Below are positions 1 through 64,000 of a DNA stretch of 64,000 nt, one piece after another. The first letter of the stretch is position 1. Each line of letters starts with the position of its first letter. The stretch covers positions 248,001-312,000 of the forward strand of contig NZ_MTQP01000065.1 of the NCBI RefSeq assembly GCF_001984175.1, given 5' to 3'. Made by a program: the position numbers and the translations under genes. A model generated the notes under the pieces. The model was not told the DNA's origin and did no database searches. It saw only the letters and a list, made by a program, of their open reading frames with translations. This DNA comes from Saccharothrix sp. ALI-22-I. GTDB taxonomy: Bacteria > Actinomycetota > Actinomycetes > Mycobacteriales > Pseudonocardiaceae.

Positions 1-249
1 GAACGCCCGCGGCTGCCCGGCCCGCGGCTGGCGGTGCGCCGCCGCCACCGCCTTCTCCAACTCCGCCGCCGGATCGGGCGAGTTCGCCGCCCGCCGCATC
101 GCGTCCCGCATCGGGTTGTAGAACCCGGCCACCCACTGCTCCGACGACAGGTAGATGCGGCGCTGCTCGGACACGATGCTGATCCGGCCACGCTGGCCGC
201 TCATGACGTACTCGGTGAAGGACAGGGCGGTGACGCTGATCGGCTCCAC
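1..249 (-). CDS. Hypothetical protein behind an SOS box (3' end outside window)
   Basis: The reading frame runs off the left edge of the window, so 83 N-terminal residues are visible. It starts at a GTG preceded by a GGGGAG ribosome site about six bases upstream. The N-terminus reads MEPISVTALSFTEYVMSGQR, followed by a mixed alpha/beta stretch and a charged, Ala/Arg-rich segment. There is no signal peptide or membrane segment, and I do not recognise the family. A perfect actinobacterial LexA box lies only 24 bases upstream of the start codon, so the gene is probably induced by DNA damage. That regulation is inferred from the box; the protein's function is unknown. Confidence 0.6.
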   Translation of the reverse strand, partial: MEPISVTALSFTEYVMSGQRGRISIVSEQRRIYLSSEQWVAGFYNPMRDAMRRAANSPDPAAELEKAVAAAHRQPRAGQPRAF

Positions 250-272
250 GACAAGCTCCCCTCGCGCGCGAT

Positions 273-288
273 CGAACTCGTGTTCGAT
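273..288 (-). promoter_or_regulatory. LexA (SOS) box
   Basis: The sequence TCGAACTCGTGTTCGA is a perfect match to the actinobacterial SOS consensus TCGAAC-N4-GTTCGA. The symmetry extends one base on each side (271-288). It lies directly upstream of the minus-strand hypothetical gene at the left edge, where LexA would block its promoter. No other copy was noticed in the window. Confidence 0.8.
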
Positions 289-391
289 TCTACCGGCGGG
301 GTCCGACAATCCGCGGCCCGCGAACGGGCGCCGCACGCGATCGGATCGCAGGCGAACGGGCTAACCGCAACGAACCGACCGCAACGAGTCG

Positions 392-434
392 ACCAAGCCA
401 ACCAGCGAACCAAGCCAACCAGCGAACCAAGCGA
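392..434. repeat. 17-bp short tandem repeat
   Basis: The unit ACCAAGCCAACCAGCGA occurs twice in perfect tandem and a third time partially. It lies between the SOS-boxed gene and the stop codon of the MarR gene. It has no evident coding role. Confidence 0.6.
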
Positions 435-440
435 ACCGAG

Positions 441-860
441 CTAGTCGCGGATCTTCTTCAGCAGCGGCCCCAGCTCCGCGTCCGCCTCGACCTCGTCGAA
501 GATCCCCGCCAGCGTCTTCTCGTAGAACGACAACGCATCGGCGTACACGTCACGCCCGGCGTCCGTGATGCAGCTGTACACACCCCGCCGATCCGTCTCA
601 CACACCTCACGCCCGGTCAGCCCAGACTGCTCCAATCGGGCGACAAGCCGGCTAACCGAACTCTGGTTCAGCCCAACCACCTCGGTCAGCTCCTGCATCC
701 GCAACTCACCCTCAGGCGCGTCCGCCAACGCGCACAGCGCGGTGAACTCGGACATCCCGAAGTGGAACTGCCGCTGCAACGCGCGCTCCAGGCTGGCGTT
801 GATCCGGTTGTGCAGCGCCCGGAGACCGGACCACGTGGCGCCTACGGACAACTCGACCAA
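441..860 (-). CDS. MarR-family transcriptional regulator
   Basis: The protein is 139 residues, the usual MarR length. The winged helix-turn-helix is clear at about residues 35-105, with a recognition-helix region VGLNQSSVSRLVARLEQSGL and a wing ending in CETDRRGVYSCITDAGR. Flanking helices would form the dimer interface. I chose the TTG at 860 because AGGGGG sits five bases upstream; another TTG at 851 is possible. The longer open frame upstream lacks the codon bias of real genes. MarR proteins usually bind phenolic or oxidised ligands and repress neighbouring efflux or detoxification genes. No such gene is adjacent, so the target is unknown. Confidence 0.85.
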   Translation of the reverse strand: MVELSVGATWSGLRALHNRINASLERALQRQFHFGMSEFTALCALADAPEGELRMQELTEVVGLNQSSVSRLVARLEQSGLTGREVCETDRRGVYSCITDAGRDVYADALSFYEKTLAGIFDEVEADAELGPLLKKIRD

Positions 861-868
861 CTCGACCC

Positions 869-881
869 CCTGAAGTACAGG
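869..881. promoter_or_regulatory. Inverted repeat at the MarR start, possible autoregulatory site
   Basis: CCTGAAGTACAGG (CCTG-N5-CAGG) overlaps the ribosome-binding region of the MarR gene. MarR regulators often bind such short palindromes in their own leader. The assignment rests on position and symmetry only. Confidence 0.3.
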
Positions 882-1061
882 TATGGGTCTACATCTTATG
901 CCCGTAGCGGTTCGCCGGCCTGGCCGCGGTCGGCCGCAAACTCTGACCAGCACCACGATTCGCACCTTCGAGTGATCGATCCCCACCGGCCATCGGTGTT
1001 GTTGTAGTTTCGTGACCTGGCAGGTGCGGCTGCCACCGAGGCTCCTCCAGACCCGGACGGA

Positions 1062-2468
1062 GTGGGTGCCTCCAGAGCGCGTTCGAACGACGTGCCCCGC
1101 ATTTCCGCCGGTTCGACGTGGTTCGGCTGTGCGAACCCGGTGGCGTCGACCGGGCGGCGTCCGCGGAGGTTCCTCGTGTCGACAAGTCCCCACCATCTGA
1201 TCAAGCGCTGCTGGTGCACCGGCGAGACACCGAACGCGGTCCGCCGGCAACGCGGCGGCGCGGGCGTCGAGCCCGGTTCGCTCGTGCCGTGCGCCCGCAC
1301 GCCGGGCCAACGCCGGTTCGAGGCGGCGGTGCTGGACGCGGCCACCCGCGCGATGGCGCGCATGCGCCGACGTGGCAGCGCGCTGCGCCCGACGTCCCTG
1401 GTGAGCCGCGTGCAGCTGGACTCCAGGGTGCTCGGCCTCCAGGTGCACGACGCCGCGCTCGACCACCTCCTGGCCGAGGTGCTGCCGGTGGCCGTGGGCG
1501 GCCGGATCCGCGGCGTGCCCGGCCTGCGCGTCCGCCCGCGGCGGGACCACCTGGACCTGCGCTCGCCGGACGGCGAGCTGCGCCTGCTGGGCGTCACGCG
1601 GGAACGCTGGCGCCAAGCCGTCGCCACCGGCCTGCCCACCGACCTGGCTTTCACCACCGACCTGGCCATGACCGACGACCTCGACCCACGCGAGTCCGCC
1701 CCACCCCCAACGCTGCCCGTGGACCTGATGAGCGGTGTGCTGCGCAGGCTGCCGTTGTGGCGCGGCGCCACGTGGCTGGACGGCATCGTGGTCGACGACG
1801 TCCTGGAGCTGTACTGGCGAGGCGGCCCGTCGAGCGAGTCCATCGCCGCGATCCTGGCCGGTTCCACGTGCGGCATCCCCGCGTCCTCGGCCGTCCCGTA
1901 CAACTTCCGCAACGCCGTGCGCGGCGTAGCCCTCTCCACCGCCGACCCACGCGCCATGGCCAATTCGGCGGAGCCGGAGTGGGCGTGGGTCGAATGGCTA
2001 GCCGCCACCGCCCCCGGCCCCGCCGTGGACGAGCGCGCTGTGCGGCCCGTGCGCGTCCAGGCGGACCTGCCCGACGTGTGGGAGCAGCACGAGATGCGCG
2101 CCGCGCTGGCGTCGCGCGACATCACCACCGTCTACCGACTCCTGCTGCACCACGGCGTGCCGTGCGACCGGATCGCCGCCCTGACCGGCCAACACCCCCA
2201 GGACGTCAACCGCGTCCTGGCCGGCGCCAAGGTCGAGTCCTACGACACCCTCACCGACATCGCGAAAGGCCTGGGCGTCCCGTTGGGCTACATGGGCCTG
2301 GCCCACAACGAGCAGCCCGCCCCCGACGTCCCGTGCGACTGCGATACCCAGGACGAACGCACGAAACGTGACCGCTTCCTGGCCCACGCCGCCCTCGTGA
2401 CCGTCGGCTCGACCACCACAACCTGGGGCTGCCGAGCCAAAAGCTGCCGTTCCGCCCGCCCGGTGTAG
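1062..2468 (+). pseudogene. Truncated XRE-type regulator in a mosaic open frame
   Basis: One frame is open throughout, but only the 3' part has a recognisable domain. From about 2090 to 2310 it encodes a helix-turn-helix of the actinobacterial XRE type (RDITTVYRLLLHHGVPCDRI, then LTGQHPQDVNRVLAGAK and IAKGLGVPLGYMGLA). In full-length relatives this domain is followed by an acidic linker and a long TPR-like region. Here the linker begins (TKRDRFLAHAALVTVGS) and the frame then ends abruptly at a TAG inside a 26-bp direct repeat. The upstream part (1330-2040) has good codon bias but no family I recognise, and the first 250 bases look non-coding. I read this as a decayed or fused gene; the start is uncertain. 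Confidence 0.45.
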
Positions 2469-2672
2469 CCCAGGGCGGATGCGCGTGCTGTCCGCGCTCG
2501 GCAACACCGCCGAGGCCCTGCTCGACTACGAGGCGTTCCGGCACCGGTTGCGCGACGACCTGGGAGTCAGTCCCGGCACGCGGCTGCAGGCAGTGCACCG
2601 GGGACTGCTGACCGGCTCCTGAACACCGAAGACGGCCGGTAGAGCCGCCGTTCCGCCCGTCCGGTGCAGCCC
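2446..2672. repeat. Pair of 26-bp direct repeats flanking a BTAD remnant
   Basis: The 26-bp segments at 2446-2471 and 2647-2672 share 24 bases (core GCCGTTCCGCCCG). In the first copy one substitution gives the TAG that ends the XRE frame. The second copy has CAG at that position. The BTAD gene fragment lies between them. This suggests a local duplication or insertion next to tRNA-Arg. Confidence 0.6.
2479..2622 (+). pseudogene. Remnant of a SARP/BTAD regulator C-terminus
   Basis: A 47-residue frame reads MRVLSALGNTAEALLDYEAF, then RDDLGVSPGTRLQAVHRGLL. This matches the last helices of the bacterial transcriptional activation domain in SARP regulators; compare EALACYEALRRRLADELGVDPG in family members and the intact copy in the AfsR-like gene at 29013. 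Nothing upstream supplies the DNA-binding half, so this is a gene fragment. Confidence 0.6.
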
Positions 2673-2746
2673 TGGAGCCGGTCCAGAGCCGCCGAAGCTC
2701 CACGAGAGGCTCCACGAACGTCCCTCTGAACCCTTTTGATCTTGAC

Positions 2747-2773
2747 CCCTGACCTGTCCAGTACAGGTCAGGG
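2747..2773 (-). terminator. Hairpin downstream of tRNA-Arg
   Basis: An 11-bp perfect stem (CCCTGACCTGT / ACAGGTCAGGG) with a five-base loop lies just past the 3' end of the minus-strand tRNA. There is no clear T-run, as is common for actinobacterial terminators. Confidence 0.6.
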
Positions 2774-2783
2774 CTCGTCTATC

Positions 2784-2859
2784 TGGTGCCCCCGGCAGGA
2801 TTCGAACCTGCGACCTCGGGATTAGAAGTCCCTCGCTCTCTCCACTGAGCTACGGAGGC
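2784..2859 (-). tRNA. tRNA-Arg (TCT anticodon)
   Basis: A complete cloverleaf is seen on the minus strand. The acceptor stem is GCCTCCG / CGGGGGC, the anticodon loop contains TCT (codon AGA), and the T-arm carries GGTTCGAATCC. The discriminator is A and the CCA end is encoded. AGA is rare in this GC-rich genome, so this is a low-use isoacceptor. Confidence 0.92.
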
Positions 2860-2984
2860 TGGAGGGGCTGTGACCACGCGCTGTAGCAGCGTAGCCGCCC
2901 CACCGGACACATCGTCCGGAAGACGCGGGGCGTTTCCGTCGAGGCACCGGAAGAGTGATCAATAGGGGTAAAAAGTGACGTGGA

Positions 2985-4049
2985 TCACTCTGGAGGGGCT
3001 GTCGAGTCGCGGGAAACCAGGGAAACGGCCAGTCTTGTCGGCTCGCCTGGTCTGCCGCCGTCGAGCAAGCGGAGCGCCAATTCGCCCGCGTGCCGGCCCT
3101 TCTCGGCCAGGGGTTGACGCACAGTAGTCAACGGTGGGTCTGCGTGTTCGGCAGCGGGCACATCGTCGAAGCCGATCACCGAGACATCGGCCGGCACGCG
3201 CAGTCCCAGATCCCGAACGGCCTGCAGCGCACCGAACGCCAACTCGTCCGAAGCGCACAGCAGCGCCGTCGGTCGCTGCTCCGCGGGCACCGCGGACAGC
3301 AGTGCCCGCGCGCCCGCCCGGCCCAACTCGCGGCTGCTCCGCGCGCACTCCCATGCCGGGGTGGTTGCCCCGATCACGTCCAGATAGCCGTTCAACCGGT
3401 CCCGTGTCACCCGGAACGGGGTCGAAGTCAGTCGTTCAGGTGTCACCGGGCCGTTGTGCCCGTCCGGGTGCAGCGCGAACGTCAGCACCCCGAACCTCCG
3501 GTGCCCCAGGGCCCACAGCGACGACGCCGCCAGCCGCGCCCCGCCGAAGTCGTCCACCTCGACCCGTGCCGTGTCCGGCAGCACGGGCTGGTCGATCACC
3601 ACCATCGGCAGCCCGCGGGCCCGCACCGCCGCCAACGCGGGCGCGTCGTCCGGCAGCGAATAAGCCACCACGACGTCCGCCTGAGCCCGCGCCACGGTCT
3701 CCGGGCGCGGTCCGCCCTTGTCCCGCCCGGGGATCAGCACCAGGCAGTGGTCGTGCCCGTCCACGGTCGAGGCCAGCCCGTCCAGCACGATCGACAGCGC
3801 GGCGTCGGCGAACGACGCCGACAGCCCCTGTCCGAGCATGAACCCGACGGCCGCGCTGTGCCGGGTGGCCAGGCTGCGCGCCACCGGGTCGGGTCCCGAG
3901 TACCCCAGCGACGCCGCCGTCTGCATGATCCGCTCGCGCAACGCGGCGGACAGCTGGTCCGGCCGGTTGTAGGCGTTGGACACCGTGGCTCGCGACACGC
4001 CGACCACGCCGGCCACCGTGTCGAGCGTCGGCTTCCGAGGGCGGTCCAC
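2985..4049 (-). CDS. LacI/GalR-family transcriptional regulator
   Basis: The protein has 354 residues. The N-terminal helix-turn-helix is LDTVAGVVGVSRATVSNAYN (about residues 9-28), followed by the hinge helix and a periplasmic-binding-like ligand domain (to about residue 345) ending in the common VIGFDDVPAAEHADPPLTTV segment. The gene is divergent from the MFS transporter at 4112 with only 62 bases between starts. A perfect 14-bp LacI-type palindrome lies in that gap, so it most likely represses both itself and the transporter. The ligand is probably a sugar or related carbon compound, but this cannot be read from the sequence. Confidence 0.9.
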   Translation of the reverse strand: MDRPRKPTLDTVAGVVGVSRATVSNAYNRPDQLSAALRERIMQTAASLGYSGPDPVARSLATRHSAAVGFMLGQGLSASFADAALSIVLDGLASTVDGHDHCLVLIPGRDKGGPRPETVARAQADVVVAYSLPDDAPALAAVRARGLPMVVIDQPVLPDTARVEVDDFGGARLAASSLWALGHRRFGVLTFALHPDGHNGPVTPERLTSTPFRVTRDRLNGYLDVIGATTPAWECARSSRELGRAGARALLSAVPAEQRPTALLCASDELAFGALQAVRDLGLRVPADVSVIGFDDVPAAEHADPPLTTVRQPLAEKGRHAGELALRLLDGGRPGEPTRLAVSLVSRDSTAPPE

Positions 4050-4083
4050 GTGGTGAGCGTATCCAGGTAATCGAGTGGACGTT

Positions 4084-4097
4084 CTGAAGCGCTTCAG
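4084..4097. promoter_or_regulatory. LacI-family operator
   Basis: CTGAAGCGCTTCAG is a perfect palindrome with the central CG typical of LacI/GalR operators. It sits midway between the divergent LacI regulator and MFS genes, 15 bases before the MFS start codon. Confidence 0.75.
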
Positions 4098-4111
4098 TCA
4101 CACTCGAACAC

Positions 4112-5299
4112 ATGCCCACGCCACGCCTCGCCGTCTTCGCGGTGTTCCTGTTCAACGGGGCGCTCTTCCTGTCCTGGGCGGCCCGCATGCCCGCGTTGGC
4201 CGCGCAGGTCGGCGCGACCGAGGCGACGCTCGGCCTGGCACTGCTCGGTGCGAGCGTCGGCCTGGCGCTGACCGCGCCGTTCGCGGCCCGGGTGTGCACG
4301 ACCGTGGGCGCCCGCAAGCTGATCATCGCGGGCGTCGTCGTCACGGTCCTGGCCGTGCCTTCCCTCACGCTCGCCCGTTCACCCCTGCAACTGGGGCTGA
4401 TCCTGTTCGTGCTCGGCTCGTGCGGCGCGGCGCTGGACGTGGGCATGAACGTCGCCGCCGTGGCCGTCACCCGGAGCCTGGACCGGCCGTTGATGCCGCA
4501 GTTCCACGCGGGCTTCAGCGTCGGCGGCCTGGTCGGCTCGCTGGGCGCGGCGGCCGCGGCGAACGTGGGCTGGGGCCTGACCCGACACCTGGTCACCGTC
4601 GCCGTCATCGGCACGCTCGCGATGGCGTGGGTGATCAAGGCCGTGCCGGGCGTGACCGGCGAGACCGCGGACACGCCCAAGGACGACCGCCCGGTGCTCA
4701 AGCGGCCGTTGTTGTGGCTGCTCGCGGTCATCACGCTGTTCTCCGCGATCGCCGAGGGCGCGACGTCCGACTGGTCGGCGCTGTTCTTCGTCAACGAACG
4801 CGGTCTGAGCGAGGCTGCCGCCGCGGCGGCGTACGCCGGGTTCTCCGTCGCGATGGCCGCCGCACGCATGTTCGGCGAGCCCGTGCAACGCCGCCTCGGC
4901 CCGTACCGGCTGCTCGCGTCGGGCGCGGTGGTGGCGGCGACGGGGCTCGCGCTGGCTGTTCTGGTCCAGGAGCCCGCGTTCGGCTACGTCGGGTTCGCCT
5001 TCGTCGGCCTGGGCTTGGCCTTCGCGTTCCCCGTGATCATGGACCTGGCGGGCGAGGCGGGCAGGCGGGCCGACGGCACCGGCGGTGAACGCGAGATCGG
5101 CCTGGTGACGACGGTCGCCTACACCGGTTTCCTGATCGGCCCGCCGATGGTCGGCGGCATCGCGCACGTCAGCAACCTGTCGTTCTCGCTGGGTTTCGTG
5201 GCGTTCGTGATCGCGCTGATGGTGCCCGCGGTGCTGCTGGCGCGGCGGTCCCGCAACCGTGAGCTCACGCGACTGGGAGCCGACTCAACGCGGCCTTGA
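4112..5299 (+). CDS. MFS transporter, YbjJ-like
   Basis: A 395-residue membrane protein with about twelve hydrophobic segments. The first begins right after the ATG (AVFAVFLFNGALFLSWAARM). It resembles the FucP/YbjJ-type branch of the major facilitator superfamily, with a short acidic/basic central loop (TGETADTPKDDRPVLKRP) near residue 190 separating the two six-helix halves. Substrates of this branch are poorly known; sugars, purines or drugs are possible. The gene is controlled by the adjacent LacI regulator, judging by the operator at 4084. Its 3' end overlaps the convergent lipoprotein gene by 35 bases. Confidence 0.8.
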   Translation: MPTPRLAVFAVFLFNGALFLSWAARMPALAAQVGATEATLGLALLGASVGLALTAPFAARVCTTVGARKLIIAGVVVTVLAVPSLTLARSPLQLGLILFVLGSCGAALDVGMNVAAVAVTRSLDRPLMPQFHAGFSVGGLVGSLGAAAAANVGWGLTRHLVTVAVIGTLAMAWVIKAVPGVTGETADTPKDDRPVLKRPLLWLLAVITLFSAIAEGATSDWSALFFVNERGLSEAAAAAAYAGFSVAMAAARMFGEPVQRRLGPYRLLASGAVVAATGLALAVLVQEPAFGYVGFAFVGLGLAFAFPVIMDLAGEAGRRADGTGGEREIGLVTTVAYTGFLIGPPMVGGIAHVSNLSFSLGFVAFVIALMVPAVLLARRSRNRELTRLGADSTRP

Positions 5300-5831
5300 G
5301 CAGCGGCTGCATCGCGGCCAGCATCTGTTCGGGGACGCCACCGGGCTGGGCCATCGCCACCAGGACGCTGCGGTTGGCGTTCACCGCCAGGGTCGCGGTG
5401 CACGCCATCTCGTTGCCGCTCAGGTCGCACAGCACCCACGCCGAGTGCCCCTCGACGACCACCTCACGGCCCTTGGCCTGCCGGGCCTGCACCTGCTCGT
5501 ACTTCTGGTAAAGCGCGGCGACGACGGTCCGGCCGGCGGTCGAGCCGTCGTCCAGCACGTACTGGCACGACTCCTGGATCACGTCGTCCTTGCGCGCCGG
5601 TTCTTTCTTGTACGGCCCGATGGACTTCAGGTCGTTGGCGTTGAGCAGCTTGCACGGGTCCACGCCGACGACCGTGCGCGGCTTGGCGATCTTCGGCGCA
5701 CCGGACGGCGGCGAAGACGCCGATGGTGTGACCCCCGCCTGGGGCAGCGCGTCCCCGTTGATGGTGTAGCTGCACCCCGCCGAAAGGAGCAGGGCGGAGG
5801 CCATCACGAGCAGCGTGCGAAAACCGGTCAC
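5265..5831 (-). CDS. DUF3558-type lipoprotein
   Basis: The predicted protein is 188 residues with a classical lipoprotein signal: MTGFRTLLVMASALLLSAGC, lipobox LSAGC, lipidated Cys20. A low-complexity Pro/Ser linker follows, then a domain with a conserved DPCKLLNANDLKSIGP motif and paired cysteines (SCQYVL, VLCDLS, MACTAT). This is the pattern of actinobacterial DUF3558 surface lipoproteins, whose function is unknown. I chose the GTG at 5831 because it gives the shortest normal signal peptide; a GTG at 5864 would add 11 residues. The gene is convergent with, and overlaps, the MFS gene. Confidence 0.75.
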   Translation of the reverse strand: MTGFRTLLVMASALLLSAGCSYTINGDALPQAGVTPSASSPPSGAPKIAKPRTVVGVDPCKLLNANDLKSIGPYKKEPARKDDVIQESCQYVLDDGSTAGRTVVAALYQKYEQVQARQAKGREVVVEGHSAWVLCDLSGNEMACTATLAVNANRSVLVAMAQPGGVPEQMLAAMQPLLKAALSRLPVA

Positions 5832-5910
5832 GTCCAGCAACGGTAGTGGTTGTGATCGCCGCACGTCCGGCGGTTGGTGGCAGCGAACCGGGTCCGCCTA
5901 CGCTCGTGCC

Positions 5911-7896
5911 GTGCCCACTGAAGCGCCTACCCGCACCCAGCGCACCGGTCTGATCCCCCTGCTGGTCGTCGGCACGGCGATAGCCGCGCTGGTCGCGGCG
6001 GGTCTGCTCACCGTCACCGGTGGTGACGCCTCCGCGCTGATCCTGGTGCGCGTGCTGACCGAGTCCGCGGCCGTGGTGACCATCGGTTCGCTGCTGCTGG
6101 CGGCGTTCCTGGTGCCGCCGCAGGAGAGCGGCACGCTGGCCGCCGACGGTTACGCGGCCTTGCGCACGGCGGGCTGGGCGGCGTTGGTGTGGACGTTGGG
6201 CGCGGTGCTGTCGGTGCCGTTCACCGTGGCGGACGCGCTGGGCCAGCCGGTGTCGGCGGTGCTGTTCAGCGAGACGGACGGGCAGGGCTCGCAGCTGGAC
6301 CTGTCGGTGTTGTTCCAGGTCGTGGGGCTGGTGGAGCAGGCCAAGGCGTGGATGATCACGGCGGTGATCGTGGCGCTGCTGGCGTTGGGCTGCCGGCTGG
6401 TGCTGTCGTGGGGCTGGACCACGGCGTTGTTCTTCCTGGCGGTGTCCGCCCTGGTGCCGGTGGCGGTGTCGGGGCACTCGTCGGGCGGCGGTTCGCACGA
6501 CGTGGCCACGAACAGCCTGCTGTACCACCTGGTCGCGGCGGCGGTGTGGGTCGGCGGTCTGATCGCGCTGCTCGCGCACGGCAGGCGTGGCGGTGATCAC
6601 CTGGCGTTGGCCACGACGCGGTTCTCCAAGCTCGCGCTGGTCTGCTGGATCGTGATGGCGGCGTCGGGCGTGATCAACGCGTGGGTGCGGCTGCCGTTGA
6701 GCCAACTCGTGAGCAGCGATTACGGCCTGCTGGTGGTCGGCAAGACGGTCGCGCTGGTCGTGCTGGGTGTCGTGGGGTACTTCCAGCGCGAGAAGAGCGT
6801 GAAGCAGGTCGTCGCGACCGGTTCCGGGCGTTCGCTGGTCAAGCTCGCGGGCGTCGAGGTGCTGTTGATGTTCCTCACGATCGGCCTGGCCGCCGCGTTG
6901 AGCCGCACGGCTCCACCGGTGGAGGGACGGGTGCTGCCCAGCACCGTGGAGCTGCGCATCGGCTACGACCTGTTCGGCGCGCCGACGCTGTCGCGGCTGC
7001 TGTTCGACTGGCGGTTCGACCTGGTCTTCGGCTCGATCTTCATCGCGCTGGCGGTGCTGTACCTGCTGGGTGTGCGACGGCTGCGCGGGCGTGGTGACGC
7101 GTGGCCGGTCGGCCGCACGATCGCGTGGGTCCTGGGCTGCCTGACCGTGGTGTTCGCCACGTCGTCCGGTCTCGGCCGGTACGCGCCCGCGATGTTCAGC
7201 ATCCACATGGAAGCGCACATGCTGCTGTCCATGCTGGCGCCGATCCTGCTGGTGCTGGGCGGCCCGGTGACGTTGGCGATGCGCGCGTTGCCGACGGCGG
7301 GCAAGGGCAATCCGCCGGGGCCGCGCGAGTGGCTGCTGGCGTTCGTGCACTCGCCGGTGGCGAGGGCGCTGACCAACCCGTTCGTGGCGTTGGCGCTGTT
7401 CGTGGGCTCGTTCTACAGCCTGTACTTCTCCGGCCTGTTCGACGCGGCGCTGGACTACCACTGGGCGCACCTGGCGATGAACGCCCACTTCATCCTGGTC
7501 GGCTACGTCTTCTACTGGCCGGTGATCGGCATCGACCCGGCGCCGAACCGGTTGCCGCCGCTGGGGCGGCTCGGTCTGCTGTTCGCCTCGATCCCGTTCC
7601 ACGCGTTCTTCGGCATCGTGTTGATGAGCTCGCAGACCGTGATCGGTGAGGACTTCTACCGCTCGCTGGGCCTGCCGTGGGTGACGTCGCTGCTGGAGGA
7701 CCAGCGGCTCGGCGGCGGCATCGCGTGGGCGGCGGGGGAGTTGCCGCTGATCGTGGTGATGGTGGCGCTGCTGGTGCAGTGGGCCAGGTCGGACAGCCGC
7801 GACGCCCGCCGGGCGGACCGGCGGGCGGACGCGGACGGTGACGCGGACCTCGCCGCGTACAACGCGATGCTGCGCAAGATGTCCGGCAAGGACTAG
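5911..7896 (+). CDS. CopD-CtaG fusion membrane protein (copper handling / cytochrome oxidase assembly)
   Basis: A 661-residue polytopic protein. The first half (about 1-340) is a CopD-like copper-resistance domain, including SGHSSGGGSHDVATNSLLYH. The second half (about 345-630) is a Caa3-type CtaG domain with the conserved histidine run MFSIHMEAHMLLSM and a HWAHLAMNAHF helix that can bind copper. The fusion is common in actinobacteria and is linked to copper delivery to cytochrome c oxidase. There is no ribosome site before the GTG. A TACGCT -10 hexamer lies seven bases upstream, so the mRNA is probably leaderless. The C-terminal tail is Arg/Asp rich and cytoplasmic. Confidence 0.85.
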   Translation: MPTEAPTRTQRTGLIPLLVVGTAIAALVAAGLLTVTGGDASALILVRVLTESAAVVTIGSLLLAAFLVPPQESGTLAADGYAALRTAGWAALVWTLGAVLSVPFTVADALGQPVSAVLFSETDGQGSQLDLSVLFQVVGLVEQAKAWMITAVIVALLALGCRLVLSWGWTTALFFLAVSALVPVAVSGHSSGGGSHDVATNSLLYHLVAAAVWVGGLIALLAHGRRGGDHLALATTRFSKLALVCWIVMAASGVINAWVRLPLSQLVSSDYGLLVVGKTVALVVLGVVGYFQREKSVKQVVATGSGRSLVKLAGVEVLLMFLTIGLAAALSRTAPPVEGRVLPSTVELRIGYDLFGAPTLSRLLFDWRFDLVFGSIFIALAVLYLLGVRRLRGRGDAWPVGRTIAWVLGCLTVVFATSSGLGRYAPAMFSIHMEAHMLLSMLAPILLVLGGPVTLAMRALPTAGKGNPPGPREWLLAFVHSPVARALTNPFVALALFVGSFYSLYFSGLFDAALDYHWAHLAMNAHFILVGYVFYWPVIGIDPAPNRLPPLGRLGLLFASIPFHAFFGIVLMSSQTVIGEDFYRSLGLPWVTSLLEDQRLGGGIAWAAGELPLIVVMVALLVQWARSDSRDARRADRRADADGDADLAAYNAMLRKMSGKD

Positions 7897-7965
7897 CGGC
7901 TACCCAGCCGCGAGGTCGCGACTTTCCAGGCGACCTCGCCCGCCGTCTGCGGAGCAGCGGCCATG

Positions 7966-8775
7966 TCACAGCCGGCGGAAGCCGCGAACTGCGGCGATCC
8001 AGCCTGCGGCGGCCAGTACCGCGCTGGTCACGAGCGCGCCCACCACGCCGGTGACGGGCTGGGCGAGCGCCAGGGCGCGCGCCGCGTCCACCGCGAACGT
8101 CAGCGGGTTGACGTTCGCGACCGCCTGGAGCCAGCTCGGCAGACCGTCGATCGGCACGTACGCGCTGGACGCGAACATCAGCGGGAACATCGCCAGGAAG
8201 CCGACGGTCTGCATCAGCTCGGCGTTGCGCAGCCAGGCCGCGATGGCCAGGAAGATCCAGCCCAGACCCCAGCCGACGGCCAGCGACAGGGCGAGTGCCC
8301 CGGCGATGCCGACGACCCCGCCCGCGGGGGAGAAGCCGAAGACCACGACGGCGAACACCAGCATCAACAGCAGCTGCGCGGCCGTGCGGACCAGGTCGGA
8401 CAGGCTGCGTGCGACGAGCACCGAGCCGGACCGGATGGGCAGCGAGCGGAACCGGGCCAGCACGCCGTTCTTCATGTCCGTGACCAGGCCGACGCCCGCT
8501 TGGAGCGCGGACTGCATGGCCGTGTTGACCAGGATCGCGGGCATCAGGAAGTCGATGTAGGCCACGCCCTGCGGGAAGCCGGGGGTGTTGGCGATGCTGG
8601 CGAAGATCTGGCTGAACAGGGTGAGCATGATCAGCGGCTGGAGGATGCTGAACACGATCATCCGCGGGTCGCTGACCAGCGTGCGCAGCGACCGTTGGGT
8701 GAGCACGAGCACCTGGGTGCCGAAGTCGGTGCCTCGCCAGCGGGTCTGCGGCGCGGCGGTGAGGGTGGCGGTCAT
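7966..8775 (-). CDS. ABC-2 type exporter permease (DrrB-like)
   Basis: A 269-residue integral membrane protein of the ABC-2 permease family. A cytoplasmic N-terminus (to about residue 35) is followed by six hydrophobic segments, with the family motif around LPIRSGSVLVARSLSDLVRT in the loop after the second. It starts at an ATG with GGAG upstream, 14 bases after the stop of the ATPase gene. With that gene it forms a complete drug- or lipid-exporting half-transporter pair of the DrrAB type. Expression should follow the TetR regulator at the head of the operon. The substrate is unknown. Confidence 0.88.
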   Translation of the reverse strand: MTATLTAAPQTRWRGTDFGTQVLVLTQRSLRTLVSDPRMIVFSILQPLIMLTLFSQIFASIANTPGFPQGVAYIDFLMPAILVNTAMQSALQAGVGLVTDMKNGVLARFRSLPIRSGSVLVARSLSDLVRTAAQLLLMLVFAVVVFGFSPAGGVVGIAGALALSLAVGWGLGWIFLAIAAWLRNAELMQTVGFLAMFPLMFASSAYVPIDGLPSWLQAVANVNPLTFAVDAARALALAQPVTGVVGALVTSAVLAAAGWIAAVRGFRRL

Positions 8776-8789
8776 TCGGGGACTCCTGT

Positions 8790-9719
8790 TCAGGCCGCGT
8801 GCTGCGCGAGGGTGAGGTAGACGTCGTCCAGGGTCGGTTCGCCCAGGGCCAGCTCGGTGGCCTCCAGGCCGACCTCGTCCAGGGCGCGGACGACGATGGC
8901 GATCTCGCGGGACGACGTGACCGGCGCGGTCAGCGTGTTCCGCGCGGCCACGGGCTGCAGACCCGCCCGTTCCAGGGCCGCACCGGCCTTCGTGACGTCC
9001 GAGACGTCGGCCAGGGTCACGGTGACCGTGCGTTGGCCCACCTGGGCCTTCAGCTCGGCGCTGGTGCCCGCGGCGACGACCTTGCCCTGGGAGAGCACCG
9101 TGATCGAGTCGGCCAGGCGGTCGGCCTCGTCCAGGTACTGGGTGGTGAGCAGGACCGCGGTGCCGTCGGTGACCAGGCCTTCCACGATCTCCCACAGGCC
9201 GAGCCGGGCGGCCGGGTCCAGGCCCGTGGTCGGCTCGTCGAGGAAGACCACCTCGGGGTGGCCGACGAGGCTCGCGGCCAGGTCGAGGCGTCGTCGCATA
9301 CCGCCGGAGTAGGTGCGGGACGGCCGCTTCGCCGCGTCCGCCAGACCGAACAGCTCCAGCAGCTCGTTGCCCCTGGCCTTGGCCTCACGGGGGCTCGCGC
9401 CGAGCAGCCGGGCGATCAGGATCAGGTTGTCCAGGCCGGACAGCTGCTCGTCCACGGCGGCGAACTGGCCGGTCAGGCCGATCCGGCTGCGCACCTCGTG
9501 CCCTTGCGTGACGACGTCGAACCCGGCCACCTTCGCGCTGCCCGAGTCCGGCGGCAGCATCGTGGTGAGCACGTTGACCAGCGTCGTCTTGCCCGCGCCG
9601 TTGTGGCCGAGCAGGCCGAGCACGGTGCCCTTCGGCACGGCGATGCTCACCTCGTCGAGTGCCTTCTGCGCGCCGAACGCCTTGCCGACGTCGGTCGCTT
9701 CGATCATCAGGTCCTTCAC
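8790..9719 (-). CDS. ABC transporter ATP-binding protein, daunorubicin-resistance DrrA family
   Basis: 309 residues. Walker A is GHNGAGKTT (residues 38-46), the signature is YSGGMRRR, and Walker B is VVFLDEPTTGLD followed by the switch TTQYLDEADRLAD. The C-terminal extension (GEPTLDDVYLTLA) is the DrrA hallmark. The GTG start overlaps the TetR stop (GTGA), with GGGGG seven bases upstream, which indicates translational coupling. It powers the permease encoded 14 bases downstream. This is probably efflux of a hydrophobic drug or self-made metabolite. Confidence 0.9.
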   Translation of the reverse strand: MKDLMIEATDVGKAFGAQKALDEVSIAVPKGTVLGLLGHNGAGKTTLVNVLTTMLPPDSGSAKVAGFDVVTQGHEVRSRIGLTGQFAAVDEQLSGLDNLILIARLLGASPREAKARGNELLELFGLADAAKRPSRTYSGGMRRRLDLAASLVGHPEVVFLDEPTTGLDPAARLGLWEIVEGLVTDGTAVLLTTQYLDEADRLADSITVLSQGKVVAAGTSAELKAQVGQRTVTVTLADVSDVTKAGAALERAGLQPVAARNTLTAPVTSSREIAIVVRALDEVGLEATELALGEPTLDDVYLTLAQHAA

Positions 9720-10324
9720 TTGTTCCCCCTCAGCACGCCGTGCAGGTAGAGCTCCACGAGCTGGTCGGTGTCGGCGGTGGAGTCGCCGAACCCCTTGCCC
9801 TGCATCCGGTTGGTGAACACGAGCCCGAGCAGCAGGCGTGCGGCCAGGGACGGGTCGACGCGGAGGTCGTCGTCCGGGCCGAACAGCGACGCGACGTGCT
9901 CGGCGATGCGCTGCATCTCGGCCGGCGGTCCCTTGTGCTCGCGCTCGTTGTGCGGGTCGTAACCGGAGTCGCGCAGGACGCTGATCAGCTTCCACATCCG
10001 GTCGAGGTAGCTGGAGACGGCGCTGATGGCCCAGGAGAGGCGTTCGGCGAGGGTGCCCGCCTGCCTCGCCTGCTCGATGAGTTCGAGTTCGGCGTCGATC
10101 GCCAGCACGCTCCGGACGCAGGTGTGGATGAGCTCCTGCTTGTCCTTGAACGCCCGGAAGACGGTGCCCTCCGCGATGCCGGCCGCCTTGGCGATCTGGC
10201 TGGTCGTCACGTTGGCGCCGTGGTCGAACAGGAGCGGGACGGTGGCGGCGACGATCGCCTCGCGGCGGTCCTCGGGGCTCATCGCGGGCGCTCGCCGACG
10301 GCGCTGGGTGGTGTCCTCGGGCAT
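9716..10324 (-). CDS. TetR-family repressor of the ABC exporter operon
   Basis: 202 residues with an N-terminal TetR helix-turn-helix (GANVTTSQIAKAAGIAEGTV then FRAFKDKQEL, about residues 35-65) and an all-helical ligand domain. It is the first gene of a three-gene operon with the ABC ATPase and permease; its stop overlaps the ATPase start. Two palindromes with GAGTGAG/CTCACTC half-sites lie immediately upstream of its start and point to autoregulation and control of the exporter. The inducer is presumably the exported compound. Confidence 0.9.
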   Translation of the reverse strand: MPEDTTQRRRRAPAMSPEDRREAIVAATVPLLFDHGANVTTSQIAKAAGIAEGTVFRAFKDKQELIHTCVRSVLAIDAELELIEQARQAGTLAERLSWAISAVSSYLDRMWKLISVLRDSGYDPHNEREHKGPPAEMQRIAEHVASLFGPDDDLRVDPSLAARLLLGLVFTNRMQGKGFGDSTADTDQLVELYLHGVLRGNK

Positions 10325-10335
10325 GGTGCCAGATT

Positions 10336-10355
10336 ATGAGTGAGTCCTCACTCAT
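10336..10355. promoter_or_regulatory. TetR operator 1
   Basis: ATGAGTGAGTCCTCACTCAT has 9-bp inverted arms and lies 11 bases before the TetR start codon. It shares half-sites with operator 2. Confidence 0.75.
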
Positions 10356-10361
10356 GTCAAG

Positions 10362-10377
10362 GAGTGAGCGCTCACTC
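10362..10377. promoter_or_regulatory. TetR operator 2
   Basis: GAGTGAGCGCTCACTC is a perfect 16-bp palindrome six bases from operator 1. The centre-to-centre distance is about two helical turns, which suits cooperative binding of two dimers on one DNA face. Confidence 0.75.
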
Positions 10378-10487
10378 ATCCGATTATGCATGCCCCGGAC
10401 AGTTGTCCACAGATTCGAGAGCGGCGCTTTCCGTGCAGCTCAGACCCCGGCAACCTGGTCCCACGCGATCAACACCAGGAGGCGGAA

Positions 10488-10979
10488 ATGGCTTACAACG
10501 AGACCCGGGTCACCATCTGCGGCAACGTCGCCAGCGCGGTCAGCCACACCAAGGTGGGCACCGGCTTCAGCCGGGCGAAGTTCCGCCTGTTCTCGGCCGA
10601 GCGGGTCTGGGACTCCGAACAGCGCACCTGGGAGGACGGCGCCCGGATGTTCCTGACGGTGTCCTGCTGGCGGATGCTCGCGGACAACGCGCACATGTCG
10701 TTGAACAAGGGCGACCCGGTGGTGGTCAGCGGCCGGATGACGATCAAGGACGTGGAGTACGAGGGGAAGGTCCGCCAGGTCGTGGAGGTCGAGGCCACGG
10801 CGATCGGGCCCAACCTGGCCATGTGCACCGCCACACCGGTGCGGACGAGGCTGGCGCCGGACGCGATCGAGGCCCGTGCCGCGCCCGAGATCGCCGCACC
10901 GCGCAAACCGGACGAGTTGCCGCTCGCCCTCACGGGTGAGACGGAGCGTCCGAAGGAGGTGGCCGAAGTGTCGTTCTGA
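10488..10979 (+). CDS. Single-stranded DNA-binding protein paralogue
   Basis: 163 residues. The N-terminal 110 form an OB fold of the SSB type (ETRVTICGNVASAVSHT, then FRLFSAERVWDSEQRTW, then KGDPVVVSGRM). The C-terminal tail is variable and lacks the acidic DDIPF tip of the replicative SSB, ending in EVAEVSF. It is therefore likely a secondary SSB, as many actinomycetes have for chromosome segregation during sporulation or for DNA uptake. The start ATG has a strong AGGAGG site seven bases upstream. It stands alone between the TetR operon and ettA. Confidence 0.85.
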   Translation: MAYNETRVTICGNVASAVSHTKVGTGFSRAKFRLFSAERVWDSEQRTWEDGARMFLTVSCWRMLADNAHMSLNKGDPVVVSGRMTIKDVEYEGKVRQVVEVEATAIGPNLAMCTATPVRTRLAPDAIEARAAPEIAAPRKPDELPLALTGETERPKEVAEVSF

Positions 10980-11299
10980 GCCAATCGAGTTACAGGGGGT
11001 TCCGTTGGCGTGATCCGGGCGGAGAATGCGCGGGCAGTCGTCGCCGTTTGCGAACGTGGAGGAGGGAGGTCGTCGGGCCGGCGCCAGGGCCGGGTCCCGT
11101 ACGCAGGCATCGGGGGTTGACAGCGCACTGAGTTCGCGCATCCGGTCGGAGCCGCTGGTCGCAGGGTCGCGCCACGCGTGCCTCACGGTCGTGTTACGAC
11201 TGTGGGTGACCCACGTTCGCGTTAACTCTGCGTTGGGCCCACGTCCGTTGCCGGCGTCCGAGGTTCGGGCCCGATCGGCACCGCTCTACGATCGCGGGC
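10980..11299. other. Gene-free stretch upstream of ettA
   Basis: No convincing coding frame or RNA gene was seen in these 320 bases. The segment presumably holds the ettA promoter; no clear -10/-35 pair could be chosen. Confidence 0.4.
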
Positions 11300-12976
<1,677 letters not shown>

Positions 12977-12994
12977 GAGCCGGGAACCTACATC

Positions 12995-15900
12995 GTGGCG
13001 GCGAGGGGCGAGGCGCAGGCGGACGTCGAGGTGAGCACGCTGGTCGTGCCCGCCTGGCGTTTGCGTTGGCGGGCACCGGAGCTTGCTCTGGTGCTGGGCG
13101 AGCGCGCCGTCGCCCTCGCCTCCGCCCGCCGTGACGAGGTGGACAGGTTGCGCGCGGAGGCCCTGGTGGTCTTCGCGAGCAACCGCATGGGCCGCGGCGT
13201 CCGGACCGCGGACCGGGCACTGGACGCCCTCAAGGCGGCCGAGTCCGCGTCCGAGCACGAAACGGCCTGGCGCCTGCGGGTCGAACTGGCCGACAGCGCC
13301 AGGTCGGTCGGTGCCCCCCTCACCGGCTTCGCCGCCGTCCGCCCGGTCCTGGAAGCCGACAACGTCCCACCGGGCCTCCGCGCCACCGCACTCGTCCAAG
13401 CCAGCGAGTGCCTGGTCTCCGTAGGCAGAGGGGCAGCCCTGTCCCAGGCCTTCGACGAAGCGGACCGCCTCTACCAGGCGGACCCGCTCCTGGACCACGA
13501 CACCACCCTCCTGCACCGCGTCCTGCTCCGCGCAGCCGCCGCGGGCCAGCACCGCCGCTGGGGCGACCTGCCCGCGGCGATCGCGGCGTGCCGGGAAGGC
13601 CTCGACCTCCTGGACCGCCTCAAAGAGGCCGAGTCGGACAACGGCCAGGTCCGAGGCAGGCTCACGGTCGAACTGGTCTGCGCCCTCCTGGACTCCAACA
13701 AGCCGGGCGAGGCCTCGGAAGTGGGCACCCCACTCCTGGAACGCCCGGTACGAGCCCCGTCCGCGTCCACCACGGGCTGGCTCCGCCTGGCCCTCGCGAC
13801 CAGGGTCCACCTCCCGTCCGGACGCGTAGACCAGGCACGCGACCTACTCCGAGACGCAGCAGACAGCGCCGAGCGCCACCAGCTGGAAACCCTCCAAGCC
13901 GAAAGCCTGCTCGCGCTGGCGCACGTCCACGAGGTGGCCGGCAACCTGACAGAGGCCTTGGCCGACCTCCGCTCCGCCCACGCGGCCGAACGCAGACGAG
14001 CCAGAGCGGTCTACGCGGTGCGGGCCAGGCTCGCCGCCGAGTTCTCCGGCATCCACCGCCCCCCGGTAGGCGGCCTGCACGACGAACTGGCCGCCCTGCT
14101 CCGCACCGGAACCCCGGCCACCCCACCCCCCACGGACACCAACCTCGCACCCGAGGTCAAGCAACAACTCCGCCAGTGGCGCCCGGTCCAGATGCACCGC
14201 AACGAGGGCGTCCGGGTAAAACGCTCCCGCCGCGCCGCGGAGGACATGACGGTCGAGGGCATCTCAGCCGCCAGAGCCCATGCCGCCGACCGCTGGCGCC
14301 TGGTGCAACCGTTCGGAGAGACGGAAGGCGAGCCCGAACCAGGAGGCCGTCGCCGAGCACCCGACCCGGAGTCCCCCCAACCCCCACCCACGCAGGGACG
14401 CCCGGAACACGCGAGAAGCGGCCAAGCAAGGTCCCACCCACCTCTCCCCCCGCCCCAAGCCGACCCGCCCTCCGCCACGCCCCACCCCACCAACTCCCCA
14501 CATCCCGGCACCGCACCCCAAGGCCCCACCGCCCCAAACGGCGGAAACGACGCCGCCAACGCAGCCGCACCCGACAACGACTCACCCCAAACCCCCACCG
14601 CACCCAGCGCCTCCGGCCCGACCGCGTCACCCCCAGATGGCTCCTTCGGCAGCGCACCCCAAGCCCCCGCCGTGACGAGTGCCAGTCACCTCCGCGGCGC
14701 AGGTCTCATCGGCGGTTTCGCCAGCGCGCGATTCCCCAGTGGAACGAGTACCGGTCGCGCCACCGGCGCAGGCCTGGGCGAGGGTGCTTTCGGCATCGCG
14801 CAACAGGACTCGACCACACCGGCCGCCGATCATGCGGGTGTTGCGGGCCTGGCCGACGGTGGCCCCGGCACCGCGCCGCAAGGCTTTGCCGGTTCAAGCG
14901 GCGGTCACGTCGGCACCGGCCCCGGTAGTGAGACGTCCGGCAGCGCGCAGCAAGAGTCCGCCACGTCGGTCGGCGGTGCGGGTGTCGGTGGCGCTTTCGG
15001 CGGTGCGCAGGTCCCTCGCGGGTTGAGCGGCAGTCACGCCGGCAGCGCGGGCTTTGGCGGTGACACGTCGAGTAGTGCGCAGCAGGACTCGGCCATGCTG
15101 GCCAGCGGTCCCGCTGGCGGTGCTGGCGCTGGCTTCGGCGGCGCGGGGCATGGCTCTGCCGGTTCGAGTGCCGGTCCGGATGGCGGCACGTTCGGCGGGC
15201 AGTCGGACTCGGCTGGGCTGGCCGCTGGTCGTGCCGGCGGCGCAGGTCTTGGTGGTGGGTTCGGCGGCGCGCCGCAAGGCGTCAGCGGGTCAAGCGGCGG
15301 TGTTGATGCCGGTGGCTCGGGGCTTGGTGGTGCGCAGCAAGGCTCCGGTGCGGCGAGTGGTGGTTACGGCGGCGGGGCCGGGCTTGGCGATGGTGGGTTG
15401 AGTGGCGTGCAGCAGGGTGCCCCTTCGTCCGGTGGTGGTGACGCGGGCGGCGTGGGGCTTGGTGGGTTTGGCGGTGTGCGGCAAGGTTCCGCCGCGTCCA
15501 GTGGTGGTCAGGCCGGCGGTGCGGAGCCCGGTGTCGCTGCGGGTGGTGGCGCTGGTGGTGGATTTGGTGGACCGCATTCGAATGTCGCCGCTAGTGCCTT
15601 CAGCGGGTTTGCCGCCGGTGATGGTCGTGGCATTGGTGCTGGTCAATTCGGTGGCGGGGCCGAGCCGGGTGGGGCGGCGCAGGGGGAGCCGGGCGAGAAT
15701 CCGTCGGCCGGGCCCGAACCTGGTGAGGTGGCGTTGAGCGGGGCCGAAGGTGCGGAGGCCGCGGGCGCCGGGAACGAAGCCGGTGAGCGGAGTGTGTCCG
15801 CGGCCGGGTTGATCGCCGCTGCTGGTGCGGTGCGGAGCGGGCGTCGGCGGGCTGCTCGTGAGGCTGCCGAGGATGAGAGCGAACGTTCCCCTGGCGATCC

Positions 15901-17002
15901 GGGGTCCGACCCCAATGTGCTGGACACGTTGAAGGCCGCGGGTCTCCTCGATCCCCAGCGTGCCGGTGGTCGCAGGCGTGCTCCTGACGCCGAGGAAGAG
16001 GTCGCGGTGTCCGAGCCGCAGGCGGAGCCGGAGTCGGAGCCGGAGTCGGTGCAGTGGCGGGTGGAAGCCCCGCAACGGCTGCGGGCCGAGGAACCGTCCA
16101 TCGACATGTTCGACTCGCCGACCATGGTCCAGCCCGCCATCCGTGACGACGTGCCCCCGGCCGGGCTTGGCGCGGCCTTCGTGAAGGGCCCGCTCATCCC
16201 CACCGCCCGGGTGCCCGACCCGCCTGACTTCCCGTTGCCGCCCGTGCCGGACTTCGGGTTGACGTTGCCCGACTTCTCGGCGTCGGCATCGGCGGACGTG
16301 CGGGAGCACGAGCCGGTGGAGGTCGGGGAAACGGAGGCGGCCGAGGCGCGGCCGGTGTTCCCGGGGCCGGACGTGGACGCGCGGCCGGAGGACGAGTCGA
16401 CGCCCGGGCCGATGCCTGAGCCGACGCCGGAGCCGGATCAGGTGCCGGGCGTCCCGGAGCCCGACCAGATACCCCCGGTCCCGGTCCCGGACCCCGTGCC
16501 GCCGAACCCGTCGCCGGAAGCGGTTCCGCAGACGCCGTCGCAGTTCGGTCCGACCGGGTTCCTCGGTGCCGCCGACGTCGAGCACGACGACGCCCCGGCA
16601 GCGGAGCCTGTCGCGGACCCGGCTGCCGACCCGGCCGCGGACCCGGCCGCGGACCCGGAGAAGGAGCCGTTCGTCACAGCCGTCGTCGTCGGCGGCAAGA
16701 CGATCGACCTCCCGGCCATCGTCGAACCGACCCCGCCGCCCCTCGACTCACCCAGCGCCACCCGTGCCTCACGCCGGCACAAGAGCGACCTCAGCCTGGC
16801 CGAACTCCTGGCCGAAGCCCTGGTCGCCTACGAGGACGCCCGCCGCGAGGACGAGGCCGCCGGCAGGGTGGACGAGGACGACACCGTGCCCATCCCCCCG
16901 GTCGGCGCGGCGGCGCCCGAGTCCGACACCGAGACGACGACTCCGATCCAGCGCGTGGACCCCGCACCGAGGTTCGACACGTGGACACTTCCCGAATCGT
17001 GA
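12995..17002 (+). CDS. Very large Gly/Pro-rich protein with helical-repeat N-terminus, function unknown
   Basis: 1335 residues from a GTG start. Residues 1-400 look like tetratricopeptide-type helix pairs (ALASARRDEVDRLRAEALVV and DAADSAERHQLETLQAESLL, among others). A Pro/His/Thr-rich linker follows (about 440-560). A Gly/Ser/Ala-rich region (about 560-900) is built from irregular units containing AQQDS or GVQQG then GGAG. Next come an acidic segment and a Pro-rich tract with PDPVPP and PAADPAAD runs. A helical tail ends the protein (SDLSLAELLAEALVAYEDAR, about 1265-1285). A GGRRRAPD motif occurs both before and after the Gly-rich region. There is no signal peptide or membrane span. It lies 18 bases after ettA. 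It could be a scaffold or phase-separating protein, but that is speculation. Confidence 0.7.
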   Translation: MAARGEAQADVEVSTLVVPAWRLRWRAPELALVLGERAVALASARRDEVDRLRAEALVVFASNRMGRGVRTADRALDALKAAESASEHETAWRLRVELADSARSVGAPLTGFAAVRPVLEADNVPPGLRATALVQASECLVSVGRGAALSQAFDEADRLYQADPLLDHDTTLLHRVLLRAAAAGQHRRWGDLPAAIAACREGLDLLDRLKEAESDNGQVRGRLTVELVCALLDSNKPGEASEVGTPLLERPVRAPSASTTGWLRLALATRVHLPSGRVDQARDLLRDAADSAERHQLETLQAESLLALAHVHEVAGNLTEALADLRSAHAAERRRARAVYAVRARLAAEFSGIHRPPVGGLHDELAALLRTGTPATPPPTDTNLAPEVKQQLRQWRPVQMHRNEGVRVKRSRRAAEDMTVEGISAARAHAADRWRLVQPFGETEGEPEPGGRRRAPDPESPQPPPTQGRPEHARSGQARSHPPLPPPQADPPSATPHPTNSPHPGTAPQGPTAPNGGNDAANAAAPDNDSPQTPTAPSASGPTASPPDGSFGSAPQAPAVTSASHLRGAGLIGGFASARFPSGTSTGRATGAGLGEGAFGIAQQDSTTPAADHAGVAGLADGGPGTAPQGFAGSSGGHVGTGPGSETSGSAQQESATSVGGAGVGGAFGGAQVPRGLSGSHAGSAGFGGDTSSSAQQDSAMLASGPAGGAGAGFGGAGHGSAGSSAGPDGGTFGGQSDSAGLAAGRAGGAGLGGGFGGAPQGVSGSSGGVDAGGSGLGGAQQGSGAASGGYGGGAGLGDGGLSGVQQGAPSSGGGDAGGVGLGGFGGVRQGSAASSGGQAGGAEPGVAAGGGAGGGFGGPHSNVAASAFSGFAAGDGRGIGAGQFGGGAEPGGAAQGEPGENPSAGPEPGEVALSGAEGAEAAGAGNEAGERSVSAAGLIAAAGAVRSGRRRAAREAAEDESERSPGDPGSDPNVLDTLKAAGLLDPQRAGGRRRAPDAEEEVAVSEPQAEPESEPESVQWRVEAPQRLRAEEPSIDMFDSPTMVQPAIRDDVPPAGLGAAFVKGPLIPTARVPDPPDFPLPPVPDFGLTLPDFSASASADVREHEPVEVGETEAAEARPVFPGPDVDARPEDESTPGPMPEPTPEPDQVPGVPEPDQIPPVPVPDPVPPNPSPEAVPQTPSQFGPTGFLGAADVEHDDAPAAEPVADPAADPAADPAADPEKEPFVTAVVVGGKTIDLPAIVEPTPPPLDSPSATRASRRHKSDLSLAELLAEALVAYEDARREDEAAGRVDEDDTVPIPPVGAAAPESDTETTTPIQRVDPAPRFDTWTLPES

Positions 17003-17199
17003 AATGATTTGAGGTTCTAATAAGGTTTCCCGCCGGTAACAAAGCGGGAAAAATAGCCCGTGCCGTGGCGAATTTCCCACTTTCCTGCAAGTGGTTCGAT
17101 TCAGTGCGAGGGTTGCGGGGAACGGGTTCGCGCGCGTCTGGTTAAGTGGTGCGCGGACCCGGTACACAGAGGTACCGGATAGCGTGGAGTCGCCTGAAC

Positions 17200-20100
17200 A
17201 TGACCTCGACTGGAGTCCCGTCCCGATCCGAGCTCGCCGGCCGGCACGACGCCGGCGCGACCCGCCCGGCCAGTCCCGAACAGGTTCGTGACCAATTGAT
17301 CGAACGGGCCGCCGCCAACGCCCCCGAGCTCGCCGACCTGATCCGCCTGTACTACCGCCACGTCCCCGCCGAGGAAGTCAACGACGACGACCCGATGGAC
17401 CTGGTGGGCGCGGTGCGCTCGAACTACGAGCTCGCCCAGACCCGGGTGCCGGGTCGTCCCGTGGTGCGGATTCTCAACCCGACCCGCGCGCAGGACGGCT
17501 GGACGTGCCCGGCCACGGTGGTGCAGGTGGTCACCGACGACATGCCGTACCTGGTCGACTCGGTGGCCTCCGAGCTGACCCGCGGCGGCGTGCAGGTGCA
17601 GCGCGTGGTGCACCCGATCGTCGTGGTGCGCCGGGACCTGGTGACGGGCGAGCTCCAGGAGGTCCTGCCGAAAGCGGACCCGGCCGACCCGCCGGTCGAC
17701 GCGATGGCCGAGTCGTGGATGTACATCGAGGTCGACCTGCTCACCGACCCGGACCGGGCGCGTGAGCTGGAAACCAAGCTGTACACCGTGCTCAACGACG
17801 TCCGCGAGGTCGTCGAGGACACCAACAAGATGACCAGCACGGCCCTCGGCCTGGCCGAACAGCTGGAATCCGACCCGCCGCCGCTGCCGCAGCACGAAGT
17901 CCAGGACGGCGCGAACCTGCTCCGCTGGCTGGCCAACGACCACTTCACCTTCCTCGGCTACCGCCAGTACGAGCTGGTCCGCGACAACCCGGCCACGGAC
18001 GGCGAACCGGCCCTCAGGGCAGTCCTGGCCAGTGGCCTGGGTGTGCTCAGACAGGACAGCCTCGCGGCGCGCAGCCTGACCGCGGGCCCGGACGCGGGCG
18101 CGCAGGCACTGTCACCCGAACTCCTGGTCCTGACGCAGGCCAGCGCGCAGTCCAGCGTCCACCGGTCGGTCTACCCGTATTACGTCGGCGTGAAGACTTT
18201 CGACGCCGACGGCAACGTGACCGGCGAGCACCGGTTCCTCGGCGTCTTCTCCACCACGGCCCTGCACGAGGACGTGCTGGACATCCCGGCCATCGAACGC
18301 CGGGTCCGCGACGCCATCCACCGCGCCGGTTTCCCGCTGCACTCGTACTCGGGTCAGCGGATGCTGGAGGTGATCCAGAACTACCCGCGCACCGAGTTGT
18401 TCTCGGTGGACACGGACACGCTCTACCAGACCGTCACTGGCGTGATCGCGCTGGCCGAACGCCGCCGGCTGCGGCTGTTCCTGCGCCGCGACCCGTACGG
18501 CCGCTTCTACTCGTGCCTGGTCTACCTGCCGCGCGACCGCTACACCACCACGTCACGGCTGGCAATGCAGGAAGTGCTGATCGACCAGCTCGGCGGCGTG
18601 AACCTGGAGTACAGCGCCCGTGTCGGCGAGTCCGCGCTGGCCCGCGTGCACTTCACCGTGCACACCGACCCGACCCGCCAGACCGAGCCGGACACCGCCC
18701 ACATCCAGCAGTTGCTGGCCGAGGCCGTCCGCTCCTGGGACGACCGCATGGTCGACGCGGTCCTGGAGGACCAGGGCACCGGTCTGGGCGCGGAATCGTC
18801 GTCCGAGCAGGGCCAGCGGATCGCCGCGGCGTTCCCGGAGGCCTACAAGGAGGACTTCACCGCGGCCGAGGGCCTGGCGGACTTCCGTCGCATCGAGGCG
18901 CTGCGGCCGGGTGATCTGGACCTGGTCTTCTACGCGCCGCGCGACGCCGAGCCCGGTGAGCGGCGGTTCAAGTTGTTCCTGGTCGGCGCCCGGCTGACGC
19001 TGTCCGACGTGCTGCCGATGTTGCAGCGCATGGGCGTGGTCGTGGTGGACGAGCGCCCGTACGAGCTGGTCCGTGACGACGGCGTCGACTGCTGGGTCTA
19101 CGACTTCGGCCTTCGTATCGACCAGGGCACGCTCGACAAGCTGACCGACGAGGACGTGGAGTCGGTCCGCACCCGCTTCCAGGACGCGTTCGCCGCCGCG
19201 TGGCGCGGTGAGGCGGAGGTGGACGGCTTCAACACGCTCGTGCTCAAGGCGGGCGTCACGTGGCAGCAGGCCGCGATGCTGCGCGCCTACGCCAAGTACC
19301 TGCGCCAGGCGGGTACCCCGTACAGCCAGGACTACATCGAGGACGCCGTCCTCGCGCACACCGAAGTCGCCACGGCCCTGGTGCGGCTGTTCGAGACGCG
19401 GTTCGACCCGGCCCTCGACGAGGGGCGGCGCTCCGTCCGCAGCGAGCACCTGGTCGCCGAGATCACCGAGCTGATCGACAACGTGACCAGCCTCGACGCG
19501 GACCGCATCCTGCGCAGCCTGCTCACGTTGGTGCAGGCCACGCTGCGCACGAACTTCTTCGTGCGCGACGCCGACGGCAATCCCCGCCCGTACCTGGCGG
19601 TGAAGCTGAACCCGCGCGCGATCCCCGACCTGCCGCAGCCACGGCCGAGGTTCGAGATCTTCGTGTACTCGCCGCGCATCGAGGGCGTGCACCTGCGGTT
19701 CGGCCCGGTGGCGCGCGGCGGTCTGCGCTGGTCCGACCGGCGCGAGGACTTCCGCACCGAGGTGCTGGGCCTGGTCAAGGCGCAGGCGGTGAAGAACGCG
19801 GTGATCGTGCCGGTCGGCGCGAAGGGCGGCTTCGTGGTGAAGAAGCCACCGGCCCCGACCGGTGACCCGGGGCTGGACCGCGAGGCGTCCCTGGCCGAGG
19901 GCATCGCCTGCTACCGCCAGTTCATCTCCGGCCTGCTGGACCTGACCGACAACCTGAACTCCGGCACGGTCATCCCCGCGCCGCAGGTCGTCCGGCACGA
20001 CGGCGACGACACGTACCTGGTGGTCGCGGCGGACAAGGGCACCGCGTCGTTCTCCGACATCGCCAACGAGGTGTCGAAGTCCTACGGCTTCTGGCTGGGT

Positions 20101-22179
20101 GACGCGTTCGCGTCCGGCGGTTCCGTCGGCTACGACCACAAGGCGATGGGCATCACCGCCAAGGGCGCGTGGGAGAGCGTGAAGCGGCACTTCCGCGAGT
20201 TGGGCACGGACACGCAGTCGGAGGAGTTCACCGTCGTCGGCGTCGGCGACATGTCCGGTGACGTGTTCGGCAACGGCATGCTGCTGTCCGAGCACATCCG
20301 GCTGGTGGCCGCGTTCGACCACCGGCACATCTTCATCGACCCGAACCCCGTCGCGGCCCCGTCCTACGCCGAGCGCAGGCGGCTGTTCGAGCTGCCCCGC
20401 TCGTCGTGGGACGACTACGACCACTCGCTGATCAGCGAGGGCGGCGGCGTGTGGCCGCGGACGGCGAAGTCGATCCCGGTCAGCCCGCAGGTCCGCACGG
20501 CCCTGGGTCTGCCCGAGGGCGTGGTGAAGCTGTCGCCGCAGGAGCTGATGAAGGCCGTCCTGCTGGCGCCGGTCGACCTGCTGTGGAACGGCGGCATCGG
20601 CACCTACGTCAAGGCGGGCACCGAGACGCACGCCGAGGTCGGCGACAAGGCCAACGACGCGATCCGGGTCAACGGCGCGGACCTGCGGGTGAAGGTCGTC
20701 GGCGAGGGCGGCAACCTGGGCCTGACCCAGCGCGGCCGGATCGAGTTCGCCCGCGTCGGCGGTCCCGGCGGCGGAGGCGGCAAGGTCAACACCGACGCGT
20801 TGGACAACTCGGCCGGTGTGGACTGCTCCGACCACGAGGTCAACATCAAGATCCTGCTCGACGAGCTGGTCCGCGACGGCAAGCTCGACCACGAGCAGCG
20901 CAACGAGCTGCTGGGCCAGATGACCGACGAGGTCGGCGAGCTGGTGCTGGCCGACAACTACTCGCAGAACTTCGTGCTCGGCGTCTCCCGCGCCCACGCT
21001 GATTCGATGCTGCCGGTGCACGCGCGTCTCGTCGCCGACCTCGAACAGCGCGGCGCGCTCGACCGGACTCTCGAAGCGCTGCCGAGCGTGTCGGAGTTCA
21101 AGGCGCTGGAGAAGGCCGGCGACGGCCTGACCTCGCCGGAACTCGCGACCCTGTTGGCCCACGTGAAGCTGGCGTTGAAGGAGGAGGTGCTGGCCAGCGA
21201 CCTGCCGACGATGGACGTGCTGGCCCGCAGGCTGCCCGACTACTTCCCCAGCGAGCTGCGGGAACGGTTCGCCGACGCCATCGGCAGCCACCCGCTGTCC
21301 CGCGAGATCGTCACGACCGTGCTGGTCAACGAGGTCGTGGACGGCGGTGGGGTGTCGTACGCGTTCCGGTTGGCCGAGGAGATCAGCGCGTCGGCGACGG
21401 ACGCGGTGCGCGCGTACACGGTGGTGACCGCGATCTACGACCTGCCGTCGATGTGGCGGGAGATCCGGGCGCTGGACACCGTCGTCGCGACGGACGTCCA
21501 GGACAACATGGTGCTGGAAACCCGCCGCCTGCTCGACCGCGCGTCGCGCTGGCTGCTCACCAACCGTCCGCAGCCGCTCGCGATCGGGTCCACGATCAGC
21601 CGGTTCGCCCCGGTGGTCGCCGTCCTCGCGCCGCGCACGATCGACATGCTCCAGGGTCACGAGCAGAAGACCGTGATGGAGGACGTCGAGCGGCTCGTGG
21701 GGCATGGGGTGCCGGTGGCGTTGGCGCGGCGGATCGCCGCCCTGCTGTTCACCTACGGGCTGCTGGACGTGACGGAGGTGGCCGAACTCGCCGAGCGCGA
21801 GGAGGGCGAGGGCGCGACCGGGCACGAGCGGACGCACGAGGAGACCGCAGAGCTGTACTTCGCGCTGTCCGAGCACCTGGACGTGGACCGGATGCTCAGC
21901 TCGGTGTCGGACCTGGAACGCATAAACCGCTGGCACGCGCTGGCGCGCTTGGCGTTGCGGGACGACTTCTACTCGTCGCTGCGCTCGATCACCATCGACG
22001 TGCTCCGGTCGGCCGACCCCGGCGACACCCCGGACGAGAAGATCGCCCAGTGGGAGCAGACCAACTCCTCCCGCCTGAGCCGAGCCCGCGCCGCCCTGGC
22101 CGAGATCAACCGCGTCACCAAACCCGACCTGGCCACCCTCTCCGTAGCCGCCCGCCAAGTCCGCAGCATGATCCGCTAA
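17200..22179 (+). CDS. gdh: NAD-specific glutamate dehydrogenase, large (GDH-180) class
   Basis: 1659 residues, the size of the L_180 class first described in Streptomyces. It oxidatively deaminates glutamate to 2-oxoglutarate with NAD. The N-terminal half carries regulatory ACT-like regions. The catalytic domain lies roughly at 780-1250, with [20 protein letters not shown] (about 839), [20 protein letters not shown] (about 866) and the [20 protein letters not shown] block. [15 protein letters not shown] is part of the nucleotide-binding region. The ATG at 17200 is preceded by GTGGAG; frames upstream lack coding bias. The gene is monocistronic and ends at a repeat array shared with the convergent amylase gene. 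Confidence 0.95.
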   Translation: [1659 protein letters not shown]

Positions 22180-22185
22180 CCCGAG

Positions 22186-22450
22186 AGTCGAACACTCAGA
22201 TCGCGAGAGTCGAACCTTCAGGACCCTCGAGTTCAACGTTCAGGACGCACTCGACCCGTCCTGAACGTTGAACTCAGCCGACCTGGGCGTTCGACTCTCG
22301 CGCGTGTCCAACGTTCAGAACGCGCGTGTCCAACGTTGGGAACGCGCGTGTCCAACGTTGGGAACGCGCGTGTCCTACGTTCAGGACAGGCGAGTTGAAC
22401 GTTCAGAACGCGTGAGGCACCTGCTCGGGAAGTTGTCCACAGGCGACGCT
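22186..22450. repeat. Palindromic/tandem repeat array 1 (family also at 51660-51925)
   Basis: The stretch is built of reiterated pieces. A 14-bp outer inverted repeat (22202-22215 / 22289-22302, core GAGAGTCGAAC) encloses an 18-bp perfect inverted repeat, GAGTTCAACGTTCAGGAC at 22229-22246 and its complement at 22258-22275. Four 22-bp tandem units with core GTGTCCAACGTT follow, at about 22301-22388, in the order TTCAGAAC, TTGGGAAC, TTGGGAAC, then a degenerate unit. A last piece (GAGTTGAACGTTCAGAACGC) precedes the terminators. It sits between convergent gdh and amylase. Confidence 0.8.
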
Positions 22451-22486
22451 TGAACGCTGCGGATTGTCAGACCTTTGTGGCAGGGT

Positions 22487-22519
22487 AAAAGCAGGGGTCC
22501 CCTTGGCGGGGACCTCTGC
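22487..22519 (-). terminator. Intrinsic terminator of the amylase gene
   Basis: Read on the minus strand, a 12-bp stem (arms 22491-22502 and 22508-22519, one G-U pair, five-base loop) is followed directly by TTTT. Confidence 0.8.
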
Positions 22520-22525
22520 GTAGCC

Positions 22526-22543
22526 CTTGCGGGGGCAAGTTTT
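22526..22543 (+). terminator. Small intrinsic terminator facing gdh
   Basis: CTTGC-GGGG-GCAAG followed by TTTT on the plus strand. Together with the hairpin before it, this gives bidirectional termination between the convergent genes. Confidence 0.55.
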
Positions 22544-22549
22544 GAGTGG

Positions 22550-24223
22550 CTAGGCGCGCCAGGTGTCGGACAATGTCACGGGGGACGTGGCGGTGCGGTT
22601 GGTGCCGGTCTCCCACGTCACCGCGCCGTTGGGTTCCTTCCGGATGTACTTGTACTGGAAGGAAGTTCCGGAGGGCAGCGACACCGATGCCCGCCAGGTC
22701 GGGTAGGTGGCCGATGACAACGCCACCGCAGCCGAAGGGTTCCACGCGCCTAGCGACGGGTGGTCGCCTACGACGAAGATGTTCTGCCCCAACGTGGTCG
22801 TGGCGTTCACCGCGAACGTCGCCGTGCCGGCGGGAGGCGGAGTGCCGACGCCCATCGCGCCGACGTGCAACGCCAGAGCCTCGCCGGCGCCCAACGTCGC
22901 GGTGAACTGACCGTTCGACCCCACGGTGTAAGCCACGCACCCGTCCTGCTGCACGTTGCAGTACGACCCTGCGGGCAGCGAGGTCTGGAACGTCCGCGTC
23001 AACGACGAAGACTCACGGTTGATCGCCACGAAACCCTTGCTACCCCGGCCGAACGCGATCGCGTCACCGCCGTTGTCCCACCAGTTCACCACCGACGTGC
23101 CGGCCACAGCGTTCCGGAACCCCACCATGGAAGAGATCTGCGTCCACCGGTGCTGGCACTTCCACCCGGACGTGTAGCACTCGGACCCCGTAGGCGGCCC
23201 GGCGTCGTGCGAAGAGAACTCGTACCCCGAGTACACGTTCGGCGCACCGTAAGGCCAAGCCAGCATGAACACGTTCGCCAACGTGTAAGTAGACCCGTCG
23301 CGGTACGTCAACGTGGACCCGTTGCGCTCGGTGTCCCAGTTGTCCACGAACGACCGCGCCTGGCCACCCGGCAGGTACCCCCACGACTGCCCGAACGTGC
23401 TCAGGTAAGCCAGGTTCTCGTTGTTGAAGATCCGCTTGATGTCATACGCGTACCGGAACTCGTCCACATCACCCGACCCGGTGTACTCACCCGGCTGCAC
23501 GGCCTCATCGGACCCGTAGATCACCTCGTGCACCCAGAACACACCGGGATTGCTCAGCCGGGACTTGATCGCGGACAGGTCGGCCGCCGCCATGTGCTTG
23601 GCCGCGTCGATCCGGAACCCGTCCACCCCGAGCGAGATCAGGTGGTTCAGGTAGGTGGCGATCCTGCCGCGCACGTAGTCACTGCCGGTGTCGAGGTCCG
23701 ACAGCCCGACCAACTCGCAGTTCTGCACGTCGTCACGGTTGCGGTAGTCGCTGACGTACGCCCGGCACGAGTGGAAGTCCCAGTCGCTGTAGACGCCGGG
23801 GTAGTTGTACTTCGCGTACGAAGAACCGCCGGTGCCGACCCCCGACCCGGCGCTCATGTGGTTGATCACCGCGTCCGCGATGACCTTCACGCCCGCCGCG
23901 TGGCAGGTGTCGACCATGTTCCGGAACGCGGCCTCGTCGCCGAGGCGTCCGGCGATGCGGTAGCTGACGGGCTGGTAGGAGGTCCACCACTGGGACCCCT
24001 GGATGTGTTCGGTGGCAGGGGACACCTCGACGAACCCGTACCCCTTGGGCCCCAGCACGTTCGTGCACTCGGCGGCTACCCGCGAGAAAGGCCACTGGAA
24101 CAGGGTCGCGGTGACGTCCTTCGCGGACGGCGGCGCGGCAAGAGTTTGCGGGACCGGGACCACCAATAGGCTTAACAGCAGTACGGCTATCGCGCCCAAG
24201 GCGCGTCGGCTTGCGGAAACCAC
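22550..24223 (-). CDS. Secreted alpha-amylase with C-terminal starch-binding domain
   Basis: 557 residues. A Sec signal peptide ([20 protein letters not shown], cleavage near Ala30) precedes a GH13 barrel with [25 protein letters not shown] (nucleophile Asp), FWVHEVIYG (acid/base Glu) and [10 protein letters not shown] (transition-state Asp). From about residue 460 a CBM20-type starch-binding domain follows ([16 protein letters not shown], then TWETGTNRT). It endo-hydrolyses starch outside the cell. The GTG start has GAGGAG seven bases upstream. It is divergent from the cytoplasmic alpha-glucosidase at 24344, and a cre-like operator sits in the shared promoter region. Confidence 0.95.
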
Positions 24224-24279
24224 ATTGTCTCCTCGACTGGCAGGGACGTGCCCTAGGTCATACCAGTCGCCAGACTTGC

Positions 24280-24293
24280 TGAAAACGCTTGCA
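24280..24293. promoter_or_regulatory. cre-like LacI-family operator between amylase and alpha-glucosidase
   Basis: TGAAAACGCTTGCA fits the catabolite-repression consensus TGWAARCGYTWNCW at every position. It lies 57 bases upstream of the amylase start and 51 bases upstream of the alpha-glucosidase start. The LacI-type regulator encoded at 25921 is the obvious candidate to bind it. That link is inferred. Confidence 0.65.
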
Positions 24294-24343
24294 AAGTATT
24301 CCATAGCGGACCGGTGCGGAACCGATCCGGAAGGACACCTCCC

Positions 24344-25909
24344 ATGACGCAGGACTGGTGGCGCGAGGCCGTCATCTACCAGGTCTACGTGCGCAGCTTC
24401 GCCGACTCGAACGGCGACGGCGTCGGTGACCTGCCCGGCATCCGCTCCCGGTTGCCCTACCTCGCCGACCTCGGCGTCGACGCGGTGTGGATCACCCCGT
24501 TCTACGCGTCCCCGATGGCCGACGGCGGCTACGACGTCGCCGACTACCGCGCGATCGACCCCCTCTTCGGCACCCTCGACGACGCCAAAGCACTCGTCGA
24601 CGAAGCGCACGACCGGGGCATCCGCGTGATCGTGGACCTGGTCCCGAACCACACCAGCGACCGGCACGAGTGGTTCCAGCAGGCCCTCAAGGCGGAAAAG
24701 GACTCACCGGAACGCGCCCGCTACCACTTCCGGGACGGCCGCGGCGACCGTGGTGATCTCCCGCCGAACGACTGGGAGTCCGTCTTCGGCGGCCCCGCCT
24801 GGACGAAAACCGAGACCGCCGACGGCCAGTGGTACCTGCACCTGTTCGCCCCCGAGCAGCCGGACCTGAACTGGGACCAGCCGGAGGTGCGCGGCGAGTT
24901 CCTGGACATCCTGCGCTTCTGGCTCGACCTCGGCGTGGACGGCTTCCGCATCGACGTGGCGCACGGCATGGTCAAGGCCGACGGCCTGCCGGACGTCGGC
25001 ACCCCCGGCCACCTCAAGCTGCTCGGCACGCAGGCGCTGCCGTTCTTCGACCAGGACGGCGTGCACGAGATCTACCGCGACTGGCGCAAGGTGCTCGACT
25101 CGTACCCGGGCAGCCGGATCGGCGTGGCCGAGGCGTGGACGCGCAGCCCCGAGCGCACCGCCCGCTACCTGCGTTCCGACGAGCTGCACCAGGCGTTCAA
25201 CTTCCACTACCTGACCGCCGAGTGGAACGCCGCCGACCTCAAGCAGGTCATCGACGACTCGCTGGCGGCGATGACGCCGGTGGCCGCGCCGACCACGTGG
25301 GTGCTGTCCAACCACGACGTGCAGCGGCACGTGACCCGGTACGGCAGCGTGGCACGGGCGCGCGCCGCCGCGTTGCTGATGCTGGCGCTCCCCGGCAGCG
25401 CGTACGTCTACCAGGGCGAGGAACTGGGCCTGCCCGAGGTCCTGGACCTCCCCGAGGACGTCCTCCAGGACCCCGTGTGGGAACGGTCCGGCCGCACCGA
25501 TCGCGGCCGTGACGGCTGCCGCGTGCCGATCCCGTGGACGCCGGACGGTCCGTCGTTCGGCTTCGGTGACGGCGGCTCGTGGCTGCCGCAGCCCGCGGAC
25601 TGGGCGGAGCTGAGCGTCGCAAAGCAGCAGGCCGACCCGAACTCGGTGCTGGAGTTGTACCGCAGCGCGCTGCGCGTGCGACGTGAGCAGCCGGACCTCG
25701 GCGCGGGCTCCGAAGTGGAGTGGTTGGACGTGCCCGAGCACGTGTTGTCCTTCCGCCGTGGCGCTTTCACGTGCGTGGTGAACTTCGGCCCGGACACCGC
25801 ACGGCTGCCCGCCGACGGACGGGTGCTGCTGTCCTCGGGTGGCTACGCGACCGAGGACGCGGACGTCCTCGTGCCGGCGGACACGGCTGTGTGGTTGGCG
25901 CGCCCGTAG
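24344..25909 (+). CDS. Cytoplasmic alpha-glucosidase (GH13, oligo-1,6-/maltase type)
   Basis: 521 residues without a signal peptide. The GH13 barrel opens with [20 protein letters not shown] and carries [11 protein letters not shown]. The nucleophile lies in GFRIDVAHG (about residue 200), the acid/base in GVAEAW (about 260), and the third Asp in [10 protein letters not shown] (about 322). QGEELGLPE is typical of the group that cleaves alpha-1,4 or alpha-1,6 bonds of short maltodextrins. ATG with GGAAGGA upstream. It would finish, inside the cell, the digestion begun by the divergent secreted amylase. The LacI regulator gene follows after 11 bases, in one operon. Confidence 0.92.
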
Positions 25910-25920
25910 AGTCACCCGGT

Positions 25921-26928
25921 GTGACAGCGCGGCTCAGTGACATCGCGACCCAGGCCGGCGTGAGCGAGGCGACGGTCAGCCGGGTGGTCAACGGCAAGCC
26001 AGGCGTCTCCGCCACCACCCGCCAGGCCGTGGTCGCCGCGATGGACGTCCTCGGCTACGAGCGCCCGCCCAGGCTCCGACAGCGCAGCGCCGGGCTGATC
26101 GGGTTGATCACCCCCGAGTTGAACAACCCGATCTTCCCGGCGTTCGCGCAGGTCATCGAGCAGGTGCTGACCAGGGACGGCTACACGCCGGTGCTGTGCA
26201 CGCAGACACCCGGCGGCTCCACCGAGGACCAGCTGACCGAGATGCTGGTCGACCGCGGCGTCACCGGGATCGTCTTCGTGTCCGGTCTGCACGCCGACAC
26301 GACGGCCGACAAGGACCGGTACGTCAAGCTCGCCGGACGTGGTGTGCCGTTCGTGATGATCAACGGCTACACCGACCAGGTGTCGGCGCCGTTCGTGTCG
26401 GTGGACAACCGGGCGGCCGTCCGGCTCGCCGTCTCCCACCTCGTGGAACTCGGGCACGAGAAGATCGGGTTGGCCGTCGGCCCGCCGCGGTTCGTGCCCG
26501 CCCAACGCATGGTCGAGGGCTTCACGCTCGTCCGCCCGCAGGCCTCCGACCTGGTCGAACACTCGCTGTTCACGGTCGAGGGCGGCCAGGCCGCGGCCAA
26601 CGCCCTGCTGGACCGCGGCTGCACGGCGATCGTGTGCGGCAGCGACCTGATGGCGTTCGGCGCGATCCGCGCGGCCCGCCACCGGGACCTCAACGTGCCG
26701 CGTGACGTCTCCGTGGTCGGCTTCGACGATTCGCCACTGATCGTGTTCGCCGATCCGCCGCTGACCACGATCCGCCAGCCCGTCGAGGCGATGGGCCAGG
26801 CCGCCGTGCACGCGTTGCTGGAGGAGATCGGCGGCACGCTGAGGAGTTCTTTTTCGGGCGCACACGCCGAGTTCGTGTTCCAGCCGGAGTTGGTGGTGCG
26901 CGGTTCGACGGGCGCCCGGCCCAGATGA
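25921..26928 (+). CDS. LacI-family regulator of the starch/maltodextrin locus (MalR-like)
   Basis: 335 residues. The helix-turn-helix is LSDIATQAGVSEATVSRVVN (residues 5-24), followed by the hinge and a sugar-binding domain with FVSVDNRAAVRLAVSHLVEL and VVGFDDSPLIVFADPPLTTI. The GTG start is 11 bases after the alpha-glucosidase stop, so the regulator is co-transcribed with a gene it probably controls through the cre-like site at 24280. MalR-type proteins release DNA when maltose or maltotriose binds. The ligand here is inferred from the neighbours. Its last four bases overlap the next start codon (ATGA). Confidence 0.88.
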   Translation: MTARLSDIATQAGVSEATVSRVVNGKPGVSATTRQAVVAAMDVLGYERPPRLRQRSAGLIGLITPELNNPIFPAFAQVIEQVLTRDGYTPVLCTQTPGGSTEDQLTEMLVDRGVTGIVFVSGLHADTTADKDRYVKLAGRGVPFVMINGYTDQVSAPFVSVDNRAAVRLAVSHLVELGHEKIGLAVGPPRFVPAQRMVEGFTLVRPQASDLVEHSLFTVEGGQAAANALLDRGCTAIVCGSDLMAFGAIRAARHRDLNVPRDVSVVGFDDSPLIVFADPPLTTIRQPVEAMGQAAVHALLEEIGGTLRSSFSGAHAEFVFQPELVVRGSTGARPR

Positions 26929-27842
26929 CCGTGCTCGCGCAACGGATGCGGGCGCAACGGCTCTCGCACCCGGCAAGAGACGTGACGGACCTGTTCAGCT
27001 CCGTTTTCGCTCTGCAAGCCCAGGACGTGTTCGCCGCACGGCTCGCGGCGCGCGCCCGAGGCGTGCGGTCCCTCGACGGTCCTCTAGTGCGTACGTGGGC
27101 GATGCGCGGCACCCTCCACCTGTTCCACGAGGACGACCTGTGGGTCGTCAACCTCCTGGGCCCGATCTTTATCGCAGCCGGACGACGTCGCCGCGCACAG
27201 CTCGGCCTCACCGATGAGCTGTGCGAACGCGCGCTACCCGCGCTCCGCGAAGTCCTGAAAAAGCCGCTCGAACGCGCCGACATCGTCAGCCGCCTCGCCG
27301 AAGTCGGCATCGCCCTGGACCCGAAATCACAGGCCCCGGCGCACCTGCTGGCGTTCGCCGCGCACTCCGGCGTGCTGTGCCGGGGGCTCGACGACACCTA
27401 CCGGCTCCTGCACATCGACTGCGAACCCCGAGACGTGGACGAGCTGTGGCGGCGCTACCGGCGTGCCTACGGCCCCGCGACCCCGGACGACTTCGCCGCC
27501 TGGAGCGGCCTGCCCAAACGGCAGCTGAAGAACCTCACCGAGGTGACCGACGAACCGGCCGAGCCGAACGGCACCGTCCGCATGCTCGGCCACTTCGATC
27601 CCTACCTGCTCGGGTACCGCGACCGTTCCGCCGCGCTCGCCCCCGAGCACGCCGATCTCGTCCAGACCGGCGGCGGTTTCCTCACGCCGCACGTCGTGGT
27701 GGACGGCCGGGTGGTCGCGGTCTGGCACCGGGACGGCGATCAGATCGCCGTTCACCCGTTCGGCGCACGCCCCGACCTCGCTGACGAGGTCGCTGACCTG
27801 GGCCGATTCTTTGAGGTGGATGCGCGCTTAACCTGGGTGTAG
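26925..27842 (+). CDS. Winged-helix protein of the AlkZ/YcaQ DNA glycosylase family (HTH_42)
   Basis: 305 residues. The N-terminal winged-helix repeat has ALQAQD with the catalytic-type Q-x-Q motif (Gln31, Gln33) that AlkZ-like enzymes use to unhook alkylated or crosslinked bases. The domain continues with VRTWAMRGTLHLFHEDD and, near the C-terminus, HFDPYLLGYRDR. In antibiotic producers AlkZ relatives protect against genotoxic products. Many actinomycetes also carry housekeeping copies of unknown substrate. It starts at an ATG overlapping the LacI stop by four bases, so it is translated from the maltose operon mRNA. That is an odd partner for DNA repair. Confidence 0.75.
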   Translation: MTVLAQRMRAQRLSHPARDVTDLFSSVFALQAQDVFAARLAARARGVRSLDGPLVRTWAMRGTLHLFHEDDLWVVNLLGPIFIAAGRRRRAQLGLTDELCERALPALREVLKKPLERADIVSRLAEVGIALDPKSQAPAHLLAFAAHSGVLCRGLDDTYRLLHIDCEPRDVDELWRRYRRAYGPATPDDFAAWSGLPKRQLKNLTEVTDEPAEPNGTVRMLGHFDPYLLGYRDRSAALAPEHADLVQTGGGFLTPHVVVDGRVVAVWHRDGDQIAVHPFGARPDLADEVADLGRFFEVDARLTWV

Positions 27843-27892
27843 CACGTGGATAGGGTCATCGCCACGCATCGACAGCAGGAGGCGCGTTCAAG

Positions 27893-28324
27893 TTGGGTGT
27901 GTTCGTCACGGGTGTGCGACCTCGCTGGTCGGACATGGACGCCTACGGCCATGTCAACCACGCCAACACGGTGACGTTGCTGGAAGAGGCGCGCATCGAC
28001 CTGCTCTTCACCGAGGCCGCCCGCCACGGTGTGCCGGACATGGCCAAAGGTGTAGTGGTGGCCCGGCTGGTGGTGGACTACCTCGCGCCGCTGGTGTTCA
28101 CCGGCGACGAGATCGTGGTGGAGATGTCCGTGCGGGAGCTGAAGTCGGCGTCGTTCACGCTCGACTACACGATCCGCGGAAGCCGCCAGGAGGGCAGCGC
28201 TGTCGTCACGACCGCGGAAACCCTTATGGTGCCGTACAACCTGACGGCCGGACGTCCGCGCCGTCTCCTCGAAGCCGAGCGCGACTTCCTCGCGGGCTGG
28301 CGTGCCGGAGGTAATGGTGCCTGA
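27893..28324 (+). CDS. Acyl-CoA thioesterase (4HBT hot-dog family)
   Basis: 143 residues with the single hot-dog domain of the 4-hydroxybenzoyl-CoA thioesterase family. WSDMDAYGHVNHANTVTLLE contains the catalytic Asp/His-Asn pattern, followed by the long helix EEARIDLLFTEAARHG. These enzymes hydrolyse acyl-CoA thioesters in the cytoplasm. I chose the TTG at 27893 because AGGAGG lies ten bases upstream; GTG 27899 is an alternative. A TAGGGT -10-like hexamer occurs at 27850. The 3' end overlaps the next gene, so the two are coupled. Confidence 0.85.
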   Translation: MGVFVTGVRPRWSDMDAYGHVNHANTVTLLEEARIDLLFTEAARHGVPDMAKGVVVARLVVDYLAPLVFTGDEIVVEMSVRELKSASFTLDYTIRGSRQEGSAVVTTAETLMVPYNLTAGRPRRLLEAERDFLAGWRAGGNGA

Positions 28325-28943
28325 ATTGGTGCTCGCGGATCCCGCCGAGCGGGACGATCTCGGCGCGTTCGTCGCCCGTGCCGTGCGCCTGGACGCGCAG
28401 GCGGTGGTCCGGCTGCGCAACCGCCAGGCCGGCGGCCTGCTGGACGCGTGGGTGGCGACCCCGTTCGACACCCTGGCCACCCGCACCGTCGCCGGGCAGG
28501 TGACCCCGGGTGACACGACCGTGTCGGCGACCGACCTGCTCACCGGCCTGGCCGTGGTGCGGGCGGAGGTCGTGGACCCCGGTCCGGCGCGGGACATGAT
28601 GTGGCGTTCGGCGCTGCCGCCGTCGGTGGGCTGGCTGCCGGTGGACCGGCTGCCCGGCAGCGTGGTGTCGGAGCTGGCGGAGAAGGGCGTGGAGGTGGCG
28701 CGGGAGAACGCCGGCCCGCGCGGCACGCCGCCCGCGTCGCTGCTGGACCAGACGGTGATCACGGTGAGCGGTTCCGGGTTGGACGTGAAGGTGCCGATGC
28801 GGTGCCTGTTCGCGTTGTCCGGCATGGGTTTCCTGGGCGGTGACGATGTGCGCATCACCGCCACCGATTCGTGGCTGCGCATCGACGCCCGGTTCGGCGC
28901 GGTGGTCCGCCGCCGTCACTCCATGCTGCCGCTGCTGGTCTGA
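28317..28943 (+). CDS. Conserved actinobacterial hypothetical protein
   Basis: 208 residues, with no signal peptide or membrane span. The N-terminus (VPELVLADPAERDDLGAFVA) is followed by a segment with valine- and arginine-rich strands, DMMWRSALPPSVGWLPVDRL in the middle, and a C-terminal half ending VVRRRHSMLPLL. I do not recognise a named domain. GTG 28317 is placed five bases after GGAGG; ATG 28314 is too close to it. The start overlaps the thioesterase stop by eight bases, so the two proteins probably act together, perhaps in acyl-CoA metabolism. This is an inference from coupling only. Confidence 0.65.
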   Translation: MPELVLADPAERDDLGAFVARAVRLDAQAVVRLRNRQAGGLLDAWVATPFDTLATRTVAGQVTPGDTTVSATDLLTGLAVVRAEVVDPGPARDMMWRSALPPSVGWLPVDRLPGSVVSELAEKGVEVARENAGPRGTPPASLLDQTVITVSGSGLDVKVPMRCLFALSGMGFLGGDDVRITATDSWLRIDARFGAVVRRRHSMLPLLV

Positions 28944-28948
28944 CCCCT

Positions 28949-28962
28949 CACCTGATCAGGTG
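28949..28962. promoter_or_regulatory. Palindrome upstream of the AfsR-like gene
   Basis: CACCTGATCAGGTG is a perfect 14-bp palindrome about 20 bases before a TACGCT -10 hexamer (28983-28988) that probably drives the regulator gene. It could be an operator or the end of the preceding transcript. Confidence 0.4.
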
Positions 28963-29012
28963 CTCTTCTCGGATCAGCCGGCTACGCTGGTTTTTCGAGC
29001 AGGGGGGCACGG

Positions 29013-32000
29013 TTGGAGTTCAGGGTGTTGGGGCCGGTGGAGGCCCGCGTCGAGGGCAGAACGGTGTCGGTCGGGGGGCCGAAGCCGAAGACGTTGCTGG
29101 CGTTGCTGGCGATCCACGCGGGCCGCGTCGTGTCGCTGGAGCAGTTGATCGACGCCGTGTGGGGCGAGCAACCGCCCGACCAGTCGCGCTCGTCCATCTA
29201 CACCTACGTGTCGTCGCTGCGCCGCGCGCTGGGTGACGTGCTGGCCCGCTCCGGCGGCGGGTACGTGCTGGCGGCCGAGCTGGACCAGGTGGACCTGCAC
29301 GTGTTCACCGCCGAGGTGGGCGAGGGCCGCCGCGCGTTGGCCGAAGGCGATCTGGAGGAGGCCGCCGCTCGCTTCGCCGCCGCCTCGGACGCGTGGCGCG
29401 GCGCCCCGTTGGGCGGTGCGCAGGGCGCGTGGGCCGAAGGTGAGCGCTCCCGGCTCGAAGAGTTGCGCCTCGGCGCGCTGGAGGACCGCTTCGACGCCGA
29501 CCTGGCCATCGGTCGCGGCGAGTTGTTGATCTCCGAGCTGAGTGCGGCCGTGGCGGACAACCCGTTGCGCGAACGGCTGCGCAGCCAGCTCATGCTCGCC
29601 CTGCACCAGGCGGGTAGGCAGGCCGACGCGTTGGCGTGCTACCAGGAGGGCAGACGGGTTCTGCTCGACGAGTTGGGCCTGGAACCCGGCCCGGCGCTGC
29701 GGTCCACGCACGACCGCGTCCTGCGCGGCGAGCCGGAGGCGCCCGCCGCCGAGACGCCCGGGTCCACACAGACACCGAGCCAGCTGCCCTTCGACATCGC
29801 CGACTTCACCGGCCGGGTGGACGAGCAGGAACGCCTGGTCGCCCGCCTCACCACCGCCACCGGCGCGGTGCGGGTGTGCGCGATCTCCGGTCAGCCGGGC
29901 GCGGGCAAGTCGACGCTGGCGGCGCACGTCGCGCACGTCGTCCGCGAGCACTTCACCGACGGCCAGCTGTACGCGAACCTGCGCGGCGTCCAGGCCGTGC
30001 CCGCCGACACGGCCGAGGTGCTGGCGGGTTTCCTGCGCGCCCTGGGCGTGGCGGACACCGGGATCCCGGCCGAACTGGACGAGCGGGCCCAGCTCTACCG
30101 CACCCTGGTGGCCGACCGCCGGGTGCTGATCGTGCTGGACGACGCCCACGACGAACGCCAGATCCGATCGCTCCTGCCCGGCGGGGCGACCTGTGCGGTG
30201 CTGGTGACCAGCCGGGAGCGGCTGGGCGCCTTGAGCGGCGCGGCCCAGCTGCACCTGCGCGTCCTGAACGACGAGGAAGCGGTGGAGCTGCTCGACCGCG
30301 TGGTGGGCGACGACCGGGTGTCCGCCGAACCGGAGACCGCCCAGGAGATCGTCCGGTTGTGCGGTCACCTGCCGCTGGCGCTGCGGATCGCCGGCGCCCG
30401 CCTGGCCGCCCGCCCGCGGTGGCGGCTGGCCCGCCTCGCCGAACGCCTCGGTGTGCAGCGCCGGGTGTTGCAGGAGCTGACGCTGGGCGACCTCGAAGTG
30501 CGCGGCAGCCTCGCCCTGAGCTACGACGGCCTGGCCGAGCGCGAGCGCACCGCGCTGCGACGGCTGGGTCTGCTCGACGTCTCCACGTTCGGTGGTTGGC
30601 TGATCGCGCCCCTGCTCGACTGCTCCGCGCAGGAGGCCGAGGAGGTGGTGGAACGCCTCGTCGACTCGCAGCTGCTCGACGTGGCCGCCACCGATGACGC
30701 CGCCGCCCTGCGCTACCGGATGCACGACCTGACCAGGGTGTTCGCTCGGGAACGCGGTGAGGCCGAGGAGCCGGCGGCCGAGGTGAACGCGGCCTGCACC
30801 CGTGCCGCCGCGTCCTGGCTGTCCCTGGTGGAGTTGGCGGGCAGCCACATGCCGCACGCCACGTTCGACGGCACCCCGGTCGCGCTGGACCCGCGGTACT
30901 TCGACCGCGGGGCGGCGGACGAGATCGTCGCCGACCCGGAGGCGTGGTTCGACGCCGAGCAGTCGGGCCTGGTGAGCGTGGTGGAGCGGATCAGCGAGCT
31001 GGACCTGGCCGACGTCGCCACCCGGCTCGCCGCCGTGCTGTGCTCGTCGCGGTTCTCCGTGCGCAACCTGTTCGGCCAGTGGTGGCGGACGCACTCGGCG
31101 GCGCTGGCGGCGGCTCGGCGTGCGGGGGACCGGGCGGGCGAGGCCCGGCTGCTCTCCGGCCTGGGGTGGTTGCGCTACGAGCAGGACCGCTTCGACGAGG
31201 CCGCGTCGTACTACGAGCAGGCCTTGGCGGCGTACCGGGAGGGTGGCGACGCCCGGGGTGAGGCCTCGACCCGCTTGGCCCTGAGCACCGTCCTGCGTGA
31301 GCACGGCGAACTCGTCAAAGCCCGGGAACTGCTCGACCTGGCGCTGCCGGTGCTGCGCGAGTTGGACGAGAAGCACCTGGTGGCACAGGCACTGCACGGC
31401 TTGGGACGGGTGCTGACCGAGCAGGGCGAACTGGCGGAGGCCCTGGCGGCGTGCGAGCGGACGTTGGGCGCCTACCAGGCGGTCGGCGACCGGCGCGGTG
31501 AGGCGATCGCCCTGCGCTCGGTCGGCATCGTCCACCGGGCTGCCGAACGCTGGGACGAGGCCGCCGACTTCTCCGCTCGTGCGGTGCGGGTCCTGCGCGC
31601 CCTCGGTGATCGCCTGATGTCCGCCTACGCCACGCAGGCGCTGGCCAAGGTCCGCATCCGGCAGGGCCGGGGCGACGCGGTGCGCAGCGAACTGCTCGAA
31701 TGCCTGAGCACGTGCAACGAGATGCAGGACGGCTTCGGCCAGGCGCTGGTGCTGCGCACCCTCGGCGAGTTGGAGCTGACCGCCGGCCGCCCGGACGTGG
31801 CCCGCCGCTACCTCGAACGCTCCCTGCACTGGTGGGAGGCGTTGGCACTGCCGGTGTGGCGGGCCCGGACGCTGCGGGACCTGGCCACCACCTTCGCCGC
31901 GCTCGGCGAGCCGGACGCCGCGGAGGCGTCCTGGCAGGAGGCTCTGGTGATCTTCCGCGCCCACGGCAGCCGTGAGGCCGTCGAGCCGCGTCGGGACACG

Positions 32001-32033
32001 CGTGGCGTGCCGCACGCGGACGCCATCGCCTGA
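29013..32033 (+). CDS. AfsR/SARP-type regulator with NB-ARC ATPase and TPR domains
   Basis: 1006 residues from a TTG start giving the canonical MEFRVLGPVEARVEGR terminus. Residues 1-100 form the OmpR-like DNA-binding domain (LEQLIDAVWGEQPPDQSRSS). Residues 105-245 are the BTAD domain (ALACYQEGRRVLLDELGLEP). An NB-ARC ATPase follows with Walker A SGQPGAGKSTLA (about 290) and LIVLDDAHDE. From about 640 to 1000 there are tetratricopeptide repeats (GLGWLRYEQDRFDEAASYYE, and others). AfsR-type proteins activate secondary-metabolite or developmental genes. Here the first genes downstream are secreted peptidoglycan hydrolases, separated by a strong terminator. They are possible targets, but this is not shown. 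Confidence 0.92.
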   Translation: MEFRVLGPVEARVEGRTVSVGGPKPKTLLALLAIHAGRVVSLEQLIDAVWGEQPPDQSRSSIYTYVSSLRRALGDVLARSGGGYVLAAELDQVDLHVFTAEVGEGRRALAEGDLEEAAARFAAASDAWRGAPLGGAQGAWAEGERSRLEELRLGALEDRFDADLAIGRGELLISELSAAVADNPLRERLRSQLMLALHQAGRQADALACYQEGRRVLLDELGLEPGPALRSTHDRVLRGEPEAPAAETPGSTQTPSQLPFDIADFTGRVDEQERLVARLTTATGAVRVCAISGQPGAGKSTLAAHVAHVVREHFTDGQLYANLRGVQAVPADTAEVLAGFLRALGVADTGIPAELDERAQLYRTLVADRRVLIVLDDAHDERQIRSLLPGGATCAVLVTSRERLGALSGAAQLHLRVLNDEEAVELLDRVVGDDRVSAEPETAQEIVRLCGHLPLALRIAGARLAARPRWRLARLAERLGVQRRVLQELTLGDLEVRGSLALSYDGLAERERTALRRLGLLDVSTFGGWLIAPLLDCSAQEAEEVVERLVDSQLLDVAATDDAAALRYRMHDLTRVFARERGEAEEPAAEVNAACTRAAASWLSLVELAGSHMPHATFDGTPVALDPRYFDRGAADEIVADPEAWFDAEQSGLVSVVERISELDLADVATRLAAVLCSSRFSVRNLFGQWWRTHSAALAAARRAGDRAGEARLLSGLGWLRYEQDRFDEAASYYEQALAAYREGGDARGEASTRLALSTVLREHGELVKARELLDLALPVLRELDEKHLVAQALHGLGRVLTEQGELAEALAACERTLGAYQAVGDRRGEAIALRSVGIVHRAAERWDEAADFSARAVRVLRALGDRLMSAYATQALAKVRIRQGRGDAVRSELLECLSTCNEMQDGFGQALVLRTLGELELTAGRPDVARRYLERSLHWWEALALPVWRARTLRDLATTFAALGEPDAAEASWQEALVIFRAHGSREAVEPRRDTRGVPHADAIA

Positions 32034-32044
32034 TCAGCTCTTCG

Positions 32045-32079
32045 AAAAGGGCCGGGGACACGACGTCCCCGGCCCTTTT
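32045..32079 (+). terminator. Strong terminator after the AfsR-like gene
   Basis: A 15-bp perfect stem (AAAAGGGCCGGGGAC and its complement) with a five-base loop, the distal arm ending in TTTT. It can work in both directions. Confidence 0.9.
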
Positions 32080-32190
32080 CCGTGCTCCCGCACCGGCCTG
32101 AAGAACACCTCAAAGCCCGCTTTGAGGTTTCTCCGAGGTCTCGGCGACAGGGTTGTCCCAACACCGGGTCAGCAACCCCAAGGAGCCGAA

Positions 32191-33657
32191 GTGAAGGTCC
32201 TCACCAGCAAGTACGCCACCAGGGCGGTCACCACCTCCGTAGTGGCGGGTCTCCTCACCGCCGGTCTCACGGCCGGTCTCGCGAACCAGGCGAGCGCCGC
32301 CGAGCTTCCCGCCGGCGGGAGCCGCGTCGCCGTCCTGGACGCCAGCGGCAACCTGCACGTCAAGGCGGGCACGCTCGGGGCGGACTGGGAGATGAACGTC
32401 GCGACCGGCGTCGGCAAGGTCGAGGTAGCCGGTGATCGGATAGGCGTGCTGGGTGCCGACGGCGTGCTGTGGGTGAAGGAGGGCGGCCTCAAGGCGAGCT
32501 GGGACAACCAGGGCGGCGGCGTCAAGGACTTCCGCCTCGCCGGCAACCGCATCGGCATCGTCCGGACCGACGGCACCGCGGCCGTGAAGGACGGCGGCCT
32601 CGACGCGGGCTGGGCGGAGCAGACCTACGACGTGCGGGAGCTGGAGCTCACGCCGACCCGGATCGGTGTCCTCGGCAACGACGGCTCGGTCAGCGTCAAG
32701 GAGGGCCTCCTCAACGCCGGTTGGGTGCCTCAGGGCTCCGGCGTGCGGGACCTGGAGCTGTCAGGCGACCGGATCGGGATCCTGCGCACCGACGGCACGG
32801 CCGCGGTGAAGGAGTCGAACCTCTGGGGCGACTGGGTCGAGCAGACCGGCGGGGTCACCGACCTGGAGCTGTCCGGCAGCCGCGTCGGCGTCGTGCTCAC
32901 CAACGGCCTGGCCACGGTCAAGGAAGGCAACCTCCACGCGGACTGGGTGCCCCAGGTCGGTGAGGTGCGGGACATCGAGATCTCCGGTGACCGCATCGGC
33001 GTCGTGCTCACCAACGGCACGGCCACGGTCAAGGAGGGCACCCTCTGGGCCGACTGGGTCCCGCAGACCGGCGGCGTCCAGCAGTTGCGCCTCGCCACCG
33101 CCGGGCCCGGCTCCACCAGCGGCCACGTCACGATCAACGACATCACCGCGATCTACGGGTCCGTGTACGCCACGGACACCGTCGCCGCGGGACTGCCGAG
33201 CCTGAACCAGGTGATGGCCGAGAAGGGCATCACCACCCCCACCCGCAAGGCCGCGTTCGTGGCCACGCTCAAGCACGAGAGCGGCTTCCGCTACAACGCC
33301 GGCGAGGCGGGCAGCACCCACAAGTACCGCGGTCGCGGCTTCATCCAGTTGACCGCTGACTACAACTACCAGGCCGCGGGCACCAGCCTCGGCCACGACT
33401 TCCTGAACAACCCGTCCGACGCCGCGTCGCTCGCGTGGAGCGCCAAGATCGCCGGCTGGTACTGGACCGTCGCCCGCAACATCAACGCCTCCGCCGACGC
33501 CTACGACATGGGCGGCGTCGGTCGGGCCATCGGCTACTCGCCCGCGCTCGACCCGACCGAGTCGAACAGCCGCTGCACCTCGTACAAGCGCGCGCTCGCC
33601 CACTTCAACGGCGGCAGCCTGCCCGTCGCCGAGAGCTCCATCAAGTGCAACCGCTGA
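32191..33657 (+). CDS. Secreted seven-repeat propeller protein with C-terminal GH19-like lysozyme domain
   Basis: 488 residues. The Sec signal peptide ends in ANQASA (cleavage after about residue 36). Residues 43-300 hold seven repeats of about 37 residues following the pattern G-x-R-I-G-V-L-x-x-D-G-T-x-x-V-K-E-G-x-L-x-x-x-W. This is consistent with a seven-bladed beta-propeller, probably a sugar-binding module. Residues 310-488 resemble GH19-type chitinase/endolysin domains (TLKHESGFRYN with a likely catalytic Glu, then YRGRGFIQLTADYNYQAAG). It should cut peptidoglycan or chitin outside the cell. GTG start with AGGAG five bases upstream. The next gene, 55 bases on, carries the same propeller. 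Confidence 0.85.
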   Translation: MKVLTSKYATRAVTTSVVAGLLTAGLTAGLANQASAAELPAGGSRVAVLDASGNLHVKAGTLGADWEMNVATGVGKVEVAGDRIGVLGADGVLWVKEGGLKASWDNQGGGVKDFRLAGNRIGIVRTDGTAAVKDGGLDAGWAEQTYDVRELELTPTRIGVLGNDGSVSVKEGLLNAGWVPQGSGVRDLELSGDRIGILRTDGTAAVKESNLWGDWVEQTGGVTDLELSGSRVGVVLTNGLATVKEGNLHADWVPQVGEVRDIEISGDRIGVVLTNGTATVKEGTLWADWVPQTGGVQQLRLATAGPGSTSGHVTINDITAIYGSVYATDTVAAGLPSLNQVMAEKGITTPTRKAAFVATLKHESGFRYNAGEAGSTHKYRGRGFIQLTADYNYQAAGTSLGHDFLNNPSDAASLAWSAKIAGWYWTVARNINASADAYDMGGVGRAIGYSPALDPTESNSRCTSYKRALAHFNGGSLPVAESSIKCNR

Positions 33658-33712
33658 ACCCCTGACCACCGCTGAGCACACCGAACCACCGCAATCCGAG
33701 AGGAACACGAAG

Positions 33713-35116
33713 ATGTCCATCAAGACGACCGTCCGCCGCACCGTGACCGCCGCACTCGCCACCGCCGTGCTGGCCCCCGTGCTGGCCCTGGCTTCGATCG
33801 GCTCCGCCGTCGCCGACGGCCGAACAGACATCCGTGACCTGGCCAGAGCGAACATCAACCACAAGACGTGCGACATGAACAGCCTCGGTGTCAGGGGTTA
33901 CATGGGTAGCTGCGAGGCGGCCCACGCGTGGTGCGCCGACTTCGCCCGCTGGGTGTGGCGGAACGCGGGGTTCAGCATCGACCGCCTCAACGCCGGCGCC
34001 GGCAGCTTCTACCTCTACGGCCAGAACAACGGCACCCTGCACATCGACCCGGGTTACGTCCCGCAGATCGGTGACGCGGTGGTGTTCGGCTACGTGGGCA
34101 ACTCCTCGGCCGAGCACGTCGCGCTGGTCGACACCGTCAACGGCACCTCGATGACCACGATCAACGGCAACTTCGGTGGCACGCCCTTGACCTCCTCGGT
34201 CCGCTACGCCACCGGTGGCGCCAGGGTCGGCCAGTACGTGGGCAGCCAGAGGATCTCCGCCTTCGTCAGCCCGGCCGGTGCCGGCGATTCCGCCCGGGCC
34301 CTGACCAAGCGGATCGGCGTGCTGACCGAGGGCAAGGTGTTGGGCAAGCAGGGCGACCTCGATGCCGGCTGGGCGAATCCGATCCACGGCGGCGGCGTCG
34401 TCAAGTCGAAGTTCGACGGTGACATGGTCGGCGTCCTGGACAGCGCCGGCGTGCTGTGGGTCAAGCAGGGGGTCTACGAGCAGGACTGGTTCCGCCAGAC
34501 GGAGAACGTGAAGGACTTCGCGCTGGAGTCGGCCACCGGCCGGGTCGGCGTGGTGTTCAACGACGGCAGCGCCACCGTGAAGGAAGGCGGCCCCCAAGGT
34601 CACTGGGTTCCGCAGGGCACCGGCGTCGCCGAGCTGACCATGTCGGGCGACTGGATCGGCGCGGTGACCACCGAGGGCAAGGCGTTGGTCAAGCAGGGTG
34701 GCCTGAAGGCGGACTGGACGGACCAGACCGCCGGCGTGAAGCGCCTGGAGATCGACGCGAAGGCCGGCCGGATCGGCGTGCTGACCGTCGACGGCAGGGT
34801 CGTGGTCAAGGACGGCGGCCTGAACGGCACCGACTGGGTCGAGCAGGCGCCGAACGTGGTCGACTTCGAGCTGTCGGGCACCTGGATCGGCGTGGTGCAG
34901 TCCGGCGGCACGGCGTCGGTCAAGGAAGGCGCACTGCGGGCGGAGTGGGGCAGCAGGCTCGACGGCATCAAGGACGTCGAGATCGACGCGGCGATCGGCC
35001 GGCTCGGCTTCCTGCGCACCGACAACACCCTCGTCGCGAAGGACGGCGGTATCTACGGCACCCAGTGGCGCGAGGTGACGCCCGGGGTGACCAGCTTCCA
35101 GGTCACCAGCTACTGA
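33713..35116 (+). CDS. Secreted CHAP amidase/endopeptidase with C-terminal seven-repeat propeller
   Basis: 467 residues. The signal peptide ends near ASIGSAVA (residue 34). Residues 36-185 form a CHAP domain, with the catalytic Cys in HAWCADFARWVW and the His in AEHVALVDTV. It cleaves peptide cross-bridges or the amide bond of peptidoglycan. Residues 198-467 contain seven repeats of 37-40 residues (RIGVLTVDGRVVVKDGGLNG and similar) of the same type as the upstream protein, but placed after, not before, the catalytic domain. The ATG has a GAGAGGA site. The two genes form one operon. Confidence 0.87.
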   Translation: MSIKTTVRRTVTAALATAVLAPVLALASIGSAVADGRTDIRDLARANINHKTCDMNSLGVRGYMGSCEAAHAWCADFARWVWRNAGFSIDRLNAGAGSFYLYGQNNGTLHIDPGYVPQIGDAVVFGYVGNSSAEHVALVDTVNGTSMTTINGNFGGTPLTSSVRYATGGARVGQYVGSQRISAFVSPAGAGDSARALTKRIGVLTEGKVLGKQGDLDAGWANPIHGGGVVKSKFDGDMVGVLDSAGVLWVKQGVYEQDWFRQTENVKDFALESATGRVGVVFNDGSATVKEGGPQGHWVPQGTGVAELTMSGDWIGAVTTEGKALVKQGGLKADWTDQTAGVKRLEIDAKAGRIGVLTVDGRVVVKDGGLNGTDWVEQAPNVVDFELSGTWIGVVQSGGTASVKEGALRAEWGSRLDGIKDVEIDAAIGRLGFLRTDNTLVAKDGGIYGTQWREVTPGVTSFQVTSY

Positions 35117-35147
35117 ACCTGGCGGTAACCGAACCTGACAGATCCGC

Positions 35148-35180
35148 GGTGGGCCCCCGACCGAGCGTCGGGGGCCCACC
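35148..35180 (+). terminator. Hairpin after the CHAP gene
   Basis: A 14-bp perfect stem (GGTGGGCCCCCGAC and its complement) with a five-base loop and no T-run. It lies 11 bases before the ribosome site of the next hydrolase, so it may attenuate rather than end transcription. Confidence 0.7.
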
Positions 35181-35201
35181 CGTGGTTGCCGGAGGTGCCC
35201 C

Positions 35202-35672
35202 TTGCCGTTCGAGATCACCCGGACCGAGGTCCTGCTCCGGGCCGCCAGCTGGGTGGACGTGCCGTACAGCCAGACCGCGTTCCACACCAACCGCCACGGC
35301 ACCTACCGCACGGACTGCTCCGGGTTCGTGTCGATGGCGTTCGGGTTGCCCGACGTGCCGCGCGGCGGGTTGAACACCGTGGACCTGATCGCGGTGAGCA
35401 CCCCGATCGGCAAGGACGAGCTGCTACCCGCCGACGTGCTGATCGACCCGACCGGAGACCGCACCACCCGGCACGTGGTGCTGTTCGAGAGGTGGGCCGA
35501 CGCGGAGCGCACCCACTACCTGGGCCGCGAGCAGTGCGGCAGCCTGGGCACGGTGCGCCGCACGCTGGTCTACCCGTACGGAAGCGGGCAGGCCGGGTAT
35601 CGACCGTATCGGCTCAACCACGTCCGTGACCTCGACCACGTGTTGGTCGGCACCACTGAGCAGGACTTTTAG
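35202..35672 (+). CDS. NlpC/P60-like cysteine peptidase without signal peptide
   Basis: 156 residues. YRTDCSGFVSMAFGLP carries the catalytic Cys and TRHVVLFERW the His of the NlpC/P60 superfamily, and a C-terminal YRPYRLNHV segment is typical of this small group. Relatives as I recall them from actinomycetes are exported. This copy begins directly with the catalytic domain (MPFEITRTEVLLRAASWVDV) and has no signal sequence. It may stay in the cytoplasm, leave by another route, or be released on lysis. The TTG start follows GGAGG. It is the third cell-wall hydrolase in a row. Confidence 0.8.
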   Translation: MPFEITRTEVLLRAASWVDVPYSQTAFHTNRHGTYRTDCSGFVSMAFGLPDVPRGGLNTVDLIAVSTPIGKDELLPADVLIDPTGDRTTRHVVLFERWADAERTHYLGREQCGSLGTVRRTLVYPYGSGQAGYRPYRLNHVRDLDHVLVGTTEQDF

Positions 35673-35725
35673 ATTTTCTTGAGGCGCCACTACGACGATA
35701 ACCGCCCGCGAGGGCAGTGGTGGTC

Positions 35726-35754
35726 GGAGGCGCGGTCGAGGGGTCCGCGCCTCC
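35726..35754. terminator. Bidirectional terminator between convergent genes
   Basis: A 10-bp perfect stem (GGAGGCGCGG / CCGCGCCTCC) with a nine-base loop lies between the NlpC/P60 gene and the convergent alpha-glucosidase. Confidence 0.6.
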
Positions 35755-35762
35755 CCACACGG

Positions 35763-37358
35763 CTAGACCAGCCAGACGGCCGTGTCCGGTGGCAGCTGGT
35801 TCCCGGCCATCGGGCCGCTGGCCAGCAGCACCTCGCCGGGCGGCAGCGGGACCGGACCACCGGAGGTGTTCAGCGCGCAGATCAGACCGCCGCCCTTGCG
35901 GCGGAACGCGAAGCACCCGGCCGGTGCGCCGTACCACTCCAGCTCGTCACCGTTGAACGCGCCGTGCGATTTCCGCAGCTCCAGCGCGTGCCGGTAGAAC
36001 GAGAGCATCGAGCGGGGGTCTTCCAGCTGCGACTCGACGGTCAGCCCGGCCCACTCGTTGGGCTGCGGCAGCCAGGTGGTCACGGCCTCCGAGAAACCGA
36101 ACGGCGGCGTGTCGCCCTCCCACGGCAGCGGCACCCGGCACCCGTCCCGCCCGCGCTGGGTGTGCCCGGACCGCAGCCAGATCGGGTCCTGCAACGCCCA
36201 CTCCGGCAGCTCCACGTCGGGGAGCCCCAGCTCCTCGCCGTTGTACAGGTAGACCACGCCGGGCAGCGCCAGTTCGACCAGCGTCATCGACCGGGCCCGC
36301 TGGGCGCCGAGCCCGCCGCCGCCGTACCGGGTCACGTGCCGCGTCACGTCGTGGTTGGACAGCGTCCAGGTGGGAGGCGTGTCCATGCCTCGGACGGCAC
36401 CCAGCGAGTGCTCGATGGCCACCCGCACGCCGTCCGCGTCGAACGGCGCCTCGACCAGCCGGAAGTTGAACCCGAGGTGCAGCTCGTCGGGCCGCACGTA
36501 CCGGGCGAACCGCTCGTCGTCCTTGACCCAGATCTCACCGACGGCCATCCGGCCGGGGTACTCGTCGATGACCTTGCGGATCATCCGGTGCACCTCGTGC
36601 ACCCCGTCGTTGTCGAACCGGGGGTCCAGCGAGTTGTCGTGCATCACGCCGGACCCGAGCTCGGCCCGCGGGTCGAGGTTGGGCAGGCCGTAGGGCTTGG
36701 CCATCCCGTGGGCCACGTCGATGCGGAACCCGTCCACGCCGCGGTCCAGCCAGAACCGCAGCGTGCGCGCCAGGTCCGCCGCGACCTCGGGGTTGTCCCA
36801 GTTCAGGTCGGGCTGCTCGGGCGCGAACAGGTGCAGGTACCACTGCCCGTCCGGGACCCGGGTCCACGCCGAACCGCCGAACTGGCTGGGCCAGTTGTTC
36901 GGCGGCACGGACCCGTCGTACCCGCCGCCGTCGCGGAAGATGTACCGGTCCCGTTCGACCGAACCCGGCCCGGCGCGCAGCGCGGCCTGGAACCAGGCGT
37001 GCCGGTCGCTGGTGTGGTTCGGCACCAGGTCGATGGTGACGCGGAGGTTGTGCGCGTGCGCCTCGGCGATCAGCCGGTCGAACGCGGCCAGGTCCCCGAA
37101 CAGCGGGTCCACGTCACGAGGGTCGGCCACGTCGTACCCGTGGTCGGCCATGGGCGAGCTGAAGAACGGTGTGAGCCAGAGGGCGTCCACACCGAGCAGT
37201 TCGAGGTAGCCGAGCCGGGAGCGGATGCCGTCGAGGTCGCCCACGCCGTCACCGTTCGCGTCGGCGAATGATCGGACGTAGACCTGGTAGAAGACGGCGT
37301 CACGCCACCAGGCGGAGTCGTCGGCGATCTCTGGCTGCAGGTCGGAGGATCGTCGCAC
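35763..37358 (-). CDS. Second alpha-glucosidase (GH13)
   Basis: 531 residues, closely similar in architecture to the enzyme at 24344. [20 protein letters not shown] opens the barrel. The nucleophile is in GFRIDVAHG, the acid/base in AVGEIWVKDDERF and the third Asp in LSNHDVTRHV; NGEELGLPDVEL follows. There is no signal peptide, so it is cytoplasmic. GTG start with a weak ribosome site. No cre-like operator was found upstream, so its control may differ from the 24-kb locus. It probably hydrolyses short maltodextrins or isomaltose. Confidence 0.92.
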   Translation of the reverse strand: MRRSSDLQPEIADDSAWWRDAVFYQVYVRSFADANGDGVGDLDGIRSRLGYLELLGVDALWLTPFFSSPMADHGYDVADPRDVDPLFGDLAAFDRLIAEAHAHNLRVTIDLVPNHTSDRHAWFQAALRAGPGSVERDRYIFRDGGGYDGSVPPNNWPSQFGGSAWTRVPDGQWYLHLFAPEQPDLNWDNPEVAADLARTLRFWLDRGVDGFRIDVAHGMAKPYGLPNLDPRAELGSGVMHDNSLDPRFDNDGVHEVHRMIRKVIDEYPGRMAVGEIWVKDDERFARYVRPDELHLGFNFRLVEAPFDADGVRVAIEHSLGAVRGMDTPPTWTLSNHDVTRHVTRYGGGGLGAQRARSMTLVELALPGVVYLYNGEELGLPDVELPEWALQDPIWLRSGHTQRGRDGCRVPLPWEGDTPPFGFSEAVTTWLPQPNEWAGLTVESQLEDPRSMLSFYRHALELRKSHGAFNGDELEWYGAPAGCFAFRRKGGGLICALNTSGGPVPLPPGEVLLASGPMAGNQLPPDTAVWLV

Positions 37359-37415
37359 GAGAGGTCATCCTGCCATTCGCGGCGGAGACCAAGTCCCCGT
37401 TCGGGTGATCAAGAA

Positions 37416-37802
37416 TCACACCCACGCGTTCATCATGCTGTTCGCGGCCATCTCCAGGTACGCCCAGAGCTGCTCACGGTGCTCGGGAGCGAGATCAACC
37501 GAGTCGACTCCCACTTTGGCACAACGCAACCAGGCATCCCGCTCAATGGGACCGATCACGAACGGAGCGTGTCGCATCCGCAACCGAGGATGACCGCGGG
37601 TGTCGGAGTAGGTGTGCGGGCCGCCCCAGTACTGCATGAGGAACAGCCGGAACCGCTCCTCGGCGGGACCCAGGTCCTCTTCGGGGTACAGCGGACGCAG
37701 GACGGGATCGTTGGCCACTTCCTCGTAGAAGCGCGCGACGATCCGGTGGAACGTCTCGTACCCGCCCACTGCTTCGTAGAAGTTCTCCGGAGGAGTGGTC
37801 AC
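37416..37802 (-). CDS. Truncated haemoglobin, group II (GlbO-like)
   Basis: 128 residues, the usual trHbO size. [20 protein letters not shown] begins the 2-on-2 globin fold. [20 protein letters not shown] carries the CD-region Tyr and Trp. The proximal histidine lies in [14 protein letters not shown]. Group II proteins bind oxygen and react with peroxide or nitric oxide. The GTG start at 37802 has GGAG about 12 bases upstream. It stands alone between the alpha-glucosidase and the MscS gene, all on the minus strand. Confidence 0.92.
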
Positions 37803-37904
37803 CCCTCCATCCTGCCTCAGCCACCGAGAGGTGCCCCACGCCGACCCCCGGCGGCTCAGGACGTCGGCGGGGTGGAGGGGGCCGAATCCAGCGGACTGGG
37901 CGGG

Positions 37905-38795
37905 CTAGGAGGACTTCAGCGAGATGCCGGCCTCGTCCAGGGCGGGCATCAGCTTGGCTCTCAGGGCGCGCTGGACCGCCCACTGCCTGCCCGGCCGGAC
38001 CTTGACCGTCACGCGCATCGTGATGCCCTCGGGTGTGACCTTCTCCACACCGAGCACCTGCGGCTTGTCGATGACGTCCTTGGCCAGCGACTCCTCGTCG
38101 GTGGCGGCGACCACGGCCTTGGTCAACACCTCGGAGGCCGAGGACAGGTTCGCCCCGTACCCGAGCGGCAGGTCGACGACCGCCACCGCGAAGCCCTGCG
38201 ACGAGTTGCCGACCCGCAGGATCTCGCCGTTGCGGACGTACCAGACGGTGCCGTTGCCGTCGCGGATGGTGGTTATCCGCAGACCGACCGACTCGACCGT
38301 GCCGGTGGCGGGGCCGAGGTCGACCACGTCACCGACGCCGTACTGGTCCTCCAACATCATGAACATGCCGGACAGGAAGTCCTTGACCAGGTTCTGCGCG
38401 CCGAAACCGATGGCGACACCCAAGATCCCGGCCGACGTGAGGATCGGGGCGACGTTCATCCCCAGCTCGGTGAGGATCTGTATGAACGCGACACCGAACA
38501 CCATTATCGTGACGACCGACTTGAGCACCGAGCCGATGGTCTTGGCCCGCTGCTCCCGTCTCTCCGAGACCAACGCGCCCAGCGCCTGCGGCGCCCGCTC
38601 CCGCAACGGCGCCAGCAGCTTCGGCTTCCGGCCGCCGTTGCCGCGGGTCAGCCGGTCGATCAGCCGGCGGAGCAGGAACCGGACCACCACGGCGATGATC
38701 AGCGTCAACGCGATCCGCAACGCGCCTTCCGCGATCTTGGGCCCGTTGGTCACCCACCACTCGACGGCCAGGGTCGATTCCACGTCCACCAGCAA
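37905..38795 (-). CDS. Small-conductance mechanosensitive channel (MscS family)
   Basis: 296 residues. The N-terminal transmembrane helix is LRIALTLIIAVVVRFLLRRL. After a cytoplasmic loop, two further helices follow (IMVFGVAFIQILTELGMNVA and the pore-lining ILTSAGILGVAIGFGAQNLV). The beta domain has GDVVDLGPATGTVESVGLRI and VWYVRNGEI. It releases osmolytes on hypo-osmotic shock. I chose TTG 38795, six bases after GGAGG and 13 bases beyond the stop of the prolyl oligopeptidase gene, so the two are co-transcribed. Confidence 0.88.
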   Translation of the reverse strand: MLVDVESTLAVEWWVTNGPKIAEGALRIALTLIIAVVVRFLLRRLIDRLTRGNGGRKPKLLAPLRERAPQALGALVSERREQRAKTIGSVLKSVVTIMVFGVAFIQILTELGMNVAPILTSAGILGVAIGFGAQNLVKDFLSGMFMMLEDQYGVGDVVDLGPATGTVESVGLRITTIRDGNGTVWYVRNGEILRVGNSSQGFAVAVVDLPLGYGANLSSASEVLTKAVVAATDEESLAKDVIDKPQVLGVEKVTPEGITMRVTVKVRPGRQWAVQRALRAKLMPALDEAGISLKSS

Positions 38796-38808
38796 GTCAG
38801 TCCTCCAC

Positions 38809-40902
38809 TCACAACTCCAGGCCGGTCGCCCAGGCCACAAAGGTCAATTGGTCCACGGCCAGGCCGACCGACCGGCTCACCGATCGGCCCGCGTGTCCCA
38901 CCTCCGTCTCACGACGGAGGAGCACGGGGTGCTTGGTCGGATCACTCGACGTGGCGTGCTGAAGCGCCGCGCACATCTTCCGGGCGTGGTTGGGGTCCAC
39001 ACGGCTGTCCGACTCGAAGACCGTGAACAGCACCGAAGGGTACTCAACTCCGACCCCTACCCGGTGGTACGGGGAGTAGGCCAGCAGCCATTCCAGCTCC
39101 TCCGGCACGGACGCGGAGCCGTACTCCTCCGTCCACAGCCGCCCGAGCAGGAAGTTCTCGTACCGCACCATGTCCAGCAGTGGCGCTGAGCACACCACCG
39201 CCGCGTACAGCTCCGGCCGCTGCGTCAGCGCCGCCCCGACCAGCAGTCCGCCGTTCGAGCCGCCCATGATCGACAACTGCTGCGGCGTGGTCCAGCCGTC
39301 GCGGACAAGCCGCTCGGCCGCCGCGTGGAAGTCGTCGAACACGTTCTGCTTCCGCTCCCGCGTCCCCGCCTGGTGCCATTGCTCTCCCTCCTCGTCGCCA
39401 CCCCGCAGCGACGCGTGCACCCACACACCGCCCGCCTCGACCCAGGCCAACGTCGTCGCGCTGTACCCCGGCCCACGGCCCACCGCGAACCCGCCGTACC
39501 CGGTGAGCAGCGTCGGCCGGGGCAGATCCGGGTGCTGTGCCCCGGACACCACGAACATTCGCACGACGGTGCCGTCGGCCGACGTGTACGAGACCTGTTG
39601 TGTGGATACCTGCGGCAGAGCGACCGTTCCGGGGGCCGCCGTCTCCAGCTCGGTCCGGCCCTCGGAGCGCGAGAACCGGTACACCGACAAGGGCGTTGTG
39701 AAGTCCGACCACCCGAACCACAGGACGTCACGATCCGCGACCGTCAGTGCGTCGACTGTGGACAACCCGTGCAGCGACCCCGTTCCGGGCAACGGGATCT
39801 CCCGCAGGTGCGCACCGGTCTCGGGGGAGTGCAGGTGCAGTTCCGACACCGCGTGCCGGGTCCGCAGCAGCACCAGCGACCCGTCCAGCCACGCGATGCC
39901 GTCCAGCACCGAGTCCGGCTGCTCGGGCACCAGCTCGGTCCACTCGGCGGGCGTCGCCGGATCGGCCACGCACAGCCGGAACCGCGGCGCGTCCAGGCTG
40001 GTCTGGAGGTAGAGCCGCCCGTCCGGCGCGACCCAGGCCGAGCACTGCACGCCGTCGTCGGCCAGGACGACCGGCTTGAGCTCCCCGGACCCGTGCAGGT
40101 CGGCGATCCACACCGAATCCCGCCGCACGGTGCCGGGCGCGCCGTTCACCAGCAGCCACCGGCCGTCCTCGGACAGTGACAGGCCGTAGTAGTACGTGTG
40201 GTCGAGCCCGTCCCCGTGCACGTTCACGTCACCGGACGCCGGCGTGCCGACCCGGTGCCGCCACACCCGCCGGTGGAACTGCCGCTCGTCCTCGGGCACC
40301 AGCGCGGGGTCGATCCGGCGGACGTAGAAGAACTCCTCGCCACCGGGCAGCCAGCCCACCGGCGAGTACCGGCAGCGGTCGATCGGCCCGTCCAGCAACT
40401 CGCCGGAGTCGACGTCCACGACGTGCAGCAGCGAGTGCTCGTCGCCGCCCACGGAGATCTGGTACGCCAGCCGCGTGCCCTCGACGGACGGCGACCAGCG
40501 GTCCAGGGTCGTCCGGCCGGTCGGGTCGAGCACCGAGACGTCCAGCAACACCCGCTCCACGCCGTCCACCCGCACGTACAGCACTGGGTGGTCCTGGTCG
40601 GGCCCGCGACGGGTGTAGAACGCCCGACCGGCCCGCCACACCGGCGTGCCGACGGCTCCGGTGCGCATCAGCTCGCTGAGCCGGGCGCTCAGCGCGGCCC
40701 GTCCGGGCATGGCGTCCAGCCACGACCGCGCCAACCCGTCCTGCTCGGCGGACCAGGCGGCGGTGCGGGGGTCCGCAGCGTCTTCGAGCCAGCGGTACGG
40801 ATCGGCCACCGCGTGTCCGTGCAGGTCCTCGACGAGGTCGAGCCGTTCGGCGGTGGGGTAGGTGATCGTCGCAGGCAGCGCTGCGCGGGGAGCATCGGTC
40901 AC
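38809..40902 (-). CDS. Prolyl oligopeptidase family serine peptidase (S9A)
   Basis: 697 residues without a signal peptide. ADPYRWLEDAADPRTAAWSA opens the propeller domain that covers the active site. The alpha/beta-hydrolase domain starts near residue 415. The triad is the Ser in MGGSNGGLLVG, the Asp in ESDSRVDPNHA and the His in ETEVGHAGRS. It cleaves short peptides after proline in the cytoplasm. The GTG at 40902 lacks a ribosome site. A TACGCT -10 hexamer lies seven bases upstream, so the transcript is probably leaderless. It heads an operon with the MscS channel. Confidence 0.92.
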   Translation of the reverse strand: MTDAPRAALPATITYPTAERLDLVEDLHGHAVADPYRWLEDAADPRTAAWSAEQDGLARSWLDAMPGRAALSARLSELMRTGAVGTPVWRAGRAFYTRRGPDQDHPVLYVRVDGVERVLLDVSVLDPTGRTTLDRWSPSVEGTRLAYQISVGGDEHSLLHVVDVDSGELLDGPIDRCRYSPVGWLPGGEEFFYVRRIDPALVPEDERQFHRRVWRHRVGTPASGDVNVHGDGLDHTYYYGLSLSEDGRWLLVNGAPGTVRRDSVWIADLHGSGELKPVVLADDGVQCSAWVAPDGRLYLQTSLDAPRFRLCVADPATPAEWTELVPEQPDSVLDGIAWLDGSLVLLRTRHAVSELHLHSPETGAHLREIPLPGTGSLHGLSTVDALTVADRDVLWFGWSDFTTPLSVYRFSRSEGRTELETAAPGTVALPQVSTQQVSYTSADGTVVRMFVVSGAQHPDLPRPTLLTGYGGFAVGRGPGYSATTLAWVEAGGVWVHASLRGGDEEGEQWHQAGTRERKQNVFDDFHAAAERLVRDGWTTPQQLSIMGGSNGGLLVGAALTQRPELYAAVVCSAPLLDMVRYENFLLGRLWTEEYGSASVPEELEWLLAYSPYHRVGVGVEYPSVLFTVFESDSRVDPNHARKMCAALQHATSSDPTKHPVLLRRETEVGHAGRSVSRSVGLAVDQLTFVAWATGLEL

Positions 40903-40966
40903 CCCGCTGAGCGTAGCGACGTGGATGAAAACCATCTTCGATAGGGGGGAGTTCACCCAGGATTTG

Positions 40967-40984
40967 GTGTCAGCTCCGTGACAC
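40967..40984. promoter_or_regulatory. Inverted repeat between the peptidase and HNH genes
   Basis: GTGTCA-N6-TGACAC is perfect and resembles CRP/FNR-type sites. It overlaps a second symmetry GTGAC-AC-GTCAC. It sits in the 152-base divergent promoter region between the prolyl oligopeptidase and HNH genes. The regulator is unknown. Confidence 0.45.
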
Positions 40985-41054
40985 GTCACATATCACAGGT
41001 GATTTTTGGGTGGCATCTGTGGTCTGCTAGAGCTGAACCGGTGGAGGTGGTCGC

Positions 41055-41720
41055 GTGCCAGACCGACAACCCACCCCGATCGGCGCCCTGGTGAAGACCG
41101 GGATCGCGTCGTCGGTCCCGTCCGGCCAAAAACAGCTCTCGGTGAACACCGTGCACGCTGTGGTCGACGGGGAGGGAGCCGGTCAGGCGCCCGTGGTGCT
41201 GCCTTGGGGAAGACGCAAGGTCCTGCTGCTCAACGCCACCTTCGAACCGCTCACCGCGCTGCCGTTGCGGCGCGCGGTGGTCCTCGTGGTGTGCGGGAAG
41301 GCCGAGGTGGTGCACGGCGACCCCGCCGGGGCTGTCGTCCACTCCTCGACGTCCGAGGTCGTCGTGCCGTCGGTCATCCGGCTGGCGAACTACGTGCGGG
41401 TGCCCTACCGCGGTCGGGTCCCGCTGACCCGCGCCGGGTTGATGCACCGCGACCGGTACCGCTGCGCGTACTGCGGCGGGCGCGCCGAGACGATCGACCA
41501 CGTCGTACCGCGCAGCCGGGGCGGGCCCCACTCGTGGACGAACTGCGTGGCCTGTTGCGCGAAGTGCAACCACCGCAAGGCCGACAAGCTCCTGTCGGAG
41601 CTGGGTTGGCGCCTGCGCGTGGTGCCGAACGCCCCCCGCGGGCCGCATTGGCGGCTGCTGGCCGGCGTCACCGAAGCCGACCCGCTGTGGCTGCCCTACC
41701 TGGGCGAACCCGCGGCCTAG
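41055..41720 (+). CDS. HNH endonuclease
   Basis: 221 residues. The C-terminal HNH domain has RDRYRCAYCGGRAETIDHVV (zinc CxxC plus the catalytic His pair), then RSRGGPHSWTNCVACCAKCN, with the second CxxC and an Asn/His-type metal site ending HRKADKLL. The N-terminal half (KVLLLNATFEPLTALPLRRA) is the conserved actinobacterial extension. These proteins are widespread single-copy nucleases whose role is unsettled. The GTG start follows GGAGG by seven bases. A TGCTAGA extended -10 lies about 30 bases before the ribosome site. Confidence 0.88.
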   Translation: MPDRQPTPIGALVKTGIASSVPSGQKQLSVNTVHAVVDGEGAGQAPVVLPWGRRKVLLLNATFEPLTALPLRRAVVLVVCGKAEVVHGDPAGAVVHSSTSEVVVPSVIRLANYVRVPYRGRVPLTRAGLMHRDRYRCAYCGGRAETIDHVVPRSRGGPHSWTNCVACCAKCNHRKADKLLSELGWRLRVVPNAPRGPHWRLLAGVTEADPLWLPYLGEPAA

Positions 41721-41735
41721 TCGTGTTGTAGCCGC

Positions 41736-42158
41736 TCACGCCGCCAGGGCGAGGTCCTCGCGGCGCGCCGTGATGCGCACCGAGTCCGACGCCGTGATCC
41801 GCACCGAGTCGCACGCGGTGATCCGCACGGAGTCCGACGCCGTGATCCGGACCGAGTCCGACGCGGTGATCCGCACGGAGTCGCACGCTGTGATGCGGAC
41901 CGAGTCCGACGCGGTGATGCGCACCGAGTCGCACGCGGTGATGCGGACTGAGTCGGAGGCCGTGATGCGGACCGAGTCGTCCGTCGCCGCCGTAATCCGG
42001 ACGGAGTCTTCAGAGGTAATCCGGACGGAGTCCTGCGCGGTGATGCGCACAGACTCGTCGAGCGCGGTCGAAGGCCGAACAGTGGTAACGCTCTGCTCCG
42101 ATTGGGTGTACGACGAACGAGTGAGAGCGGCGACCAGGGCAGGGTTCACGGTGTACAT
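41736..42158 (-). CDS. Octapeptide-repeat protein (DSVRITA-S/C), function unknown
   Basis: 140 residues. A 33-residue leader (MYTVNPALVAALTRSSYTQS, and so on) precedes twelve near-perfect repeats of DSVRITA-x. In repeats 4-11 the eighth residue alternates Ser and Cys (S, C, S, C, S, S, C, S). The end is RREDLALAA. The ATG has GGAGGACACGAC directly upstream. Variable bases in the 24-bp units fall at third codon positions and are synonymous in this frame except at the Ser/Cys site. In the opposite frame the same changes would swap Ile and Met. It has no homologue I know. Options are a multi-core modified-peptide precursor or a self-assembling beta protein. No modifying enzyme is adjacent. Confidence 0.7.
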   Translation of the reverse strand: MYTVNPALVAALTRSSYTQSEQSVTTVRPSTALDESVRITAQDSVRITSEDSVRITAATDDSVRITASDSVRITACDSVRITASDSVRITACDSVRITASDSVRITASDSVRITACDSVRITASDSVRITARREDLALAA

Positions 42159-42194
42159 GTCGTGTCCTCCGAGACTCATCGGGCGGGAATTAGT

Positions 42195-42208
42195 ATCCGG
42201 AATCGGAT
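42195..42208. promoter_or_regulatory. Inverted repeat at the promoter of the octapeptide-repeat gene
   Basis: ATCCG-GAAT-CGGAT lies immediately upstream of a TACTAAT -10-like element read on the minus strand, about 40 bases before the start codon. It could be an operator of the repeat gene. Confidence 0.4.
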
Positions 42209-42642
42209 GCGCAAGACCCGTACAGGTGAAAAGCTAGAAGCCGAGTGGGTTCAGGACAAGACGCCAAACCGGCCGCCATTCGCCTCCGTCCGGGGGAAGC
42301 CCTTCCGGGTGTACGGACTGCGACGATCGAGCGCCCGGACTAGTGCATCCGGCATCGATGGACACCCAGGGTGACGTCGTCCCAGGTAGGGGGTATGCGA
42401 GATCACACCGGCCCCCCTGCCACGCACCCAGGCCCATTCGGGTGCCGGCGCGGGGTTGCGGTCGACGCCGGCATCCCACCACGTGGTCACCGCCGAACAC
42501 GGTGATCGCGACCCCTACGGCACGGCCCGCGTTCACAGATAGAGCGCCCGTCGGACGGCAACGCGCACCGCGCCCGACCCCGCCGGCGCCGAAACGGGTG
42601 CCCTCGCCGACGTGACCAGGCCGATCGGTTACCGTAGCCGCC
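42209..42642. other. Gene-poor intergenic region
   Basis: This 434-base stretch separates the repeat-protein gene from the small membrane protein. A 79-codon minus-strand frame (42251-42490) exists but has weak codon bias and no ribosome site. A TACCGT -10-like hexamer at 42630 precedes the next gene by seven bases. Confidence 0.4.
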
Positions 42643-42888
42643 GTGACCATCGTGGAGACCGTGCTCGTCTTCGCGCTGATCCCGCTGGCCATCTACGGCG
42701 TGATCACGCTACTGACGCTGAGGCCGAAGGCCACCCGCATTCAGCGGTACCGGCCGGGCCAGGAGTGGAACTACGCCCCCGTCTGGTGGACCGCCAACCC
42801 CGCGGGCTTGCCCGGCGGCGCGCACCAGACCGCCGTGACGCCGGCCGAGGGCCGTACCGCCAAGGGAGGTGCCCGTGGCAACTGGTGA
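42643..42888 (+). CDS. Small conserved membrane protein preceding DUF5130
   Basis: 81 residues. One transmembrane helix (VETVLVFALIPLAIYGVITL, residues 4-23) is followed by a cytoplasmic tail rich in Tyr/Trp/Pro (YRPGQEWNYAPVWWTANPAG). It is a recurrent actinobacterial partner of the DUF5130 gene that overlaps its end by 14 bases. The GTG start is probably leaderless, because TACCGT lies seven bases upstream. Function unknown. Confidence 0.75.
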   Translation: MTIVETVLVFALIPLAIYGVITLLTLRPKATRIQRYRPGQEWNYAPVWWTANPAGLPGGAHQTAVTPAEGRTAKGGARGNW

Positions 42889-43354
42889 GCTGACGAAGGC
42901 GGAGGTGGACCCGTCGACCCTTCCGGTCGGTGCGGTCGTCACCAACAGCGGCCGAGTGTCGTCGGCGAAGATGTACGAGCCGCACGCGCCGGCCCTGCCG
43001 TTCACTCCGGTGCAACTGGCGAGCCTGGACGAGGCGCTGACGCTGGCCAGCCGCACCACCGGGCTGGACTTCAGCGTGTACCTGGGCGACCTCGGCTCGG
43101 ACATCCGGGCGAAGGTCGAGGAGCTGCACGCGAGCACCCCGCGCCCGGGCCACGCCGTGCTGGTCGCGGTGTCGCCGGGGCAGCGCGTGGTGGAGGTGGT
43201 GACGGGCGAGGAGTCCCACCGCCGGCTCGCCGACCGTGGCGCGAAGCTCGCCGTCATGAGCATGGTCGCCTCCTTCAAGGAGGGCGACCTCGCCGGCGGC
43301 TTGGTGAGCGGCCTGCGGATGCTCACCGACCAGGCGGGCCAGCTCCGCAAGTAA
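42875..43354 (+). CDS. DUF5130 (TPM-like) protein
   Basis: 159 residues. The TPM-like alpha/beta fold shows ALTLASRTTGLDFSVYLGDL, then PGHAVLVAVSPGQRVVEVVT and a C-terminal helix MSMVASFKEGDLAGGLVSGL. There is no signal peptide. I chose GTG 42875, five bases after GGGAGG; the GTG at 42869 overlaps that site. It is coupled to the small membrane protein upstream, and the pair may act at the membrane. The biochemical function is unknown. Confidence 0.8.
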   Translation: MATGELTKAEVDPSTLPVGAVVTNSGRVSSAKMYEPHAPALPFTPVQLASLDEALTLASRTTGLDFSVYLGDLGSDIRAKVEELHASTPRPGHAVLVAVSPGQRVVEVVTGEESHRRLADRGAKLAVMSMVASFKEGDLAGGLVSGLRMLTDQAGQLRK

Positions 43355-43375
43355 GCCTGACGAAGACGTAAGCGG

Positions 43376-43403
43376 AGGCCCCGGCTGATGAGCCGGGGCC
43401 TTT
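43376..43403 (+). terminator. Intrinsic terminator after DUF5130
   Basis: An 11-bp perfect stem (AGGCCCCGGCT / AGCCGGGGCCT) with a GATG loop, followed by TTT. It ends five bases before the stop codon of the convergent DUF397 gene and may serve both. Confidence 0.85.
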
Positions 43404-43408
43404 GCTGT

Positions 43409-43573
43409 CTACCGGGTCTTGATCGCCTGGACGAACGCTCTCAGCCGACTCGGGCTGACATCTACGACCACCCCAGGGTTCTTCGAGTCCCGCACCGCAC
43501 CGAGGTGGTTGCCCACCTCGACGCAGTTGGTGGCGGCACCGCTCCTGCTGGACTTCTTCCACCGCACCGTCAT
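43409..43573 (-). CDS. DUF397 protein, partner of the XRE regulator
   Basis: 54 residues with the whole DUF397 signature: WKKSSRSGAATNCVEVG, then AVRDSKNPGVVVDVSPSRLR and AFVQAIK. The ATG overlaps the stop of the upstream XRE gene (ATGA). XRE-DUF397 pairs are abundant in actinomycetes. The small partner modulates the DNA-binding protein in ways that resemble, but do not equal, toxin-antitoxin control, and some pairs govern development or antibiotic production. Confidence 0.9.
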   Translation of the reverse strand: MTVRWKKSSRSGAATNCVEVGNHLGAVRDSKNPGVVVDVSPSRLRAFVQAIKTR

Positions 43574-44412
43574 GTAACTCCCGCAATCCGTTCGGCTTCG
43601 CGGGCGATCAGCTCGGCGGACTGCTCCGAACTCATCGCGATGTCCAGCAACTCTGGCACGCACGACTGGAACCCGGCTACCGCGTCCGGCTCCTGTACGA
43701 ACACCGCGCTGGTCGGGTACTCCAAGTGCACGAACGAGGTGCCCTCGCAGTTCAACAGCAGGAACGGGCAGGAGAGACCCGAGTGCCAGCCGGTGGCGGT
43801 CGGGACCACTCGGATGTCGACGTTGGGCCGTGCCGCCATCACCATGAGGTGTTCGAGCTGCTCGACCATCACCTCCGGCCCGCCGATCTTCTGGTCGAAC
43901 ACGCTCTGGCCGACCAGGGCGGTGAAGCGGACCGCGTTGCGGCGGGTGAGGATGTCGCGTCGCCCCATCCGCACGGCGATGCGTGTGGCGATCTCTTCGT
44001 CCGGGATGCGGCTGGCTTCCATGATCGCGAGCGTGTACGAGCTGACTTGGAGCAGTCCGGGGATCACGAGAGGCGACCAGTCCACCACCTCCTTGGCCAT
44101 CTGCTCGACTTCGAGCAGCGCGGCGAGCTGCGCCCGCTGCTCCGGTACCTCGATCACCTGGAGCTGCGAACCGCTGGTGTCCTCGGCCATTTCCAGGATC
44201 TCTTGGCGTTCACTTTCGGTGACTTCGAGGGGGTCGAGGATGCGGATGACCTCGGCCCGTGTCGGCACTCGTTGTCCGCTTTCGTTGCGCGAAAGCAACG
44301 AATGTACGATGCCAATCTTCTTCCCAAGTGCACGTTGACTGAGATTGTTCGCCTCTCGGGCGTTGCGCAAGCGCGCGCCCAAGGCGATGGCCTTCGAGGT
44401 ATTGCGGTTCAT
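43570..44412 (-). CDS. XRE-family regulator with DUF5753 sensor domain
   Basis: 280 residues. The helix-turn-helix is LRNAREANNLSQRALGKKIG, then HSLLSRNESGQRVP (about residues 15-50). The DUF5753 domain (about 100-275) has WSPLVIPGLLQVSSYTLAIM, RQDILTRR-like MGRRDILTRR, VVPTATGWHSGLSCPFLLLN and SFVHLEYPTSAVFV. Translation is coupled to the DUF397 gene. ATG 44412 is preceded by AGGA; an in-frame ATG nine bases upstream is possible. It is divergent from a second XRE gene at 44615. Confidence 0.9.
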   Translation of the reverse strand: MNRNTSKAIALGARLRNAREANNLSQRALGKKIGIVHSLLSRNESGQRVPTRAEVIRILDPLEVTESERQEILEMAEDTSGSQLQVIEVPEQRAQLAALLEVEQMAKEVVDWSPLVIPGLLQVSSYTLAIMEASRIPDEEIATRIAVRMGRRDILTRRNAVRFTALVGQSVFDQKIGGPEVMVEQLEHLMVMAARPNVDIRVVPTATGWHSGLSCPFLLLNCEGTSFVHLEYPTSAVFVQEPDAVAGFQSCVPELLDIAMSSEQSAELIAREAERIAGVT

Positions 44413-44541
44413 GAAATGCATCCTAAAGCGGGACCAGTGGTCAAGTCCCTCGCTCGAAAAGGGGATTGACCGACTGTTCGTCGCCGGACAGGCTGTTGCG
44501 CACCAAGGCTGACGACCGGCCCGCACGCTGGTCGAACATGC

Positions 44542-44592
44542 GCGGCGGGTGGTGGAGCGCGCGAAATCTGCGCAGCGCCCACCACCCGCCGC
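44542..44592. promoter_or_regulatory. Long inverted repeat between divergent XRE genes
   Basis: GCGGCGGGTGGTGG at 44542-44555 and its perfect complement at 44579-44592 are separated by 23 bases. The element lies 22 bases before the start of the plus-strand XRE gene. It could be an operator for one of the XRE proteins or a leader hairpin. Confidence 0.5.
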
Positions 44593-44614
44593 GTCCTGCT
44601 TGACAAGGGGAATC

Positions 44615-45466
44615 ATGGAGTCCGAAGAAAGGCCGCCTGCCCGGCTGAGCACTGCCCGCAGCCGGGAATTGGGGGAGGAATTGCGCCGGGTCCGGCACCG
44701 GGCCCGGATGTCGTCGGGTTTCGTCGCCGAAGCCCTGGGCTGGTCGTTGGGGAAGCTGTCGAAACTCGAAACCGGCAGTCGCGGCACGAGCGCGTGGGAA
44801 ATCGGCACGCTGCTCGGCCGGTGCGGCGCGGACAAACCCACCCGAGACCGCATCCTGGCCATCGCCAGTGAAGCCGACACCGGCAGTTTCCTGCGCCTGC
44901 ACGACCCGTCGTCGGACACCCTCACGGCCCTGTCCGTGCACGAGCACGCGGCCCGCACCGTCACCACCTACGAGCCGTTGACGATCCCGAGCCTGGCGCA
45001 GACCGAGGACTACGCCTACGCGCTGACCAAGAACCGTGCCGTCGCCCAGGCCCGCATGACCCGCCAGGACCTGCTGCGCAGGCCAGGCGGCCCGGAGACC
45101 GTCCTCTACATCCACGAGGCCGCGTTGCGGATGGTCGTCGGCGACCCGAAGGTCATGCGCGACCAACTACTACGCCTGACGCTGATGTGCGGGTGGACCC
45201 GAATCAGCCCCCGCATCATCCCGATGAGCGCACCGTCACACATCGCCCTGCGCCACCCCGCAACCCTGCTGACCTTCGCCGCCCCCACCAAGCCACTCGC
45301 CTACACCGAAACCGACACCGCCACCGTCTTCCACGACGACCCGAACGCCGTCACCGCGTACCAGACCAAGATGCGCCACCTGGCCCGCCTGGTCCTGACC
45401 CCCGCCCAATCCCGAGACCAATTCGCCCGCTGGGCCGACGCCTACGACCGCGAAGGCCGCCAGTAG
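44615..45466 (+). CDS. Second XRE-family regulator with DUF5753 domain
   Basis: 283 residues. The helix-turn-helix is LGEELRRVRHRARMSSGFVA, then LGWSLGKLSKLETGSRGTS (about residues 18-57). The DUF5753 domain follows with YEPLTIPSLAQTEDYAYALT, ARMTRQDLLRRPGGPETVLY and FAAPTKPLAYTETDTATVFH. There is no DUF397 gene next to it. It is divergent from the XRE/DUF397 pair and shares a 202-base promoter region with a long inverted repeat. The 3' end meets the convergent receiver-domain gene after one base. Confidence 0.88.
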   Translation: MESEERPPARLSTARSRELGEELRRVRHRARMSSGFVAEALGWSLGKLSKLETGSRGTSAWEIGTLLGRCGADKPTRDRILAIASEADTGSFLRLHDPSSDTLTALSVHEHAARTVTTYEPLTIPSLAQTEDYAYALTKNRAVAQARMTRQDLLRRPGGPETVLYIHEAALRMVVGDPKVMRDQLLRLTLMCGWTRISPRIIPMSAPSHIALRHPATLLTFAAPTKPLAYTETDTATVFHDDPNAVTAYQTKMRHLARLVLTPAQSRDQFARWADAYDREGRQ

Positions 45467-46117
45467 TCAGCGCAGCTCAAGCTTCCGGAAGAACTCCGAC
45501 AGCTCCCACGGCGAGTCGGTGACCAGGTTGGCACCAGCCGTCGTGGCGACGTCACTTCTCGTCCGCACTACGGGCCCGCCCGCGTAAACGGCCACGGGCA
45601 CCACGGGATCCAACGCCCGCACCGCGCCGATCAGCCGCAACCCGGCGTCGGGCACCTCGTCCCCGTTCTCGTACCGGCTCATGTCCGTCACCACAGCCCG
45701 GTATCGGCCGCGTTCGAAGAGGGTCACGCCCTCCTGTGTGGAGCGTGCGAGGTCGACCCGGACGCCGCTGTCCCGCAGCCGGGCGACCTCCAGCACGTTG
45801 TTCTCCGGATGGTCGTCCACCCACAACACCGCGAATGGTGTCACCTGCGGTTCGGCCGCAGGAACGGCAACCGTTGCGTCGTCCGCACCCAACTGTTCGC
45901 GCAACTCGCCGAGCTGCCTCTGAAGGTCTGCGATCGCCTCGCCTTGGGCCTCGCTGAGCGTGCCCAGCGACACGGTCTGTCCGCCGATCTCCAACGTGAC
46001 CTCACGTTTGGCGGCGGACCTGATCACCTCGCGCAGCTGGGAGCGGAACCCGAACAACAACAACAGCGCCACCAGCGGCCACAAGAGGCTCGCGACGGCG
46101 TTGATCATTTCGGCCAT
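45467..46117 (-). CDS. Membrane-tethered receiver-like domain protein
   Basis: 216 residues. One N-terminal membrane helix (AVASLLWPLVALLLLFGFRS, about 7-26) is followed by a coiled-coil (SEAQGEAIADLQRQLGELRE, about 55-74) and a CheY-like domain. The acidic pair lies in FAVLWVDDHPENN and the presumed phosphoacceptor Asp in YRAVVTDMSRYENGDE. The usual conserved lysine near VPVAVYAGGPVVRTRS is not evident. No histidine kinase or output domain is present. It may sense signals at the membrane through protein contact rather than canonical phosphotransfer. It has no operon partner. Confidence 0.7.
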   Translation of the reverse strand: MAEMINAVASLLWPLVALLLLFGFRSQLREVIRSAAKREVTLEIGGQTVSLGTLSEAQGEAIADLQRQLGELREQLGADDATVAVPAAEPQVTPFAVLWVDDHPENNVLEVARLRDSGVRVDLARSTQEGVTLFERGRYRAVVTDMSRYENGDEVPDAGLRLIGAVRALDPVVPVAVYAGGPVVRTRSDVATTAGANLVTDSPWELSEFFRKLELR

Positions 46118-46214
46118 TCACCGAACGCTAGCGATGCCCACCGCCGCACAATCCCAGGACCACCGCCCGTTCACCTGACCGGCTCAACGCCTGACGACAG
46201 GTTCAACTTCTGGT

Positions 46215-46523
46215 TCAGAGGTCCAGCACAATGCGAAGTGCGGCGTCGACCTCGTTCATCTCGTGCAATGCGAGCCTGCCTGCCAGTTCGCCCAAGCGCT
46301 GTGGGTCGATAGCCGTTGTCTGTTCGACGAGCACTCTGGTCGGTTGTCCGTTCAGTTCGATCTCAGGGCGGAACGACGCGTGTCGCGCCGATGTGGACGT
46401 CGGTGCGACGAGCCACGTGCTCAGCGGAAGCGCGTTGGATTGGACGACAACCGCGTAGCGACTGCCTTGCTGTTCGTGCCCGGCGTTGCGCGGGGCGCGA
46501 AGACGGTAGATCTCACCACGCAC
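46215..46523 (-). CDS. MazF/PemK-type toxin
   Basis: 102 residues with the SH3-like MazF fold: VRGEIYRLRAPRNAGHEQQG, then SRYAVVVQSNALPLSTWLVA and a C-terminal VLVEQTTAIDPQRLGELAGR. Such toxins cut mRNA or other RNA in the cytoplasm. The GTG at 46523 lies inside the 3' end of the antitoxin gene (11-base overlap), which is the usual toxin-antitoxin arrangement with the antitoxin first. Longer starts upstream would run deep into the antitoxin frame. Confidence 0.87.
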   Translation of the reverse strand: MRGEIYRLRAPRNAGHEQQGSRYAVVVQSNALPLSTWLVAPTSTSARHASFRPEIELNGQPTRVLVEQTTAIDPQRLGELAGRLALHEMNEVDAALRIVLDL

Positions 46524-46743
46524 GCAGAGGCTCCAGATCCGCGAGCACGGCGCGTGCTTCCGCCACATCGTCCGGGTCGGCCGCCAGCGCGAGTGCTTCC
46601 GCGCGCAACTCCTCGGCCTGCTGCACCTTGGCGGCCAAGAGCAGTGCTTCCCGAATCGCGGCCGAAGCGCTACGGCCGTCGGCCGTCAATGTCGCCAGTG
46701 CCCGCTCGGACTCCGTGTCGGGGCGAAAGGTGATAGTGCCCAT
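46513..46743 (-). CDS. Antitoxin of the MazF pair (ribbon-helix-helix type)
   Basis: 76 residues. The N-terminus TITFRPDTESERALATLTAD, then RSASAAIREALLLAA fits a ribbon-helix-helix DNA-binding fold. The acidic, helical C-terminus (EELRAEALALAADPDDVAEA) would wrap the toxin. It overlaps the toxin start. The ATG has GGAAGTG upstream, and a 20-bp imperfect palindrome 20 bases further could be its operator. Confidence 0.85.
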   Translation of the reverse strand: MGTITFRPDTESERALATLTADGRSASAAIREALLLAAKVQQAEELRAEALALAADPDDVAEARAVLADLEPLRAW

Positions 46744-46763
46744 GCCGGAAGTGTACTACAAAT

Positions 46764-46809
46764 CGTGTTACGTGCGGTCACACGTTCGGGTGTCACCGCA
46801 CGTAACACG
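46764..46809 (-). terminator. Long hairpin between pepN and the toxin-antitoxin operon
   Basis: 15-bp perfect arms (CGTGTTACGTGCGGT and its complement) continue inward for four more pairs after one mismatch. The element lies six bases past the pepN stop and 20 bases before the antitoxin start. It can terminate pepN, act as operator for the toxin-antitoxin pair, or both. Confidence 0.6.
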
Positions 46810-46815
46810 TCGAAC

Positions 46816-49377
<2,562 letters not shown>

Positions 49378-49599
49378 AAGTCACCTCGTCTGCCGGCGCC
49401 ACGAAATCTTCGGCGCTGACGTCGTCGGAATGGGGAATGGGTGTCGAGTCGGTGAACACGACAGTCGCATCCAATCACGTGGGACGCCGGGAAGTGGACT
49501 GGCGTCCGAGGGAAGACTTCGTGCGGTCGGCTGGTTGTGCTCCATGGGGGCGCCGGACCTGGCGCACCGCACATGAACAGCCACGGAGGGGAACACCGC

Positions 49600-50214
49600 A
49601 TGTCGACAGAGGGACGTACGAAGGTCGACTTCTACTTCGACCCGATCTGCCCGTTCGCGTGGATCTCGTCCCGGTGGATCCTCGAAGTCGAGAAGGAACG
49701 CGATCTCGATCTCGACTTCCGCGTCATGAGCCTGTCGGTGCTCAACGAGGGACGCGACCTGCCGGCGGAGTACCGCGACCTGCTCGACCGCGGTTGGGGA
49801 CCGGTGCGCGTCGCGATCGCGGCGGCCAAGCTCAAGGGCGACGACGTCCTGCGCGACCTCTACACCGCGCTCGGCACCCGGCTCCACAACGAGGGCAACA
49901 AGGACTACGACGAGGTCATCAAGGAGGCCTTGGACGAGCTCGACCTGCCCTTGGAGCTGGCCGAGGCCGCCCACACCGACGAGCACGACGCGGACCTGCG
50001 CGCCAGCCACCACCGCGGCATGGACCCGGTGGGCATGGACGTCGGCACGCCGACGATCCACATCGACGGCGTGGCGTTCTTCGGTCCCGTGCTCACCAAG
50101 ATCCCCCGCGGCGAGGACGCCGTGAAGATCTTCGACGGCGCGCGGGCGTTGGCGAGCTACCCGCACTTCTTCGAGCTCAAGCGGACCCGGACGGGTGGCT
50201 TGGACTTCTCCTGA
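49600..50214 (+). CDS. DsbA-like mycothiol-dependent oxidoreductase (Rv2466c family)
   Basis: 204 residues with a thioredoxin fold and a helical insertion. [20 protein letters not shown] carries the active site, and [20 protein letters not shown] the cis-Pro loop. The mycobacterial relative uses a CPWC motif with mycothiol as partner. Here the motif is CPFA, so Cys17 is kept but the resolving cysteine is Ala20. The enzyme would then have to work by a monothiol mechanism with mycothiol. The ATG follows GGAGGGG by nine bases. Confidence 0.9.
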
Positions 50215-50281
50215 GGCCGTCGGTGTGACACTCTGAGGCGGATTTCGCCTTGGCGTGTCACATCGTTCTCGGGAGCCCGCA

Positions 50282-51649
50282 GTGATCGACGTCGTCAACC
50301 CGACCACCGAAGAGGTCATCGGCACTGTTCGCGCCGGCACGCCCGGCGATGTGGACGCGGCCGTGACCAGGGCCGTTGCCGCGTTCCCGGCGTGGTCGGC
50401 GACGTCGTTGGAGACCCGGCTGGCGGTGGTGCGGGGCGTGGCCGACGCTTTGGCGGCGCGGACCGACTCGCTGGCCGCGACCATGACAGCGGAGATGGGC
50501 ACGCCCATCACGTTCGCTTCTCGCGTCCAGGTGCCGAACCCCGTGGGTATCGCGCGTGGCGTGGCGGACGTGCTCGCCGGGGGTTACTTCGACGGCGAGG
50601 AGATCGGGAACTCGCTGGTGCTGCGCGAGCCGATCGGCGTGGTCGCCGCCATCACCCCGTGGAACTTCCCGCTCCAGCAGATGATCGCCAAGGTCGTGCC
50701 CGCGCTGGCGGCGGGCAACGTGGTGGTGCTCAAGCCGAGTGAGCTCGCTCCCATGACGGCCGACCTCCTGGCCTCTGTGCTGACCTCCGTTCTGGCCGAC
50801 GCCGGTGCTCCCGAGGGGGTGTTCTCCGTCGTCCACGGCACGGGGCCGGTGGTCGGCGAGGCTCTGGCCGTTCACCCGATGGTGGACATGGTGTCGTTCA
50901 CCGGGTCGACGCGGGCCGGACGGCGGGTCGCCGCGCTGGCCGCCGAGACGGTCAAGCGGGTGGCGTTGGAGCTGGGCGGCAAGTCCGCGAACGTCGTGCT
51001 GGACGACGCCGACCTGACCCGTGCGGTGAAGATCGGCGTGGCGAACGCGTTCATGAACAACGGCCAGGCGTGCAGCGCGTGGACCAGGCTCCTGGTGCCC
51101 GCTTCCCTCCACGACCAGGCGCTGGAAATCGCCGTCGCCGCCGCATCGAAATACGAGCCCGGCGACCCCGCCCTCCCCACCACCCGCATCGGCCCCGCCG
51201 TGTCGGCCGCCCAACGTGACCGCGTGGTCGGCTACATCCGCCAGGGCATCTCCGAAGGCGCAAAACTGGCCCTGGGCGGCCCCGAACGCCCGACCGACCG
51301 CGGCTTCCACGTAGCCCCCACCGTCTTCGGCAGCGTCCTCCCGGACATGACCATCGCCCAAGAGGAAATCTTCGGCCCCGTCCTGTCCGTCCTGCCCTAC
51401 ACCGACGATGACGACGCCGTCCGCATCGCCAACTCCACCATCTACGGCCTGGGCGGCGCAGTCTTCTCCGCCGACCCCGCCCGCGCCCTCTCCATCGCAA
51501 AGCGCCTGCGCACCGGCCAGGTCGACATCAACGGCGCCGCCTTCAACACCAACGCCCCCTTCGGCGGCTACCGCCAGTCCGGCACCGGCCGAGAATTCGG
51601 CCGCCACGGCCTGGACGAGTTCACCGAACTGAAATCCATCCAGCACTAA
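50282..51649 (+). CDS. NAD(P)-dependent aldehyde dehydrogenase
   Basis: 455 residues, slightly shorter than the common 475-500. AAITPWNFPLQQMIAKVVPA and VVLKPSELAPMTADLLASVL bind the cofactor. VSFTGSTRAGRRVA and LELGGKSANVVLDDAD include the general-base Glu (about 228), and NNGQACSAWTRLLVP the catalytic Cys (about 262). EEIFGPVLSVLPY and the C-terminal GGYRQSGTGREFGRHGLDEF complete the family. It oxidises an aldehyde to the acid; the substrate is not evident. GTG start with GGGAG upstream. Its 3' end adjoins repeat array 2. Confidence 0.93.
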   Translation: MIDVVNPTTEEVIGTVRAGTPGDVDAAVTRAVAAFPAWSATSLETRLAVVRGVADALAARTDSLAATMTAEMGTPITFASRVQVPNPVGIARGVADVLAGGYFDGEEIGNSLVLREPIGVVAAITPWNFPLQQMIAKVVPALAAGNVVVLKPSELAPMTADLLASVLTSVLADAGAPEGVFSVVHGTGPVVGEALAVHPMVDMVSFTGSTRAGRRVAALAAETVKRVALELGGKSANVVLDDADLTRAVKIGVANAFMNNGQACSAWTRLLVPASLHDQALEIAVAAASKYEPGDPALPTTRIGPAVSAAQRDRVVGYIRQGISEGAKLALGGPERPTDRGFHVAPTVFGSVLPDMTIAQEEIFGPVLSVLPYTDDDDAVRIANSTIYGLGGAVFSADPARALSIAKRLRTGQVDINGAAFNTNAPFGGYRQSGTGREFGRHGLDEFTELKSIQH

Positions 51650-51674
51650 CCCCCCGAGACCCAAACCCCCAACC

Positions 51675-51925
51675 CGCGCGTGTCCAACGTTCAGAACGTG
51701 CGTGTCCAACGTTGGGAACGTGCGTGTCCAACGTTGGGAACGTGCGTGTCCAACGCTCAGAACCCCCGAATTCAACGCTCAGGTTTGCTCGGACGTCGCC
51801 GAGTGCGGCGTGCGTGTGTTCTGAGCGTTCAACTCGCCTGTTCTGAACGTTGGACACGCGCGACCTGAACGTTGGACACGCGCGGTCTGGAGGTTCGACT
51901 CTCGGGGTCTGAGGGTTCGACTCTC
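51675..51925. repeat. Palindromic/tandem repeat array 2
   Basis: Four 22-bp tandem units (about 51677-51763, core GTGTCCAACGTT) occur in the same order as in array 1: TTCAGAAC, TTGGGAAC, TTGGGAAC, degenerate CTCAGAAC. Two inverted copies follow at 51840-51880. The first unit (51675-51697) and 51840-51862 form a perfect 23-bp inverted repeat that encloses the rest. Inner pairs such as 51752-51763 (AACGCTCAGAAC) and its complement at 51819-51830 add more stems. Two GGTTCGACTCTCG pieces end the array. It lies between convergent aldehyde dehydrogenase and ComB-family genes. Confidence 0.8.
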
Positions 51926-51931
51926 GACGGG

Positions 51932-52642
51932 TCAGGGGCGTAGGACGCCGTCGGTCAGGCGGGGGACGGCGGTGCTGACGTTTACTTCGGAGGCGAGGGT
52001 TACGTCGGCGGCGTGGCCGGCGGCGATCAGTTCACGGCCGGAGACGCAGCCGGTCAGAACGTCCTCCACGGACTCGCGCGCGTACATCTCGGCCGCCAAC
52101 GCCGCCTCTACCGAGGCGGACCCGTAGCCGAGTAGCGAGGCCATTACGGCGCCGGCGCCGAGTAGGTCCTCGACGGCTGGGCGCAGCGGTCCGAGCTCAC
52201 CGGTGTTGGTGAAGATGTTCACGCCCCAGCGTTCGCCGGCCGGCACCACGCCGATCGGGCCGTCCGCCGCCAACGACCGGGCCGCCAACGCCACCGCATG
52301 CGCGTTCCGCAGACACCCGGCCAACACGATCGCCCCCGTGGACGCCGCCAGGTCGCACAACGTCGCACCGTTCGCCGAAGGCAACTCCAACTCCGTCCCC
52401 GCAGGTACCGACACCAGCGACGACGGCCGCAACGACCACGACGGGTCCGCCGGCCGTGCCGCCGAAGACCGGTCCGCCCACCGCACCGGCCGCACCGAAC
52501 CACCGCGTCCGACCACGATGTCCACAGCCGTCGAGAACGACAGCACGTCCACGATCACGAGAACCGCGCACTGACCCCCGAGCGCCGCGACCCCTTCGGC
52601 ACCCCACTCCAGCCGCAGCCGGTAACCCTCTTGTCCGAACAC
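51932..52642 (-). CDS. ComB-family 2-phosphosulfolactate phosphatase-like protein
   Basis: 236 residues, as in the ComB family. CAVLVIVDVLSFSTAVDIVV is the conserved N-terminal active-site strand, followed by LPSANGATLCDLAASTGAIV, LAGCLRNAHAVALAAR and GVVPAGERWGVNI, which are family motifs. ComB removes phosphate from 2-phosphosulfolactate in coenzyme M synthesis. Actinomycetes make no coenzyme M, so the true substrate is uncertain, perhaps a sulfonate or another phosphoester. GTG start, weak ribosome site. It is divergent from rpiB with 27 bases between starts. Confidence 0.85.
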   Translation of the reverse strand: MFGQEGYRLRLEWGAEGVAALGGQCAVLVIVDVLSFSTAVDIVVGRGGSVRPVRWADRSSAARPADPSWSLRPSSLVSVPAGTELELPSANGATLCDLAASTGAIVLAGCLRNAHAVALAARSLAADGPIGVVPAGERWGVNIFTNTGELGPLRPAVEDLLGAGAVMASLLGYGSASVEAALAAEMYARESVEDVLTGCVSGRELIAAGHAADVTLASEVNVSTAVPRLTDGVLRP

Positions 52643-52669
52643 TCGCCCAAGGATGGCAGACTTGCTGAC

Positions 52670-53137
52670 GTGCGCGTTTACCTGGGATCCGACCACGCGG
52701 GCTTCGAGCTGAAGACCCACCTCGTCAAGCACCTGACCGACGCGGGCCACGACGTGATCGACGTCGGCCCCGCCGTGTACGACGCGGAGGACGACTACCC
52801 GCCGTTCTGCATCGAGGCCGCCCGCCGCGTCGTCGCGGACGAAGGCAGCCTGGGCGTCGTCATCGGCGGCTCCGGCAACGGCGAGCAGATCGCCGCGAAC
52901 AAGGTGCCCGGCGCCCGTTGCGCGCTGGCCTACAACGTGGAGACGGCGAAGCTCGCCCGCGAGCACAACGACGCCCAGCTGATCGGCGTCGGCGGCCGGA
53001 TGCACACCACCGAGGAGGCGTTCGCGATCGTGGAGGCATTCCTGGCCACCTCGTTCTCCGGCCAGGAACGGCACGCCCGCCGCATCGGCATCCTCAGCGA
53101 GTACGAGCGCACCGGCGAGGCACCGGCCCTGCCCTGA
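52670..53137 (+). CDS. rpiB: Ribose-5-phosphate isomerase B
   Basis: 155 residues. VRVYLGSDHAGFELKTHLVK opens the RpiB/LacAB fold. The active-site loop GGSGNGEQIAANKVPGARC has Glu in the place used by mycobacterial enzymes instead of the cysteine of E. coli RpiB. The enzyme interconverts ribose and ribulose 5-phosphate in the pentose-phosphate pathway. The stop overlaps the start of the nei gene by one base (TGATG), so the two are coupled, as in mycobacteria. Confidence 0.95.
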   Translation: MRVYLGSDHAGFELKTHLVKHLTDAGHDVIDVGPAVYDAEDDYPPFCIEAARRVVADEGSLGVVIGGSGNGEQIAANKVPGARCALAYNVETAKLAREHNDAQLIGVGGRMHTTEEAFAIVEAFLATSFSGQERHARRIGILSEYERTGEAPALP

Positions 53138-53940
53138 TGCCCGAAGGTCACACACTCCACCGCCTGGCGAAGCTGCACCAGCGCCGTTACGCGGGCTCGA
53201 CGGTCCGGGTGTCGAGCCCGCAGGGCAGGTTCTCGACGTCCCTTGTGGACGGTCGGCTGTTCGAGCGCGCCGAGGCGCACGGCAAGCACCTGTTCCACGT
53301 GTACGGCCCGGACGCGACCGTGCACGTCCACCTCGGCCTCTACGGCACGTTCACCGAGTCGCCGCACCCGGTGACCGAGCCGGTCGGCCAGGTGCGGATG
53401 CGTCTGGCCGGCCCCACCCACTGGACCGACCTGCGCGGCCCGAACCGGTGCGAGCTCCTGACCGACGTCGAGGTCACCGCCCTGCGCGCCCGCCTCGGCC
53501 CGGACCCGCTGCGCCGTGACGCGAAACCGGACCTGGCCTACGCGCGCGTCGCCCGGTCCCGCCAGTCCGTCGCCGTGCTGCTGATGGACCAGACCGTGCT
53601 CGCCGGCGTCGGCAACGTCTACCGCGCCGAGGTCCTGTTCCGGCACGGCGTCCACCCGCTGACACCCGGCAACCGGATCGACCGGGCGCTGTGGGACGAC
53701 CTGTGGCTCGACCTGACCCTGCTGATGCGTGCCGGCGTGAAGATCGGCCGCATCGACACCGTCCGCCCGGAACACCTGCCCGAGGTCACCGGCCGCGCAC
53801 CGCGCCAGGACCGGCACGGCGGCGAGGTCTACGTCTACCGCCGCACCGGTCAACCGTGCCTGGTCTGCGGCACACCCGTGGCCGCCGCCGACCTGGCCGG
53901 CCGCAACCTCTACTGGTGCCCGACCTGCCAACCGGCCTGA
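53137..53940 (+). CDS. nei: Formamidopyrimidine/endonuclease VIII-type DNA glycosylase (Nei family)
   Basis: 267 residues. The mature N-terminus PEGHTLHRLAKLHQ provides the catalytic Pro and Glu. The helix-two-turn-helix has VLAGVGNVYRAEVLFRHGVH. The zinc finger is C-x2-C-x16-C-x2-C (CLVCGTPV, then WCPTCQ). It removes oxidised pyrimidines and nicks the abasic site. PEGHT rather than PELPE places it in the Nei rather than MutM group. Translationally coupled to rpiB. Confidence 0.94.
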   Translation: MPEGHTLHRLAKLHQRRYAGSTVRVSSPQGRFSTSLVDGRLFERAEAHGKHLFHVYGPDATVHVHLGLYGTFTESPHPVTEPVGQVRMRLAGPTHWTDLRGPNRCELLTDVEVTALRARLGPDPLRRDAKPDLAYARVARSRQSVAVLLMDQTVLAGVGNVYRAEVLFRHGVHPLTPGNRIDRALWDDLWLDLTLLMRAGVKIGRIDTVRPEHLPEVTGRAPRQDRHGGEVYVYRRTGQPCLVCGTPVAAADLAGRNLYWCPTCQPA

Positions 53941-53965
53941 CGCAACCGGGTCAGATGCAGCCGGG

Positions 53966-54715
53966 TCAGATGTCGAACCCGCCGAAGTCGCCGCCGCCAC
54001 CCCAGTCGCCGCCGCCGGCGTCCCCGCCGTCACCGCCCGCGTCGCCGCCGTCACCACCGTCGCCGCCGTCATCCGCACCGGTGTCCTCGGCGGCGACCGC
54101 GGCCGGCACACCGACCATGCCGGAGAACATCGCGCTGAACAGCAGCATCGAGCCGAAGCCCCAGGCGCCGGCCACCAGAGCGGGCTTCCACCACGGCTCC
54201 GAGTACCAGCCCTGCGGCACGGGCCGGCCGGCGACCACGCCACCGGGGTAGTAGTGCGGCGTGCGGGAATCGGGCCGCGGCGAGGCGACGTACCGGTGGC
54301 CCTCCACCTCGACGTCACGCTCCTCCGACACCTTGCCCGCGCGGCTCTGTCCGGTGAGGTCGGGCAGCTCCGGACCGGGGTCCAAGCCCATCGCGGTACG
54401 GGCGGCCCGCACGTAGTACAGGCCCTCCATCGCGGTCTGCGTGACCAGCCGGCACTGCTCCACCGTGGCGGCCTGCTCCATCTGCGACCCGGCCGCGATG
54501 AACCGCTCGGACGCATCCGCCAGCGCCTGCTGCGAGGCGACGTCCGTGCCGGTCAGGTTCATCACCTGGCCGCCCAACCGCTCCACCCAACGACGTGCGT
54601 CGGCCTGGGCGTCCTCCAACTGACGGCGTCGCTTCTCGGCGGCGGACTTGGCGAAGTACCAGCCCGCGCCCACCACCAGAGCCAGCAGCACGAGCAACAC
54701 GATCGCGGTGGTCAT
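53966..54715 (-). CDS. Membrane protein, DUF1542-like, with Gly/Asp-rich tail
   Basis: 249 residues. The N-terminal helix TTAIVLLVLLALVVGAGWYF anchors the protein, followed by a helical cytoplasmic region (EKRRRQLEDAQADARRWVER). A second hydrophobic segment (ALVAGAWGFGSMLLFSAMFS, about 190-210) leads to a low-complexity tail of GGDGGDGG and GGGGDFGGFDI. The ATG follows AGGAGG. I cannot assign a function. It is convergent with nei and lies downstream of the eis gene on the same strand. Confidence 0.75.
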   Translation of the reverse strand: MTTAIVLLVLLALVVGAGWYFAKSAAEKRRRQLEDAQADARRWVERLGGQVMNLTGTDVASQQALADASERFIAAGSQMEQAATVEQCRLVTQTAMEGLYYVRAARTAMGLDPGPELPDLTGQSRAGKVSEERDVEVEGHRYVASPRPDSRTPHYYPGGVVAGRPVPQGWYSEPWWKPALVAGAWGFGSMLLFSAMFSGMVGVPAAVAAEDTGADDGGDGGDGGDAGGDGGDAGGGDWGGGGDFGGFDI

Positions 54716-54777
54716 CGACCCTCCTGGTGCCTGTTGTCCGGAAAACGCCGCCCGGCCGGCAGAGGTTCCCGAACCGG

Positions 54778-55986
54778 TCAAAACACCTCCGGGCAATGGG
54801 GGTCGCGGTCACCCGAAAAGGCGTGCGACAAGGCGTTCACGACACCCTCTGTGACCTCCTGTACCCGCTGGGCACGCGCCATCGACGTCAGCTTCGTCCC
54901 ACCGAGGTACACCGCGCCCAACGCCTGCACGTCCAGGACCACGTCCGGCTCGTCGTCCACCCGCTGCACCGTCGCCCCACCGTCCTTCACGGTGAACCGC
55001 CACCGGCCCGAGTTCCACGGGCAGAACTCGTCCGACACCTCCAGCACCGCGTCCACGTCCGAGCTGTAGCGGCGCTGGGTGAGCGCGCGGTCGACGTCCA
55101 CGATCCGCACCCACAGCGAGTCGGCCCGACTGCGCAACGCGAGCCGTGAGTCCTCCAGCAGGTGCACGATCGGGTCATCCGATGCGGTGAAGAACTGCAG
55201 CTCGCCGACCATGTCGATATCCAGCAGGTACCGGTAGATCGCCGCGTAGGCCTCGTCGGTCCGCGCCGCGATCTCCCGCACGTGCAGCTCGTTGCGCGGG
55301 CCGCGGTCCTGCCAGTCCGACTTGATCCGGTAGACCGCGTAACCCTGCGGGTGCAGCACGTACCGGAAGGCGCTGAGGCCGTCCCGGTGGTGTTCGGCGT
55401 CGGCGAGGTGGTGGTCCCAGTTGCCGTCCGCCCGGCTCAGCCACCCCGTGCGGCCCGGCCGGATCGCCTCGTACACGGCCTTCATCGCGGGCATGGCCTC
55501 GTCCCGCGACACCTCGCGCACCCGCTCGCCACCCACCGACACCCCGCGCCGGAACGCCACCCCGCGCGGCACGGAAAGCCGGGCGAACTCCGCCGCCATC
55601 CCGTACCCGAACCGGGGGTAGATCGCCGCCTCCGACGCCCACAGCGCGGCCACCGCCTCGCGGCCCTCTTCGTGCAGGCCGTGCAGCTGCGCCCGCATCA
55701 CGCGGGTGAGCACGCCCCGGCGGCGATGACCCGGTTTCACACCCACCGACGTGACCGCGGCGACCGGCTGGGGACCGTTGCCGGGAACCGTGATCTCCCG
55801 GGTCTGGATGCCGCCGCCGCCGATCAGCTCGTCACCGTCGAACACCGCGTGGTGGCGTTCCGGCTCGAAGATGGGACGCCACTCTTCGAGCCGATCCTCG
55901 ACGCTGTCGAAGAGGAACGAGGAGTTGACCATCCGCTGGAACTCTCGGAGGTCGTCCGCGGTGAGGGTCCGGAGGGTGAGCGCCAT
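54778..55986 (-). CDS. eis: Eis-family N-acetyltransferase
   Basis: 402 residues, the same length as mycobacterial Eis. The first GNAT domain has VTSVGVKPGHRRRGVLTRVM for acetyl-CoA binding, then EAAIYPRFGYGMAAEFARLS. A second GNAT-like and a C-terminal sterol-carrier-like domain follow, and the chain ends in ...CPEVF with the carboxylate Phe that acts as general base. Eis proteins acetylate amines of aminoglycosides and other amines at several positions. Whether this copy gives resistance cannot be read from the sequence. Confidence 0.92.
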   Translation of the reverse strand: MALTLRTLTADDLREFQRMVNSSFLFDSVEDRLEEWRPIFEPERHHAVFDGDELIGGGGIQTREITVPGNGPQPVAAVTSVGVKPGHRRRGVLTRVMRAQLHGLHEEGREAVAALWASEAAIYPRFGYGMAAEFARLSVPRGVAFRRGVSVGGERVREVSRDEAMPAMKAVYEAIRPGRTGWLSRADGNWDHHLADAEHHRDGLSAFRYVLHPQGYAVYRIKSDWQDRGPRNELHVREIAARTDEAYAAIYRYLLDIDMVGELQFFTASDDPIVHLLEDSRLALRSRADSLWVRIVDVDRALTQRRYSSDVDAVLEVSDEFCPWNSGRWRFTVKDGGATVQRVDDEPDVVLDVQALGAVYLGGTKLTSMARAQRVQEVTEGVVNALSHAFSGDRDPHCPEVF

Positions 55987-56069
55987 GGCACGTTCATACG
56001 CCGGTCATGCGTTCCGCGCGAACCAATTCAGGGGTGCACCCAGGCCGGTTGTTCCGCGATGCTGCGCCG

Positions 56070-56789
56070 ATGGACGCCCACTCGTTGGCGAGCGCGCTCC
56101 GCGTCGAAGCGGCGGCGTTGGCGGTCGCGGCCGACCTCGCCCCACCGGACCGGCCGGTGCCGGGGTGTCCGGGGATGACGGTCGCGGACCTGATCGAACA
56201 CGTCGGATCGATCCACCGGATGGTGACGCGGTGGATCACCCGTGGCGCCCGGCCGGCGGAGTGGACGTGCTCACCGGGTGACGCGGACCCCATCGACTGG
56301 TACCGGATCGGCGCGGCGTCGTTGATCGCTGTCCTGGACCCGGCGCGTGCTGCCTCACCTGCGGCGACGTGGTGTCCCTGGGACCGCACGCTGGGGTTCT
56401 GGTTGCGGCGCATGGCGCACGAGACGGCCGTGCACAGGGTTGACGCGCAGGCCGCGATCGGCTTGGCGGCGCCGTTGGGGACGGGACTGGCGGCCGACGG
56501 CATCGACGAGGTGCTGACACTGTGGCTGGGCTGCCACCAGCCGCCCGGTGCGCACACGTCGGGGCGGGCGGTGTCGCTACGAGTGCCCGGCCGGGAGTGG
56601 ACCGTGGCGCTGCACGAGGGGATCGTCGACTACTGCCCGGGAGCCGACCCGGCGGCCGTGGTCAGCGGATCGCCGTCGACGGTGGACCTGTGGTTGTGGG
56701 GGCGGGTGGGGGAGGACCAGCTGTCCGTGGAAGGCGACGTCACGGTCGTGCGCCAACTGCGTGCGGCTGTCGCGGCCGCAACCAGCTGA
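56070..56789 (+). CDS. Maleylpyruvate isomerase N-terminal / DinB-like mycothiol-dependent protein
   Basis: 239 residues. The N-terminal helical-bundle domain (MTVADLIEHVGSIHRMVTRW) is that of mycothiol-dependent maleylpyruvate isomerases, with metal-type histidines in EHVGSIH and RMAHETAVHRVDAQ. The C-terminal half has GREWTVALHEG and LWLWGRVGED. Such proteins couple mycothiol to isomerisation or detoxification; the substrate is unknown. ATG 56070 lacks a ribosome site and may be read from a leaderless or short-leader mRNA. Confidence 0.82.
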   Translation: MDAHSLASALRVEAAALAVAADLAPPDRPVPGCPGMTVADLIEHVGSIHRMVTRWITRGARPAEWTCSPGDADPIDWYRIGAASLIAVLDPARAASPAATWCPWDRTLGFWLRRMAHETAVHRVDAQAAIGLAAPLGTGLAADGIDEVLTLWLGCHQPPGAHTSGRAVSLRVPGREWTVALHEGIVDYCPGADPAAVVSGSPSTVDLWLWGRVGEDQLSVEGDVTVVRQLRAAVAAATS

Positions 56790-56820
56790 CTCCCCGCCCG
56801 GCGGGATGCACACTGTGCCC

Positions 56821-56943
56821 GTGACGAAGCTCCGCCTGATCCTGAGATGCACGCTGACCTGCACCATCGGCTTCCTCATGGTGCTACTGGCGGTCCGCTT
56901 CGGCGAGGCCCTGTGGCGCGCGATGACGTCCTACTCCAGGTAG
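56821..56943 (+). CDS. Very small membrane protein
   Basis: 40 residues: a basic start (VTKLRLILRC), a single membrane helix (TCTIGFLMVLLAVRFGEALW) and a short polar end. A GTG start follows a CACACT -10-like hexamer by six bases, suggesting leaderless expression. The 3' end overlaps the convergent hydrolase by 13 bases. Small but with good codon bias; function unknown. Confidence 0.5.
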   Translation: MTKLRLILRCTLTCTIGFLMVLLAVRFGEALWRAMTSYSR

Positions 56944-57698
56944 TCGGCCAGGTTCACGGGCAACCCGTGACCGCCGCGCACCACGACGATCCGGGCGTTC
57001 GACAGCTCCTTCGCCCTGGCGATGACCTTGCGCGAATCCTGCGCCCGACTGTGCTCACCCACGATCACCACCGTCCGCGCTTCGATCGGTGTTCTGATCC
57101 GGCGGGGTAGAGGCAGGCCCGTGCGCCAGTGCGTGAGGCCGATGACCGCCGCATCGGACGGCTCCTCACCGTTCGAGAGCCACCTCAGGTACCGGCGCCA
57201 AGCCCATTCCGAGCGGCTGAGCTTGGCCAGCACGGCGTAGAACACGGCCCGGAACCGGTAAGGCGCGAACGTGCCCGCGGCGGGTTCCACCAGCACCGAT
57301 TCGGTCACCGGGTGCAGTGCGGCGATCCAGGCCCCGTACGAAATGCCGACCAGGAGCGGGTCTTCGAGGTCGAGCGCCTTGAGCACTTCGGCCAACCAGG
57401 CGTTCATGCCTTTTGTCAACGGTGCGGTCTGCACGCCGCCGCCGGCGTCACCGAGAATGTCGACGGCGAACACCGGTCTGTTGATCCTCTTCACCGTGCC
57501 CGCCCACATCGCCGAGGTCGCGCCGGCACCGTGCAGCAGGACGATCGGCTTGCCCGTACCAGGGCGGTGGTGGACGCGGGTCGTGCCCCAGGTCGTCGGC
57601 ACGTCCAAGATCTCATGCGGCGGCCACGCGTCCATCGCTTTGTCGAGCGCTTCAACGAACCGCTCCCGAGCCGCTCGCTTGCTGAACCTACCGATCAC
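56931..57698 (-). CDS. Alpha/beta-hydrolase
   Basis: 255 residues. KPIVLLHGAGATSAMWAG carries the HG oxyanion motif. The nucleophile elbow reads LVGISYGAWIAAL (G-x-S-x-G, nucleophile Ser), and the final GGHGLPV supplies the His. There is no signal peptide. GTG 57698 lies inside the end of the VOC gene, so the two are coupled. Substrate unknown; esterase or lactonase are both possible. Confidence 0.85.
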   Translation of the reverse strand: MIGRFSKRAARERFVEALDKAMDAWPPHEILDVPTTWGTTRVHHRPGTGKPIVLLHGAGATSAMWAGTVKRINRPVFAVDILGDAGGGVQTAPLTKGMNAWLAEVLKALDLEDPLLVGISYGAWIAALHPVTESVLVEPAAGTFAPYRFRAVFYAVLAKLSRSEWAWRRYLRWLSNGEEPSDAAVIGLTHWRTGLPLPRRIRTPIEARTVVIVGEHSRAQDSRKVIARAKELSNARIVVVRGGHGLPVNLADYLE

Positions 57699-58041
57699 GG
57701 TCGTAGCCCGTGACGAAGCAGAACTCGTTGCCGGCGGGGTCGAGGAGGACTTGGAAGCTGCCCTGCTCATCGGTCTGAACGCCGCCCGACGCCGTGGCTC
57801 CCAGCTCAATGGCCTGTGCCGTCGCCTCCGCGAGGTCCCGCACCTCGATGTCCAGGTGAAGGCGGTTCTTCATGCTCTTCGGTTCGGGCACGGGCTGGAA
57901 CGAGATGCGCGGCCAACCGGGTGGTGACACGTGCGCCCAACCGTGCGAGCGATCGACCGGTTCACCACCGAGCAGTGCCGCCCAGAAGCGCACAAGACGT
58001 GAGGGTTCGAGGCAATCCACCACGATCTGGTTCAGCTGCAT
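57688..58041 (-). CDS. VOC-family (glyoxalase-like) protein
   Basis: 117 residues forming one vicinal-oxygen-chelate domain: LNQIVVDCLEPSRLVRFWAA, then NRLHLDIEVRDLAEATAQAI and SFQVLLDPAGNEFCFVTGY. Metal ligands His and Glu are suggested by RLHLDIEV and GNEFC. It may be a lyase, isomerase or a small-molecule-binding resistance protein. First gene of a two-gene operon with the hydrolase; it is divergent from the P-loop protein with 14 bases between starts. Confidence 0.85.
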   Translation of the reverse strand: MQLNQIVVDCLEPSRLVRFWAALLGGEPVDRSHGWAHVSPPGWPRISFQPVPEPKSMKNRLHLDIEVRDLAEATAQAIELGATASGGVQTDEQGSFQVLLDPAGNEFCFVTGYDRDR

Positions 58042-58055
58042 GGTTCCATCATGAG

Positions 58056-58682
58056 GTGACCTGGGACCCTTTCGGCACACTGGGCCGGACGTTGTGGATC
58101 ACTGGTGGCCAATGGGCGGGGAAGAGCACGGTAGCCCGCATCCTGGCCGTCCGATATGGACTGACCGCGTACCACTACGACTACCACGACGCCCGTGGAC
58201 ACCTGGACCGGCGGATCGCCGCCGGGGTGCAGCTGCTCGACCCCGAGATCGCCTACGTCCGCAACACACCAGCCGAAACAGCGGAGTGGGTCCTCCAACA
58301 CTTCCCACAACGCTTCGAATGGGCCTTGGACGACCTGCGCGGCTTGGTCTCCGGACGTCCGATCATCGCCGAAGGCTGGGGCCTGAGACCAGAACTGGCA
58401 GCCCCCATCATGAAGTCCCCGAACCAGATGATCGTGATGGTCCCAACCGACGAGTTCCGCCTACACCAGGCCAACACCCTCCCCCGCGCCCGCAGCCTCA
58501 CCCACAAGGTCAGCGACCCAGCCCAAGCCCAACGCAACCGCCTGGAACGCGACCGCCTGATAGCCGCCGACTGCGTCCAACACGCCAATTCACTGGGGAT
58601 CAGAGTAATCGAGGTAGACGGCTCACAAGACGCGGAGACCGTAGCCGACGAAGTAGCCGACCACTTCAACCTCACAACCTAG
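58056..58682 (+). CDS. P-loop kinase-like protein
   Basis: 208 residues. LWITGGQWAGKSTVARILAV has a Walker A sequence of the nucleoside/sugar-kinase type, followed by GLTAYHYDYHDARGHLDRRI, GRPIIAEGWGLRPELA (Walker B-like strand), an Arg-rich lid (QRNRLERDRLIA) and a final strand RVIEVDGSQDAETV. This is the layout of small-molecule kinases or chloramphenicol-phosphotransferase-like enzymes. The GTG start is uncertain because no good ribosome site is seen. Confidence 0.75.
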   Translation: MTWDPFGTLGRTLWITGGQWAGKSTVARILAVRYGLTAYHYDYHDARGHLDRRIAAGVQLLDPEIAYVRNTPAETAEWVLQHFPQRFEWALDDLRGLVSGRPIIAEGWGLRPELAAPIMKSPNQMIVMVPTDEFRLHQANTLPRARSLTHKVSDPAQAQRNRLERDRLIAADCVQHANSLGIRVIEVDGSQDAETVADEVADHFNLTT

Positions 58683-59322
58683 ACCGCAGTCTCAACCAAT
58701 CCACAAGACCTTCCCACCTGCCATCATGCCGGCCGCATGTCCGACTCAACCAATAGATGCGAACCGCAGGAAACGCACCAACCTCTTGGCGCGCGTCGGC
58801 CCGTTTCCCGCGACCGCCTGACCACAACTTCTCGCACATGTCGGGGAGACAATGAAATCCGGTCATGCTCAGCGTAGAGCTTCACATAGGCCGCCCGTCA
58901 AGCGAAACGATTCCCCCGTCCGTGTGGAACTCGCCCGACAACTACCCCAGCGGGGCGCACAAAATCCACGGTCTATCCCCCGAACCAGCCCATTCACCGC
59001 ACCAACGAAGACCACAGCCACCCGATTCCCGCCCCGCCGGGGTGCAGACACAGCCCACCGTTCACAACAAGCGACTCCCATCGGACGTCGAGACCGGCGA
59101 TGCCACGAAGCTGCACGCCGGAACACAGAAGCCCAAGACCGTCCACAACAGACGATCCATGACCGCAGCCACCGCACGAGGACCGCCCGCCGCGGTCCTC
59201 GTGCGGCCGACAACCAGCCTCCGCCCCGGAAGATCGTGGCCGGGATGAGGCAATGATCACTGTCGAAGGGCACACCGGAGCAGAAGGGGGCGCGCCAGGG
59301 GCACCGAAGGCCCACAGGAAAC
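58683..59322. other. Gene-free stretch with strong hairpin
   Basis: No frame here has the codon bias of the neighbours. The 134-codon frame at 58852-59256 is Arg/Pro-rich noise. A 15-bp perfect hairpin (59172-59206, arm CCGCACGAGGACCGC, five-base loop) stands out but has no gene to terminate nearby. Confidence 0.45.
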
Positions 59323-59347
59323 AAAAGACCGTCCACGTGGGACGGTC
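59323..59347 (-). terminator. Terminator of tRNA-Gly
   Basis: On the minus strand GACCGTCC / GGACGGTC forms an 8-bp stem with a five-base loop and is followed by TTTTG, 29 bases after the tRNA 3' end. Confidence 0.8.
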
Positions 59348-59375
59348 CGTAAGCGATCTACCAGCAAGAAGAAGG

Positions 59376-59449
59376 TGGAGCGGGTGACGGGAATCGAACC
59401 CGCATGACCAGCTTGGAAGGCTGGGGCTCTACCATTGAGCTACACCCGC
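59376..59449 (-). tRNA. tRNA-Gly (TCC anticodon)
   Basis: Cloverleaf with acceptor stem GCGGGTG / CACCCGC, D-arm GTAGCTCAATGGTAGAGC, anticodon loop CTTCCAA (TCC, codon GGA), T-arm GGGTTCGATTCCC, discriminator T and an encoded CCA end. It is divergent from tRNA-Pro, 61 bases away. Confidence 0.93.
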
Positions 59450-59510
59450 GACGCGCCTACCGGGGTGGGCGCGGGGTTAGCTTAGCGGGTCGCGATAGAG
59501 TGGGGTGGAC

Positions 59511-59584
59511 CGGGGCGTGGCGCAGTTTGGTAGCGCACCCGCTTTGGGAGCGGGGGGTCGCAGGTTCAAATCCTGTCGCCCCGA
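59511..59584 (+). tRNA. tRNA-Pro (TGG anticodon)
   Basis: Cloverleaf with acceptor stem CGGGGCG / CGCCCCG, anticodon loop TTTGGGA (TGG, codon CCA), T-arm with GGTTCAAATCC and discriminator A. The CCA end is not encoded. A TAGAGT -10 hexamer lies ten bases upstream (59496-59501). Confidence 0.93.
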
Positions 59585-59589
59585 CGGTC

Positions 59590-59627
59590 GCCCTGGCCAG
59601 CCCTTGTGGTTGGTCAGGGCTCTTCCT
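59590..59627 (+). terminator. Terminator of tRNA-Pro
   Basis: GCCCTGGCCA and TGGTCAGGGC pair over ten bases with one G-U, an 11-base loop, then TCTTCCT. Confidence 0.6.
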
Positions 59628-59643
59628 GGGGTAACCGGGGCCC

Positions 59644-59803
59644 ATGACTACTGCACCGTTCGAGCCTGAGCCTGAGTTCGCGGCCTCGGATCGCGGCTGC
59701 CGACCCTGGGCAAGGGGCGCCTGAGCAGGCGCCGGGGTTCGGGGTTGAGGCTGAGGAGCCTGATGTGACCCCGGAGGAGGGTGACGAGCCGGAGGGCGGT
59801 TAG
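59644..59803 (+). pseudogene. Small acidic protein gene with apparent frameshift
   Basis: An ATG frame begins MTTAPFEPEPEFAASDRG and stops early. The adjacent frame continues with PGQGAPEQAPGFGVEAEE, then PDVTPEEGDEPEGG and a stop at 59801. The acidic Glu/Pro/Gly composition matches across the junction near 59700, so a one-base insertion or sequencing error has probably split one gene of about 52 codons. Confidence 0.4.
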
Positions 59804-60051
59804 CCGCCTAGCTCGTTCACCGCGGTGGAGATCGTGGCGGCTTGGCGTTCCAGGTCTTCGTCGCTGGAGTCCTCGTCGACGCCGCGGGCCAGGAGTTCGG
59901 ATCTCGACACCAGCAGCAGGGCGCCGCGGAAGCGGTCCGTGTCGAGGTCGTCTACCGGGATCACTTCCAACCGTCCTTCGATCAGGACCAGGTTGGGGTC
60001 CGGCAGGTCGGAGTCCAGCAACTCACGCAGGTGACGAGCTTTGACGGTCAT
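59800..60051 (-). CDS. Small conserved-type hypothetical protein
   Basis: 83 residues: MTVKARHLRELLDSDLPDPN, then LVLIEGRLEVIPVDDLDTDR and a helical, acidic C-terminus. Coding bias is normal. No domain is recognised; there is no signal or membrane segment. It is convergent with the broken acidic gene and 105 bases from the LysR stop on the same strand. Confidence 0.65.
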   Translation of the reverse strand: MTVKARHLRELLDSDLPDPNLVLIEGRLEVIPVDDLDTDRFRGALLLVSRSELLARGVDEDSSDEDLERQAATISTAVNELGG

Positions 60052-60156
60052 GTGTTCGGCCTACCCGGCGGCCGCGTCGCGAAACGGACCCGTCGCGAAA
60101 CGCGGGCCGTTCTTGAGCACACCCGCGCCCGGGCGCTCAAGAACGGCTCCCCAGTG

Positions 60157-61062
60157 TCATGCCGGAGTGGCCACCTGCTCGCTTACCACCTGCGCCGCCG
60201 CCGACACGAGTGCCGTCACGGACGGGTTGGTGGAGTTGTCCTGGCGCCACGCGAACTGGGTGTACACCCGGAACGGCGGGACCCAGGGCAGTCGGCACAG
60301 CCTGCCGTCGGCGAGCTCCGCCGCGACCGTCACCTCGGGGACAAGCGAAATCCCCAGACCCGAGGCGACCGCCCGCTTGGCGGCGTCGATCGAGTCGAGC
60401 GCCAACACCGGCGACTTCGACTCCGCTTCATGCAAACCCAACGCCTGCTCGAACTGCTCGTAGTAACTGGCGCCGTTCTCGGCCCGGATGAGCGTGCTGC
60501 CGCGCAGCTCGTCCTCGGTGATCACCGAACGCCTGGTGAGGGCGTGGGTCGGGCCGGCGACCATGACCAGCGGCTCCGGGCACAGCACCGTCGTCTCCAA
60601 CCCCTCGCGGGGCTCCACGGAGCCGATGAAGAAGGTGCAGTCCAGTCGCCCCTCACGCACCGAGGTCAGGTTCGCCTGGGTGTTGCGCGAGTGGAGCGAG
60701 ATCTGGACGCTCGGGTACCGCCAGCACATGTACTCGATCAGTGGTAGCAGACGGTAGTCAGTCAGGCTCTGTGCGCTACCGATGACCAGCTTGCCGTGCG
60801 GCTCGCCGTTCATCGTGATGGCTTTTCTGGCCTTGTCGGTGAGAGTGATGATGTTCCGCGCGAACGGCAATAGCTCGACACCGGCAGAGGTCATCTGGAT
60901 GCCGCGCGGAAGTCGGCGGAAAAGTGGCACCCCGAGGGTCTCTTCGAGTGCCTTGATCCGAGTGGTTATAGTGGGCTGCGAGCAATTCAGCGTAGCGGCT
61001 GCCTTGGTGAAACTGCCCGTTTGAACCACAGTTGTGAACGCCAAAAGCTGACGCGTCTCCAT
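60157..61062 (-). CDS. LysR-family transcriptional regulator
   Basis: 301 residues. The N-terminal winged helix-turn-helix is ETRQLLAFTTVVQTGSFTKA, then AATLNCSQPTITTRIKALEE. The effector domain begins with GKLVIGSAQSLTDYRLLPLI and contains TFFIGSVEPREGLETTVLCP and GLGISLVPEVTVAAEL. The ATG at 61062 has GGGGAG upstream; a longer frame begins at 61095. LysR genes usually flank a divergent target, but here the upstream side is a 1.3-kb stretch with no gene, so the target is unknown. Confidence 0.9.
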   Translation of the reverse strand: METRQLLAFTTVVQTGSFTKAAATLNCSQPTITTRIKALEETLGVPLFRRLPRGIQMTSAGVELLPFARNIITLTDKARKAITMNGEPHGKLVIGSAQSLTDYRLLPLIEYMCWRYPSVQISLHSRNTQANLTSVREGRLDCTFFIGSVEPREGLETTVLCPEPLVMVAGPTHALTRRSVITEDELRGSTLIRAENGASYYEQFEQALGLHEAESKSPVLALDSIDAAKRAVASGLGISLVPEVTVAAELADGRLCRLPWVPPFRVYTQFAWRQDNSTNPSVTALVSAAAQVVSEQVATPA

Positions 61063-62373
61063 GGAGCTCCCCAACGGTGCGGATAAGTGGTCCACGAGAG
61101 GCCGGTGTTGGGCGGCATCGTGATCTCTTGTGCGTGGCGGCAGACGACCTGGCTGCGCTCCTGCGAGCGCGTGACCTGAGGTCGATCAACATCGCCGCTC
61201 TACCGTGAGGGGTGGTACCCGGTGGGCGTGCGGTGTGTCCGGAACCCCTCGGGCACCGAAGTGACGGCCGGCACCCGGTGGTGGTCCTGGGTTAGTGTTC
61301 GGCAGCGGCGGAATGGTTTTCATCGGGTCATCGGCACCTTGTCTGGTAGGTGGTTAAAGAGCTCGATGACATTGTCTCGCTCGTTCCTGTCGGTCCCGGT
61401 TGCCGGTTGCGTCCGCTGCTGGCCCCCCAGAACGTCCGGCAACGTGAATAATTCCTGGTCCAACATGCGGGTCGGGCGTCACGCTACCTGAAACCCACAC
61501 TAATGGACTACGGCGAGTGGAGTCATCTCGACAAGTGAAAGTTTTCTGTCGAGCGCTACTCCAAACGGCCCTAATTCACCCCTTGGGTCGAACCTCCCCT
61601 CGAAGTCGGTTGCCGACCGTTAGTCGGCGTTACGGCATCCGTGTTACACGACTGTCGGACGGCTCCGCTCGGTGATGACGCACTCCACCGTGGTCGCGGC
61701 TCCCACTGCCACCCGAACGGCCTAACCGCACGGTGTGTCGATCGGCCGTTGGGCTGCAGTCCTGCGCCCGAACCGCCCCTGGCGAGACCGCGAATTGCGG
61801 TCGGCGGCCGGTGTTGACAGTGCGTCAACGCTTCCGGAGCAGCCTGAGGCAGGCCGGGGTCAAGCTCGGATCGACCCCGGATCGACCGCGGATCGACCGC
61901 GGATCGGGGGCGCGTCGGGAGCGGACCGAAGCCCGGATCGAGGTCTGGAACCAGGTCCGGAACGGTGCGGCAGGAGCAGGAGCGGGACGGCAGCGACAGG
62001 GTGCCGAAGCGGGGCCAGACGGCCCAGTCGTTGAGAACCGCTGTTGTGATTTGTGCCGCCCTCAGAGGGCGCGTCGCCGAGGCCGCCGAGAGGGTCACTG
62101 AACACGACCCCGAAGGGCAGCCCGAACGCCCGGAATTCCGCCGACATCACGAATTCCAGGATCGATCACACAAAGCGATTCCGGCGCACCGGTATTGCCG
62201 GAACAATGCCCCGACACCCCGCCCCGCCCTCCGGTTCACCCGCTTGCGACGCCCGGAGCCGGGGTGCTAGCGCCCCCGCACCGGCGGACCGCCTAGACTC
62301 AGGCGGAATCCCGGCGCGTCCAGACGCGTTCCCGGGGTGTTCCGCACGTCCTGCCCGTTACGAGGAGACCACG
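61063..62373. other. Long gene-free region between LysR and tig
   Basis: About 1.3 kb without a frame that shows normal codon bias. Local composition drops in GC around 61300-61520. An 11-bp tandem repeat (GGATCGACCGC type, four copies, 61868-61910) lies near the middle, and a 7-bp hairpin TTCCGGC / GCCGGAA at 62179-62203 lies closer to tig. The last 150 bases probably contain the tig promoter. Confidence 0.4.
61868..61910. repeat. 11-bp tandem repeat
   Basis: Four consecutive copies of GGATCGACCGC with small changes (GGATCGACCCC, two exact copies, GGATCGGGGGC). No coding frame is supported across it. Confidence 0.6.
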
Positions 62374-63726
62374 TTGAAGAGCACCGTCGAGCACCTGAGC
62401 CCGACGCGGGTCCGGATCAACGTCGAGGTGCCGTTCGACGAGCTCAAGTCGGACTTCGACCGCGCGTACCGCAAGCTGGCCAAGCAGGTCCGCATCCCCG
62501 GCTTCCGCCCCGGCAAGGCTCCCGCCCGCGTGTTGGAGAGCCGCATCGGCCGCGCGCCCGTGCTGGACGAGGTCGTCCAGGAGGCGATCCCGGCCAAGTA
62601 CCTGGAGGCCGTCAACTCCGGTGAGCTGCGCACCCTGGGCCGCCCCGACTTCGAGGTGACCAAGATCGAGGACGGCGAGTCCCTGGCGTTCACCGCCGAG
62701 GTCGACGTCCGCCCCGAGATCACCGTCCCCGCCTTCGGCGAGCTGACCGTCAGCGTCGACGACCAGGAGGTCACCGACGAGGACGTGGACACCCAGCTCG
62801 ACGAGCTGCGCGCCCGCTTCGCCACGCTGACCGGCGTCCAGCGCCCGGCCCAGAACGGCGACTTCGTCGTGGTCGACCTGTCGGCGACGGTGGACGGCGA
62901 GGAGGTCGAGGAGGCCAAGACCGCCGGCCTGTCCTACGAGATCGGCTCCGGCCAGCTCGTCGAGGGCATCGACGACGCCCTGATCGGCGCGTCCGAGGGC
63001 GAGTCCAAGAACTTCACCACCACCCTGGTGGCCGGTGACCACGCCGGCCGCGACGCCGACGTCACCGTGGTGCTGAACTCGGTCAAGGAGCGCCAGCTCC
63101 CCGAGCTGGACGACGAGTTCGCCCAGCTGGCCAGCGAGTTCGACACGCTGGAGGAGCTCAAGGCCGACCTGCGCACCCGCCTGGGCCGCGTGAAGAAGAT
63201 GCAGCAGGGCGTCCAGGCCCGGGACAAGGTGCTGGAGGCGCTGCTGGCCAGCGTCGAGGTGCCGCTGCCCGAGGCCATCGTCCAGGGCGAGGTCGAGGCG
63301 CGGGCGCACGACGCCATCCACGCCCTCGACCACGACGAGGCGCGCTTCGCCGACTGGCTGGCCGAGCAGGGCCAGACCAAGGAGGAGTTCGACGCCGAGG
63401 TGCTGGAGGCCTCCCAGCAGGCGGTCAAGACGCAGCTCGTGCTCGACGCCATCGCCGACGCCGAGCAGCTGACCGTGTCCGACGCCGAGCTCACCGAGCG
63501 GATCATCTACCAGGCCCAGCGGTTCGGCATCAGCCCGGACGAGTACGTCAAGCGGGCGCAGCAGTCGGGCCAGTTGGGCGCCATCTTCGCCGACGTGCGC
63601 CGCGGCAAGGCGCTGGCCTCGGTCGTGCGCCAGGCCACCGTGACCGACTCGGCCGGCAACGCCCTCGACCTGGACGAGCTGTTCGGCGAGACGAAGTCCA
63701 CTGAGGAACCCGCGAACGCGGAGTGA
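62374..63726 (+). CDS. tig: Trigger factor
   Basis: 450 residues. The ribosome-binding N-domain has [12 protein letters not shown] (GFRxGxxP signature, about residues 42-53). The FKBP-like peptidyl-prolyl isomerase domain lies about 150-245 ([20 protein letters not shown]). The long C-domain forms the chaperone arms. It binds nascent chains at the exit tunnel. The TTG start has GAGGAG nine bases upstream. As in other bacteria it is followed by clpP. Confidence 0.96.
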
Positions 63727-63740
63727 AGCCCTGAGCGAAC

Positions 63741-63772
63741 GCGGGCGGTGTCGGGACGTCGACGCCGCCCGC
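63741..63772 (+). terminator. Hairpin between tig and clpP
   Basis: GCGGGCGG / CCGCCCGC plus a T-G pair and GTCG / CGAC form a 13-bp stem with a six-base loop, followed by CTTCGTT. clpP probably has its own promoter in the next 70 bases. Confidence 0.65.
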
Positions 63773-63839
63773 CTTCGTTAAGGTCGTTTGTACGAGACTC
63801 TTTTCGGCACAGCTAGTCGGCAAAGTTAGGCAGGCAGAC

Positions 63840-64000
63840 GTGACGCAGCACTCCTTCCCGACGCCCGAGATGCGCGCGGCCACGGGGATGAACCTCAACG
63901 ACTCGGTCTACGAGCGCCTGCTCCGCGAGCGGATCATCGTGCTGGGTTCGCAGGTCGAAGAGGGCATCGCCAACCAGATCACCGCCCAGCTCCTCCTCCT
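63840..64000 (+). CDS. clpP1: ATP-dependent Clp protease proteolytic subunit (5' part, runs out of window)
   Basis: 53 codons are visible: TQHSFPTPEMRAATGMNLND, then SVYERLLRERIIVLGSQVEE and GIANQITAQLLLL. This is the N-terminal region of an actinobacterial ClpP (position after tig suggests ClpP1). The catalytic Ser-His-Asp lie beyond the edge. The GTG has a weak AGGCAGG site; the in-frame ATG at 63870 or 63888 could give a shorter propeptide. Confidence 0.9.
   Translation, partial: MTQHSFPTPEMRAATGMNLNDSVYERLLRERIIVLGSQVEEGIANQITAQLLL

Follow-up and report, generated by a model that had tools for sequence, protein, structure and literature searches.

The window, that is, the whole 64,000-nucleotide stretch of DNA that was analysed, carries on its minus strand a small gene whose product, here called REP, is built around an array of short units. 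The gene lies between an HNH endonuclease gene and the gene for CtaJ, both of which serve as landmarks, and it is equipped with promoter-like boxes, a ribosome-binding site and a distinctive C-terminal tail. The features are the following.
41055-41720 (+): HNH endonuclease gene, the convergent constant neighbour of REP; a landmark, not a proposed partner
41736-42158 (−): REP repeat protein gene, 140 aa; ATG at 42158, stop at 41738-41736
41739-41765 (−): C-terminal tail RREDLALAA, similar in its ending to AESNDRAAYALAA, the tag encoded by the host tmRNA
41766-42056 (−): twelve SVRIT units, residues 35-131, nine of them in one strict period-8 run
42057-42158 (−): leader, residues 1-34 (MYTVNP...LTRSSYTQS...)
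42166-42170 (−): GGAGG ribosome-binding site of REP, by direct reading
42211-42231 (−): conserved start-region element TTTCACCTGTACGGGTCTTGC, one copy in the genome
42231-42236 (−): −10-like box TAGCTT
42254-42259 (−): −35-like box TTGTCC
42643-42888 (+): CtaJ, aa3 oxidase subunit; divergent neighbour of REP and a landmark

The genes around REP encode HNH, CtaJ, DUF5130, a prolyl oligopeptidase, MscS, a globin and regulators. At 43409-45466, two regulator genes of the HTH_31/DUF5753 type diverge from each other next to a DUF397 protein, a combination that is common in actinobacteria. Elsewhere in the window, arrays of a 22-bp unit built around GTGTCCAACGTTCAGAA lie at 22304-22386, 51680-51762 and 51841-51879, on the plus strand in two places and on the minus strand in the third; the sequence has 10 matches at up to 2 mismatches, against a mean of 0.00 in 100 shuffles. 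A 561-aa ORF at 31972-33657 (+) has a signal-like start and several 37-residue repeats (a 111-bp tandem array), and its C-terminal part presumably resembles a family-19 chitinase.

The twelve units of REP are preceded by D in eleven cases and by E in one, and followed by A in eleven and by S in one; the repeat protein described in the earlier note is thus confirmed. Ten of the unit spacings are 8 and one is 10; for the tandem array, period 24 gives a score of 260 and period 72 one of 307. The residues between units run Q, E, A, S, C, S, C, S, S, C, S, R, with a longer third linker. The alternation of Ser and Cys that had been reported holds in part of the array centre but not elsewhere in it, and the protein has three Cys in total and no Pro within the repeats. 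The leader comprises 34 residues rather than 33. An ATG further upstream, at 42179, is an unlikely start, as the GGAGG site falls between that codon and 42158.

The REP gene is under peptide-level selection. When the SVRIT units of the window gene are compared in pairs, third codon positions differ in 54% and first plus second positions in 0%, in agreement with the synonymous third-base changes noted previously. Over 80 distinct genes, the window's included and those with fewer than five fitting units skipped, mismatches to the consensus unit of the same gene number 370 at first, 308 at second and 2481 at third codon positions. Both codon families are used for two of the residues in the units, CGN and AGG for Arg and TCN and AGY for Ser. 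Because third positions drift freely, the peptide is what is selected, and this drift, seen across the family and inside the window gene, strongly supports the selection on the peptide that the earlier note had proposed. Third positions also differ by 24-58% among units within one gene (15 genes examined), so that the arrays cannot owe their uniformity to recent DNA homogenisation alone. An ORF on the opposite strand, 41770-42237 (+), was rejected as a shadow from the codon-position drift in the REP frame.

REP occupies a fixed chromosomal slot. A first genome scan returned 34 loci, of which 33 are relatives, on contigs titled Saccharothrix, Lentzea, Umezawaea and Actinosynnema and in one strain labelled Nocardia; Saccharothrix is placed in the Pseudonocardiaceae. 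A Scalindua match of that scan (L034) proved to be a phage-spike-like protein and was dropped, as was L036, which holds no repeat ORF. With the window protein as query, matches were found in 99 of 297 family genomes at E 1e-3, and a hexapeptide profile matched 119 of the 297 at E 1e-5. The union of protein and hexapeptide-profile searches gives at least 203 of 297 genomes, a count of search matches of which some were read in the slot; nine further genomes, four slot-read (one with a decayed copy) and five found by profile A1, would give 212. In the window's genus, 24 of the 25 listed genomes have REP, its own included, and the 25th (G195) has a decayed copy. Homologues that keep the frame and vary in repeat number, whose absence the earlier note would have taken as refutation, are thus present in related genomes. 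The HNH gene adjoins REP on the opposite strand in all 104 repeat-bearing loci fetched, which represent 80 distinct proteins, with the window's gene counted twice and some species in both searches. CtaJ was reached in 86 of these 104, many loci being too short to extend to it. Thirty family genomes, 25 without a match and five with a weak match to the window protein, were read at the HNH gene: 24 have a repeat gene there, mostly with another unit, and one has a decayed copy (L148). The other five have no repeat gene; in three of them CtaJ directly follows HNH, and the other two have no CtaJ in reach. REP is therefore dispensable in some lineages.

In the genomes sampled, the syntenic family is confined to the Pseudonocardiaceae. 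Outside the family, profile A1 matched four of 397 genomes in the order and a further one of 394 in the class. These five loci (L141-L145; E 6e-7 to 6e-8) have short arrays of 3-8 look-alike units, such as ESTRVSAT, GSGLRLTA, GVRVSRRA, GTRFVARD and GVRLAGQS, none has HNH or CtaJ beside the array, and we judge them to be chance or convergent likenesses. At L143, in another family of the same order, a 1036-aa minus-strand ORF with GEGESSGR repeats overlaps eight GVRVS octapeptides in another frame, an array that we judge to resemble the REP unit by chance or as a shadow. Beside the best HNH match in 24 genomes of 21 genera no repeats were found (at most two units in any frame), although distant matches of this kind may not be orthologs. 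A mobile or phage origin was rejected after inspection of two of the plasmid matches and one of the phage matches. The former comprise 12 records, nine from Aeromonas and three from Bacillus; of the two inspected, the Bacillus match is a charged repeat protein of the EAEEQAQR type and the Aeromonas match lies antisense to a VWA gene. There were two phage matches, one to Porphyromonas at E 1e-3 and the other to an octapeptide protein judged convergent.

The unit type differs by genus, and SVRIT, GVRIS, GTRVT, GTRIT, GVRIE, GVRIH, GIRVT and GVRVT are all in use. In 105 distinct proteins we counted 832 VRIT, 596 VRIS, 277 TRVT, 45 TRIT, 22 VRIH, 19 VRIE, 15 IRVT and 14 VRVT units, plus a few others. 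G or S precedes the unit in nearly every case, and the positions that follow are V/T/I, R, I/V and T/S/H/E. Arg is retained in 1826 of 1836 cases whose other four positions fit, and in 102 of the 105 proteins a single type makes up 90% or more of the units. Spacing is looser: 8 in 827 of 1729 unit-to-unit steps, 9 in 451 and 6 in 262, with mixed spacings inside 89 of the 105 proteins. Copy number ranges from about 6 to 49 units (L155 reaches a contig edge) and net charge from −11 to +60, a span that argues against simple polyanion binding. None of the 105 proteins has a strongly hydrophobic segment (19-residue Kyte-Doolittle means peak at 1.16 over the set and at 0.49 in the window protein), and for this reason we favour a soluble REP. 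Cys is absent from 46 of the 105 proteins and occurs once in 37. The metal- or redox-linked Cys face suggested earlier is therefore unsupported and cannot be what the family does in general; conserved, regularly spaced Cys were not found, and Cys chemistry was rejected. The leader is partly conserved in relatives, and the cores are kept better. A weak motif, T[RL][SPRL], recurs across genera near residues 10-24, in 26 of 44 N-termini that share less than 70% identity across 20 residues; shuffled sequences show it in 8% of cases, a figure that is not a probability as the rows are related.

The promoter and start region of REP are deeply conserved; the ribosome-binding site is conserved as well, and the tail in part. 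An element like TTTCACCTGTACGGGTCTTGC anchors 94 of 95 distinct upstream regions, and in 93 of the 94, TTG and TAnnnT boxes (permissive patterns) stand 17 bp apart just before it. TTCAC and GG served as the upstream anchors, so their 100% is by construction, whereas CTTGC (91-100%) was unanchored. L175, a REP gene of the IRVT type, lacks the element. At 0-1 mismatch, every one of 24 same-genus genomes, the window's own included, has a single TTTCACCTGTACGGGTCTTGC site, and at up to 1 mismatch the element is absent from all other genomes among 197 of the class. At 2 mismatches, a second site appears in one same-genus genome, and one genome of another family also has a site. That the element reaches past the −10 box suggests a candidate operator, or else constraint on the first transcribed nucleotides.

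The tail deserves separate consideration. The host tmRNA tag ends YALAA and the window protein ends ALAA, which provides the LAA-like C-terminal feature of ssrA-like (C-motif 1) Clp substrates. Among 76 distinct REP C-termini, 39 end in LAA or LAG, 32 fit [YFLHV][ASTVQ]LA[AG] and 48 end in AA, against 0, 0 and 10 of 285 control ORFs; the control ORFs were picked by a crude filter rather than from annotation, and tails of related REPs do not count as separate events. Differing junctions converge on like ends (SVRITALAA, GVRISALAA, GTRVTLAA, RSEYALAA, SDFSLAA), which suggests that the end itself is kept. The feature is not universal, LAA being absent in part of the family, and 12 of the 105 proteins stop exactly at VRIS without such a tail. 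In Streptomyces, alanines at the C-terminus target ClgR, PopR, Lon and sigma-AntA to ClpP (PMC9775585), and in M. tuberculosis LacZ was less abundant when tagged with LAA (PMC3613350). By analogy, tail-bearing REP would be turned over by Clp. The LAA-type end is common to REP and these encoded substrates, although the latter are regulators or proteases and REP is a repeat array.

What structure might such an array adopt? AF2, run on the monomer, placed a strand on each unit of the window protein, with a mean pLDDT of 70.3 for the best model and 54.7, 54.0, 45.2 and 44.5 for the others; for a GVRIS relative the units were again strands, at a mean pLDDT of 59.0 and with most of the first 96 residues below 50. 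Structure prediction, proposed in the earlier note as a check, thus yielded strands on the units but modest confidence and one such model in five. AF2 is known to invent confident β-solenoids on repeat sequences (PMC11795689). Stacked β-strands are our best structural guess, drawn mostly from the beta-branched pattern. Foldseek against the PDB gave no match to the REP model better than E 0.19. A viral gp5-like protein overlays it (TM 0.71 by query length, probability 1.00, E 0.054, rank 7th of 382); the viral match with the best E (0.0048) reaches a TM of just 0.16. Sequence searches drift weakly toward VgrG and gp5 β-helices, and Pfam DUF2345 (PF10106) scores 36.9 bits against a cut-off of 30.7, the best stretch covering 42 of 151 profile positions, with scores that repeats inflate. 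In a relative, L091 5188-6564 gives spurious-looking Pfam matches to DNA_pol3_beta (5e-17) and Sarcoglycan_1 (6e-11), a warning for automatic annotation. Since similar repeats also match DNA_pol3_beta at 5e-17, we do not file REP under DUF2345.

The closest structural parallels are the triple-stranded β-helix of T4 gp5C with 8 residues per repeat, gp12 with about 6 per turn, and VgrG/DUF2345; REP would share with them one strand per 6-8-residue repeat. The gp5 octad, with G at a, N/D at b, V at g and a polar or charged residue at h (PMC3004832), is compatible with the REP pattern [A/G]-polar-x-[G/S]-V-R-I-[S/T]. REP differs in having a 34-aa leader only, without OB-fold or lysozyme, in lying among scanned neighbours that include no phage or T6SS genes, and in its mixed spacings, strict Arg, own promoter and degron-like tail. 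The family as a whole lacks the regular 8-residue period of the gp5/VgrG type, and the window array is nearly regular (10 of 11 spacings). REP also matches phrog_15773 in PHROGs (E 8.7e-8; BLASTP 39% over 100 columns). To this group belongs gp32 of Gordonia phage BillDoor (L205 1390-1893), with the octapeptide repeats DSARVWAY and GSTRIEAL. Units such as DSVRVSAY and GSTRIEAL resemble the 8-residue form of REP, but the eighth residue is mostly aromatic, the unit is looser and the N-terminus is unlike that of REP. Convergence is probably likelier than descent, because REP of other genera uses hexapeptides.

Based on these observations, we propose, tentatively and as the best explanation, that REP is a cytoplasmic, self-assembling β-repeat protein that is kept short-lived by Clp proteolysis in tail-bearing lineages; β stacking, assembly, Clp turnover and any cellular role are what we infer. 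Each unit, [GS]-beta-Arg-beta-[TSEH], would be a single short strand that turns its two beta-branched residues to one side and Arg, together with small or polar residues, to the opposite side. Linkers of mostly 1-5 residues, free to drift, would connect the units, which would stack as identical rungs into a rod, needle or fibril-like scaffold. The rungs would have to match one another, while copy number and linker charge would be free to vary, and the proposed need for all rungs to be alike would explain why the whole array switches type together between genera. Supply of the protein would be set by the deeply conserved promoter, and in the many lineages that have the ssrA-like LAA tail, Clp protease would clear unassembled chains. 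That 89 of 105 proteins mix spacings is awkward for assembly in a strict helix.

The main rival, which is possible though the less probable reading, interprets REP as a flexible array of short linear motifs, in which each [GS]-beta-Arg-beta-[TS] docks one copy of a partner and the protein gathers or titrates many. The near-invariant Arg in every unit, the variable linker length and copy number, and a five-residue core without a confident fold all speak for docking. However, residue class changes array-wide (T/S to E or H, V to T or I) in a beta-compatible manner that a fixed pocket would not obviously tolerate, and none of the constant neighbours is an obvious candidate for the partner. A bolder version of self-assembly, which we consider unlikely, is a switch between assembly and destruction. 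The tail would act as an encoded mimic of the rescue tag, and Clp would remove REP chains below the concentration at which identical Arg-centred strands stack, so that polymer would mark saturated Clp or stalling translation; each genus would own a private strand code (VRIT, VRIS, TRVT, VRIE, VRIH) that prevents cross-assembly. It is rather more doubtful that REP is mainly a Clp substrate, a decoy or load sensor competing with ssrA-tagged proteins and accumulating only if Clp or trans-translation is saturated: the ssrA-like tails (32 of 76 against none of the controls) and the YALAA end of the host's own tag fit this idea, but several lineages have no tail and the strict repeat unit is left unexplained.

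A multi-core precursor of a modified or cleaved peptide, with maturation enzymes elsewhere, is very improbable. Such RiPP precursors include repeat-bearing graspetides, and REP shares with them a short leader and repeated units, here mostly 6-10 residues apart, in which Ser, Thr, Asp and Cys are present. In REP, by contrast, the core is invariant and better conserved than the variable leader, Cys is sporadic, and the gene sits in the same housekeeping slot in every genus read. As the earlier note had remarked, no modifying enzyme is adjacent: the nine flanking proteins scanned in the window include no maturation enzyme and other genera, compared by synteny, have the same housekeeping flanks, which tells against the precursor that the note had entertained. 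The prolyl oligopeptidase next to REP is not constant across loci, and the window repeats have no Pro. That the repeats act as DNA or RNA, or that the opposite strand is the true gene, is hardly credible: there is a 24-bp tandem array and the ORF is open on both strands, but third positions drift in the REP frame, promoter, ribosome-binding site and ATG are conserved on the REP strand, and 78 5' leaders have no conserved RNA fold (alifold −0.5), for which reason structure in the 5' leader was rejected.

What are the implications of REP for the family? The Pseudonocardiaceae, which are rich in antibiotic producers, keep at a constant chromosomal position a protein that is not described by any model of Pfam or NCBIfam, the matches obtained being partial or spurious-looking. 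No description of the family was found in the open-licence PMC literature, where none of the papers among the matches listed contains VRITA or GVRIS, and ordinary homology searches miss REP because the unit changes by genus. We rate REP as new as a protein family, while the kinds of mechanism proposed have known analogues. The LAA tail makes the link between REP and Clp directly testable. If REP docks a partner, the array would be a pointer to a new hub; if it assembles, it would represent a genetically encoded, very short and tunable strand code with natural variants.
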